A stretch of DNA of 44,089 nucleotides from assembly GCA_003252455.1 (NCBI GenBank), contig QKED01000056.1, forward strand, positions 1 through 44,089. The letters run 5' to 3'. This document shows positions 1-44,089 of this stretch, one piece after another. The notes under the pieces are model-generated. The model did not search any database and had not been told where the DNA came from. It was given only the letters and a program-made list of their open reading frames with translations. How positions within the stretch are numbered: position 1 is the first letter of the stretch; every line of letters begins with the position of its first letter. The DNA comes from Gammaproteobacteria bacterium (GTDB lineage Bacteria > Pseudomonadota > Gammaproteobacteria > Thiohalomonadales > Thiohalomonadaceae). The translations under genes were made by a program, and so were the position numbers.

Positions 1-99
1 GCCGGGGCGGCCTTCGGGGTCGCGGCCTTCTTGGCCGGGGCGGCCTTCGGGGTCGCGGCTTTCTTGGCGGGGGCGGCCTTCGGGGTCGCGGCCTTCTTC
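1..99. repeat. Tandem 33-bp repeat coding for an 11-residue Lys/Ala/Pro unit
   Basis: Three near-identical 33-bp units at 1-33, 34-66 and 67-99 lie in frame in the adk tail; on the minus strand each encodes KKAATPKAAPA or a one-step variant. The array reaches the left edge, so the copy number is not known. In-frame repeats of this sort usually vary in number between strains. Confidence 0.9.
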
Positions 100-1154
100 A
101 TCGGAGCGGCCTGCTCGGTCGGGGCGGATTCGGCATTCGGGGCGGCCTTCTTTTTGGCGGCCCGCTTGGGGGTTACTGGCTCTTCACTCACTGCAGCGGC
201 CTTCTTCTTGTGGGTGGCCTTCTTGGCCGGGGCGGATCTCTTGGCGGCACCTGGAGCCGATACGGCGGCCTCCACGGTAGCGACCGGCGCTTCGGGGGCG
301 ACCGGTGGGGTAGGTTCGCTGCTCGGGGTGACATCGACCGCTGTGGCGGTGCTGTCGCTCTCGCTGCCCGTGGGGGCCTCGGCCGGGGCCGTTTCTGGTT
401 CCGGAGCCGGGGCCTGCGGGGTGGTCTCGTCGGCCACAACCACTGCGGCCGCGCTATTCTCGACCGGCTTGAGGGCCTCTCCCGGCAGGGTCAGTGTGCC
501 GCGATCGAACAGCCCCTGAAGGGCTGCGTCGACCAGTGCACCGGTCGCATCGATGCTCCCCTCGCCATTGAGCGAGGTGACCAGGTTGCGGTTGCCCAGA
601 TACTCCAGCAGCGGGCGGGTCTGCCCGTCGAAGATACGCAGGCGGTTGCTGATGGTCTCTTCACTGTGGTCGGCACGCTGGCGCAGACGCCCACCGCACT
701 CGTCGCAGCGGTCGTCGAGCTTGGGTGGGTTGAGGAAGATGTTGTAAGAGGTGCCGCAGTTCTGACAGGTGCGGCAGCCGGAGAGGCGCTGCAACAGCAG
801 GTCGAGGTCGACCTGAATGTGCAGCATCGCCTCTAGTGGCATGCCCAAGCGCGCCAGTAGGGCGTCGAGGGCGTCGGCCTGAGGGATGTTGCGCGGGATA
901 CCGTTGAGGATAAAGCCGTGGCGGCAGTCGTCCTGTACCAGACGCTCCTCGATGACCCCGATATTGATGGCATCACCGGCGTGACGACCACTCTCCATGG
1001 CGGCTTTGGCCTGAAGCCCCATGGGGGTCTCGTGCTGCACGGCCTCGCGCAGCAGGTCGCCGAGCGAAAGTAGGGGCACGCCGTATCTCTCCGCCAGGCG
1101 TTTGGCCTGGGTGCTTTTTCCTGAGCCGGGTGCTCCGAGCAGTGCGATCCTCAT
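1..1154 (-). CDS. adk: Adenylate kinase (Zn-lid type) with long Ala/Lys/Pro-rich tail, truncated by window edge
   Basis: Reverse-strand translation starts at ATG 1152-1154 (AGGA about 10 nt upstream) with a P-loop GAPGSGKST at residues 7-15, an NMP-binding part, and a lid with a Cys4 zinc motif (C130-x2-C133-x16-C150-x2-C153). This is the adenylate kinase fold, which interconverts 2 ADP with ATP plus AMP in the cytosol. The core ends near residue 217. At least 165 further residues follow: an acidic Pro/Ala/Glu linker, then Lys/Ala/Pro-rich sequence like histone H1 or AlgP tails, ending in 11-residue repeats that run off the window, so there is no stop codon. Some normally conserved positions differ (E. 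coli numbering): T31 is Leu, D84 is Asn and R123 is Cys, while K13, R36, R88, R156 and R167 equivalents appear kept. It could be a divergent paralogue rather than the main Adk. Family call is firm; activity is uncertain. Confidence 0.85.
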   Translation of the reverse strand, partial: MRIALLGAPGSGKSTQAKRLAERYGVPLLSLGDLLREAVQHETPMGLQAKAAMESGRHAGDAINIGVIEERLVQDDCRHGFILNGIPRNIPQADALDALLARLGMPLEAMLHIQVDLDLLLQRLSGCRTCQNCGTSYNIFLNPPKLDDRCDECGGRLRQRADHSEETISNRLRIFDGQTRPLLEYLGNRNLVTSLNGEGSIDATGALVDAALQGLFDRGTLTLPGEALKPVENSAAAVVVADETTPQAPAPEPETAPAEAPTGSESDSTATAVDVTPSSEPTPPVAPEAPVATVEAAVSAPGAAKRSAPAKKATHKKKAAAVSEEPVTPKRAAKKKAAPNAESAPTEQAAPMKKAATPKAAPAKKAATPKAAPAKKAATPKAAP

Positions 1155-1460
1155 GGTGCGATAATCCTGACGTTATCCAAATGGCTTGATCAACAACTCA
1201 TTGTGACACTGCTAATGTGTCGTGAGATAGCGTAAATAGGCGCTTTTTCGTTGCCTTTGGGTTAAAAATTTTCCATGGCATCATATAGAAATTGCATTGC
1301 CTTCCGTTGCAAGGCGGGTTTAAGCTAATCCGACCATGCGTCTGAGTCAATCTACAAAAGCCGCTACAACGCGAGTATTTGGCATCTTTATAGCGTAAGC
1401 ATGCCGGCGACTTCCCCCAGGCTTCTCGACCAGACCCCGCACCGCCGCCCGTGAGAGACC
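1155..1460. other. Intergenic region between divergent adk and the 1461 gene
   Basis: This stretch separates the minus-strand adk from the plus-strand gene at 1461 and must hold both promoters. It is clearly more AT-rich than the flanking genes, especially 1190-1340. I see no convincing -35/-10 pair, no RNA gene and no clear dyad. Confidence 0.5.
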
Positions 1461-1868
1461 ATGATCAGCATCGCCGACTTCACCGAAAGTGAGCTCTGGA
1501 TCGTCAAGAGCACCTTACACGAGCGTTATGGCCAGGAGATCGAACCGGCTCTCGCCGATTCTGAACTGCGCCTCGATCCCCATTCCACTACCCTGACCCA
1601 ATGCCCGGCCCTCTATTGGCAGGCCGATGGCGGGGTCCACTTCGTGATCGTCAAGGTCGGCGATCGTCGTTATCGTGCGCAATTCTTCTACCGTGGCTAT
1701 CAGCAGTATGGTACCGGTATCGATGAATTCGACGACCTCTCCGAGTGCATCGTGACCCTGCTACAAGTGCAGGCGGACCATGAGCTGAAGAGGGCCGAAG
1801 AGGCAGACCGCGAGGCCGCGCGCGCACGAGAGAAGGCCCAAAGAGAAGAGCTGCAGAAGATCAAATAG
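1461..1868 (+). CDS. Hypothetical protein with charged C-terminal helix
   Basis: 135-residue protein starting at ATG 1461, preceded by GAGAG. I do not recognise the family. The N-terminal 100 residues look like a small mixed alpha/beta domain rich in aromatics (around FVIVKVGDRRYRAQFFYRGY). The last 35 residues are almost all Glu, Ala, Arg and Lys and should form one long charged helix or coiled coil. There is no signal peptide or membrane segment, so it is probably cytosolic. It lies between divergent adk and the plus-strand pfp with its own upstream region; nothing ties it functionally to either. Codon use matches the neighbours, which supports it being real. Confidence 0.65.
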   Translation: MISIADFTESELWIVKSTLHERYGQEIEPALADSELRLDPHSTTLTQCPALYWQADGGVHFVIVKVGDRRYRAQFFYRGYQQYGTGIDEFDDLSECIVTLLQVQADHELKRAEEADREAARAREKAQREELQKIK

Positions 1869-1978
1869 GCAGCCTGCTTTCCGGTAGTTGGAATTTCACC
1901 TGAGCCTGTGTCGCGCTGCGTTTAGCGGGGCCCGGCAGAGGCGAACCCGCAACAACAATTAGGGAAACGGAGAGAAAT

Positions 1979-3238
1979 ATGGCGAAGAAAAACGCATTCT
2001 ACGCCCAGTCCGGAGGCGTGACTGCGGTCATCAACGCTTCGGCCTGTGGTGTGATCGAAGCCAGCCGTGAGAACAAGGGCGTGATCGGTAAGGTCTACGC
2101 CGGTCGCAACGGCATCATCGGCGCCCTCACCGAGGATCTCATCGATACCTCCAAAGAGAGCAAGAAGACCATCGAGGGCCTGCGCTACACCCCATCGGGC
2201 GCGTTCGGTTCCTGCCGCTATAAGCTCAAGGACCTGAATACGCACAAGCGTGAGTACGAGCGCCTCATCGAGGTGTTCGAGGCGCACAACATCGGTTTCT
2301 TCTTCTACAACGGTGGCGGTGACTCCGCCGACACCTGCCTCAAGGTCTCCCAGCTCTCCGAGCAGATGGGTTACCCGATCCAGGCCATCCACGTGCCCAA
2401 GACCGTGGACAACGACCTGCCGATCACCGACAACTGCCCCGGCTTCGGCTCTGTGGCCAAGTACATCGCCATCGCCACCCAGGAGGCGAGCTTCGACGTC
2501 GCCTCCATGGCCAAGACCTCCACCAAGGTCTTCGTGCTGGAGGTGATGGGTCGCCACGCGGGCTGGATCGCCGCCGCTGGCGCCCTGGCCTCCCGTGAGG
2601 ACCAGGAGATCCCAGTGGTCATCCTCTTCCCCGAGGTGCCCTTCAATCGCGCCAAGTTCATGGCCACCGTGCAGTCCAAGGTCGACAAGTTCGGCTACTG
2701 CTCCGTGGTGGTCTCCGAGGGTGTCGCCGACGCCGATGGTAAGTTCCTCGCCGACCAGGGCCTGAAGGACAACTTCGGCCACACCCAGCTCGGTGGCGTC
2801 GCCCCCGTGGTGGCCAACATGATCCGTGAAGACCTCGGTCTCAAGTACCACTGGGCCGTGGCCGACTACCTGCAGCGCGCCGGTCGTCACATCGCCTCCG
2901 GCACCGACGTGGAGCAGGCCTATCAGCTGGGTCGCGCGGCGGTGAAGCTGGCCGTCGAGGGTAAAAACTCGGTGATGCCCACCATCGTGCGTGGCAGTGG
3001 CAAGAAATACAGCTGGAGCATCGGTGAGGCCCCCCTCTCCAAGGTTGCGAACAAGGAGAAGTTCATGCCCAAGAGCTTCATCTCTCGCGATGGCTTCAGC
3101 ATCACCCCGAAGTGCCGCGAGTACCTGGAGCCGCTGATCCAGGGCGAGGATCCGCCGCCCTTCAAGAACGGCATGCCTCAGTACGTCAAGATCAAGGGCG
3201 TAGCGGTGCCGAAAAAGCTCGCAGACTTCGAGCTGTAA
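1979..3238 (+). CDS. pfp: Pyrophosphate-dependent 6-phosphofructokinase
   Basis: 419-residue protein of the phosphofructokinase family, starting at ATG 1979 after GGAGAG. It reversibly moves phosphate between PPi and fructose 6-phosphate. The donor choice can be read from sequence: the loop is GGGDS with Asp115 where ATP enzymes have Gly, and the catalytic stretch is PKTVDND with Lys141 where ATP enzymes have Gly. Both are the known marks of PPi use. Asp144 is the expected catalytic base. The enzyme works in both glycolytic and gluconeogenic directions; in Methylococcus and in sulfur-oxidising symbionts it has been proposed to replace FBPase/SBPase steps and feed PPi to a membrane pyrophosphatase. 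hppA and ppa follow directly, matching that picture. A strong hairpin terminator follows the stop, so it is probably its own transcript. Confidence 0.93.
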
Positions 3239-3244
3239 GCACTG

Positions 3245-3275
3245 AAAAAAAGGGGAGCGCTTCGCTCCCCTTTTT
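3245..3275. terminator. Intrinsic terminator after pfp (A- and T-flanked)
   Basis: GGGGAGC pairs with GCTCCCC around a short loop (3252-3270), preceded by seven A and followed by five T. It sits a few bases after the pfp stop and is a textbook rho-independent terminator. Confidence 0.9.
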
Positions 3276-3504
3276 CTTGGGCGTCGACTGGCCACAGATG
3301 TCGATGCCTCACCCTGGTGCTACTGCGCATGGGCGTGGGCCAGAAAAGATGCAGGTGTCTCCGTCACGTGCCCCATCATGGGGCTTGTTCGTCGTGGCTG
3401 GGGGCCGGGTCATGGGTGAGTGCCCTAGGGCGCGAGGGGTTGCACCTTTTTCTCCCTCACCCCGTTCGGGCCATAACTATAGAAAGATAGAGGAGTGTCT
3501 CCGT

Positions 3505-5532
<2,028 letters not shown>

Positions 5533-5538
5533 CGGTAC

Positions 5539-5567
5539 GCACCGGGGCGGGTTGTCTGCCCCGGTGC
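5539..5567. terminator. Hairpin just after hppA
   Basis: GCACCGGGGC (5539-5548) and GCCCCGGTGC (5558-5567) form a perfect 10-bp stem with a 9-nt loop. There is no clean T run behind it, so termination may be partial. Confidence 0.6.
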
Positions 5568-5599
5568 TATCCGGTATCTTGTTCGCCTATTTGCTATGG

Positions 5600-5628
5600 A
5601 GGCCGGTTCGCACCGGCCTTCTGCTTTT
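5600..5628 (+). terminator. Second hairpin with T run, between hppA and ppa
   Basis: AGGCCGGT (5600-5607) pairs with ACCGGCCT (5612-5619) around a 4-nt loop, followed by TCTGCTTTTT. It resembles an intrinsic terminator. Only 36 bp remain before the ppa start, leaving little room for a separate promoter, so it may act as an attenuator between hppA and ppa. Confidence 0.65.
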
Positions 5629-5664
5629 TGTCCCAGCGCATACACAAGCAAAGAGGCACGTCAC

Positions 5665-6213
5665 ATGAATCTGGATCGCGTCAGCTCCGGTCAGGACCTT
5701 CCCAACGAGATCAACGTCATTATCGAGATCCCGGCACACGCCGACCCGGTGAAGTACGAGGTCGACAAGGTGACCGGCGCCATGTTTGTCGACCGTTTCA
5801 TGAGCACCGCCATGCACTACCCGTGCAACTACGGCTACGTGCCTCACACCCTCTCCGCCGATGGCGACCCGGTCGATGTGCTGGTGGTCACACCGGTGCC
5901 GCTGATCAGCGGCTCGGTGATCCGTTGCCGTCCGGTGGGCGTGCTGAAGATGACCGACGAGTCGGGCGACGACGCCAAGGTGCTCGCCGTGCCGGTGACC
6001 AAGCTCTGTGCCTCCTACGCCAAGATGGGCAACATCGACGACATGCCGAAGATGCTGCTCGACCAGATCGCCCACTTCTTCGAGCACTATAAGGACCTCG
6101 ACGAGGGCAAGTGGGTGCGCGTGGACGGTTGGGGCAGCGTCGATGACGCCAAGAAGGAGATCATGGAGAGCGTCAAGATGTTCAAAGACGCCCCCGAGAA
6201 GCCCAACTTCTAA
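5665..6213 (+). CDS. ppa: Soluble inorganic pyrophosphatase, family I
   Basis: 182-residue cytosolic enzyme that hydrolyses PPi to two phosphates and so pulls biosynthetic reactions forward. Start chosen at ATG 5665 (GAGG at 5652), because the protein then begins like other family I enzymes ([23 protein letters not shown]). The family signature [12 protein letters not shown] with its metal-binding Asp residues is intact, as are the basic and acidic residues of [15 protein letters not shown]. Length is normal. Finding it next to hppA and pfp is notable because an active soluble enzyme would waste the PPi the other two use; some form of control is therefore expected. The two hairpins between hppA and ppa are one possible place for it. 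Confidence 0.95.
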
Positions 6214-6234
6214 GGCCAGGCAGGATACCCGCCC

Positions 6235-6795
6235 ATGAAGGTCTGCATCGTCTCCGACAGCCACGACAACCGCACCATGCTCCACGCCGCCGTGGCCGAG
6301 GCGAAGGCGCGAGGCGCGCAGATGGTGTTCCACGCCGGTGACGTGGTCGCCCCCACCGCGCTGCGCATGCTCCAGCCCCTGGGGCTACCGGTGCATGTGA
6401 TCCACGGCAACAACATGGGCGATACCTACGCCATGTTCATGCTCGCCCAGGAGCCTGACAGCGTCGTGCACTACCACGGGCAGGATGCCGGGATTCAGAT
6501 TGCCGGTAAGCGCATCTTCATCGTCCACTACCCACATTATGCCCAGGCCCTGGCCCTCACCGGCGATTGGGACCTCATCTGCTGTGGCCATGACCACCGT
6601 CCGGCCATCACCCGGGTGGACAACGTCAAGGGCGGGCAGACCATTATCGTCAACCCCGGCACCGTGGCCGGGGTCGGCCCCTACGCCAGCTACGCCATGG
6701 GCGACCTCGAAACCATGCAGTTCGAGCTGTTCGACGTACCGGCACCCGAAGAGGCAAAGCCGAAGAAGTCCGTGGCGGAGATCGATCGCCCCTGA
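6235..6795 (+). CDS. YfcE/MJ0936-type metallophosphoesterase
   Basis: 186-residue protein starting at ATG 6235, 21 bp after ppa, probably the same transcript. It has the compact calcineurin-like phosphoesterase motifs: D-x-H in SDSHDN (residues 7-12), GD in FHAGDV, GNN in HGNNMGD, and the metal-binding histidines in IVHYPHY and CGHDHRP. Family members hydrolyse phosphodiesters such as bis-pNPP or cyclic nucleotides in vitro, with poorly known natural substrates. The last 20 residues are a charged, proline-rich extension past the domain. Place in the PPi cluster may be chance. Confidence 0.85.
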   Translation: MKVCIVSDSHDNRTMLHAAVAEAKARGAQMVFHAGDVVAPTALRMLQPLGLPVHVIHGNNMGDTYAMFMLAQEPDSVVHYHGQDAGIQIAGKRIFIVHYPHYAQALALTGDWDLICCGHDHRPAITRVDNVKGGQTIIVNPGTVAGVGPYASYAMGDLETMQFELFDVPAPEEAKPKKSVAEIDRP

Positions 6796-7032
6796 GGGCG
6801 AGTTCTGTGCCCCGAGGTGGGTAACCTCGGTCCTCCCATCGGCTAACGTCAGATCTATAGAGCCCGGTCTCGGCCCGCGCCCTACTCACGCGCCTAGGGG
6901 GGAGCACGCCGCGCGGCCTCGTCATACCACTAACGCCCCTCATCACGTCGGTCATAAGCCGCCGTGCTCGGTGTGGTTAAATTTCTTCACCCCCACTCCC
7001 GCGACCTCGAACCGACCTGCTAAGGTCACCCC

Positions 7033-8460
7033 ATGACCCGCTACGAACAGCTCGCCGAGACCCTGGCGCGCCAGATCCACTCTGGGGCCTGGGGGCCGGG
7101 TACCCGTATCCCCGGTACCCGCGAACTGTCACGCCTGCACCGGGCCAGCATCACTACGGTGATGGCGGCACAGCGCCTGCTGGAGGGGTGGGGGTTGGTC
7201 GAGGCGCGTCCGCGTTCGGGCTACTACGTGCGTGGCGCGGCCCTGCCCCTGGAGGCACCGGCGCTGCCGGAGGCGGTCGCGACGCCGGGGGCACCGACCC
7301 TGGTGCAGAGTCAGCGCATGGCGCTGACTCTGATCCAGGCGACCCAGCGGCGCGACGTTCTGCCCCTCGGTGCCGCCGTACCCGACGTCACCTTCCTTCC
7401 AGTGGCGGCCCTTAATCGTGCACTGGGTGCCGCCGCACGGCTGGCTGGTGACCGCGCGGGGGGCTACGACTTCCCCCCCGGCTGTCCCGAGTTGCGCGGC
7501 CAGATCGCCCGACGCATGGCCCTGGCCGGGTGTGATACCGGCCCCGAGGGGATCATCACCACCAGTGGGGCCCAGGAGGCGCTCACCTTGGCACTGCGTG
7601 CGGTGGCCGAGCCAGGGGATGTGATCGCCATCGAGACACCCACCTACTATGGGCTGTTGCAGGTGATCGAGGCGCTCGGTATGCGCGCCCTGGAGGTGCC
7701 CACCGACCCCCTCGCCGGACTCGACCCCGAGGCCCTCGCTCAGGCGCTGGCGCGTTGGCCGATCAAGGCGTGTGTGGTGGTGAGCAACTTCTCCAACCCG
7801 CTCGGCTGCGCCCTCAGCAGCGAGCGCAAACGGGCCCTGGTGACACTCTGCGCCAAGGCGCAGATCCCCCTGGTGGAGAACGATATCTATGGTGAGCTGG
7901 GCTTTGCCGATCAGCGCCCGTTGGCGGCCAAACACTTCGACCGCCACGGCAACGTGCTCTACCTCAGCTCCTTCTCAAAGACCCTGGAACCAGGCCTGCG
8001 GGTGGGGTGGATCGCACCGGGCCGCCACTTCGACCGCGTCGCCCACCTCAAATACGTGAGCTCACTGGCCACCCCAACAGTGCCGCAACTGGCGGTCGCG
8101 CGCTACCTGGAGCAGGGGGGGTACGAGCGCCAACTGCGCCGGGCCCGCGCCGCCTATGCGCGGCATGTCGAACTGATGAGCGCGGCGGTGCAGGGTCACT
8201 TTCCCGTCGGCACGCGCATCAGTCGTCCTACCGGTGGCTTCGTTATCTGGGTTGAGTTGCCCGAGGGGGCCGACAGCATGGCACTCTACGAGCAGGCGCT
8301 GAGCGAACGCATCACCATCGCCCCCGGGCCGCTCTTCTCCGCCACTGGGCGTTACCGCCACTGTCTGCGCCTCACCTGTGCCCAGCCCTGGGGGGCGGCC
8401 AGCGAACAGGGGATCGCCACCCTGGGGCGCTTGGCGCGTCAACAGCTGGAGGTAGGCTGA
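7033..8460 (+). CDS. MocR-family regulator (GntR DNA-binding domain plus aminotransferase-like domain)
   Basis: 475-residue protein. Residues 1-70 form a GntR winged helix-turn-helix (GTRELSRLHRASITTVMAAQ, then the wing VEARPRSGYYVRG). From about residue 95 it is a fold-type I aminotransferase domain with the PLP lysine in SSFSKTLEPGLRVGW (K316) and SNFSNPLG. MocR proteins sense PLP and an amino compound and usually control a neighbouring gene. The stop TGA shares its A with the ATG of the NRPS (TGATG), so the two are translationally coupled. This suggests it controls or is co-made with the NRPS. The upstream 237 bp hold no other gene and should contain the promoter and operator. Confidence 0.88.
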   Translation: MTRYEQLAETLARQIHSGAWGPGTRIPGTRELSRLHRASITTVMAAQRLLEGWGLVEARPRSGYYVRGAALPLEAPALPEAVATPGAPTLVQSQRMALTLIQATQRRDVLPLGAAVPDVTFLPVAALNRALGAAARLAGDRAGGYDFPPGCPELRGQIARRMALAGCDTGPEGIITTSGAQEALTLALRAVAEPGDVIAIETPTYYGLLQVIEALGMRALEVPTDPLAGLDPEALAQALARWPIKACVVVSNFSNPLGCALSSERKRALVTLCAKAQIPLVENDIYGELGFADQRPLAAKHFDRHGNVLYLSSFSKTLEPGLRVGWIAPGRHFDRVAHLKYVSSLATPTVPQLAVARYLEQGGYERQLRRARAAYARHVELMSAAVQGHFPVGTRISRPTGGFVIWVELPEGADSMALYEQALSERITIAPGPLFSATGRYRHCLRLTCAQPWGAASEQGIATLGRLARQQLEVG

Positions 8461-11400
8461 TGGCGGCGACGAGCAAGGGCACGCGCGGGCCGCAGCTCTA
8501 TCCACTCTCTGCCAACCAGCTGGCCATCTGGCTCGACCAGAGTGCCTGGCCAGAGCTGCCGCTGCACCAGCATGGGGTCTACCTGGAGCTACGCGGTGAG
8601 CTGGAGCTGCGCCGCCTACGTCAGGCCCTGGAACAGTTGGTGCGCGAGACCCTCGCGTTGCAGTTGCGCTTTGCGCTGCGCGATGGCCTGGTCTGGCAGT
8701 ACCTGGAGGAGGGGCCCGCGACCCTGCCGCGGCTCGACTTTCGCCGCCGCGCTCGCCCGCTGGAGGAGGCGCAGGCCTATCTGGCACAGCGTCTGGCCAC
8801 CCCGTTGCCACTCGACAAGGGGGCGTGTTGGGCGGTGGAGCTGATACAGGTGGGCAGCGGGCGCTACCTGCTCGGCGTGCGCGCCCACGCCCTGGTGTTG
8901 GACCGGCGTGGATTGAGCCTGGTGTGTGAGCGGCTCGCGGCACTCTATAGCGCATATGTCGCGCACGAGAGCATCACTGCCAACCCGGCGCCCGGCTTCC
9001 TGCGTGCTGTCCAAGACGAGCAGCACTACTGTGCCTCCGAGGCCTATGCAGAGGATGCGGCCTATTGGCGGGCGCGCCTCGCCACCCCTCCGGTGCAGCT
9101 GTTGGCGGCCCGCGGACAATCCATCGACACTGGGGGTCGGCACTTGCGTGCCGAGTCGGTCGCGTTGGCCTTGAGCGCCGACACCGTCGACCACCTACGC
9201 GCCTATCTGGAGCATGCCGAGGGGGGGTTATACGACCTGCTGCTCTGCGCCCTGGCGGTCTATCTGGCGCGCACCGCCGGTGCCACTCGACTGCTCATCG
9301 GTACCCGCGCGCCGCGTGGCGGTGCGCGCTACCGCACCACGCTCGGCCCCTTGGCCAGTTGGCTGCCGCTGGTGCTAGAGCTCGACCCGCTGATGCCGGC
9401 GGCAGAGCTGCTTACCCACTGCCGCCTGCGCCGTGCCGAGGCGATCCCGCACTGGCGCTACCCCCTGAGTGAGGTCAATCGCCGTCTGGAGCTGTTGCGT
9501 CGGGGTCGTGGACAGCTCTTCGAGGTGGTGGTGGAGCCCCTGGAGGTGGAGGCCGAACTGCATTTTGGCCCCCTCAGCGCGACCTTGCTGCATCTGTCGA
9601 GCGGTTTCGCCAGCCACCCTCTGGTGCTGGGGCTGGAGGAGGGGCGACGTGGTGGCCGACTGCTGCTCACCGGCAGTGAGACGCTGTTTGGTGCCGCGCG
9701 CCTGCAGCGCTTGGGCGAGGGTTTGGTCCAACTCCTGGAGGAGATGGCCGAGCGACCGGAGGCGAGTCTCTCTACCCTGGAGCTGCTTGGCCCCACCGAC
9801 CTGGCGATGCTGCGTGACTACAATCAGGTCCCCTATCACGCCCCGAACCAGGGGCTCAGCGCCCAACTGGAGGCGGCAGCGCGCCGCTGGCCCGAGCAGG
9901 TCGCGTTGGAGTGGGGCGAGGAGAGTCTCGGTTATCAGGAGCTGATGCTCTGGAGTGGGCGCCTCGCCATGCGTCTGCTGCGAGAGGGGGTCGGTCAAGG
10001 CGACCTGGTGGCCATCTGCACGCATCGCGGTCCCGAACTGATCCTGGCGCTGCTGGCGGTGATCCGCGTCGGCGCCGCCTGGCTGCCGCTCGACCCGGAG
10101 GCGCCGCGCGGCAAGCAGATCAAGTTCCTCGCCCAGGGCAAGGCGCGGCTGGTGCTCGGGCGCCAGGCCGACGCCGGGCTGCTCTACGGTCTGCACGCCC
10201 AGGTGCTGGCGGTAGACGAGGAGGGGGTACTCGGGCCGGTGGGTGAGCTACCCCCGCTCAAGGAGGGGGGGGTACGCGCGAGTTACCTGATCTACACCTT
10301 GGGTAACCCGCCCAAGGGGGTGGTGGTGAGTGAACCGGCGCTGCTCCGCCGGCTCGATTGGTTCCGTACCCACCTCGCCCTGACCGAGCATGACCGGGTC
10401 TGTCTACAGGCCCACTTCGCCACCGATGCGGCACTGGTGGAGCTGCTGCTCCCGCTGCTGCATGGTGCGACCCTGGTGCTCGCCCCCGAGCGCCTCACCC
10501 CGCGCGAGTTGGGGCGCTTTGTCCTCGATCGTGGGGTGAGCTGCATGACCCTCCTCCCGGCCTCCCTGCGCGGCTATGTACAGGCGGCGGAGGAGTTGGG
10601 GCGGGGCACCCTGCGTGTGGCACTGTGCAGTGGTGAGACCCTGCCGGCGCCGCTGGTCAACCGCTTCCTGGCGATCAACGCCGCGCGCCTCTACAACCTC
10701 TATGGACCCACCGAGGCGGTGCTCGGGGCCACCGCCTGGGCCGCGCGTGCCACCCACCCGGAGCACCCGGTACCCCTCGGTACGCCGCTGGACAACACGC
10801 GCATCCAGATCCTCGACGAGAGCCTACAACCGCTGCCAGTGGGGCAGGTGGGAGAGATCTGCATCGGCGGCACCGCCATTGCCGACGGCTACCTGGGCGA
10901 CGAGGTGCGCGACATGCGCCACTTCATCCCCGACCCCTTTGCCACCCGCGCCGACGGGCGCCTGTTCCGCAGCGGCGATCTCGGCTACCTAGGCGACGAT
11001 GGTCAACTCTATTTTGTCGGTCGCAGCGATCGTCAGCTGCGTCTGCACACTCGTACCATAGACCCGGAGGCGGTCGAGGCGCTCATCGACACCCTGCCCG
11101 GGGTGCAGTCGGCGGCGGTCCGTGTGCTCGGCAGTGGTGAGGAGGCGCGTCTGCACGCCTATGTGGTATCGAGCCGCCTCCCCGAGGGCGCAGGGGAGGC
11201 GGCCATCTCCCCGGTGCTGCAGGCCGCACTGCCCAACTACCTGCAGCCGCGCAGCGTGCAGTGTATCGAGCAGATGCCGCTCGACCCGGTGAGCGGCAAG
11301 ATCGATCGCGAGGCGTTACCGCCGCCGTTGGAGGGGCACGAGGGGCGTTACGCGCGGCTCGATGCACCGTTGTTGGAGCAAGTGAGCGCGAGTTGGCAGC

Positions 11401-12299
11401 AGGCTCTCGGTGAGTTCGAGCCGCTCTACGCCGAGGATAACTTCTTCGACCGAGGGGGGGACTCCCTCGCCCTGGTGACCCTGGCCGAGAGCCTCTCGCG
11501 CCGCTTCGACGAGCGCCTGAGTGTCGAGGCACTGCTCCTGCGTCCCACCCTGGGCGAGCAGGTGGCACTCATCGAACAGCGTCGCCTGCGTGCCCACGGC
11601 GCCCTCTCGGTGCCGCTCAACGAGCCGCGACAGGCCTCCCTGACCCTCTATCTGTGCGCCGCCAGCGGCGAAGATCTGCTCCCCTTCACCGCCCTGGCCG
11701 AGGCGCTCCACCCCGATGTGCAGGTGAAGATGTTGCGCCCACCGGACCGAGTCGGGCGGATCCTGTTGCCCGAATTGGCGCAGCGTTATCTCGCGCTCAT
11801 CGGGCGCGGTGGTGGGCCGACCCTGGTGGGGGGCTACTCGTTGGGCGGCTTTGCCGCCCTGGAGTTAGCGCAGGCACTTGCGGTGGACGGGCGCCCGCCC
11901 CAGGCGCTCCTACTCATCGATACCCCCTATCCACGCTGGCCACTGACCGACCCCGGCGCATCGGCACGTATCGCGCGGCGCCTGGCCAGTGCCGCCCCCT
12001 ATCACGGTCTGGAGTTGCTGCGTCGTGCGGAGCAGGAGCCAGCACTGCGCGTGCAGCTGGAGGCGTTGAGCCACTATCGACTCGGACAACCCTGCCCCGT
12101 GGCCACCTGGCTACTCACCTCACCGGCCCTACCGTGGGTCGAGGGCTACTGGTACTCGCCCTGGCAGCGCTACGCCCCCGAGCGATTGACGCGGGTCACG
12201 CTGAGCGAGGGGGAGGGGGCGCTGTTCGGCCCACGCCACGTGCATGCCCTGGCCGGATTGGTGCGCCGTCTGGGCCGTTCGTCGGATGTGTGCGATTAG
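8460..12299 (+). CDS. Single-module NRPS (C-A-PCP-TE), with eroded C and A motifs
   Basis: 1279-residue protein with the EntF layout: condensation (about 12-440), adenylation (465-960), carrier (975-1045) and thioesterase (1065-1275). The carrier has GGDS with the phosphopantetheine serine S1002, and the thioesterase has GYSLGG with S1127 and a late His near 1260; both look active. In the C domain the HHxxxDG motif reads HALVLDR (H143-R149), so the catalytic second His is Ala and the Gly is Arg. In the A domain the A3 phosphate loop, normally YTSGSTGxPKG, is a shortened YTLGNPPKG near 612-620. The A8 RGxR is lost, while A5 (NLYGPTE) and the A10 Lys are kept. A by-eye specificity code is D-A-V-T-L-S-L-L-G-K, which I do not recognise. 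GGAGG precedes the start. No phosphopantetheinyl transferase, transporter or second NRPS is nearby. Confidence 0.88.
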   Translation: MAATSKGTRGPQLYPLSANQLAIWLDQSAWPELPLHQHGVYLELRGELELRRLRQALEQLVRETLALQLRFALRDGLVWQYLEEGPATLPRLDFRRRARPLEEAQAYLAQRLATPLPLDKGACWAVELIQVGSGRYLLGVRAHALVLDRRGLSLVCERLAALYSAYVAHESITANPAPGFLRAVQDEQHYCASEAYAEDAAYWRARLATPPVQLLAARGQSIDTGGRHLRAESVALALSADTVDHLRAYLEHAEGGLYDLLLCALAVYLARTAGATRLLIGTRAPRGGARYRTTLGPLASWLPLVLELDPLMPAAELLTHCRLRRAEAIPHWRYPLSEVNRRLELLRRGRGQLFEVVVEPLEVEAELHFGPLSATLLHLSSGFASHPLVLGLEEGRRGGRLLLTGSETLFGAARLQRLGEGLVQLLEEMAERPEASLSTLELLGPTDLAMLRDYNQVPYHAPNQGLSAQLEAAARRWPEQVALEWGEESLGYQELMLWSGRLAMRLLREGVGQGDLVAICTHRGPELILALLAVIRVGAAWLPLDPEAPRGKQIKFLAQGKARLVLGRQADAGLLYGLHAQVLAVDEEGVLGPVGELPPLKEGGVRASYLIYTLGNPPKGVVVSEPALLRRLDWFRTHLALTEHDRVCLQAHFATDAALVELLLPLLHGATLVLAPERLTPRELGRFVLDRGVSCMTLLPASLRGYVQAAEELGRGTLRVALCSGETLPAPLVNRFLAINAARLYNLYGPTEAVLGATAWAARATHPEHPVPLGTPLDNTRIQILDESLQPLPVGQVGEICIGGTAIADGYLGDEVRDMRHFIPDPFATRADGRLFRSGDLGYLGDDGQLYFVGRSDRQLRLHTRTIDPEAVEALIDTLPGVQSAAVRVLGSGEEARLHAYVVSSRLPEGAGEAAISPVLQAALPNYLQPRSVQCIEQMPLDPVSGKIDREALPPPLEGHEGRYARLDAPLLEQVSASWQQALGEFEPLYAEDNFFDRGGDSLALVTLAESLSRRFDERLSVEALLLRPTLGEQVALIEQRRLRAHGALSVPLNEPRQASLTLYLCAASGEDLLPFTALAEALHPDVQVKMLRPPDRVGRILLPELAQRYLALIGRGGGPTLVGGYSLGGFAALELAQALAVDGRPPQALLLIDTPYPRWPLTDPGASARIARRLASAAPYHGLELLRRAEQEPALRVQLEALSHYRLGQPCPVATWLLTSPALPWVEGYWYSPWQRYAPERLTRVTLSEGEGALFGPRHVHALAGLVRRLGRSSDVCD

Positions 12300-12406
12300 G
12301 TGGTGTTACGTAACCGTAAAATCTGGTGTGGCACCACTCTTTGTGCATAATTAACAAACAGGACACATTATCGAGAGCGTATTGGCAGATTCAAAGAATG
12401 AGGCCC

Positions 12407-12424
12407 GTCTCATTTAAATGAGAC
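12407..12424. promoter_or_regulatory. Perfect 18-bp palindrome upstream of the PilZ gene
   Basis: GTCTCATTTAAATGAGAC is perfectly self-complementary and lies 28 bp before the PilZ start. There is no T run, and it fits an operator better than a terminator. A shorter palindrome, GTTACGTAAC, lies at 12305-12314 right after the NRPS stop. The GTCTCAT half-site also occurs upstream of both PEP-CTERM genes (21684, 31712, 31745). Confidence 0.45.
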
Positions 12425-12451
12425 ACCTTGTCACGTAGAGGAGGCTGTGTG

Positions 12452-12850
12452 ATGAGTCTTTCTGGTGGTGATTGGGAGCGTAGGCTCGATAGTCGCATGA
12501 AGGTGGGTTGCAGTGCCGAGTGCCACCTGGAGGAGGGGCACGGCGAGTCGCTCCCGGCCATGTTGGACAACATCAGCCAGACCGGGGCCCTGGTCTGGCT
12601 GGGGCGTGACCTGCCGGTCGGTACCCGTTTCGAGCTGCTGCTCGAACCCGAGTGTGGTGACGCCGAGCCTGGCAGTGAGCCGCTCACCATGCTCCTTGAG
12701 GTGCTCCGTGTCGTGGGCAAACACGATGAGCTGGGGCGGGTCGGCTATGGCTGCATCATCCTCGAGACCAGCCTTGAGGCCATTGCCGCCGATATCTTCT
12801 CCTCGCCGGGTCCTATCGAGGCCCAACTCAAGGGACCCCTGCTCACCTGA
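12452..12850 (+). CDS. PilZ-domain protein
   Basis: 132-residue protein. Start chosen at ATG 12452, with GAGGAGG at 12438-12444 at good spacing. It has the two halves of the c-di-GMP-binding PilZ signature: basic RRLDSRMKV near the N-terminus (residues 10-18) and DNISQTGALVW (matching D/N-x-S-x-x-G) about 30 residues later. PilZ proteins bind the second messenger cyclic di-GMP and control motility, polysaccharide or adhesion. It stands alone between the NRPS and the convergent DUF1841 gene, so its partner is not evident. An HD-GYP protein, of the class that degrades c-di-GMP, is encoded at 23218-24843. Confidence 0.85.
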   Translation: MSLSGGDWERRLDSRMKVGCSAECHLEEGHGESLPAMLDNISQTGALVWLGRDLPVGTRFELLLEPECGDAEPGSEPLTMLLEVLRVVGKHDELGRVGYGCIILETSLEAIAADIFSSPGPIEAQLKGPLLT

Positions 12851-12856
12851 GCTGCT

Positions 12857-13291
12857 TCACCCTCGACCGAGCCGCTCGACACAGGCCAGATAGGCCTGCT
12901 CGTCGGGTGGGCGTCCTGCGCGCTGTGCCTGCCATAAGGCCTCCCCAAGGCACTCCATCATCTGGTGCTCCACCGCGTGCTCATCCCCACACAACAGCAA
13001 CAGCGTCTGATAGGCGGCGACGATGCCGTCGGGACGGTTGCTCGCCAGCTGCTCGCGGATCGCCAGGTGCATGCCCATGTGCATGAAGGGGTTGGTCTCG
13101 CCCGTCTCCGGCTTGTACTCACGCCCCAGTGCCGCCTCCGCGCGCCCCTCCAGCAGTGGCTGGTACTCCGGGTGGCGCGCCACCGTCTCACCAATCTGAC
13201 GCTCCAGCGGTTCTAGCGGCTGCTGCTCACGGAACTTGCGCCAGGCGTCGCACCAGGCCTGGCGCAGTTTGTCGCGGTCTTGGGTAAACAC
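12857..13291 (-). CDS. DUF1841 family protein
   Basis: 144-residue cytosolic protein of a conserved gammaproteobacterial family recognised by RDKLRQAWCDAWRK near the N-terminus and GETNPFMHMGMHLAIREQL in the middle. Its function is unknown. The start is GTG at 13291, sharing its last base with the TAG stop of nth (TAGTG), so it is translationally coupled to nth, an arrangement common for this family. It is the last gene of the minus-strand dapA operon and ends a few bases from the convergent PilZ gene. Confidence 0.85.
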   Translation of the reverse strand: MFTQDRDKLRQAWCDAWRKFREQQPLEPLERQIGETVARHPEYQPLLEGRAEAALGREYKPETGETNPFMHMGMHLAIREQLASNRPDGIVAAYQTLLLLCGDEHAVEHQMMECLGEALWQAQRAGRPPDEQAYLACVERLGRG

Positions 13292-13923
13292 TATTCGCTC
13301 TTCTCCTTGAACTCGCAGAGATCCTCGATGATGCAGGCGCCGCAGCGCGGCTTGCGCGCCACACAGACGTAGCGCCCGTGGAGGATCAGCCAGTGGTGGG
13401 CGTCCTGCATAAACTCCTTGGGGATGAAGCGCAGGAGTTTATCCTCCACCTCACGCACATCCTTGCCGGGGGCGATGCGCGTGCGATTGGAGACGCGGAA
13501 GATGTGCGTATCCACCGCCATAGTCGGGTGGCCGAAGGCGGTGTTGAGCACCACGTTGGCGGTCTTGCGCCCCACGCCGGGCAGCGCCTCCAGCGCGGCG
13601 CGATCCTCTGGTACCTCACCGCCGTGCAGCGTCACCAGCATCTCGCAGGCCTTCATCACGTTGGCCGCCTTGCTGTTAAAGAGGCCAATGGTCTTGATGT
13701 GGTCGCGCAGCCCTTCGAGGCCGAGGTCGAGGATCGCCTGCGGCGTATTGGCCACCGGGAAGAGCTTATCGGTCGCCTTGTTCACCCCCTTGTCGGTCGC
13801 CTGCGCGGAGAGGATCACCGCGATGAGCAGCTCGAACGGGGTGGTGTAGTTGAGCTCGGTGGTGGGATGGGGGTTCTCGGCGCGCAGGCGCTCGAAGATC
13901 TGGCGACGCTTCTCCAGGTTCAT
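13291..13923 (-). CDS. nth: Endonuclease III
   Basis: 210-residue DNA glycosylase/AP lyase that removes oxidised pyrimidines in base excision repair. It has the helix-hairpin-helix LPGVGRKTANVVL with the catalytic Lys, the catalytic Asp in MAVDTHIFRV, and the C-terminal 4Fe-4S cluster ligands C-x6-C-x2-C-x5-C (CVARKPRCGACIIEDLC). Length and start are normal. It lies 16 bp after parE and is coupled to DUF1841. Confidence 0.96.
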   Translation of the reverse strand: MNLEKRRQIFERLRAENPHPTTELNYTTPFELLIAVILSAQATDKGVNKATDKLFPVANTPQAILDLGLEGLRDHIKTIGLFNSKAANVMKACEMLVTLHGGEVPEDRAALEALPGVGRKTANVVLNTAFGHPTMAVDTHIFRVSNRTRIAPGKDVREVEDKLLRFIPKEFMQDAHHWLILHGRYVCVARKPRCGACIIEDLCEFKEKSE

Positions 13924-13939
13924 CGTGCTCTGCGGGGGC

Positions 13940-15835
13940 TCAGCCCGCCACCTCGGCCAGGTTGCCCTTCTCCTCCAGCCAGACGCGGCGGTCGGCGGAG
14001 CGCTTCTTCGCCAGCAGGCGGTCCATCACCTGGTGGGTGTCGTCGCCCTCGGCGATGGTGAGCTGCACCAGGCGGCGGGTGTCGGGGTTGAGGGTGGTCT
14101 CGCGCAGTTGTAGCGGGTTCATCTCACCCAGGCCCTTGAAGCGGGTCACTTGCACCTTGCCGCGCTTCTTCTCGGCGGTGATGCGGTCGAGGATGCCGTT
14201 CTTCTCAGCCTCGTCGAGGGCGTAGAAGACCTCCTTGCCGAGGTCGATGCGGTAGAGCGGCGGCATGGCGATGTAGACGTGGCCCGCCGCCACCAGCGGC
14301 TGGAAGTGGCGCAGGAAGAGGGCGCAGAGCAGGGTGGCGATGTGCGCGCCGTCGGAGTCGGCGTCGGCGAGCACGCAGATCTTGCCGTAGCGCAGGCCGT
14401 CGAGTTTGTCGGAGCCGGGGTCGACGCCGATGGCGACGGAGATGTCGTGCACCTCCTGCGAGGCGAGTACCTGGGTGGGGTCGACCTCCCAGGTGTTCAG
14501 GATCTTGCCACGCAGCGGCATGATCGCCTGGAAGGTGCGGTCGCGCGCCTGTTTGGCCGAGCCACCGGCGGAGTCGCCCTCGACCAGGAAGATCTCGCTG
14601 CGGCTGGTGTCCTGATTGGTGCAGTCGGCCAGCTTGCCGGGGAGGGCGGGGCCCTGGGTGACCTTTTTGCGCACCACCTTTTTGCCTGCGCGAAGGCGCG
14701 ATTGGGCCGAGTTGATCGCCAGTTCGGCGATTTTCTCGCCCGGCTCGGGGTGTTGGTTGAGCCAGAGGCTGAAGGCGTCCTTGACCACGCCGGAGACGAA
14801 CGGCGCGCACTCGCGTGAGGAGAGGCGCTCCTTGGTCTGGCCGGAGAACTGCGGGTCGGCGAGCTTGACCGAGAGGATGTAGCTCACCTTGTCCCAGACG
14901 TCGTCCGGGGTGAGCTTGACCCCGCGCGGCAACAGGTTGCGAAACTCGCAGAACTCGCGGATCGCCTCGGTGAGACCGGTGCGCAGGCCGTTGACGTGGG
15001 TGCCGCCTTGGGCCGTCGGCACCAGGTTGACGTAGCTCTCGGCCAGCGGCTCGCCGCCTTCGGGGAGCCAGGCGACGGCCCAGTCGGCCGCCTCGGTGCT
15101 GCCCGCCATCGAGCCGATGAAGGGGCTCTCGGGCAGCCGCTCGGCCTCGCCGATGGCGTCGGCGAGGTAGTCGGCGAGGCCGGACTCGTAGTGCCACTCC
15201 TCGACCTCGTTGGTGGCGAGGTCGGTGAAGCGCACCTGGAGGCCGGGGCAGAGCACCGCCTTGGCGCGCAGCAGGTGTTTTAAGCGGCGCACGGAGAACT
15301 TGGCGCTGTCGAAGAAGCTCGCCTCGGGCCAGAAGTGCACCGTGGTGCCGGTGTTGCGCTTGCCCACCGTGCCGACGATGTGTAGCTCTTCGACCTTGTT
15401 GCCCTGGCTGAAGGCGATCTGGTACTCCTGGCCGTCGCGCCGCACGCGCACTTCGAGGCGCAGGGAGAGGGCGTTGACCACGGAGACGCCGACGCCGTGC
15501 AGGCCGCCGGAGAACTGGTAGTTTTTGTTGGAGAATTTGCCGCCCGCGTGGAGCTTGGTGAGGATCACCTCGACACCGGGCAGGCCTGTGTCGGGGTGGA
15601 TGTCCACGGGCATGCCGCGGCCATCGTCGCGCACCTCCAGCGACTGGTCGGGGTGCAGCAGCACCTCGATCCGGCTAGCGTGCCCGGCGAGGGCCTCGTC
15701 GACCGAGTTGTCGATCACCTCTTGGGCGAGGTGGTTCGGGCGCTCGGTCTGGGTGTACATGCCGGGGCGCTTGCGCACCGGTTCGAGGCCGGTGAGGACC
15801 TCGATGGCATCCGCGTTGTAGCCGCCGTTACTCAT
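13940..15835 (-). CDS. parE: DNA topoisomerase IV subunit B
   Basis: 631-residue ATPase subunit of topoisomerase IV, which decatenates daughter chromosomes. Start chosen at ATG 15835, giving the usual N-terminus (MSNGGYNADAIEVLTGLEPV); the frame is open further upstream but overlaps purC. GHKL ATPase motifs are present (EVIDNSVDEALAGHA, DDGRGMPVDIH, SGGLHGVG), then the Toprim motifs VEGDSAGGSAKQARDR and DADSDGAHI, and RFKGLGEM near the end. The length fits ParE rather than the longer GyrB. The ribosome-binding site is weak. It sits between purC (22 bp away) and nth in a seven-gene minus-strand run. Confidence 0.94.
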   Translation of the reverse strand: MSNGGYNADAIEVLTGLEPVRKRPGMYTQTERPNHLAQEVIDNSVDEALAGHASRIEVLLHPDQSLEVRDDGRGMPVDIHPDTGLPGVEVILTKLHAGGKFSNKNYQFSGGLHGVGVSVVNALSLRLEVRVRRDGQEYQIAFSQGNKVEELHIVGTVGKRNTGTTVHFWPEASFFDSAKFSVRRLKHLLRAKAVLCPGLQVRFTDLATNEVEEWHYESGLADYLADAIGEAERLPESPFIGSMAGSTEAADWAVAWLPEGGEPLAESYVNLVPTAQGGTHVNGLRTGLTEAIREFCEFRNLLPRGVKLTPDDVWDKVSYILSVKLADPQFSGQTKERLSSRECAPFVSGVVKDAFSLWLNQHPEPGEKIAELAINSAQSRLRAGKKVVRKKVTQGPALPGKLADCTNQDTSRSEIFLVEGDSAGGSAKQARDRTFQAIMPLRGKILNTWEVDPTQVLASQEVHDISVAIGVDPGSDKLDGLRYGKICVLADADSDGAHIATLLCALFLRHFQPLVAAGHVYIAMPPLYRIDLGKEVFYALDEAEKNGILDRITAEKKRGKVQVTRFKGLGEMNPLQLRETTLNPDTRRLVQLTIAEGDDTHQVMDRLLAKKRSADRRVWLEEKGNLAEVAG

Positions 15836-15857
15836 GCGCAGGGCCCCGGTTGGCGGA

Positions 15858-16571
15858 TCAGGAGAGGTCGACGCCCAGGCGGTGGGCCACCTCTTCGTAG
15901 GCTTCGACCACGCCGCCGAGCCCCTGGCGGAAGCGGTCCTTGTCGAGCTTCTGGCGGGTCTCTTTGTCCCACAGGCGGCAGCCATCGGGGGAGAACTCGT
16001 CACCCAGGTGGATCTGGCCGTGGAACTTGCCGAACTCCAGCTTGTAGTCGACCAGGATCAGGCCAGCGGCGTCGAACATCTGCTTCAACACCTCGTTGAC
16101 CTTGAAGGTGAGCGCCTTCATCTCGGCGATCTCCTCGGCGCTGGCCCAGCCGAAGGTGATGATGTGGTAGTCGTTGATCATCGGGTCGTGCAGGGCGTCG
16201 TTCTTGAGGAAGAACTCGAAGGTGGGCGGGTTCAGCTCCATGCCGTCCTGCACACCGAGGCGGCGCACGATGGAGCCGGTGGCGACGTTGCGCACCACGC
16301 ACTCGATGGGGAACATCTCCAGCTTTTTGACCAGGGCGCTCTCATCGGCGATGAGCTTCTCGAAGTGGGTGGGGATGCCCGCCTCGGAGAGCTTCTGCAT
16401 GATGAAGCCATTGAACTTGTTGTTCACCATGCCCTTGCGGTCGAGCTGCTCGACCTTTTCGCCGTCGAAGGCGGAGGTGTCGTTGCGGAAGTGCAGCACG
16501 AGCAGATCGGGGTCGTCGGTGGAGAAGACGGATTTGGCCTTGCCAGCGTAGAGTTCGTCGCGTCGAATCAT
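15858..16571 (-). CDS. purC: SAICAR synthetase (phosphoribosylaminoimidazole-succinocarboxamide synthase)
   Basis: 237-residue purine biosynthesis enzyme that joins CAIR and aspartate with ATP. Recognised from [17 protein letters not shown] at the N-terminus, [34 protein letters not shown], the family signature [10 protein letters not shown], and [14 protein letters not shown]. Length is normal for the bacterial single-domain enzyme. It belongs to the dapA-bamC-MBL-purC-parE run; dapA-bamC-purC is a known gammaproteobacterial arrangement. Confidence 0.96.
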
Positions 16572-16614
16572 GGGGCAACCTCAGTGGGTTCGGAGTGGTT
16601 AATCAACGGGTAGT

Positions 16615-17376
16615 TTAAAGCAGTTGGCGCCAGTCGAGCCCCTCGTCCTGAGAGGCGGCACTGAGCCACTCCTGGCCGCCGCCGACCACCGCCTCCAGCG
16701 CGGCGAGGGCCAGTGCCGGGGTGTTGTTCTGTTCGCTCAGGTGCGCCGCCACCAGGTGCTGTAGCCGCCCCAGCTCCAGTTGGCCGAGCAGCTCGGCGGC
16801 CTGGGCGTTGCTCAGGTGGCCGAGGCGCCCGGCCACGCGTGCCTTGAGGCTGGGTGGGTAGGGGCCCTGGGCGAGCATCTGGGCGTCGTGGTTGGTCTCC
16901 AGTACCAGGGCGTCGCACCCCTCCAACTGAGCCAGCACGTGTGCGGTGACGTGGCCGAGGTCGGTCACCAGTCCGAGGCGGTGGCGCCCGTCGCTGAAGA
17001 CGAACTGACACGGCTCGCGCGCGTCGTGCGGCACCGGGAAGGGGTGCACCTGCAGCTCGCCGAGGGTGAAGTCGGCGTGCGGGTTGAGTTCGTGCAGCAC
17101 GGGGACCTTGCCCGGGTGCTTGCGTACGGCGGTGCCATGGGTCATCCACAATGGCAGTTTGTAGCGCCTAGCGAGGGCACCGGCCCCCTGTATGTGGTCG
17201 CTGTGTTCGTGGGTGACGAGGATCGCACTCAGGCTCTCGGCACCGATCCCGAGGCGCCCGAGCCGTCGCTCCACCTCGTGCACGGGGAAACCGCAGTCGA
17301 TGAGCAGGCGGGTCCGCCCCTGCTCCACCACCATGGCGTTGCCACGGCTCCCGCTACCGAGCAGGGCGAAGCGCAT
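16615..17376 (-). CDS. MBL-fold metallohydrolase, YycJ/WalJ-like
   Basis: 253-residue metallo-beta-lactamase-fold protein. The metal motif HEHSDH is in LVTHEHSDHIQGAG, with further ligands in PHDAREP, VTDLGH and AAHLSEQN. The N-terminus MRFALLGSGSRGNAMVV is typical of the YycJ group, whose members are thought to be nucleases or phosphodiesterases in cell-wall or DNA processes. It lies 4 bp after bamC and 43 bp before purC, as in many gammaproteobacteria. Exact substrate is unknown. Confidence 0.88.
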   Translation of the reverse strand: MRFALLGSGSRGNAMVVEQGRTRLLIDCGFPVHEVERRLGRLGIGAESLSAILVTHEHSDHIQGAGALARRYKLPLWMTHGTAVRKHPGKVPVLHELNPHADFTLGELQVHPFPVPHDAREPCQFVFSDGRHRLGLVTDLGHVTAHVLAQLEGCDALVLETNHDAQMLAQGPYPPSLKARVAGRLGHLSNAQAAELLGQLELGRLQHLVAAHLSEQNNTPALALAALEAVVGGGQEWLSAASQDEGLDWRQLL

Positions 17377-17380
17377 CGCC

Positions 17381-18040
17381 TCAGCGCAGTTGCTCGGCCA
17401 GGCGCCCGAGCACGCCGGAGGCGAGGTCGGGGGGGATCTCTATGCCCATCTGTTTGGCGGCCAGGGCGTTGGCGGCGGCCTGGGTCTCAAGCAATTCGAT
17501 GCGGCTGCGTGCATCGACGCGCGACAGCTGTACCTGCATGGGCACACGGTAGACCTTGCGTTCGGCGCCGAAGTATTCGAGGAAGGCGTTGCTCTCTTCG
17601 TCTACTGCCACCTTGATGTAGTAGATGCCCTTACTGCGGTCGCGGTCTTCGATGAGCAGTCCCAGGTGGTCGAGGGCGCTGCCGAGCAGTCGCCAGGTGC
17701 GGTCGAAGCCTTCGCTGTACCAGAGGCCGTCGTTGCCTTGATAGTCGGCGCGCTCGACACGGCCCTGGTCCCCGTCCTGCGGGTCGCGTCCGATGGGCTC
17801 GGCCACGGTGACCTGCTGGATGGCGGGGGGCTTGAGCAGTTCGATCACCTCGTCGGCGGTAGGTAGCTGCGGCGGCGCGGCGAGGTCGGGGGCACTCATG
17901 GGACCCGGGGTGGGGCGGTCGAGTTCGAGCGGCACGCGCAGTTCGTTACCCAGGGTGTCGTCCAGGTGGCGTGGCGGGACGTCGCTGCAGGCGGCGACCA
18001 GCAGCAGTGGGGCCAGCAGGCCTAGGGCGCGCCGTGCCAT
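17381..18040 (-). CDS. bamC: Outer membrane assembly lipoprotein BamC (NlpB)
   Basis: 219-residue lipoprotein of the BAM complex, which inserts beta-barrel proteins into the outer membrane. Start chosen at ATG 18040, which yields a lipoprotein signal (MARRALGLLAPLLLVAAC, Cys at 18) and overlaps the dapA stop as TGATG. After the Cys comes a Pro-rich low-complexity stretch, then a BamC-like fold with GLWYSEGFDRTWRLLGSALD. It is shorter than the 344-residue E. coli protein and seems to have one helix-grip domain instead of two. Position right after dapA is diagnostic. Confidence 0.85.
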   Translation of the reverse strand: MARRALGLLAPLLLVAACSDVPPRHLDDTLGNELRVPLELDRPTPGPMSAPDLAAPPQLPTADEVIELLKPPAIQQVTVAEPIGRDPQDGDQGRVERADYQGNDGLWYSEGFDRTWRLLGSALDHLGLLIEDRDRSKGIYYIKVAVDEESNAFLEYFGAERKVYRVPMQVQLSRVDARSRIELLETQAAANALAAKQMGIEIPPDLASGVLGRLAEQLR

Positions 18041-18924
18041 CAGGAGCCCTGCACCAGCCCGCAGCGCTGCATGGCGGCGCGCAGGGTCGGCTGGTGCTGC
18101 TCGGCGAAGAAGGTGAGCGGCAGGCGGATCCCTTCGGGGATCAGCCCCATCGCGTAGAGCGCCCACTTGACCGGGATCGGGTTGGATTCGAGGAACAGCA
18201 GCTTATGCAGTTCGGCCACCTCGTTGTTGATGCGCTCGGCCTCTTCGCGGTTGCCGGCGAGGGCCGCGCTACACATCTCGTGCATCTGCTTGGGCACCAG
18301 ATTGGCGGTGACTGAGATGTTGCCCTTGCCACCGAGCAGGATCAGCTCCATGGCGGTGGCGTCATCGCCGCTCAGGATGTCGATGCGGCTGCCGCAGCGC
18401 TGGATCAGCTCGCGTGCGCGGTCGAGGTTGCCGGTGGCCTCCTTGATGCCGACGATGTTGCTGATGTCGGCCAGGCGGTCGACGGTGTCGGGCAGCATGT
18501 CGACGCCGGTGCGGCCGGGGACGTTATAGAGGATCTGCGGGATGGCCACAGCCTCTGCGATCGCCTTGAAGTGGCGGTAGAGACCCTCTTGCGTCGGCTT
18601 GTTGTAGTAGGGAGTCACCAGCAGGCAGGCGTCGGCCCCGGCCTCCATGGCGCAGCGGGTGAGGGTGATCGCCTCTCGGGTGTTGTTGGCACCAGTGCCA
18701 GCGATGACTGGGATACGCCCCTTGGCGTACTCGACGGTGAGGCGGATGACGTGACAGTGCTCCTCCTCGTCGAGGGTGGCGGACTCGCCGGTGGTGCCGA
18801 CGGCGACAATGGCGTCGGTGCCGTTCTCCACATGGAACTCCACCAGGCGGCGCAGGGCCACCAGATCGAGTGAACCATCCGCCTGCATGGGGGTAACCAG
18901 GGCTACGATGCTGCCGTGAAACAT
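18040..18924 (-). CDS. dapA: 4-hydroxy-tetrahydrodipicolinate synthase
   Basis: 294-residue enzyme that condenses pyruvate and aspartate semialdehyde in lysine and diaminopimelate synthesis. Start at ATG 18924 gives the classic MFHGSIVALVTPM. Motifs: GTTGESATL (pyruvate site), PYYNKPTQEGLYRHF with the active Tyr, YNVPGRTG, and the Schiff-base Lys in GIKEATGN. First gene of the minus-strand operon and divergent from gcvR; the 186 bp between them should hold both promoters. Confidence 0.97.
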   Translation of the reverse strand: MFHGSIVALVTPMQADGSLDLVALRRLVEFHVENGTDAIVAVGTTGESATLDEEEHCHVIRLTVEYAKGRIPVIAGTGANNTREAITLTRCAMEAGADACLLVTPYYNKPTQEGLYRHFKAIAEAVAIPQILYNVPGRTGVDMLPDTVDRLADISNIVGIKEATGNLDRARELIQRCGSRIDILSGDDATAMELILLGGKGNISVTANLVPKQMHEMCSAALAGNREEAERINNEVAELHKLLFLESNPIPVKWALYAMGLIPEGIRLPLTFFAEQHQPTLRAAMQRCGLVQGS

Positions 18925-19110
18925 GACTCTCTTTCTCCACGGAAAATCAATCGCGCATGGTACTTGGGCCTCTTGGGCGTGACAAGGTGGCAGGGGCCGT
19001 TTGCGCGTCGATTCTATGGACAAACCATAAGGGGGTTTGGTTCGGCTTGGTCTGCAGGCTTTCTCAGGGGTACTATCCGGGCATAACCAGCCACCCTAAG
19101 GAGGCCTCTG

Positions 19111-19644
19111 ATGCCGCAATCGGCTACCCATCTGGTGATCTCGGCGGTCGGCAGTGACCGGCCCGGTATCGCCAATCGCCTCAGTCAGCGGGTCTTCGAC
19201 GCCCAGCTCAATATCCTCGATAGCCGCATGGCCCTACTCGGTGGCGAGTTCGCCATCCTCATGCTGGTAGAGGGGAGTGCCGAGGCGGTGGCGGCACTGG
19301 CCGAGGCGTTGCCTCAGGAGCAGGAGGCGCTGGGGCTGACGGTCCAATGCCGTACCACTGCCCCTGCAGCACTCAACGCCGGGCGCCCCTACCGTATCGA
19401 GGTGATCGCCCTCGATCACCCCGGCATCGTCGCCTCACTGACCCGCTTCTTGAGTGAGCGCGGGATCAACATCCATCAGCTCGACACCCAGAGCTATCAT
19501 GCCCCGCACACTGGTGCACGCCTCTTTACCACCACTCTGGTGGTCAACCTGCCCAAGGAGGTGGCGAGTGCCAAACTGCGCGAGCAGTTCCTCGACCACT
19601 GTGACCAACTGAACCTGGACGCCACCTTCGAGGCGGTCAGGTAA
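19111..19644 (+). CDS. gcvR: Glycine cleavage system regulator GcvR-like, two ACT domains
   Basis: 177-residue cytosolic protein made of two ACT domains: about 6-80 (HLVISAVGSDRPGIANRLSQ) and 92-175 (YRIEVIALDHPGIVASLTRF). In E. coli GcvR binds GcvA and blocks activation of the glycine cleavage operon in response to glycine. Divergent from dapA and followed 27 bp on by bcp, the same neighbourhood as in other gammaproteobacteria. AAGGAGG precedes the start. Confidence 0.87.
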   Translation: MPQSATHLVISAVGSDRPGIANRLSQRVFDAQLNILDSRMALLGGEFAILMLVEGSAEAVAALAEALPQEQEALGLTVQCRTTAPAALNAGRPYRIEVIALDHPGIVASLTRFLSERGINIHQLDTQSYHAPHTGARLFTTTLVVNLPKEVASAKLREQFLDHCDQLNLDATFEAVR

Positions 19645-19671
19645 TCACCATCCACAAAGGGCATTCGACGC

Positions 19672-20139
19672 ATGAATGAAAAACCGATGCAGGCCCCCGA
19701 GATCCGTCTACCCGCCACCGGCGGTCAGCAACTGGCGCCGAGCGACTTCAGCGGCAAGTGGTTGGTGGTCTATTTCTATCCCAAGGACAGCACCCCGGGC
19801 TGCACCACCGAAGGTCAGGATTTTCGCGACCACCACAGCGAGTTTCTGGCACTTGGTTGCAGCGTACTCGGCGTCTCGCGTGATGGCATCAAGGCCCACG
19901 AGAACTTCAAAGCGAAGCAGGCCTTCCCCTTCGAGCTGCTCTCCGATCAGGAGGAGCAGCTCTGCCAGGCCTTCGACGTGATAAAAGAGAAGAAGCTCTA
20001 CGGCAAGGTCCATATGGGCATAGAGCGCAGTACCTTTCTGTTTGGCCCCGATGGGTCACTGCGCCAGACGTGGCGCAAGGTGAAGGTGCCTGGGCATGTG
20101 GCTGAGGTCTTGGCGACACTGAAGTCGCTGTCGGCCTGA
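19672..20139 (+). CDS. bcp: Thiol peroxidase, BCP-type peroxiredoxin
   Basis: 155-residue peroxiredoxin that reduces hydrogen peroxide and organic peroxides using thioredoxin. The peroxidatic Cys lies in STPGCTTEGQDFRDH. The resolving Cys found five residues later in E. coli Bcp is Gln here, so it may act as a 1-Cys enzyme or use another Cys (LGCSVLG or EQLCQAF). The rest of the thioredoxin-like fold is normal. It follows gcvR by 27 bp and probably shares its transcript. Confidence 0.93.
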   Translation: MNEKPMQAPEIRLPATGGQQLAPSDFSGKWLVVYFYPKDSTPGCTTEGQDFRDHHSEFLALGCSVLGVSRDGIKAHENFKAKQAFPFELLSDQEEQLCQAFDVIKEKKLYGKVHMGIERSTFLFGPDGSLRQTWRKVKVPGHVAEVLATLKSLSA

Positions 20140-20169
20140 CGGCAATCCACCACTCGGAGAAATAACTCT

Positions 20170-21585
20170 ATGAATAATAATGTAAAAAAGCTCTTCGTAC
20201 TGGACACCAACGTGCTCATGCACGACCCGAGCGCCCTGTTCCGCTTCCAGGAGCATGACGTCTACCTGCCGATGGTGGTACTGGAAGAGTTGGACAACAA
20301 TAAGAAGGGTCACTCCGAGGTGGCGCGTAACGCCCGCCAGGCGAGCCGCTTCATCGACGCCCTGATGGGGGGCATCAACCGTAAAGATTTCAAGTCCGGC
20401 TTGCCTCTTTCGGCGGTGAAGGCCGGTCTGGCGATGGTCGAGCGTGAGGGGGTGGTCCCAGGTCGCCTCTTCTTCCAGACCCACACCCTCTCCATGGACC
20501 TGCCCAAATCCTTGCCTGGGGCCAAGCCGGATAACACCATCCTCGCCACCGTGCTCGCCCTGCGCGAAGAGAACCCCGACAATCAGGTGGTACTGGTCTC
20601 CAAAGACACCAACATGCGCATCAAGGCGACCGTGCTCGGCATCCGCGCCGAGGACTATCGCAACGATCAGGTGCTCGACGACGTCAATCTCCTCTACAGC
20701 GGTCAGGCGCAACTCGAAGCAGGATTTTGGAGCGACCACTCTAAGGCACTGGAGTCTTGGCAGGAGGAGGGGCGTACCTTCTATCGCGTCAATGGACCCG
20801 ATATGGGCAAACTGATGCGCAATCAGTTCCTCTTTTTGGAGGGGGAACAGCCCTTCGAGGCGATCGTGCGGCGTGTCGACGACGAGGGTGCGGTCATCGA
20901 GATGGCGCGTGACTACACCGAGGAGAAGCATAGCGTTTGGGGCATCAACGCCCGTAACCGCGAGCAGAACTTCGCCCTCAATCTACTCCTCGACCCCGAG
21001 GTCGACTTCGTCAGTTTGGTCGGGCAGGCCGGCACGGGTAAGACCCTACTCACCCTCGCGGCGGGTTTGCATCAGGTGCTGGAGCAGAATCTCTACGCCG
21101 AGATCATCATGACCCGTGTCACCGTCTCCGTGGGTGAAGATATCGGCTTCCTCCCCGGCACCGAGGAGGAGAAAATGGCCCCGTGGATGGGGGCCTTGAT
21201 GGACAACCTGGAGGTGTTGACCGGATCAGAGCACAGCAGTGACTGGGAGCGTCAGGCGACGCACGACCTGGTCAGCAAGCGTATCAAGATACGCTCGCTG
21301 AATTTTATGCGTGGCCGTACCTTCCTCAATAAATATCTGATCATCGATGAGGCGCAAAACCTCACCCCGAAGCAGATGAAGACACTGATCACCCGCGCTG
21401 GCCCCGGCACCAAGGTCGTCTGCCTCGGTAACGTGGCGCAGATCGATACCCCCTACCTCACCGAGACCAGCTCTGGGCTCACCTATGTGGTCGACAGACT
21501 GAAAAACTGGGAGCACAGCGGCCACATCACCCTCACCCGAGGGGAGCGTTCACGTCTAGCTGACTACGCCTCCGAAGTACTTTAA
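20170..21585 (+). CDS. PIN-domain plus PhoH-like ATPase
   Basis: 471-residue protein. Residues 6-150 form a PIN nuclease domain with the acidic residues in FVLDTNVLMHDP, VVLEELDN and VLVSKDTNMRIKA. Residues 240-460 are a PhoH-type P-loop ATPase: Walker A GQAGTGKT, Walker B YLIIDEAQNL, and GNVAQIDTPYL as sensor. Such PhoH2 (YlaK-like) proteins have been shown to act as RNA helicases with ribonuclease activity in mycobacteria. This is the usual partner of bcp in many gammaproteobacteria. A hairpin follows the stop. Confidence 0.92.
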   Translation: MNNNVKKLFVLDTNVLMHDPSALFRFQEHDVYLPMVVLEELDNNKKGHSEVARNARQASRFIDALMGGINRKDFKSGLPLSAVKAGLAMVEREGVVPGRLFFQTHTLSMDLPKSLPGAKPDNTILATVLALREENPDNQVVLVSKDTNMRIKATVLGIRAEDYRNDQVLDDVNLLYSGQAQLEAGFWSDHSKALESWQEEGRTFYRVNGPDMGKLMRNQFLFLEGEQPFEAIVRRVDDEGAVIEMARDYTEEKHSVWGINARNREQNFALNLLLDPEVDFVSLVGQAGTGKTLLTLAAGLHQVLEQNLYAEIIMTRVTVSVGEDIGFLPGTEEEKMAPWMGALMDNLEVLTGSEHSSDWERQATHDLVSKRIKIRSLNFMRGRTFLNKYLIIDEAQNLTPKQMKTLITRAGPGTKVVCLGNVAQIDTPYLTETSSGLTYVVDRLKNWEHSGHITLTRGERSRLADYASEVL

Positions 21586-21589
21586 GGCC

Positions 21590-21621
21590 ACGGTGTGGTG
21601 TGGGGATAACACGCACACCGT
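21590..21621 (+). terminator. Hairpin after the PIN-PhoH gene
   Basis: ACGGTGTG-GTGT (21590-21601) pairs with ACAC-CACACCGT (21609-21621, one bulged base) round a 7-nt loop. There is no T run, so it may only stabilise the 3' end or need Rho. Confidence 0.5.
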
Positions 21622-21728
21622 TGAAAGGGCTGGGATAGGGCATTGATACTCGCTGCTGTTGGTCTCAATGACGAGCGCACGGCGTCTCATAGTTGCCCTG
21701 TACCGGTTCGCACTGGATCGAAAGGTGC

Positions 21729-21758
21729 TTGTGGCTACTGCCGCTTGACTGCTATATT
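21729..21758 (+). promoter_or_regulatory. Candidate sigma-70 promoter for the first PEP-CTERM gene
   Basis: TTGTGG (21729-21734), 18-bp spacer, TATATT (21753-21758). The -10 matches 5 of 6 consensus positions. It would give a leader of roughly 270 nt containing both dyads below. By-eye match only. Confidence 0.3.
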
Positions 21759-21883
21759 TAGCCCAAGGTCTACCCGCTATGCATTACGTCGTAAATGTGG
21801 TGGGTCTGTGCAGCTCATCCTGCATCTATGCCGTTCGTCCGAGGGAGTCGAGGATAACCGGCTCTGTGTGGGATAAGTCACAT

Positions 21884-21920
21884 AATGGTGTTGATCCTGT
21901 CATACCGGATCACTACCATT
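21884..21920. promoter_or_regulatory. Imperfect 14-bp dyad in the PEP-CTERM leader
   Basis: AATGGTGTTGATCC (21884-21897) faces GGATCACTACCATT (21907-21920) across 9 nt, with one mismatch and one wobble. It could be an operator or, if transcribed, a stable leader hairpin. Confidence 0.4.
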
Positions 21921-22002
21921 AGCACTGAGAATCTTGGCTGCTTGTGGGGTGTGCCCTTATCCTGTTTGGGGCCTCCATAGGGTGTCAGTAACTAGCAAAT
22001 GT

Positions 22003-22021
22003 AGTGACATGTTTCGTCACT
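22003..22021. promoter_or_regulatory. Dyad touching the ribosome-binding site of the PEP-CTERM gene
   Basis: AGTGAC (22003-22008) and GTCACT (22016-22021) are separated by 7 nt, and GAGGGAG, the ribosome site, begins at once at 22022. A hairpin here would sit directly against the site and might modulate translation. Confidence 0.35.
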
Positions 22022-22034
22022 GAGGGAGAATACG

Positions 22035-22796
22035 ATGGGTAAATTCAAACTTGCAGCGGTTGCAGCTGCCATGCTTGTGGGGAGTGCTGGCACCGCCAAC
22101 GCCGCGATTATCGCGCCTAATGCTCTGGTCCCCGCCGGGGTTGCGCCGTATCAGTACTTCCAGTTGGTCTTCGTGACCAAGTGGACCAGTGGCGCAGATA
22201 ACTTCTCGACCAATGCCAACTCCTCGTTTGCCGCTACCTACGACAACGTCGCTGCGGCTGCCGTGAACTACTACTCAACCTTGAATAGTGGCAATGCCTA
22301 CTACGATGCCATCTCAACCATCTCCTGGAACGCTTTCGTCAGCACTTCTGACCGTACGGCGTCCTCTCTGATCGGTGATGGCAGTCTGCTCGACCTCGGC
22401 GCAGCCACGGGCACGGATGTGGCTATCTATACCGCCCTTGGTGACAATCTGGTGGCCACCAACGCTTCCGATTTCCTTGATGGCACCCTGTCCAGCGCGC
22501 TGAATGTCCGTCTTGACGGCACCACGACCACCGCCAGTGTATGGACCGGTTCCGCCGCTGACGGTACCGTCTCTGCGGTTCTGGGTGTAGACCCCGCTAC
22601 CTTCGGCAGCACCAGCCAGACTAATTCGACCTGGGCCAATACCGGTACTAAGGTCATTGCCACCAAGCTCGGTATCTATGCCGTGTCCGAAGTGATGTAT
22701 CGCGTGCCTGAGCCTTCGGCTGCTTTCGGTGTCATGCTGGGCGCATTCGGTCTCGTTGCCGCTGGCCGTCGTCGCAAGATCGCCAAGACTGCCTAA
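22035..22796 (+). CDS. PEP-CTERM sorting-domain protein
   Basis: 253-residue secreted protein. Residues 1-23 are a Sec signal peptide (MGKFKLAAVAAAMLVGSAGTANA, cut before AIIAPN). The C-terminus has the full PEP-CTERM tripartite signal: VPEPS, a hydrophobic helix (AAFGVMLGAFGLVAA), then the basic tail GRRRKIAKTA. Such proteins are processed by an exosortase and released to the surface or extracellular matrix, often with polysaccharide. The middle is rich in Ser, Thr, Ala, Asn and Tyr with no Cys, and I do not recognise a domain. No exosortase gene is in the window. It is a single-gene unit with a structured leader and a very strong terminator. Confidence 0.88.
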   Translation: MGKFKLAAVAAAMLVGSAGTANAAIIAPNALVPAGVAPYQYFQLVFVTKWTSGADNFSTNANSSFAATYDNVAAAAVNYYSTLNSGNAYYDAISTISWNAFVSTSDRTASSLIGDGSLLDLGAATGTDVAIYTALGDNLVATNASDFLDGTLSSALNVRLDGTTTTASVWTGSAADGTVSAVLGVDPATFGSTSQTNSTWANTGTKVIATKLGIYAVSEVMYRVPEPSAAFGVMLGAFGLVAAGRRRKIAKTA

Positions 22797-22846
22797 TGCC
22801 TGTGACGGCTAGTGGTGCGCATGGCGTACCGCTAATGGTCACTGTG

Positions 22847-22881
22847 AATGCCCCCCTCTCATAGAGGGGGGCATTTTTTTT
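22847..22881 (+). terminator. Strong intrinsic terminator of the first PEP-CTERM gene
   Basis: A perfect 13-bp stem, AATGCCCCCCTCT (22847-22859) with AGAGGGGGGCATT (22863-22875), 3-nt loop, and an eight-T tract. One of the clearest terminators in the window. Confidence 0.95.
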
Positions 22882-23217
22882 GGTGGACGCATTTAGCGCG
22901 CAATGCGGTTATTTAAGAACTGAACATGGCAACACGCGAGTGGGCCGCTACAACCATGTGATGGATTGCGCGAGCGAGGTTCTTGTAGCAGGGCAACCGC
23001 ATACTTTTGCCACAGAGGCTCGGTGGAGACGCAGAGGTACAGCGCGGGCGCAATTGGCTGTCGAAGCGAACGCCACCGCTACGTGGGCAGCTTTGCCCGT
23101 GCGCCAATACCCGCCAATCTCCGTGTTCTCTGTGCCTCCGTGGTTAGACTTCGGCTGTTTTGGGCAAAGTATGCGGCGGCCTTGGTTCTTGTAGAGAGGG
23201 CGAGTGTTGTTGACACC
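22882..23217. other. Intergenic region holding a MITE-like element
   Basis: No credible gene between the PEP-CTERM terminator and the convergent HD-GYP gene. Most of it is the repeat element at 22978-23194. A further palindrome, TGACACC-TTA-GGTGTCA (23211-23227), is centred on the stop codon of the HD-GYP gene. Confidence 0.6.
22978..23194. repeat. MITE-like element with inverted ends and an 11-bp flanking direct repeat
   Basis: GGTTCTTGTAG occurs as a perfect direct repeat at 22978-22988 and 23184-23194, like a target-site duplication. Just inside are imperfect inverted repeats: CCGCATACTTTTGCC (22997-23011) against GGGCAAAGTATGCGG (23162-23176). Further in, CCACAGAGG (23010-23018) and GCAGAGG face CTGTGCCTCCGTGG (23130-23143). 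The motif CACAGAGGCACAGAGAACACGGAG, seen here on the reverse strand of 23119-23143, is a dispersed repeat I know from many bacterial genomes, where it gives spurious peptides of the TTEAQR type. No transposase is encoded, so it would move only in trans, if at all. Confidence 0.6.
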
Positions 23218-24843
23218 TTAGGTGTCATGGTTATTGAAGCCCGGGATGCGTGTAATATCGACCTCATCCACCTGACTGGGGTCCATGTAGCGCTCTGCGT
23301 ACTGTCGCCAGATACCGCCGCGGATGAAGAGGTCGAAAAGGTCTGGGTCGATGTGCCCATCCTGTTTCATAAAGCCGAGGATTCGTAGGCTTTCTGAGAG
23401 TTTTTTGCCTGGCTTATAGGGGCGGTCTTGGGCAGTGAGTGCCTCGAAGATGTCGGCGATGGCCATTACACGGGCCTGTACAGACATCTGGGGACCGGTG
23501 AGTCCTCGCGGATAGCCGTGTCCATCCATGCGCTCGTGGTGACCGCCAGCGAACTCGGGGACGTTGCGCAGGTGCTTTGGGAAGGGGAGCTTCTCCAGCA
23601 TGCTGATAGTCGCCTCGATGTGGTGGTTGATCACCTGTCGCTCTTCAGGCGTCAGGGTACCCTTGGCGATGTTGAGGTTGTAGACCTCGTTGTCGCTCAA
23701 TAGCGGCTGCTCCACCCCTGTCTCGTCGTGCCAAAGATTGCTGGCAATGCGTACCACGCGGGCCTGGTCGGCCTCGTCCATGAACTCGCCGCCGAGGTTG
23801 GCGGTCTCTAGGAAGGCCAATTCTGCTTCCATGTCCTTGATTTCTTGGTCGAGCTGCTGTTGCAGTAGCACGTCGTCTACGGCTTCGCCCGCCTCCAGTA
23901 GGGCCACCTTGCGCTGCAGCATGCGCGTCTGCGCCTCACTGCGTCGTACTGCGTAGCGGGTCTTGACCAGTTCGAGGCGGTCGAAGATGGTCTCTAACTT
24001 GGTTGCCTTGTCGACGACGTATTCGGGTGTGGTGATCTTGCCGCAGTCGTGCAACCAGGCCGCGATGGAGAGTTCATAGCGCTCTTCGTCGCTCATACGG
24101 AACTCTTTCAGTGGGCCGTCAGTGGTCGCTGCGGCGGCATCCGCGAGCATCAGGGTGATTTCGGGTACGCGCCGACAGTGGCCGCCGGTGTAGGGTGATT
24201 TTTCGTCGATGGCGGTTGCGATGAGCTGGATGAGGGATTCGAGCAGGATCTTGAGCTCATCCAGCAGGCGCTTCTTGGTCAGTGCGATGGCGGCCTGAGA
24301 GGCGAGGGATTCGGCTAGGCGCTGACTTTCGTAGCTGAAAGGGATCACCGTGCCACTGTCATCATCAGTGGCGTTGAGGAGCTGGAGCACGCCGATGATA
24401 TCCCCCTCGTGGTCCTTCATCGGGATGGTGAGGAATGAGGTGGAGCGGTAGCCGGTCTTCTGGTCGAAGGCGCGCGTGCCAGAGAAGTCGTATCCATCGG
24501 CGTTGTAGGCGTCAGGGATATTGATGGTCTCGCACTCCAGCACGGCCGAGGTGACTACCATGTTGAGCTTGGGCGAGCCATCTTCGTCATAGAGTGGGAT
24601 AGGCGGGAAGGGGATTGCTTTACCAGTAGTCCCGCCCATGGCGAAGTTGAGTGAGTCGGTGCGGATGATATCGATGGTGAGGGTATTGTCATCGTGCACC
24701 GTATAGAGAGTGCCACCATCGGCACCGGTGATCTCCTTGGCGCCGATGAGGATCATCTCCAACAGACGCGCGTTGTCTTGCTCGGCAGAGAGGGCGATGC
24801 CGATCTCGATCAGCTTTTCGATGCGCGCAAGCAGGGGCTTCAT
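23218..24843 (-). CDS. GAF plus HD-GYP domain protein (probable c-di-GMP phosphodiesterase)
   Basis: 541-residue cytosolic protein. Residues 10-190 are a GAF sensor domain. Residues 205-520 are an HD-GYP domain, which hydrolyses cyclic di-GMP: metal motif LHDCGKI (H265, D266, K269), INHHIEAT, the signature HHERMDGHGYP (435-445), and ADIFEALTAQDRPYKPGK. Between the HD and HHE parts lies a long insert, about residues 280-395, much of it charged and coiled-coil-like. Its ATG overlaps the stop of the hydrogenase protease gene as ATGA, so it is the last gene of the hydrogenase operon and translationally coupled. Redox, gas or cofactor sensing by the GAF domain is possible but not shown by sequence. 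Confidence 0.9.
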   Translation of the reverse strand: MKPLLARIEKLIEIGIALSAEQDNARLLEMILIGAKEITGADGGTLYTVHDDNTLTIDIIRTDSLNFAMGGTTGKAIPFPPIPLYDEDGSPKLNMVVTSAVLECETINIPDAYNADGYDFSGTRAFDQKTGYRSTSFLTIPMKDHEGDIIGVLQLLNATDDDSGTVIPFSYESQRLAESLASQAAIALTKKRLLDELKILLESLIQLIATAIDEKSPYTGGHCRRVPEITLMLADAAAATTDGPLKEFRMSDEERYELSIAAWLHDCGKITTPEYVVDKATKLETIFDRLELVKTRYAVRRSEAQTRMLQRKVALLEAGEAVDDVLLQQQLDQEIKDMEAELAFLETANLGGEFMDEADQARVVRIASNLWHDETGVEQPLLSDNEVYNLNIAKGTLTPEERQVINHHIEATISMLEKLPFPKHLRNVPEFAGGHHERMDGHGYPRGLTGPQMSVQARVMAIADIFEALTAQDRPYKPGKKLSESLRILGFMKQDGHIDPDLFDLFIRGGIWRQYAERYMDPSQVDEVDITRIPGFNNHDT

Positions 24844-25373
24844 GCGAAGAGGGGTGTCTTGGGGGATAGTGAGTTACAGGTCATGTTCCACTCGATCGGG
24901 TCTCGCGAATGCCAAATCTCCGCCGCGCGCGGGAGGGAGAGGAGAGCGTAGACACTATCACAGATTGTCACAATCTCTGCGGATGTAAAGGGGTGGGCAT
25001 CACCCAACCCTATACCGAGAATATGGCACCTGCTCGGTAATCGACCGACTGCACGTGCCAACGCCAGGGCCTCGGCGACACCGAGTGTATGGGGGGAGAT
25101 ATTTGCGCGGTAGGCGAGGTGTTCTGGGCGTAGAAGGTGGAGTGCGCCGCGCGGGAGGTCGGCCACTGCATCGAGGAGTAGCAGGGCGTCGACGCCGTGC
25201 AACGCCTCTAAGAGTTCGAGACCCGGCCGGTCAAGGGCCTCGACCCGGGACAGCCCCAGGCGCGACGGATCCGCAGTTGCAGTGAGCCATTGTGCGACCA
25301 GTAGACCGATAGCATCGGCGCCCTGAGGCGAACCGACGCCGATGAGGGTCAGCGGTTCAACGGCGCTGCACAT
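24840..25373 (-). CDS. Hydrogenase maturation protease
   Basis: 177-residue endopeptidase that cuts the C-terminal tail of the NiFe hydrogenase large subunit after nickel insertion. Start chosen at the ATG at 25373, which overlaps the large-subunit stop by 17 bp; a start at 25415 is possible but gives a larger overlap and a low-complexity N-terminus. The N-terminal motif reads GVGSPQGADAIG where relatives have G-x-G-S/N-P-x-G-D-D; the first acidic residue is Ala and the second Asp is kept. LLLLDAV supplies the second metal-binding Asp and SPHTLGVAEAL the His. It lies directly after the large subunit, its expected substrate. Confidence 0.85.
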   Translation of the reverse strand: MCSAVEPLTLIGVGSPQGADAIGLLVAQWLTATADPSRLGLSRVEALDRPGLELLEALHGVDALLLLDAVADLPRGALHLLRPEHLAYRANISPHTLGVAEALALARAVGRLPSRCHILGIGLGDAHPFTSAEIVTICDSVYALLSLPRAAEIWHSRDPIEWNMTCNSLSPKTPLFA

Positions 25374-26658
25374 CGAGGCGTAAGAAGTGGGTGGCGCAGG
25401 AGATGCAAGGGTCATAGTTGCGGATCACCATCTCCGCGTGCAGGCGCAGTTCGTCATCCGTGCGGTCGAGTCCGAAGGCCTCCAGCGAGGTGCGTAGGTC
25501 CTCCTCGATACGCGGCTGATTCTGACTCGTGGGCGGGATGATGGTCGCCTTGACCACCTTACCTGCTGCATCCATCTCATAGCGGTGCCAGAGGATGCCG
25601 CGCGGTGCCTCGGTGCAGCCGAAGCCGGTACCGGCCTTGGGTGTAGCGGTTACGCCGGCCTCGCCCTCGGGGAGGCGATAGGCGCGCAGCAGGCGGGCCG
25701 CCTCTGAGAGGGCGAAGTGCAGCTCCACGGCGCGTGCGAGTAGGCTGTGGAACATGTTGTCGCTGGGGAAGGCAACACCGGTGGCGTCGAGCAGTGCTCG
25801 GGTCTCGGTGGGCAGGCGGTCGAGATTGAGGTTGAGCCGTGCCAGAGGTCCGACCAGATAGGGCCTGCCGTGCAGGTGGCTGTGGAGCGCGGTGGAGTGG
25901 GGGGCGTGACTCTCGACGAAGTGCTCGGCGTAGTCACTGATGTCGATATCGAGGCCGTCGTTTGAGACCAGTCGCCCCTCATTGAGCGGGTACTCGTCTG
26001 GGTGGCGCAGGGCGACGCTGGTAAAGCGTTGATGGTCGTCCGGCAGGTCGAGTCGGGCGCACCAGCCGATGAGTGACGCCGCCTCGGGCAGCGCGGCGTC
26101 GATGGCGGCGAGCAGCTCGGCGGCCTCCGCCTCGCTCGGTGCATGGTAGAAGCCGCCGATGCGTACCCCAACCGGATGTACCGAGCGCCCGCCGAGCAGG
26201 CGTAGGATGCGATTGCCCAGCGCCTGGAGTGAGACGCCACGGGTGACCGCCTCGGGGTGGTCGGCGGCCATCGCCACGGCGTTGTTGTAGCCGAGGAAGT
26301 CCGGCAGGGCGAGCAGGTGGATGTGCAGGGCGTGGCTCTCGATCCACTCACCGCAGTAGAAGAGCCGACGCATGGCGCGCACCCAGGGCCCCGGCTGCAT
26401 CTCGAAGGCCTGCTCGATGGCGTGGCTGGCACTCATCTGATAGGCCACCGGGCAGATGCCGCAGATGCGCGCGACGATGTCGAGCACCTCGTCGTGGCCA
26501 CGTCCCTCCAGGAACTTCTCGAAGTAGCGTGGCGGCTCGAAGATGCGCAGCTGCACCTTGTCGATCTGCCCGTTGCTCACTTCGAGGTCCAGCGCCCCCT
26601 CGCCCTCGACGCGGGTGAGGACGGGGACCTCGATACGGATCTCGCGCGGCTCACTCAT
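25357..26658 (-). CDS. hydA: Cytosolic NiFe hydrogenase large (alpha) subunit, group 3b-like
   Basis: 433-residue catalytic subunit carrying the NiFe(CN)2CO site. The L1 motif is RICGICP (C66, C69) and L2 is DPCISCATH (C418, C421, H424), giving all four cysteines. The residue at the usual L1 His position is Tyr (VAYQ). The nine residues after H424 (FLRLDVQRR) are the tail removed by the maturation protease encoded next. No signal or membrane segment. The order beta-gamma-delta-alpha equals hydBGDA of archaeal sulfhydrogenase I, which reacts H2 with NADP(H) and can reduce sulfur in vitro. Its ATG overlaps the small-subunit stop as ATGA. Confidence 0.93.
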   Translation of the reverse strand: MSEPREIRIEVPVLTRVEGEGALDLEVSNGQIDKVQLRIFEPPRYFEKFLEGRGHDEVLDIVARICGICPVAYQMSASHAIEQAFEMQPGPWVRAMRRLFYCGEWIESHALHIHLLALPDFLGYNNAVAMAADHPEAVTRGVSLQALGNRILRLLGGRSVHPVGVRIGGFYHAPSEAEAAELLAAIDAALPEAASLIGWCARLDLPDDHQRFTSVALRHPDEYPLNEGRLVSNDGLDIDISDYAEHFVESHAPHSTALHSHLHGRPYLVGPLARLNLNLDRLPTETRALLDATGVAFPSDNMFHSLLARAVELHFALSEAARLLRAYRLPEGEAGVTATPKAGTGFGCTEAPRGILWHRYEMDAAGKVVKATIIPPTSQNQPRIEEDLRTSLEAFGLDRTDDELRLHAEMVIRNYDPCISCATHFLRLDVQRR

Positions 26659-27608
26659 GGCTGTTGCTCCTGCTCGTGGCTTTTACCCGGCTCATGGCTG
26701 TCTCCCCGCTCATGGCTGTCTCCCCGCTCATGGCTGTCTCCCCGCTCATGGCTGTCTGCCCGCTCATGGCTGTCTGCCCGCTCATGGCTGTCTGCCCGCT
26801 CATGGCTGTCTCCCCGCCCATGGCTTTTATCCGGCTCATGGCTGTCCCTCCAGGCACGGGCCTCGGCGAGAAACTCCGGGGCGTTGTTGTTGATGAAGGC
26901 GAAGCGTCGCGCCACGGCCTCGGGTTGCAGACCGAGGCCGTGCAGGCGGTTGGCCAGGGTGCCGGTGTTGGCCGCCTCGGCGGGGCCGAAGCAGGCGAAG
27001 CAGTCGCGCCCGATGGCAGGGCAGATGGCGCCGCAACCGCCCTTGGTCACCGGACCGAGGCAGGCGACCCCCTTGCTCACTAGGGTGCAGACGGTGCCGC
27101 GGCGTTTGCACTCCAGGCAGACCTTCTCTTCGGGTAGGCTCGGGGCAGCGCCGAAGAGTAGCGAGCGCACCACGGCGAAGACCTGTGCCGGGTTGACCGG
27201 GCAGCCCCACACCTCGAAGTCGACCTTGATGAAGTCACTCACCGGGCGCGCCTCGGGTAGGGTCTCGATGTACTCGGGGCTGGCGTAGACCCCGGCGATC
27301 CACGCGTCTTGGTCGTGCAGGTTACGCAGGGCTTGTAGGCCACCGGAGGTGGCACAGGCGCCCAAGGTGATGACCATGGCGCTCTTCTCGCGCACCTTGT
27401 GTGCTCGCTCGATCTCGTGCGGGGTGGAGACGCTCCCCTCGATGAAGGCGATCTCCACCTCGGCCTCCTCATCGCACATGCCCGCCTCGGCGAAGTGCAG
27501 GATGTCGACCAGCGAGCCGAGCTTGAGCAGGTCGGGCCCGGCGTTGATGAAGGCGAGCTGACAGCCGTCGCAGGAGCTGAATTTGTGTACTGCGATGCGT
27601 GGCTTCAT
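26655..27608 (-). CDS. hydD: NiFe hydrogenase small (delta) subunit with His-rich repeat tail
   Basis: 317-residue electron-transfer subunit. Start at ATG 27608, three bases after the gamma subunit stop. Residues 1-250 are a normal small subunit without Tat signal: SSCDGCQ (C13, C16) and GACATSGG for the proximal cluster, then EEKVCLECKRRGTVC, GGCGAICPA and RDCFACFGP for further Fe-S clusters. Residues about 255-317 are an added hydrophilic tail of hexapeptides (DSHERG, DSHERA), with ten His. The tail is not part of the family fold. It may bind Ni or other metals, as His-rich tails of some hydrogenase accessory proteins do, or may be a neutral repeat expansion. Confidence 0.92.
   Translation of the reverse strand: MKPRIAVHKFSSCDGCQLAFINAGPDLLKLGSLVDILHFAEAGMCDEEAEVEIAFIEGSVSTPHEIERAHKVREKSAMVITLGACATSGGLQALRNLHDQDAWIAGVYASPEYIETLPEARPVSDFIKVDFEVWGCPVNPAQVFAVVRSLLFGAAPSLPEEKVCLECKRRGTVCTLVSKGVACLGPVTKGGCGAICPAIGRDCFACFGPAEAANTGTLANRLHGLGLQPEAVARRFAFINNNAPEFLAEARAWRDSHEPDKSHGRGDSHERADSHERADSHERADSHERGDSHERGDSHERGDSHEPGKSHEQEQQP
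26673..26852. repeat. 18-bp tandem repeat (about ten units) in the hydrogenase small subunit
   Basis: Ten consecutive 18-bp units from 26673 to 26852. The central seven (26691-26816) are nearly identical, differing mainly at one base (CTCCCCG or CTGCCCG); the outer ones are diverged. Plus-strand unit is CTCATGGCTGTCTCCCCG; on the coding strand it reads DSHERG or DSHERA. Each unit has an out-of-frame CATGAG very like the ATGA stop/start overlap with hydA. Near-identical copies suggest recent expansion by slippage. Confidence 0.93.
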
Positions 27609-27610
27609 GG

Positions 27611-28468
27611 TCACACCCCCTTGCGCGCCAGCAGCGCCTTGATCTCGGGATAGTTGAACACCGGCCCATCCTGGCAGACGAACTTCGGCCCCATCTGACA
27701 GTGGCCACAGAGCCCCATGCCGCAGTGCATGTTGCGCTCCATGCTCATCCACAGGTCACGCTCGGGGATGCCGCGGGCGATGAGGTCGCCGCTCGCCGCG
27801 CGCATCATCCCCTCGGGGCCGCACATCATCACCAGGCTCACCCCAGGGGTGAGGCGCGCCTGGTCGAACAGATCGGGCACATGGCCGACGTGCCAGGGCC
27901 AGATGGGGCTGCCGTCGCTGGCGGCGAGCAGCACCTGGGTGTCGGGCAGCTCGGCCCACGCCTCGTAGCGTTCGCGCCAGATGAGGTCGTCGGCGTGGCG
28001 TACCCCCTGCATGATGGTGAGGTGGCCGAACTGCGCGCGGCGTTTGAGGATGTAGTTGATCACCGAGACCACCGGCGCGCAGCCGAGGCCGCCGGTGACG
28101 ATGACCACATCGCGCCCCTGCGCCTCGGTGAGCGGCCAGCCGCGTCCGAACGGGCCGCGTACACCGATGCGTGAGCCTTCGCGCAGGTTGGCCAGGGCGT
28201 GGGTCACGCGGCCCACGGCGCGGATGGTGTGGTCGTAGAGGTGCTCGTCCTGCGGGTCTGAGACGATGGAGATAGGCACCTCGCCGACCCCTGGGAGGTA
28301 GAGCATGTTGAACTGGCCTGGGGCGAAGCGATAGGCGGCGTGGGCCGCCGGGTCGGTGAAGCGCAGGCGCAGGGTGAAGATGGAGGGGGTCTCCTGGATG
28401 AACTGGATGATCTCGGCGGCGAGGGGCACCAGTCCGGCGGTGTCGGGGGCGTTGTCGATGGCGTGCAT
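27611..28468 (-). CDS. hydG: NiFe hydrogenase gamma subunit (FAD, NAD(P)H-binding, 2Fe-2S)
   Basis: 285-residue ferredoxin-reductase-like subunit that passes electrons between NAD(P)H and the Fe-S chain. Start chosen at ATG 28468, two bases after the beta subunit stop. FAD-binding part: [24 protein letters not shown](P)-binding part: [20 protein letters not shown] and [11 protein letters not shown]-terminal 2Fe-2S motif with four Cys: [17 protein letters not shown]. Same family as HydG/SudA of sulfhydrogenase and dihydroorotate dehydrogenase PyrK. Position between beta and delta matches group 3b operons. Confidence 0.92.
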
Positions 28469-28470
28469 GC

Positions 28471-29583
28471 TTACTCTCCCTGCGCGGGGTTGGCGTCGAC
28501 CAGGGCGGCGGACTCGACGGTGAGGTCGATGCCCACCGGGCACCAGGTGATGCAGCGACCGCAGCCGACGCAGCCGCTGCGCCCGTATTGCTCGACCCAC
28601 CCCGCCAGCTTATGCGTCAGCCACTGGCGGTAGCGCTCGCGGGTGGTGGTGTGCACCACGTGGCCGTGCAGGTAGCTGTGGCCGCTGGTGAAGCAGGAGT
28701 CCCACTCGCGGCTGTGCACAGAGCTTTGGCCGTCCAGTGCCGGGGTCTCGCGATGGGCGTGACAGAAACAGGTGGGGCAGACGGCGGTGCAGTTGCCGCA
28801 GGCGAGGCAGCGTTCGGCCACCTCGGCCCAATGGGGGTGATCGTGCTGAGCGGGTAAGCGTGCGAGCTGCTCGGCGTTGGGGAGTTTGCGTTGCTGGGCG
28901 CGCACGGCGCTTGCACGTTGGGTGGCCATCGCCTCCAACTGCATGTCGGTCGCCGGGAGCGTATCGAGTCGGTCGAGCAGGGTCTTGCCGACGGCGCTGC
29001 CCGATTCGATCAGGTAGCCGTCATCCAGCTCGTCGAGCAGTAGGTCGTATCCACCCTGGGCATTGGGGCCATCGCCGGTGGCGGCACAAAAACAGGTGGC
29101 GGCTGGGTGCGAGCAGTTGACCGCGATGGTCAGCAGGCCGCGACGACGCGCCGCATAGGCCGGGTCGGGGTAGGGGCCGTGGAGGAAGTGGGCATCCTGG
29201 AGGGCCAGGGCCGCCAGGTCGCAGGGACGCAGGCCGAGCAGCGCCAGGGGGGCCTCGGTATGCGCGGCGCCGATGAAACTCGGGCGCCCGTCACTGTCGA
29301 GGTCGAGCGTCCAGATAGGCTCACTGGGCCGAAACAGCAGCGGTTTGAGTGCCTGTGGCCCAGTGGCCCAGGCGAAGGCGCGGGGTGAACCGTTGTCGAG
29401 GAGACGATAGTGTCCCGGGGCCTGATGGTCGTGGAGACCCCAAGGGAGCTGTCCACTGTGGTGGATTGGACGGTAGAGGATCGCGCCGTCGGTGGACTGC
29501 GGTGCATGGAGACGGTAGCCAGCATCCAAGGTCTGCCGGATGAGCGGCTCTAGCCCCTGGCGTGGGATGAAACGTCGCTGCAT
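28471..29583 (-). CDS. hydB: NiFe hydrogenase beta subunit (two 4Fe-4S clusters)
   Basis: 370-residue electron-transfer subunit and first gene of the hydrogenase operon. It carries [16 protein letters not shown], typical of this family, and two ferredoxin-type motifs near the C-terminus: [14 protein letters not shown] and [14 protein letters not shown]. Related to AsrA of anaerobic sulfite reductase and HydB of sulfhydrogenase. No membrane segments. Only 95 bp separate it from the divergent YqaA-like gene; the operon promoter should be there. Confidence 0.92.
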
Positions 29584-29678
29584 GGTCTCTCCCTCTCGCT
29601 TATGATTGTGGCGCTCAGCTTATGACTCATTCCCGATGGTTCGCAAGTGAGCGATGCACATCTCACCAGGACGTAGTT

Positions 29679-30113
29679 ATGGAGCTCAGCCTCGGGCCCG
29701 AGTGGGCACTTCTCTCGCTCTTTCTCGGCGCCTTTCTCGCCTCGACACTGCTCCCGGGGGGCTCTGAGCTACTCTTCCTCTATCTGACACAACAGCCAGG
29801 GGCGGATACCCCGTTACTGCTGTGCGTCGCCACGCTGGGTAACACTTTGGGCGGGATGACTTCGTGGTTGCTCGGGCGTTGGTTGGCGTATCGCTGGCCC
29901 GGTCGGGCGTTGCGTGAGGGGCATCGCCTGGCGGTGGTGCGGGTCGAACGCTACGGTCCATTGCTCCTGTTGCTGAGTTGGGTACCTCTGGTGGGAGACC
30001 CACTCTGCGTCGCAGCCGGTTGGTTGCGCATCCACTGGGCCCCGGCGTTGCTGTTCATTGCCTTAGGCAAGGCGGCGCGTTATGCGGTACTCCTCTGGCT
30101 GAGCGGTGGGTGA
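29679..30113 (+). CDS. YqaA-like small membrane protein (DedA/SNARE-associated superfamily)
   Basis: 144-residue integral membrane protein. Start chosen at ATG 29679 with CAGGA upstream; the frame is open from 29622 but that stretch is not membrane-like. It has about four hydrophobic segments and the motifs ASTLLPGGSE, TLGNTLGGMTSWLLGRW and WVPLVGDPLCVAAGWLRI, which match YqaA proteins. DedA-superfamily proteins act in lipid transport or membrane homeostasis; YqaA itself is uncharacterised. Divergent from the hydrogenase operon. Confidence 0.85.
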   Translation: MELSLGPEWALLSLFLGAFLASTLLPGGSELLFLYLTQQPGADTPLLLCVATLGNTLGGMTSWLLGRWLAYRWPGRALREGHRLAVVRVERYGPLLLLLSWVPLVGDPLCVAAGWLRIHWAPALLFIALGKAARYAVLLWLSGG

Positions 30114-30200
30114 GTGTTTTGTGGACTGGGGAGTTGCAGCCGTCGGCACATGGTTGCAGACTTGTCCGAGCTTTCTTTGTGTGCGACCGGAGTCAAGTGG

Positions 30201-30950
30201 ATGAGTGACAAGAGCTTCGCCATCGCCTTCGATGGGACCCTGGTCGAGGGTGCTCGTCCCGAGCAGGTGAAGGCCAACATGGCCAAACTGTTCAAGACCA
30301 GCCTCGATAAGGTGGAGCCACTCTTCGTTGGGCGTCGCGTAGCGGTTAAACGCGGACTCGACCGGGAGACGGCCATCAAATACCAGGCCGCGCTACGCCG
30401 TTGTGGGGCGATCACCCAGGTAGTCGATCTCAGTACTAATAAGGCTGCAGGGGCGACGCCAGCCCAGCAACAGGCGGCGCGTCAGCGCCAGATCGCAGCG
30501 TTGCGTGCCCGTCAAGCAGCGCAGGCCAAGGCACAGGCCGTCAGTACCCCGGCGGTGGCCAAGCCGGCCCCAGTGGGGGAGCCTGCGGACCGCTCCAAGG
30601 TCTTGGAAGTCTCTGCCGCCCACACCCTCGATGCAGTCCGCATCGATGCCCCGGAGCGCATCGTTCAGGAGATCGAGGTGCCGGAGCTCAAGGTCGACAC
30701 CAGCCATCTCAGCTCGGCCAGGGTGGGCACCCTGTTGGTGGAGCCTATGCCGGATGTCGATCCCGGTATTGCCGAGATGCACGTCGGTATCGCCCCCCCG
30801 GGGGCCCAGTTGGTGGAACCGTCGCCTGAGGAGGCGTTGGTGGTCGACTTGGCCGGCCTGAGCATGGCCGCCCCCGGGACGCAGATCATCCCCCCGACCC
30901 CGTTCGAAGAGCTGAAGGTGGATACTAGTCGCCTGAGCATGGGGGGTTAG
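30201..30950 (+). CDS. Conserved-looking protein with repeated DxSxLS motif, function unknown
   Basis: 249-residue soluble protein. Start chosen at ATG 30201, where the recognisable domain begins; no strong ribosome site. Residues 1-75 form a small domain (FAIAFDGTLVEGARPEQVK, KVEPLFVGRRVAVKRGLD, AIKYQAALRRCGA) that I have seen at the N-terminus of other proteobacterial proteins but cannot name. Residues 80-115 are a Gln/Ala/Arg helix, followed by a Pro-rich linker. The rest holds a degenerate repeat of about 37 residues, D-x-S-x-L-S-x-A-x-x-G-x-x-L-x-x-P: VDTSHLSSARVGTLLVEP, VDLAGLSMAAPGTQIIPP and VDTSRLSMG at the very end. It overlaps the convergent 30947 gene by 4 bp. Confidence 0.7.
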   Translation: MSDKSFAIAFDGTLVEGARPEQVKANMAKLFKTSLDKVEPLFVGRRVAVKRGLDRETAIKYQAALRRCGAITQVVDLSTNKAAGATPAQQQAARQRQIAALRARQAAQAKAQAVSTPAVAKPAPVGEPADRSKVLEVSAAHTLDAVRIDAPERIVQEIEVPELKVDTSHLSSARVGTLLVEPMPDVDPGIAEMHVGIAPPGAQLVEPSPEEALVVDLAGLSMAAPGTQIIPPTPFEELKVDTSRLSMGG

Positions 30951-31591
30951 TCAGCCAAGTCGGTCAGCCTCTGGGCCTCCTGGCGTGACAGGTGGCGGCC
31001 TGGCCAAGGGTAAAGTCCTGGGACGCGACCTAGATAGCGCCGATAGGCCTCACCGTAGCGTGACAGTAGACGCCGCTCCTCGAACCAGGAGCCGATCACC
31101 AGGTAAAAACTGATGATGATAGCCACCGCTAAGCGGTGGCTATCCATGTCGCGGCTCCAGATCACCACCAGGCCCAGGGCATACCATGGGTGACGCACGA
31201 ATCGGTAGACCCCCGTGAGGTTGAGTGGCGCGCGCTCGTCTACCTCCCGCTCCGCCCGATGCACCTGCTTGAGCCCGAGAAATTCACCGCTGTCGAAACC
31301 GTCCAGGGTGAAGAGATAGCCCACTAGGGCGGCGAGGAGCAGTCCATTCGCCAACCATCCCAAGGCCCCTTCCCACGCCCAGAGAGGGACTCCAGGATGG
31401 AGAAGGCCGTAGAGCAGCAGCGGGAGGATGAGGAGAGTGGCCAGGAGGTTATAGCCCAGACGGTAGTAACGCATCAGGTCAGGCTGCTGGCGTGCGAACC
31501 AGTGTTTGAGGTGCTGACTCGCGAGCAGGGAGTGGAGTAGGCAGTATCCAACCCAGGAAGCGAGATAAAGAGTGAAGGCAAGCTGGCTCAA
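30947..31591 (-). CDS. Isoprenylcysteine methyltransferase-like membrane protein
   Basis: 214-residue integral membrane protein with about five hydrophobic segments. The C-terminal half holds the SAM-binding signature of the ICMT/phospholipid methyltransferase fold: YRFVRHPWYALGLVVIW, then EERRLLSRYGEAYRRYLGRVP. In bacteria, relatives include NnrU-like proteins, methanethiol S-methyltransferase MddA and many unknowns, so the substrate cannot be given. Convergent with the 30201 gene (4-bp overlap) and divergent from the second PEP-CTERM gene. Confidence 0.78.
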   Translation of the reverse strand: MSQLAFTLYLASWVGYCLLHSLLASQHLKHWFARQQPDLMRYYRLGYNLLATLLILPLLLYGLLHPGVPLWAWEGALGWLANGLLLAALVGYLFTLDGFDSGEFLGLKQVHRAEREVDERAPLNLTGVYRFVRHPWYALGLVVIWSRDMDSHRLAVAIIISFYLVIGSWFEERRLLSRYGEAYRRYLGRVPGLYPWPGRHLSRQEAQRLTDLAD

Positions 31592-31982
31592 GACGGCGTG
31601 TCGATCTCAAATGTTGAAGTGGAGTGTATGCGATGGGTCGATATGTTTATTGACGTTTTCGTGAAAAAATCGATGATTTTTATCGAAAAAATGGTCATTT
31701 TGGTGATTAGTGTCTCATCATAGTGGTGTTTACCTACTCAAACCGTCTCATATCTAGGCTACAATCATCGCGTAAAGGTAGTCATGGAGAGCTGTGGGGC
31801 GGTGGGGCATAGGCCCGTCATGCACCGCTCCTCGATGTACCTTAGAACGACAGATTTTGTTTACATCCCGTTTGCAAAATCGAGGTTGAGGTCACAGAAA
31901 TCCGTTGCTACCTTTATTCACGCGCAAGAGTGGAACTTGTGCAGTTACACGTGTATCCGAAATAGTCAGTGGAGAATCACAC
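31592..31982. other. AT-rich divergent regulatory region before the second PEP-CTERM gene
   Basis: 391 bp without a gene between the minus-strand methyltransferase-like gene and the plus-strand PEP-CTERM gene, markedly AT-rich at 31640-31770. It holds a candidate promoter and two GTCTCAT copies, listed separately. GATTTTG (31853-31859) and CAAAATC (31875-31881) can pair in the leader. GGAGA lies just upstream of the start. Confidence 0.5.
31712..31765 (+). promoter_or_regulatory. Candidate regulated promoter with two GTCTCAT sites
   Basis: TACAAT (31760-31765) is a good -10, but the hexamer 17 bp upstream (CTCAAA) is a poor -35, as in activator-dependent promoters. GTCTCAT occurs at 31712-31718 and 31745-31751, 33 bp apart or about three helical turns. 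The leader to the ATG would be about 210 nt. A 7-mer is expected by chance a few times in 44 kb, so the sites alone are weak evidence. Confidence 0.3.
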
Positions 31983-32771
31983 ATGAAATCCTTTATCCGC
32001 AACGCAGTTGCTGCCTCTGTGGCCGTGGTTGCCATGGCTGGGTTTGCCAGCGCACAGGCCGCCACTGTTTCTGCCCAGATCAGCGGCAACACCTACACCA
32101 AGTCCAGCGCCGGTGCAGGTACCTACAACTTCACCTTCGACAAGTTCGATAGTGCCCTCGGTACCCTGACCTCTGTTCAGTACGTCTTCAGCCTCTCTAC
32201 CGCTGCTGGCTCTATCGGTCAGGCCGATAACGAGTCCGGCGCCGAGTCTGGCAACGTGACCTTCGCCTTCAGCGCCAACTCTACCCTGTCCGCTGTTTCC
32301 GGTATTACTGCTGCTGGCCTCGTGACCGATGCCTTCGGTAATCTGGGTACCGCCAGTATCACCGACAGCTCCATCCTCTTCCTGGATGTGGACGACGGCG
32401 ACCCCTCTGGTAGCCCCACCACCGTCGATAACGACGGCGGCGCCGACTATGCCTCCTACGTCTCTCAGGTGCAGACCTCCACCGCGGGCTCTGGCTTTGT
32501 GAACACCACCTTCGGTGGTGTCAGCCAGTACGTCGGTACCGGTACCGAGACCTTCACCATCGCCATGAACGTGGGTACCAACTTCAGTGCCACGGGCCTG
32601 GGTAGTATCTCCAGCTCCACCTCCCCGATGTTCTTCAGCTCCGCTGTCGACGTCGTCTACACCTACACCCCCACTGATGTGCCCGAGCCGAGCTCCTCTC
32701 TGGGTGTGATGGTCGCTGGTCTGATGGGCTTTGCCGCCCTGCGTCGTCGCAAAACCATGCGCGCCGCCTAA
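31983..32771 (+). CDS. PEP-CTERM sorting-domain protein
   Basis: 262-residue secreted protein. Start at ATG 31983, giving a signal peptide over residues 1-26 (MKSFIRNAVAASVAVVAMAG then FASAQA, cut before ATV). The C-terminus has VPEPSSS, a hydrophobic stretch (LGVMVAGLMGFAAL) and the basic tail RRRKTMRAA, the exosortase recognition signal. The mature part is rich in Ser, Thr, Gly and Asp, lacks Cys, and looks beta-rich; no known domain seen. It is not an obvious duplicate of the 22035 protein outside the signals. Followed by a terminator, then by an HpsJ-like gene, which suggests a surface polysaccharide context. Confidence 0.88.
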   Translation: MKSFIRNAVAASVAVVAMAGFASAQAATVSAQISGNTYTKSSAGAGTYNFTFDKFDSALGTLTSVQYVFSLSTAAGSIGQADNESGAESGNVTFAFSANSTLSAVSGITAAGLVTDAFGNLGTASITDSSILFLDVDDGDPSGSPTTVDNDGGADYASYVSQVQTSTAGSGFVNTTFGGVSQYVGTGTETFTIAMNVGTNFSATGLGSISSSTSPMFFSSAVDVVYTYTPTDVPEPSSSLGVMVAGLMGFAALRRRKTMRAA

Positions 32772-32805
32772 CAGAGTCTGGTCGTTCGACCGCTCTGTCT
32801 GCCCT

Positions 32806-32842
32806 AAGGGGTCGCCGCTTGCGGCGGCCCCTTTCTTCTTTC
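32806..32842 (+). terminator. Intrinsic terminator of the second PEP-CTERM gene
   Basis: AAGGGGTCGCCGC (32806-32818) pairs with GCGGCGGCCCCTT (32821-32833), with one wobble, round a tight loop, followed by a T-rich tract. Confidence 0.85.
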
Positions 32843-32934
32843 TAGCCTTGTATCATTTGTTGTTAGCATCGATCGTTTATCATCGGTCGCACAGAGCTAC
32901 TTGGCTGTCGTTTCTATCTTGGGAGGAGTTCTCG

Positions 32935-33753
32935 GTGTTCGAAGATGATGACAATGAGGTTGGCAATACCCCTGTCCAGCTGACCAAGCGTGAGAAGGAC
33001 CACATCCTTGATGAGCTCATCGCTGTCAGTGATGTGCGAGAGCGTGTAGCGGTACTGCTCAGCTCACTCAAGCCGATCCGCATCACCGGTTTTTTCCTGC
33101 TCATGCTGTTTGCGCTCTATTCGGTTGAGATCCTAATCCCGCCGAAGTTCATGAATCCCGACTGGGAGATGGTCGCCATGAACAGCTTGCTGGAGATTAT
33201 TTTTCTCCCTGTCTTAGGCCTGAGTCTGGTCTTTTGGGGTGGGAATTATCACCGTAAGCAGATCGATAAATTCAACCTCTGGTTCTTCTCCTGGGTGGCG
33301 CTCTGGCTGGGCCTCGCCTGTTTCCTGCTGGTGCCCATGGCCACCCTCGACTCTTTCCGCATACTGAGAGGGTATAAGGTCGAGACCAGCACCAAGATCG
33401 AGTCGCAGATGGTCAAGATCGCCGAGGTGGAGAATCAGGTGCGCGAGGCGCGTAGCCATAAGGCCCTGGAGACGGTCTTGCGTCGTGCCTCCAGCACACC
33501 GACGCCGGTCGACCGTAACCAGGAGCTGGCCGTCATCAAGGAGGGGATCCTGGTGGCCATCAACGCGCAGCGTAAATCGGTCGAAGAGACCGCGAATAAG
33601 GCCTACGACCAGTCGGTGGTGGCGCTGTGGAAGCGCTTGGTCCGTGTGGCTATCGGCTTTATTCTCGCAGGTGTCTACCTGGTGGCCATCTGGTATCACA
33701 CCCTGTGGGCCCGTGAGCAGTGGCTTGTGGCCCGCGGTAAGGTCGTCGGCTAA
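32935..33753 (+). CDS. HpsJ-like membrane protein, copy 1
   Basis: 272-residue membrane protein. Start chosen at GTG 32935, because GGGAGGAG lies 6 bp upstream; upstream in-frame sequence overlaps the terminator. The N-terminus is acidic and cytosolic. Around residues 48-145 are three or four membrane segments with the core LKPIRITGFFLLMLFAL, FMNPDWEM, IIFLPVLGLSLVFWGGNYH and FSWVALWLGLACFLLVP. A long charged coiled-coil region follows (about 150-230), then a last membrane helix near 242-262. The pattern RIVGL..IP..L.DP.WE...L.ER...P.LG..L.F.G resembles cyanobacterial HpsJ, needed for hormogonium polysaccharide. A second paralogue lies at 39552-40625. Family name is tentative. Confidence 0.6.
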   Translation: MFEDDDNEVGNTPVQLTKREKDHILDELIAVSDVRERVAVLLSSLKPIRITGFFLLMLFALYSVEILIPPKFMNPDWEMVAMNSLLEIIFLPVLGLSLVFWGGNYHRKQIDKFNLWFFSWVALWLGLACFLLVPMATLDSFRILRGYKVETSTKIESQMVKIAEVENQVREARSHKALETVLRRASSTPTPVDRNQELAVIKEGILVAINAQRKSVEETANKAYDQSVVALWKRLVRVAIGFILAGVYLVAIWYHTLWAREQWLVARGKVVG

Positions 33754-33771
33754 TCCCTAGACCTACGCACC

Positions 33772-34335
33772 ATGCCCAGGCTCAACCTCCTCTTTCTTGG
33801 GATCGGTCTGCTGCCTGCGGGGTGGTGGGTCATCGGCCTCCTCTCCGGACAGCTGGGGGCCAACCCGGTTGAGACGCTCACCCGCCAGAGCGGGGATTGG
33901 GCGCTGCGTTTTCTACTATTGAGCCTCGCCTGTACACCCCTCCGGGTCTGGGGGCACTGGCACACCCCCATGCGCCTACGGCGCCAGTGGGGGTTGTTTG
34001 CCTATTTCTATGCCTGGGTGCACCTCACCATCATTTTGGTGCTGGAGCATGAGTTGGATATGCTGGCGTTGTGGCGTGATGTGCTGGATCGCCCTTACAT
34101 TACCTTCGGCATGCTCGCCTTTGCCCTACTCACACCTCTGGCTATCACCTCGACCAAAGGATGGCAACGGCGGCTCGGGCGAGGGTGGAGGCGGCTACAT
34201 CGATGGGTCTACCCGACCGCGATTATCGCCGTGGTGCACTTTCTTCTCCTGGTGAAGGCCGACCTGCGCGAGCCGCTCATCTATGGTGCACTGCTCTCCC
34301 TGCTTCTGTTAGCGCGTCTACCCAAGCGCACTTAG
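33772..34335 (+). CDS. msrQ: Heme-binding membrane subunit MsrQ (YedZ)
   Basis: 187-residue integral membrane cytochrome b-type protein that passes quinone electrons to the periplasmic methionine sulfoxide reductase MsrP. Recognised from [62 protein letters not shown] and VVHFLLL; the heme-ligand histidines lie in these helices. Length is normal. No msrP is next to it, although the two are usually adjacent. It starts 18 bp after the HpsJ-like gene and may share its transcript. Confidence 0.9.
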
Positions 34336-34502
34336 GCCTTGAATCCCATCCCCAGTGCGCCCAATTCCATTGCCATACGGAGGATAACCGGGGCTATTCT
34401 TTAGTCCTGCACTTGGTTAACATCCGCCTGACAGATTTCATCCGTCGGTCAACCACCGGCACTACTCTTGTCTATCCGACCCGATCATCAAGGAGTCCAC
34501 CG

Positions 34503-35087
34503 ATGAGCTTCGAACTGCCCGCCCTGCCCTACGAGAAGACCGCCCTGGAGCCCCATATCTCTGCCGAGACCCTGGAGTTCCACCACGGTAAGCACCACAA
34601 CACCTACGTCACCAACCTGAACAACCTGGTGCCCGGTACCGAGTTCGAGGGCAAGAGCCTGGAGGAGATCATCACCAGCGCCCCTGCCGGTGGCGTGTTC
34701 AACAATGCGGCCCAGGTGTGGAACCACACCTTCTACTGGAACTGCCTCGGCCCCAACGCCGGTGGTGAGCCGACCGGTGCCATCGCCGATGCCATCGACG
34801 CCGCCTTCGGCTCCTTTGCACAGTTTAAGGAGAAGTTCTCCACCTCCGCCGCCACCAACTTCGGCTCCGGTTGGACCTGGTTGGTGAAAAACGCCGACGG
34901 CTCCGTGGCCATCGTCAACACCTCTAACGCCGGTTGCCCGCTCACCAGTGGTGTCACCCCGCTGCTGACGTGTGATGTGTGGGAGCACGCCTACTACATC
35001 GACTATCGCAATGCGCGTCCCCAGTACCTGGCGGCCTTCTGGAACCTGGTGAACTGGGATTTCGTCAACGCGAACTTCGCTGGTTAA
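34503..35087 (+). CDS. sodB: Iron superoxide dismutase
   Basis: 194-residue cytosolic enzyme that converts superoxide to oxygen and hydrogen peroxide. Start at ATG 34503 (AGGAG upstream) gives the classic [20 protein letters not shown]. Metal ligands are in [17 protein letters not shown] and the DVWEHAYY signature. AAQVWNHT with Gln before the helix and FGSGWTWL are FeSOD features. Length and motifs are fully normal. Transcribed alone; a hairpin follows. Confidence 0.96.
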
Positions 35088-35097
35088 CCGGTACATG

Positions 35098-35126
35098 GCC
35101 GATGCCGTACTCGTCGCGGCATCGGC
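35098..35126 (+). terminator. Hairpin after sodB
   Basis: GCCGATGCCG (35098-35107) and CGGCATCGGC (35117-35126) form a perfect 10-bp stem with a 9-nt loop, followed by TTCATCTTGTT, a weak T-rich tail. Confidence 0.75.
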
Positions 35127-35178
35127 TTCATCTTGTTAACGCCTTGTTTTGTAAGAAATTTATTGGGGTCTCAGAGCC

Positions 35179-35207
35179 TTGCAGTCAGGTTGAATAATCA
35201 GTAGAAT
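35179..35207 (+). promoter_or_regulatory. Candidate sigma-70 promoter for argD-argF
   Basis: TTGCAG (35179-35184), a 17-bp spacer and TAGAAT (35202-35207). The likely start point, near 35214, lies only some 10 nt before the hairpin at 35225. A TGAAT within the spacer resembles half an ArgR box, but the other half is missing. Confidence 0.45.
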
Positions 35208-35224
35208 TTTGAGTTTCTGATAGG

Positions 35225-35258
35225 GGCAGACTCTGATGAGCCTGCCTTTTTGCTTTTT
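35225..35258 (+). terminator. Terminator-like hairpin 42 bp before argD
   Basis: GGCAG-A-CTC (35225-35233) pairs with GAG-C-CTGCC (35238-35246), with one mismatch and a TGAT loop, followed by TTTTTGCTTTTTT. It lies between the candidate promoter and argD, so it may be an attenuator; or it may be a second terminator for sodB. Confidence 0.65.
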
Positions 35259-35299
35259 TCGGCCCCCTATCCCAGGGCCGTGCAATGTGAGGCATGCCG

Positions 35300-36484
35300 A
35301 TGAGCAGCGCGATCATGAACACCTATGGGCGTCTCCCGGTTACCTTCGCCAAGGGCGAGGGGGCGACCCTGTGGGACACCGAGGGCAAGGAGTATCTGGA
35401 TGCCCTGAGCGGCATCGCTGTCACCGGTCTGGGTCATGCCCACCCGGCGGTCAGTGCGGCCCTGTGCAAACAGGCCGGTGAGTTGGTGCACACCTCCAAC
35501 CTCTACGGCATTGCCAACCAGAGCCGACTGGCCGAGCGCCTCACGGCGCTCTCCGGCATGGATCGGGTGTTCTTCTGCAACTCGGGCGCCGAGGCCAACG
35601 AGGCGGCGATCAAGCTAGCCCGCTACTATGGCCACAGCAAGGGCATCACGACTCCCACCATCATCGTTGCCGAGAAGAGCTTTCACGGCCGAACCCTGGC
35701 GACTCTCACCGCCACCGGCAACCGCAAGGTACAGGCCGGATTCGAGCCGCTGGTGAAGGGTTTCCTGCGCGTCCCCTACGACGACATCGCCGCGATCAAG
35801 AGCGTAGCCGAGCACAACGCCGAGGTGGTGGCTGTGTTGGTCGAGCCGGTGCAGGGGGAGGGTGGTGTGCACATCCCCGCCGACGACTACCTGGTGCAGT
35901 TGCGTGCGCTGTGCGATACCAAGGGCTGGCTGATGATGCTCGACGAGGTGCAAACCGGCGTCGGACGTACCGGCAGGCCTTTCGCCTTCCAGCATACTGG
36001 CATCCAGCCTGACGTCATGGCCCTGGCCAAGGGGCTCGGTAATGGTGTGCCCATCGGTGCCTGCCTCGCGCGTGGCGCGGCCGCCGAGGTGCTGGTACCC
36101 GGTTCCCACGGCTCCACCTTCGGTGGTAACCCGCTGGCCTGTGCCGCCGCCCTGGCCGTGCTCGAAACCCTGGAACAAGATGACCTCTGTACCCGTGCCG
36201 CCACCCTCGGTGCGCGCCTGGTGCAGGGCTTTGGTGCGGCCCTGGCCGACATCCACGGTGTCACCCAGATCCGTGGCAAGGGGCTGATGCTGGCCATCGA
36301 ACTGGACCGCCCCTGCGCCGCCCTGGTGGGCCAGGCGCTAGAGGTGGGTCTGCTGATCAATGTAACCGCTGAGAAGGTCGTGCGTCTGCTGCCGCCACTG
36401 GTGCTCAGCGACGCCCAGGCCGACCAACTGGTCGAGCGCCTGAGCGCCCTCATCCGCCGTTTCCTCAGCGAAGCGACCGACTAA
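35300..36484 (+). CDS. argD: Acetylornithine aminotransferase
   Basis: 394-residue PLP enzyme of arginine synthesis (N-acetylglutamate semialdehyde to N-acetylornithine), perhaps also succinyl-DAP in lysine synthesis. Start chosen at ATG 35300 because GAGG lies at correct spacing; ATG 35294 is too close to it. Motifs: FCNSGAEANEAAIKLAR, SFHGRTLATLTATGN, PVQGEGG, DEVQTGVGRTG and the PLP Lys in ALAKGLGNGVPIGA, then GSHGSTFGGNPLACAAA. Followed by argF 31 bp later in one operon. Confidence 0.94.
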   Translation: MSSAIMNTYGRLPVTFAKGEGATLWDTEGKEYLDALSGIAVTGLGHAHPAVSAALCKQAGELVHTSNLYGIANQSRLAERLTALSGMDRVFFCNSGAEANEAAIKLARYYGHSKGITTPTIIVAEKSFHGRTLATLTATGNRKVQAGFEPLVKGFLRVPYDDIAAIKSVAEHNAEVVAVLVEPVQGEGGVHIPADDYLVQLRALCDTKGWLMMLDEVQTGVGRTGRPFAFQHTGIQPDVMALAKGLGNGVPIGACLARGAAAEVLVPGSHGSTFGGNPLACAAALAVLETLEQDDLCTRAATLGARLVQGFGAALADIHGVTQIRGKGLMLAIELDRPCAALVGQALEVGLLINVTAEKVVRLLPPLVLSDAQADQLVERLSALIRRFLSEATD

Positions 36485-36515
36485 CCCGACCCCGGTCTGA
36501 ACTAGAGAATTGCCT

Positions 36516-37430
36516 ATGAATCCCCGTCACTTCCTCACCCTGATGGACCTCGACAAGGGTGAGCTGCGTCGTCTGGTGGCTCGTGCGATCGAGCTCAAGC
36601 GGATGCAGCATGCCGGTGAGATCTACGAGCCGCTGAAGAATCGCACTCTCGGCATGATCTTCGAAAAATCCTCCACCCGCACCCGCGTCTCTTTCGAGAC
36701 CGGTATGTCGCAGTTCGGTGGCCACGCGCTGTTCCTCTCCCCGCGCGACACCCAGCTCGGACGTGGCGAACCCATCGAAGATACCGCCCGCGTCCTCTCG
36801 CGCATGGTCGATGTGATCATGATCCGCACCTTCGAGCACGAAAAGGTGGAACTCTTCGCCGAGTACTCTCAGGTGCCAGTGATCAACGCCCTCACCGATA
36901 TGTATCACCCCTGCCAGCTGCTCGCGGATATGCAGGTCTATCACGAGCACCGCGGTGATGTGGCCGGCAAGAAGGTGGTCTACATCGGTGATGGTAACAA
37001 CATGTGCCACTCCTACATGAACGCCGCGCGCCAGTTCGACTTCCAGCTGGTGGTCGCCTGTCCGGAGGGCTATGACCCCGATCCGACCCTGACCGCCGAG
37101 GTGGGGGATGCCGTGCGCATCGTGCGCGACCCGATCGAGGCCGCTGCCGGTGCCGACCTGGTCACCACCGATGTGTGGGCGAGCATGGGCCAGGAGGAGG
37201 AGCAGAAGAAGCGTGAGCAGGTCTTCGCCCCCTTCCAGGTCAACGATGCGGTGATGGCCGTCGCCAACCCCGACGCCCTGTTCCTCCACTGTTTGCCAGC
37301 CCATCGAGGTGAAGAGGTGAGCGCATCGGTCATCGATGGGCCCCACTCCGTGGTGTGGGAGCAGGCCGAGAACCGCCTGCACGCGCAGAAGGCGCTGCTC
37401 GAACTGCTGCTCGTCGGTCTGCCAGACTAA
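36516..37430 (+). CDS. argF: Ornithine carbamoyltransferase
   Basis: 304-residue enzyme that makes citrulline from ornithine and carbamoyl phosphate. Start at ATG 36516 ([17 protein letters not shown]). Motifs: [15 protein letters not shown] (carbamoyl phosphate site), [11 protein letters not shown] after [24 protein letters not shown], and [10 protein letters not shown] with the catalytic Cys. Normal length for the anabolic enzyme. argD-argF order is common in gammaproteobacteria lacking a large arg cluster. Convergent with the minus-strand cls-like gene. Confidence 0.96.
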
Positions 37431-37457
37431 GCGCCTCTTCGCCCACACGGGGGAGCC

Positions 37458-38609
37458 CTAGCGCTGGCGGCGTAGGCGCAACAGCCAGAGGTCTACGAGC
37501 CCCCAAAACCACTCCAACCAACGCTCCCGCCAGGGTCGACGCAGCCAACGTGCGGCGTCGATCTCCAGTGCCTCCTCAAGGTCGTGGCGGAACAGCGCGG
37601 CCAACTCTGCGGCGAACGCCGACCCCTCCACCTCCTGATTCGCCTCCAGATTCCAGTGCATGTTCCAACGGTCGATATTGCTCGACCCGAGGCTGCACCA
37701 CTGGTCCACCAGGATGTATTTGGCGTGCACGAAGCGCGGCTGATACTCGAAGATGCGTACCCCGTGACGCAACAACCCGGCGTAGAAGCGCCGCCCGGCG
37801 TGGCGTACCGCCGGGTGGTCGGTGCGTGAGCCGGGCAGCAGCAGGCGTACATCCACCCCTCGGCGTGCCGCAGCGCGTAACAGACGCCGCACCTTCCACG
37901 AGGGGATGAAGTAGGCGGTGGTGATCCAGACCTGGCGCTCCGCGCCCCGTACGCGCTTGATCAGTGAGCGCTTGATCTCCTTGTGTCCGCCACTGCCGTG
38001 GTGTGTGACCCGTCCACTTTCGCCCCCGGGGAGCGCAGCAGGGGGGGCGAAGGTCACCTTCTGTGCCTCGCCGGTGGGGTCGGCGCGCTGCCAAGTGCGC
38101 AGGAAGAGGTCACGCCAGTCGGCTACGCAGGGTCCCTCGATGGCCAGCATCAAGTCGTGCCATGGGCCGTGCTCTGCGAGCAAAAACTCATCGTTGAGGC
38201 CGGTACCACCGACGAAGGCGAGCACCCCGTCCACCAGCAGTAGCTTGCGGTGGTCGCGCAGTAGGTTGCGGCGCAGCTCGCCGTAGCGCAGGGGGTTGTA
38301 GAAGAGCAGCTCTGTACCGCTGAGTTTGAGCAGGGTGCGTTGGTGGTCGGAGAGGCCGCGAGCGCCGAAATCGTCGAGCAGCAGGCGCACGCGTACCCCG
38401 CGACCACGTGCGGCGCAGAAGGCCGTAACGAAGCGCTGGGTGACCTGTCCATCCTCCACCAGATAGAGCTCCAACAGCAGCTCCTCGCGCGCCTGATTGA
38501 TCGCCTTGAGCATGCGCTCGAAGTAGCGCGGGCCGTCCACGAGCAGTTCGAACTGGTTACCGTCGCGCCAGGGGTAGCAGTAGCCGTTGGGGGAGAGTGT
38601 CGTCGCCAT
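37458..38609 (-). CDS. Cardiolipin synthase-like phospholipase D protein (ClsB type)
   Basis: 383-residue protein with two HKD motifs: DHRKLLLVDG near residue 118 and VHAKYILVD near 293. This is the phospholipase D fold used by cardiolipin synthases, which join two phosphatidylglycerols or PG and PE. It lacks the two N-terminal membrane helices of ClsA, and in length and pattern (FELLVDGPRYFERMLKAINQ) it resembles ClsB. The C-terminal 30 residues are Trp/Leu/Arg rich and may bind the membrane. It lies 30 bp downstream of the BrkB gene, probably in the same transcript. Confidence 0.86.
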   Translation of the reverse strand: MATTLSPNGYCYPWRDGNQFELLVDGPRYFERMLKAINQAREELLLELYLVEDGQVTQRFVTAFCAARGRGVRVRLLLDDFGARGLSDHQRTLLKLSGTELLFYNPLRYGELRRNLLRDHRKLLLVDGVLAFVGGTGLNDEFLLAEHGPWHDLMLAIEGPCVADWRDLFLRTWQRADPTGEAQKVTFAPPAALPGGESGRVTHHGSGGHKEIKRSLIKRVRGAERQVWITTAYFIPSWKVRRLLRAAARRGVDVRLLLPGSRTDHPAVRHAGRRFYAGLLRHGVRIFEYQPRFVHAKYILVDQWCSLGSSNIDRWNMHWNLEANQEVEGSAFAAELAALFRHDLEEALEIDAARWLRRPWRERWLEWFWGLVDLWLLRLRRQR

Positions 38610-38639
38610 GGGTTCGAGCTGGGGGCGGAGCGTGGCGCT

Positions 38640-39506
38640 TCAAGGCGTGGGCTGGCGTCGTTGCAGGCGTTCGTACTCGGCGATCACCTGCGCGCCGAAG
38701 AGCAGGATGATCGCCCCTACCTCCAGAAACAGCAGCGCCACCACCGCCGTGGCCAGTGAACCGTAGATGAGGTTGACCAGGGAGAGGGTGGAGAAATACC
38801 AGACGAGCAGGTGGCGTGCCGCCTCCCACAGTAGGGTGGCGGTGATGCCGCCGATGAGGGCGTGGCGCCAGGCGAGCCGCCCAAACGGCATCACCAGGTA
38901 GAGTGAGGTGAGTAGCACCACGAGTCCGCCGATGCCGCAGAGGTAGATGAGTAGGCCGGAGAGGCCGTCGAGGGAGAATTGCCAGATCCCCAAGGTGATG
39001 CTCTGTTGGTCGAGCAGTTGCAGCGCGCCGCTGAGAAAGGTGATGAGCAGCAGACCGAAACCGAGCAGCACGATGTAGGCGTAGGGGATGACGGCGGAGA
39101 TAAGAAAGTGGCGCCGGTTCACCGCTACTCGGTGGTGAAAGATGAGCGACATGGCGTTCTCTAGCACGCTGAAGGCAAGGGAGCTGAAGAACAGCATCAC
39201 CCCCATCGCCACCCACCCCACCAGCTCGCGGTGGGTGAGGAAGTTGCCGAACTGTGCCGTAAGTTCGGACGCCTGTGCCGGGAGGATGATGGTCAGGTTG
39301 GCCTCGACCATGCGTAACAGCTGTTCGGGCTTGAGCAGGTGCGAGAGGGCGATGAGGAGCAGGGTGATGAGTGGGATGATCGAGAGCAGGGTGTTATAGG
39401 CCACCGCACCAGCGAGCAGAAAGCCCTGGGCGCGGTGGAACTCGACCATGGCGCGCCAAAGAAACGCGAGCGGGTTGAGCAGTAACTGGCGGAGTGTGGG
39501 CGACAT
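38640..39506 (-). CDS. YihY/BrkB family membrane protein
   Basis: 288-residue integral membrane protein with six hydrophobic segments, of the family once misnamed ribonuclease BN. Typical motifs: FLLAGAVAYNTLLSIIPLITLLL, FSSLAFSVLENAMSLIF, LYLVMPFGRLAWRHALIGGITATLLWE, and YGSLATAVVALLFLEVGAIILLFGAQ. The function of the family is unsettled. The ATG is embedded in the 3' arm of an 11-bp inverted repeat and has no clear ribosome site. Confidence 0.9.
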   Translation of the reverse strand: MSPTLRQLLLNPLAFLWRAMVEFHRAQGFLLAGAVAYNTLLSIIPLITLLLIALSHLLKPEQLLRMVEANLTIILPAQASELTAQFGNFLTHRELVGWVAMGVMLFFSSLAFSVLENAMSLIFHHRVAVNRRHFLISAVIPYAYIVLLGFGLLLITFLSGALQLLDQQSITLGIWQFSLDGLSGLLIYLCGIGGLVVLLTSLYLVMPFGRLAWRHALIGGITATLLWEAARHLLVWYFSTLSLVNLIYGSLATAVVALLFLEVGAIILLFGAQVIAEYERLQRRQPTP

Positions 39507-39539
39507 GGGGCCATGTGTCTGTCGAGAGTGGCCCCATGT
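39503..39539. promoter_or_regulatory. 11-bp inverted repeat enclosing the BrkB start codon
   Basis: ACATGGGGCCA (39503-39513) and TGGCCCCATGT (39529-39539) are perfect inverse copies with a 15-nt loop. On the minus-strand RNA the BrkB ATG (39506-39504) lies inside the second arm. It could end the upstream HpsJ-like transcript or hide the start codon; no T run follows. Confidence 0.5.
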
Positions 39540-39551
39540 TACACCCTCAGG

Positions 39552-40625
39552 CTACTCCACAGGCTGAGCGCGGTTCTTCTCTTCGTCCAGTCCGCCACGC
39601 TGTTCGACCCATAGCTCGCGGGCCCAGGTAGTGGCCACCCAGAGGTAGAAGTAAAAGCCCATGCTGAGGATCAGCCCCATGAGCATCTTGAGCATCTTGC
39701 TCCACAGCTCCAGGGCACGCCTCTCCTGGCTCTCGTTCTGGGTCTGGGCGAACTCCTCCCAGCGCTTGTTGATCGCCGTGAGCATCTCCGCACGTGCCGT
39801 CTCCAGCTCGGTGCCGGGTTTGAGGTCGATCTGCATCTGCGTCAGGCGGCGGAAGTTACCGGTCAGCTCATCCAACGTGGTGGCGCTCTCCAGCCCCTGC
39901 TTGATGCGCTCGAAATTGCCTTTTTGGGTCTCCATCACGCTGTCGAGTTCGATCTCGAAGGCGTCCTGCAGACGCAGGGTATCGAGCAGGGTGAGGGGGA
40001 CCAGCAGGGCGAGGGCGACCCCGAACCAGAGCGCCGTCCAGGAGCCGAACCAGAGCAGGAAGGTGTCGCCCTTACCGCGCAGATAGGTCCCCCCCCAGAA
40101 GAAGAGTGCCGTGCCCAGCACCGGCACGATGATGCGCTCCACCAGGTTGTTGATCACCCCCAGCTCCCACTGTGGGTTGAGCAGGTTGAGTGGGAAGAGT
40201 AGGGCGATCAGGTCGAGGGCGAAGAGCGCCACCAAAATTAGCCCCACCACGCGTATGGGGCGCAGTGAGTGGAGGATCAGCGCGAGCTGCTCACGTGTCT
40301 GCGTGTTGGCGGCCAGCTCCTCTTGGATCAGCGCGAACTGCTTGCCAGAGAGCAGCACGGGGGGGCGGTGATCGGGCTGCTCTTGGCCGATGGGGTCGAG
40401 GTTCAGTTCGACGCGCTGCGAGAGTTCAGGCTTGGCCTCCAGCGCATCGACCCCACTCAGGTCGACCGCGACCGCCCCGGCCAGCAGGGCACTGGCGTCG
40501 GCCTCGGCGATGCCGCTGAGGTCGACCACCTCGCCGCCACGCAGCTTGGCCACCTTCTCATCTTCGGTGACACGGATGAGATCATCGAGCGCCTCGCGCT
40601 CCGTACTCTTGCTCTGGTCCGACAT
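39552..40625 (-). CDS. HpsJ-like membrane protein, copy 2
   Basis: 357-residue membrane protein and paralogue of the 32935 protein. Start chosen at ATG 40625 with GGAGA upstream. The N-terminal 100 residues are acidic and hydrophilic and contain two copies of a short VDLSG motif (EVVDLSGIAEADAS and VAVDLSGVDALEA). The membrane core reads LRPIRVVGLILVALFAL, LLNPQWELGVINNLVERIIV, PVLGTALFFWGGTYLRG and FGSWTALWFGVALALLVP, matching copy 1 nearly segment for segment. A coiled-coil region (about 230-305) precedes a final helix. The core resembles cyanobacterial HpsJ; the name is tentative. Upstream of the BrkB and cls-like genes on the same strand. Confidence 0.6.
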   Translation of the reverse strand: MSDQSKSTEREALDDLIRVTEDEKVAKLRGGEVVDLSGIAEADASALLAGAVAVDLSGVDALEAKPELSQRVELNLDPIGQEQPDHRPPVLLSGKQFALIQEELAANTQTREQLALILHSLRPIRVVGLILVALFALDLIALLFPLNLLNPQWELGVINNLVERIIVPVLGTALFFWGGTYLRGKGDTFLLWFGSWTALWFGVALALLVPLTLLDTLRLQDAFEIELDSVMETQKGNFERIKQGLESATTLDELTGNFRRLTQMQIDLKPGTELETARAEMLTAINKRWEEFAQTQNESQERRALELWSKMLKMLMGLILSMGFYFYLWVATTWARELWVEQRGGLDEEKNRAQPVE

Positions 40626-40893
40626 GCAGGGTCTCCGCAAACTTGATATCGCCGCATAGGGTAGCGGTGAATGTAAAGCGCCACCATTAGTCAATTGCCC
40701 TATCCACTGGTCGATATGTGTTGTGGAAGGGGGGCAATGGCCTCCCCTTGCCATGTGCGCCGTGACAGGTTACCGGTCGTCTCCGGCTAGGCTGCGAGGT
40801 GCACAATGGCCCACAATGTGGGAACTCCTCGCCGGGCGGTCGCGCAAAAGTCGTTTGCCGTCCGCGAGCCTTTCGCCAACGCCAGGAGCGTCC

Positions 40894-42276
40894 ATGAGCC
40901 AAGCCACTCCCCTGACCGCCAAGCGCTGGTTTCGTACCGGTGTCGGCGTGCTTCTCTTCCTCCTCTTCATCGGCCTGTTGCGCGCCGCCCAAGTCGCCTT
41001 CGACAGCCGCCTTCAGGGTGAGCGCGCGCCCTATCTGCAGATGGTCGGTAGCCATCAGGCCCAGGTGAGCTGGGACGGCGAGCGTCTGCGTCGCGGACGG
41101 GTGCGCTATGGCATCGATCCCACCCGGCTCGACCAGGTCGCCGTGGAGGCCCAGGCCAGCGTGCACCACGAGGTGACCCTGCACGGGCTTAAACCCGACA
41201 CCCGCTACTGGTTCGCGGTGGAGGAGGATGGTGCCGTGGTGTGGCCCGGTGAGGCCACACGCTACCTGGTCACCGCCCCTGAGAGTGGCGTACGCGTGCC
41301 GCTGCGCCTCTGGGTGGTGGGTGACCCTGGCTACGCCGACCCCAACTCCGCAGCCGTGCGCCAGGCCGCCACGGCGTGGCTCGACGCCCACCCGAGACCG
41401 GGCCGCGAGGCGCTCGACCTCTGGCTCACCACCGGCGATAACGCCTACCGCTCCGGCAGTAACGAGCAGTTCGAGCAGGGTCTATTCGAACCCTACGCCG
41501 AGTGGTTCAAACACCTGCCGCTGTGGCCGGTCTATGGTAACCACGACGCGCGGCGCAACGCCTTCTTCGACATCTTCAGCTTCCCCACCCAGGGCGAGCT
41601 GGGTGGCCTACCCTCGAACACCGAGCACTACTTCAGCCTCGACTACGGCCCGCTGCACCTCATCTTCCTCGATACAGAGGCCAGCTCCATGCACCGCGAG
41701 GCGGCGATGCAGCGCTGGCTGCATACCGACCTGCTGCTCAACCAGCAGCCCTGGACCATCGTGCTGTTCCACCACCCGCCCTACACCAAGGGCAGCCACG
41801 ACTCCGACTCCGAGAGCGACAGCCATGGGCGCATGCGCGAGGTGCGCGAGGGGCTGCTGCCGATCCTCGAACAGGGCGGCGTCGACCTAGTGCTCGCTGG
41901 CCACAGCCACGTCTACGAGCGCTCGCACCTGCTCGCCTGCCACTATGGCGACAGCACCAGCTTGCAGCCGTGGATGATCCTCGAACCGGCGGCGGATGGG
42001 CGCTATCAGAAGGTACCGGGGTCCGATCAGGGCACCCTCTACGCGGTGGTCGGCTCCTCGGCCAAGCTCGACAACGGCCCGCTCGACCACCCGGTGATGG
42101 CCCGCTCGCTGCACGAGCGCGGTTCGCTGTTTATCGACATCGAGGGCGATGAGCTGCGCGGCACCTTCGTCAATCTGCAAGGTGAGGAGAGCGACCACTT
42201 CAGCCTGACCAAGCGTCCCGGTGAGCCACGTGCGCTGCCGCTGTGCACAGTCCCCGAGGCGTCGCTGGTGCAGTAA
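40894..42276 (+). CDS. Membrane-anchored metallophosphatase, purple acid phosphatase-like
   Basis: 460-residue protein. Start at ATG 40894 with AGGAG upstream; an uncleaved signal anchor follows (WFRTGVGVLLFLLFIGLL), placing the rest in the periplasm. Residues about 45-130 resemble the fibronectin III-like domain of purple acid phosphatases (PYLQMVGSHQAQVSW, HEVTLHGLKPDTRYWFAV). The catalytic domain has the metallophosphoesterase motifs in order: GDPGYAD, TTGDNAY, PVYGNHDA, LFHHPPY and AGHSHVYER. It probably hydrolyses phosphate mono- or diesters outside the cytoplasm. Divergent from the HpsJ-like gene; no phosphate-regulon site was recognised. Confidence 0.85.
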   Translation: MSQATPLTAKRWFRTGVGVLLFLLFIGLLRAAQVAFDSRLQGERAPYLQMVGSHQAQVSWDGERLRRGRVRYGIDPTRLDQVAVEAQASVHHEVTLHGLKPDTRYWFAVEEDGAVVWPGEATRYLVTAPESGVRVPLRLWVVGDPGYADPNSAAVRQAATAWLDAHPRPGREALDLWLTTGDNAYRSGSNEQFEQGLFEPYAEWFKHLPLWPVYGNHDARRNAFFDIFSFPTQGELGGLPSNTEHYFSLDYGPLHLIFLDTEASSMHREAAMQRWLHTDLLLNQQPWTIVLFHHPPYTKGSHDSDSESDSHGRMREVREGLLPILEQGGVDLVLAGHSHVYERSHLLACHYGDSTSLQPWMILEPAADGRYQKVPGSDQGTLYAVVGSSAKLDNGPLDHPVMARSLHERGSLFIDIEGDELRGTFVNLQGEESDHFSLTKRPGEPRALPLCTVPEASLVQ

Positions 42277-42409
42277 ACGTGCGCGTGTGTGGCGCATGCG
42301 GCTCGACTGCCTGCGTCGAAGCCTGCGCGAAGGCCGGGCTCACCCGTCGGCGCTGGCGGGCCGTGCCTGGTCTTTAGGCGTACCTTGGCACTCGGGCGAT
42401 CTGCGCCAC

Positions 42410-42484
42410 CCCCACCCCGTGCAACCCCACCCCGTATAACCCCACCCCGTATAACCCCACCCCGTATAACCCCACCCCGTATAA
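42410..42484. repeat. 15-bp tandem repeat, five copies, in front of the lipase-like gene
   Basis: CCCCACCCCGTATAA is repeated head to tail at 42410, 42425, 42440, 42455 and 42470; the first copy ends GCAA instead of ATAA. It ends 14 bp before the start codon at 42499. Each unit junction creates TATAAC, close to a -10 box. No gene uses it as coding sequence with any confidence. Confidence 0.92.
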
Positions 42485-42498
42485 CCGAGAGCCGGCGT

Positions 42499-43176
42499 AT
42501 GCCCCAACCCAGTGAGCCCCAGACCATCGTCCTCGTGCACGGCCTGTGGATGAACGGGATGGAGCTGTGGGCGCTACGGCGCAGGCTCGCGGCGGCGGGT
42601 TACCGCCTACGCAGCTACCGCCACCCGACCATCTTCGGGGAGTTCTCCAGCAGCGTCGCGCGCCTTGCCGAGACCCTCGCCGCAGAGACGTCGCCACAGC
42701 TGCATCTGGTCGCACACAGCCTGGGGGGTGTGTTGGTGCGCCACCTCGTTGCCGCCTACCCCGACCTCTGCCGAGGGCGCATCGTCACCCTCGGCACGCC
42801 GCACACCGGCAGCGCGGTGGCACGCGCCCTCGCCTCGCACCGAGGGCTGGCCCGCCTCACCATGGGCAGTAGTCGAGAGGTGTTGGCGCAGACGCCGCCG
42901 CCCTTGCCGCATGGCTGCGAGCTGGGCTCCATCGCCGGGGATCACGCCATCGGCGTGGGTCTGCTGCTGCCAGGGCGCGCGGCGATCTGCGACGGCACCG
43001 TCGGCTGGGACGAGACCCAGTGCCCAGGGCAGGCGGACCACCTCACCCTGCACAGCTCGCACTTCGGCATGCTCTGGCAGCAGGAGAGTGCGAGACAGGT
43101 GGCGCATTTTCTCGCCCATGGCGTGTTCGACCATCCGCCTGTGGGGTATTGGCGCCCGGAATCAGCGCCAGAGTAG
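42499..43176 (+). CDS. Alpha/beta hydrolase, lipase-like
   Basis: 225-residue hydrolase. Start chosen at ATG 42499, after the tandem repeat, since upstream in-frame sequence is repeat-derived. Motifs: oxyanion turn LVHGLWMNG near the N-terminus, nucleophile elbow LVAHSLGGVL with the catalytic Ser, and IVTLGTPHTGSAVA, typical of triacylglycerol lipase and PGAP1-like esterases. GTVGWDETQ and LHSSHFGML provide the likely acid and His. No signal peptide, so cytosolic. The substrate is unknown. Its 3' end overlaps the convergent Uma2 gene by 15 bp. Confidence 0.85.
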   Translation: MPQPSEPQTIVLVHGLWMNGMELWALRRRLAAAGYRLRSYRHPTIFGEFSSSVARLAETLAAETSPQLHLVAHSLGGVLVRHLVAAYPDLCRGRIVTLGTPHTGSAVARALASHRGLARLTMGSSREVLAQTPPPLPHGCELGSIAGDHAIGVGLLLPGRAAICDGTVGWDETQCPGQADHLTLHSSHFGMLWQQESARQVAHFLAHGVFDHPPVGYWRPESAPE

Positions 43177-43719
43177 ATCGAGCGCGAAGGCGGTGGCGTC
43201 GAACGGCGGCTGGCTCACCGGCTGGTCGTCGCTCAGGGTGGCGAGCAGGCGCCAGTGGCCGTCGTTCAACTCGTAGGCCTCCAGGATCTGCGCATCCGGG
43301 TCCACCAGCCAGAGCCACTGCACCCCCTGCTCGGCGTAGATCGGCATCTTCAGCGCGCGGTCGGTGCGCTGGGTGGAGGGGGAGAGGACCTCACAGACCC
43401 AGTCCGGGGCGAGGTCGAACCCGGCGGTCGAGGGGAGTTCCGGCATGCGCTCGCGGCGCCAACCGGCGAGGTCGGGGACCAGGATCTGCTGGCCCAGGTG
43501 GAGCTCCGGTTCGTCGAGGATCCACCAGCCGCCTGGGCCACCACGTCCTCGATGGTAAGGACCACCTACTTCAAACCCGAGCCCTGAGATCGCATTCGCA
43601 TGCCTGGGGGCCGGCCGTGGGTGGGTGTAGAGCTGCCCGTAGAGGATCTCCCCCACTGTACCCTCAGGTAGATCGAATAGATCGGCATATTCGGCCTGCT
43701 TCTCAGCGACGTGGTTCAT
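43162..43719 (-). CDS. Uma2 family protein (DUF820, PD-(D/E)XK nuclease fold)
   Basis: 185-residue protein. The restriction-endonuclease-like core shows VPDLAGW, VCEVLSPSTQRTDRALK, then the usual IYAEQGVQWLWLVDP. Uma2 proteins are most numerous in cyanobacteria and purple sulfur bacteria and occur in many copies; their role is unproven, with a link to mobile elements often assumed. The start at 43719 gives a normal N-terminus. It borders a palindromic repeat array. Confidence 0.88.
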   Translation of the reverse strand: MNHVAEKQAEYADLFDLPEGTVGEILYGQLYTHPRPAPRHANAISGLGFEVGGPYHRGRGGPGGWWILDEPELHLGQQILVPDLAGWRRERMPELPSTAGFDLAPDWVCEVLSPSTQRTDRALKMPIYAEQGVQWLWLVDPDAQILEAYELNDGHWRLLATLSDDQPVSQPPFDATAFALDLLWR

Positions 43720-44089
43720 GGGAGGCTCGCGCTAGCAACATGATGAGGTAAGCGTAGCCTCCAGGGTATGCGGGGGTAAAGCACAGGGATGTTGCGTGTT
43801 GGGGGGAGCTGAAAAGGTCACGGTCGTGGGCAAGGGGAATTGCCTCAGTTTGCTGCGGCCCTGTTTTGAATGAGGAGGCACTCGTCGATACGGAGGCGTC
43901 GGATAGCGCTACCCGCTAAAGCGTCGACCTCCGACGGGGATTCTCTGGGAGGTCGAAGCTTTAGCCGGTGAGAGGTGGCTTTGTCGAGCGCTACCCCCTA
44001 AGGCGTCGGGGATTCTCAGGGAGGTCGAGGCTTTAGCCGGTGAGCGGTGGCTTTGTCGAGCGCTACCCGCTAAAGCGTCGACCTCCGAG
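43720..44089. other. Intergenic end region with repeat array
   Basis: No gene seen between the Uma2 start and the window end. The first 185 bp (43720-43904) are unremarkable; the rest is the palindromic array listed below. Confidence 0.6.
43905..44089. repeat. Palindromic repeat array, about 72-82 bp period, open at the right edge
   Basis: AGCGCTACCC recurs at 43905, 43987 and 44059 (steps of 82 and 72 bp; the middle unit lacks about 10 bp). The first unit can fold: GCTAAAGCGTCGACCTCC (43915-43932) pairs with GGAGGTCGAAGCTTTAGC (43948-43965), 17 of 18 bases, loop 15 nt. The third copy is cut by the window end. It resembles REP-type extragenic palindromes. Confidence 0.85.

Follow-up and report, generated by a model that had tools for sequence, protein, structure and literature searches.

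The 44,089-nucleotide contig QKED01000056.1 from a gammaproteobacterium of the family Thiohalomonadaceae, referred to below as the window, encodes a one-module nonribosomal peptide synthetase (NRPS) in which the condensation (C), adenylation (A) and thioesterase (TE) domains have each lost catalytic or phosphate-site residues, while the phosphopantetheine serine of the carrier (T) domain, Ser1002, stands. Judged from its sequence, the protein has probably ceased to be a self-sufficient synthetase. Our tentative reading, to which we assign a probability of about 45%, is that of a catalytically degraded one-module synthetase, the fold and carrier of which would have stayed under constraint and which perhaps, being loaded in trans, acts as a carrier or scaffold.

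Reading frame and gene neighbourhood

The NRPS gene (positions 8460..12299, plus strand; Pfam profile search and sequence reading) runs from the ATG at 8460 to the stop codon at 12299 over 1279 codons with no internal stop. Condensation, AMP-binding, PP-binding and Thioesterase, each above its Pfam cut-off, follow one another in this order and in one frame, which is the C-A-T-TE arrangement of an NRPS termination module. GC content by codon position is even across the four domains (about.77/.48/.82). A Shine-Dalgarno-like GGAGGT, read directly from the sequence (8448..8453, plus strand), lies 6 nt 5' of the ATG, and the start of the frame is overlapped by one base by the stop codon of a MocR-type regulator gene (7033..8460, plus strand; Pfam, NCBIfam and sequence), the frame of which is also open. 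The regulator combines a GntR helix-turn-helix (47.7 bits) with an aminotransferase-fold domain (Aminotran_1_2, 114 bits), and its best NCBIfam match, PdxR, reaches 246 bits, below the cut-off of 320. The literature on MocR with NRPS yielded one match, which according to its title concerns PLP-dependent domains built into assembly lines. The genes directly upstream encode a PPi-phosphofructokinase, a membrane pyrophosphatase and a soluble pyrophosphatase. A scan for promoters and terminators gave three terminator-like sites (1.7 in shuffled sequences, sd 1.4) and a single promoter-like site, which lies downstream of the NRPS and reads from the minus strand.

Altered and retained residues

The condensation domain is of full length (8496..9800, plus strand; Pfam Condensation, aa 13-447, 150.6 bits) and was placed identically by the genome search. 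Motif reading and alignment give HALVLDR in place of the C3 motif HHxxxDG (8886..8906, plus strand, aa 143-149): the second His, found in 31/33 homologues, is Ala144, and the Gly, found in 28/33, is Arg149. Because the homologues L010 (HSLLLDR) and L018 are also devoid of the second His, and L019 of the first, the C3 change taken alone would be a weak sign of lost catalysis. It should be noted that the motif tallies take in domain fragments and are relied on for named rows only, and that L017 was tallied as lacking HHxxxD although its printed stretch did not include the motif. L010 was considered as a sister of our protein on account of its HSLLLDR and was rejected; the likeness of the two motifs looks convergent, because the C tree pairs L010 with L021.

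In the adenylation domain (AMP-binding part 9867..10895, plus strand, aa 470-812; Pfam AMP-binding, 198.6 bits), two loops are altered. The alignment shows the A3 phosphate loop, canonically TSG(S/T)TGxPKG, as YTLGN--PPKG, two residues short (10293..10319, plus strand, from aa 612), and the columns at aa 614 (Ser) and 617 (Thr), which fall within the stretch TLGN--PPKG here, are invariant in 33/33 homologues. The A8 region, GRSDRQLRLHTRTIDPEAVE (11019..11078, plus strand; motif reading and alignment), has RLHTRTID where RGxR is expected, with Thr864 for the Gly and Thr866 for the Arg, in columns again invariant in all 33 homologues. The residues A4 Asp656, A5 Glu752, A7 Asp840, A8 Arg855 and A10 Lys947 are kept, the last being aligned downstream of the AMP-binding part (nt 11298, plus strand). 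Among A-domain sites that are at least 85% conserved in the other rows, 14/26 are lost within the A3 and A8 loops vs 7/60 elsewhere (Fisher P = 7e-5, a value that is partly circular, as the two loops had been named in the original prediction before testing). Each of the 33 homologues loses at most four loop sites; outside the loops, five of them lose more than the seven of our protein (22, 10, 10, 8 and 8), and one contrast row, L002, has a nitroreductase domain inserted in it that may inflate its losses outside the loops. Over all conserved sites our protein keeps 64/88, the fewest among 30 rows. The losses thus concentrate in the two loops that come together at the ATP phosphate/PPi site. 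Such clustering, with the remainder of the domain preserved, the frame open and the codon-position pattern kept, speaks against simple random decay. At the ten positions that we take to be the specificity code, picked out by hand in the alignment with EntF, our protein has D-A-V-T-L-S-L-L-G-K and EntF D-V-W-H-F-S-L-V-D-K; four of the ten are alike and no substrate can be named. Single-sequence AlphaFold models were too poor for use (mean pLDDT 35.4 in the A region and 41.2 in the TE region).

The thioesterase region (11595..12296, plus strand; alignment, with Pfam Thioesterase at aa 1076-1159, 37.9 bits) keeps Ser1127 in GYSLGG (nt 11832 on, plus strand) and Asp1154 in LLIDT (nt 11910 on, plus strand) by alignment. 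The third member of the Ser-Asp-His triad of type I thioesterases is replaced by Glu1252 in SEGEGALF (nt 12204 on, plus strand), in an alignment column that is His in 18/18 other TEs, the profile match across this last stretch being weak (3.0 bits). The middle of the domain is shorter than in the others.

The carrier domain (11379..11573, plus strand, aa 974-1038; Pfam PP-binding, 38 bits, and alignment) has the GGxS motif as GGDSL with Ser1002. Just before it lies Arg998, a position occupied by Leu in all 19 other rows of the full-length comparison, so even the carrier may be imperfect. The genome holds two matches to ACPS-family transferases, one of which (C77) has the N-terminal domain of Sfp-like enzymes.

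These results agree with the original prediction as to the unbroken frame, the HALVLDR motif, the shortened A3 loop and the A8 region without RGxR. The carrier had been called intact, which is true of Ser1002 and less so of its surroundings, given Arg998. The thioesterase had also been regarded as intact, and in this the prediction was mistaken; the proposed role as a thioesterase system loses its support with the catalytic His, since it presupposed a spared TE. The argument that random decay would have hit all domains and the frame retains its force for the open frame and the clustered A-domain losses, but not for the TE, which was not spared.

Relatives and phylogenetic position

No orthologue was found among 56 relatives (up to 11 candidates scored per genome), in 20 genomes of the order, in 5 genomes of the order of G028, in 369 genomes of the class or in 398 of the phylum (up to two candidates scored per genome in both the class and the phylum). 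The C domain alone, searched against the 369 genomes of the class (up to four candidates per genome), retrieved only itself at E 1e-30, and only two of the 19 other genomes of the order had matches at E 1e-90, with 30-31% identity. Peptide patterns, which reach close relatives only, matched 25 stretches across 84,980 species, none of them a relative, and had no match in viral contigs. Among plasmids, tblastn gave 80 records, all below 60% identity, the 15 matches listed having 27-32%. Nor did the NRPS have a tblastn match beside MocR homologues in 93 loci, corresponding to 91 distinct places (L072 and L073 repeat two), of which 80 were the best 80 of 115, with flanks of up to 6 kb (1.5 kb for loci from the genome search), some cut by contig ends.

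The best matches share about 30% identity with our protein, and the nearest full-length homologues are canonical in their motifs. Orthologues with canonical motifs had originally been proposed as the mark of recent pseudogenisation; the canonical state is indeed what was found, but homologues at about 30% identity are not orthologues and would not, for that reason, point to a recent loss. Constraint after the losses is likewise only presumed, as the searches gave no orthologue in which the altered motifs could be compared.

Membership of the EntF clade was suggested by trees built without L163, L164 and L165 and was rejected after these rows had been added: our protein then groups with L163, L165 and L164, and the four are set apart in an 18-row tree with 99/98 support. 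Our protein sits on a long branch (2.22), and its position in the tree is unsure.

Possible roles of the altered synthetase

Under the preferred reading, a one-module C-A-T-TE synthetase would have become largely non-catalytic on its own long branch by losing the ATP phosphate/PPi pocket, to which the A3 and A8 loops belong, together with the second C-domain His and the catalytic TE His. The C and A folds and the carrier domain would have stayed constrained. If the protein still works, one of the genome's own phosphopantetheinyl transferases would most likely convert the T domain to its holo form, and the A domain of another protein would charge it in trans; the C, A and TE domains would provide docking surfaces, and the synthetase would be co-expressed with the overlapping MocR-type regulator.

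Unlikely, though deserving serious weight, is a non-functional relic, that is, an orphan synthetase whose pathway and catalysis are gone and which has collected no stop or frameshift yet. The synthetase does stand alone: in the assembly (99.72% complete, 118 contigs) MbtH has no match and 2,3-dihydroxybenzoate-AMP ligase has none that reaches its cut-off of 723.55 (the best of 16 weaker matches has 170.9 bits), the pair that would mark a catechol siderophore pathway, and there is no other NRPS match on the 44-kb contig; other A-domain-like places are present elsewhere in the genome. Damage to all three catalytic domains, canonical motifs in the nearest full-length homologues and the two distant matches within the order also fit a relic, as does codon preference, which is weakest in the TE and C domains (synonymous-codon scores: TE 0.198, C 0.263, T 0.325, A 0.367; whole frame 0.297 vs 0.319-0.519 in seven other genes of the window, which are themselves the reference of the score). 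It is opposed by the intact frame, the even GC by codon position and the retained Shine-Dalgarno-like site and gene overlap. In this frame, nonsense changes by a single base amount to 0.044 of missense ones, so that 100 unselected missense changes would be expected to bring about 4.4 stops, with a chance of approximately 1% of bringing none. Furthermore, the A-domain losses are clustered, and the two-codon shortening with several codon replacements exceeds a few recent hits. If the protein were a relic, it would exemplify catalysis lost before the frame.

A competent enzyme with unusual motifs is less probable still. It would have to condense without the second His, adenylate with a remodelled phosphate loop and release its product via Glu1252 or a nearby His, His1260 and His1262 being found shortly after Glu1252. 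The five retained A-domain residues fit such an enzyme, and HSLLLDR occurs in L010, of the same family, beside canonical A motifs in a PKS/NRPS cluster. Excerpts of published work point in the same direction: mutation of the second His of C domains does not always abolish activity, and ORF18 has a working C domain with HQxxxDM (PMC11546977); in GrsA, loss of the A8 Arg hardly slows thioester formation as long as PPi is not in excess (PMC8341999). Against this stands the coincidence, in one protein, of losses at the second His of the C domain, in the A3 loop, at both the Gly and the Arg of A8 and at the TE His.

A more specific form of the preferred reading, which we regard as a long shot, is a pseudo-synthetase, its folds kept without catalysis and its carrier live, that is translated with the MocR-type regulator and, as a carrier or scaffold, responds to amino acids or PPi. 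With A4 Asp656 and A10 Lys947 in place, its domains could possibly still bind substrate. Response to PPi can be tested, as the remodelled A3 and A8 loops come together at the phosphate/PPi site and a PPi-phosphofructokinase and pyrophosphatases are encoded just upstream. More generally, a module altered in its three catalytic domains that keeps the fold and the carrier Ser would be a clear-cut example of a pseudo-synthetase, and a warning that domain calls, all four of which pass Pfam here, do not by themselves show activity; a search of one literature library gave no paper that names pseudoenzymes together with NRPSs. An error of sequencing or assembly is hardly credible as the source of the odd motifs, although a single genome among those searched has them: the frame is open on either side of every motif, and the changes comprise a number of codon replacements at separate places and an in-frame two-codon shortening, not one base slip.

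Comparison with known systems

EntF of E. coli, the one-module enterobactin synthetase, has the same C-A-T-TE order and can be aligned end to end with our protein (26.4% identity over 1224 positions), which fell among EntF-type proteins when the C and A trees lacked nearer rows. EntF has HHxxxDG, TSGSTGRPKG, IRGQRIE and the TE His, all four of which are missing here. The original label 'EntF-like' is therefore apt for domain order and distant kinship and for no more, as the score against the EntF equivalog (NF007605) is 354.7 bits, with a cut-off of 2400. Two C-A-T-TE proteins of the same phylum match over the full length, L163 (G454; 429.9 bits, aa 13-1269) and L165 (G509; 358 bits, aa 13-1276). 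Unlike our protein, both are canonical in C3, A3, A8 and the TE His, and neither has a MocR match in its fetched stretch; the neighbours of L163 are patatin/cNMP-binding, radical SAM and carboxyl-methyltransferase genes.

Partial parallels for the proposed role come from excerpts of one article (PMC8949500). The X domains of glycopeptide synthetases are relatives of C domains with a mutated HHxxxDG that act as recruiting platforms; our protein differs in having one module only and no known recruited oxygenase. In the albicidin, ramoplanin and enduracidin lines, inactive A domains are complemented in trans, the one of albicidin having poor core motifs. As may be the case here, an A domain is present there and is non-functional; theirs is part of a multimodular line that is served by a stand-alone A-T partner, whereas our module stands alone and is altered in its C and TE domains as well.

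Altered sites of the synthetase

The one-module C-A-T-TE synthetase is encoded by a frame that, as had been claimed, is open along positions 8460-12299 of the + strand (1279 codons), with Pfam Condensation, AMP-binding, PP-binding and Thioesterase domains above cut-offs. Its start context is intact, with GGAGGT 6 nt upstream of the ATG and a one-base overlap with the frame of a MocR-type regulator (7033-8460, +). The assembly (4.58 Mb) is 99.72% complete, and the window is its entire contig C19. The gene set and the source organisms of the closest MocR homologues suggest a gammaproteobacterial host.

An alignment of the query with 33 homologues, with six near-duplicate rows excluded beforehand, confirmed the motif changes of the original prediction. 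The condensation motif C3 (HHxxxDG) reads HALVLDR (aa 143-149), its second His column being His in 31 of 33 homologues. The adenylation loop A3, YTLGN--PPKG from aa 612, is two residues shorter than in the homologues, all 33 of which have Ser and Thr in the columns of aa 614 and 617. A8, likewise predicted to lack RGxR, reads RLHTRTID versus (K/R)(I/L)RGxRIE in most homologues, and its missing Gly and Arg are present in 33/33. Since A3 is the phosphate-binding loop in this class of adenylation enzymes, the two altered loops, approximately 250 residues apart in sequence, converge on the ATP phosphate/PPi site.

The thioesterase, previously described as intact, retains Ser1127 (GYSLGG) and Asp1154 (LLIDT), but has lost its catalytic His, which a multiple alignment of thioesterase domains shows in every row except the query. 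In a profile alignment, ungapped through the domain end and weak over this last stretch (3.0 bits), the column falls on Glu1252 (SEGEGALF); it is His in 18/18 other thioesterases, including this genome's other one (contig C77) and a free-standing one. The nearest downstream His residues, 1260 and 1262, lie 8 and 10 residues further. Each of the C, A and TE domains thus has changes at its catalytic or phosphate sites. The carrier Ser (Ser1002) is present as predicted, with Arg998 beside it where 19 other aligned rows have Leu.

No single one of these changes proves a domain dead, because comparable ones occur in other proteins, in some cases with activity kept. In GrsA, loss of the A8 Arg alone (R439A) has little effect on the rate of thioester formation except when PPi is present in excess (PMC8341999), and a review notes that C domains can in some cases stay active after mutation of the second His, citing HQxxxDM as the motif of an active domain (PMC11546977). 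Among the homologues, L010 (L068:3483-8186, contig C58 of genome G001), a T-C-A-T-reductase protein of the same family from a PKS/NRPS cluster, combines canonical A motifs with HSLLLDR at C3, and the C domain of L018 also lacks the second His.

Relatives and genomic context

Matches in the genome searches were 22-32% identical to the synthetase. Counting the window's own genome at every level, they were found in 13 of 56 relatives (E 1e-30 or better; up to 11 candidates scored per genome), 3 of 20 genomes of the order (E 1e-90), 11 of 369 of the class (E 1e-92) and 29 of 398 of the phylum (E 1e-95), up to two candidates per genome being scored in both class and phylum. No close relative that could show conservation of the altered residues was found in the genomes searched. 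L163 (genome G454), the best full-length match with 29.7% identity across 1229 positions, has canonical C3, A3 and A8 motifs and the thioesterase His, as does L165 (G509). The stretch analysed around each gave no MocR match; nor did the short flanks of 93 MocR-homologue loci (91 distinct places) contain a match to the synthetase. Trees without rows L163-L165 grouped the query with EntF-type proteins (C 100/98, A 99/84), and in an 18-row tree with L163, L165 and L164 it joined those three (support 99/98) on the longest branch (2.22). In G454 and G509 the canonical C-A-T-TE synthetases stand alone (loci L182 and L183, respectively), each near a cNMP-binding/patatin gene of the neuropathy-target-esterase type; L182 also includes genes of the radical SAM and leucine carboxyl methyltransferase types, with frames of similar appearance in L183, a setting that looks like a conserved pathway.

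An EntF-like role in catechol siderophore synthesis is not supported, since the genome gave no MbtH match and no DHB-AMP ligase above cut-off. Contig C77 (L069, L070) carries a hybrid PKS/NRPS cluster with a C motif of the heterocyclization type, an NRPS that has an internal nitroreductase domain, a C-T-TE protein, an aromatic amino acid lyase, an FkbH-like protein, a carbamoyltransferase and a phosphopantetheinyl transferase. Contig C56 encodes a 1196-aa protein (L071:9637-13227) with AMP-ligase, carrier and C domains, read as FAAL-T-C, for which no acceptor module appeared among ten frames scanned (eight from the C56 stretch); beside it are genes for a sulfotransferase and for an ABC exporter that includes a cNMP-binding domain. 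The synthetase carrier could be converted to its holo form, and the genome has further A domains that could load it, actual loading being conjecture.

Upstream, positions 1979-6213 encode a PPi-dependent phosphofructokinase (PRK14072, 645 bits), a membrane ion-pumping pyrophosphatase and a soluble inorganic pyrophosphatase; their position alongside a synthetase altered at the PPi site is probably coincidence. A PilZ-domain protein (12428-12850, same strand) lies just downstream.

Random decay or changed role

The likeliest reading (probability about 0.45) is a synthetase that has lost much of its catalysis while its fold and its carrier remained under constraint; if it functions at all, it would be as a carrier or scaffold that is supplied by another protein in trans.

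Less probably, the gene is a relic whose frame is still intact. Clustering of A-domain losses, even codon-position GC and the intact frame and start speak against plain random decay. Conserved A-domain sites were lost at 14/26 positions in the A3 and A8 loops versus 7/60 elsewhere (Fisher P 7e-5; 8/16 versus 4/33, P 0.006, when the conservation threshold is set to 95%), the P value being partly circular because the loops were chosen for testing after they had been flagged. No other aligned row has more than 4 losses in these loops; outside them, 5 of 33 rows exceed the query (L002, 22, a count possibly inflated by an interrupting nitroreductase domain; L034 and L019, 10; L165 and L053, 8). Over all conserved A sites, the query keeps the fewest of 30 rows (64/88), followed by L002. 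GC by codon position is uniform over C, A, T and TE (about.77/.48/.82) and close to that of the MocR gene (.73/.54/.82). Synonymous-codon scores count toward decay: T (0.325) and A (0.367) score above C (0.263) and TE (0.198), and the frame as a whole (0.297) falls below the seven other window genes used as reference (0.319 for MocR to 0.519).

An active enzyme with odd motifs, for which the comparable changes in other proteins might be cited, is more doubtful still, as the changes taken together make a self-sufficient synthetase unlikely.

Comparison with known systems

On the likeliest reading, the synthetase resembles both known inactive A domains complemented in trans and X domains (PMC8949500). 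It is assigned to neither, since each is defined by a partner or a recruited enzyme that would first have to be demonstrated here.
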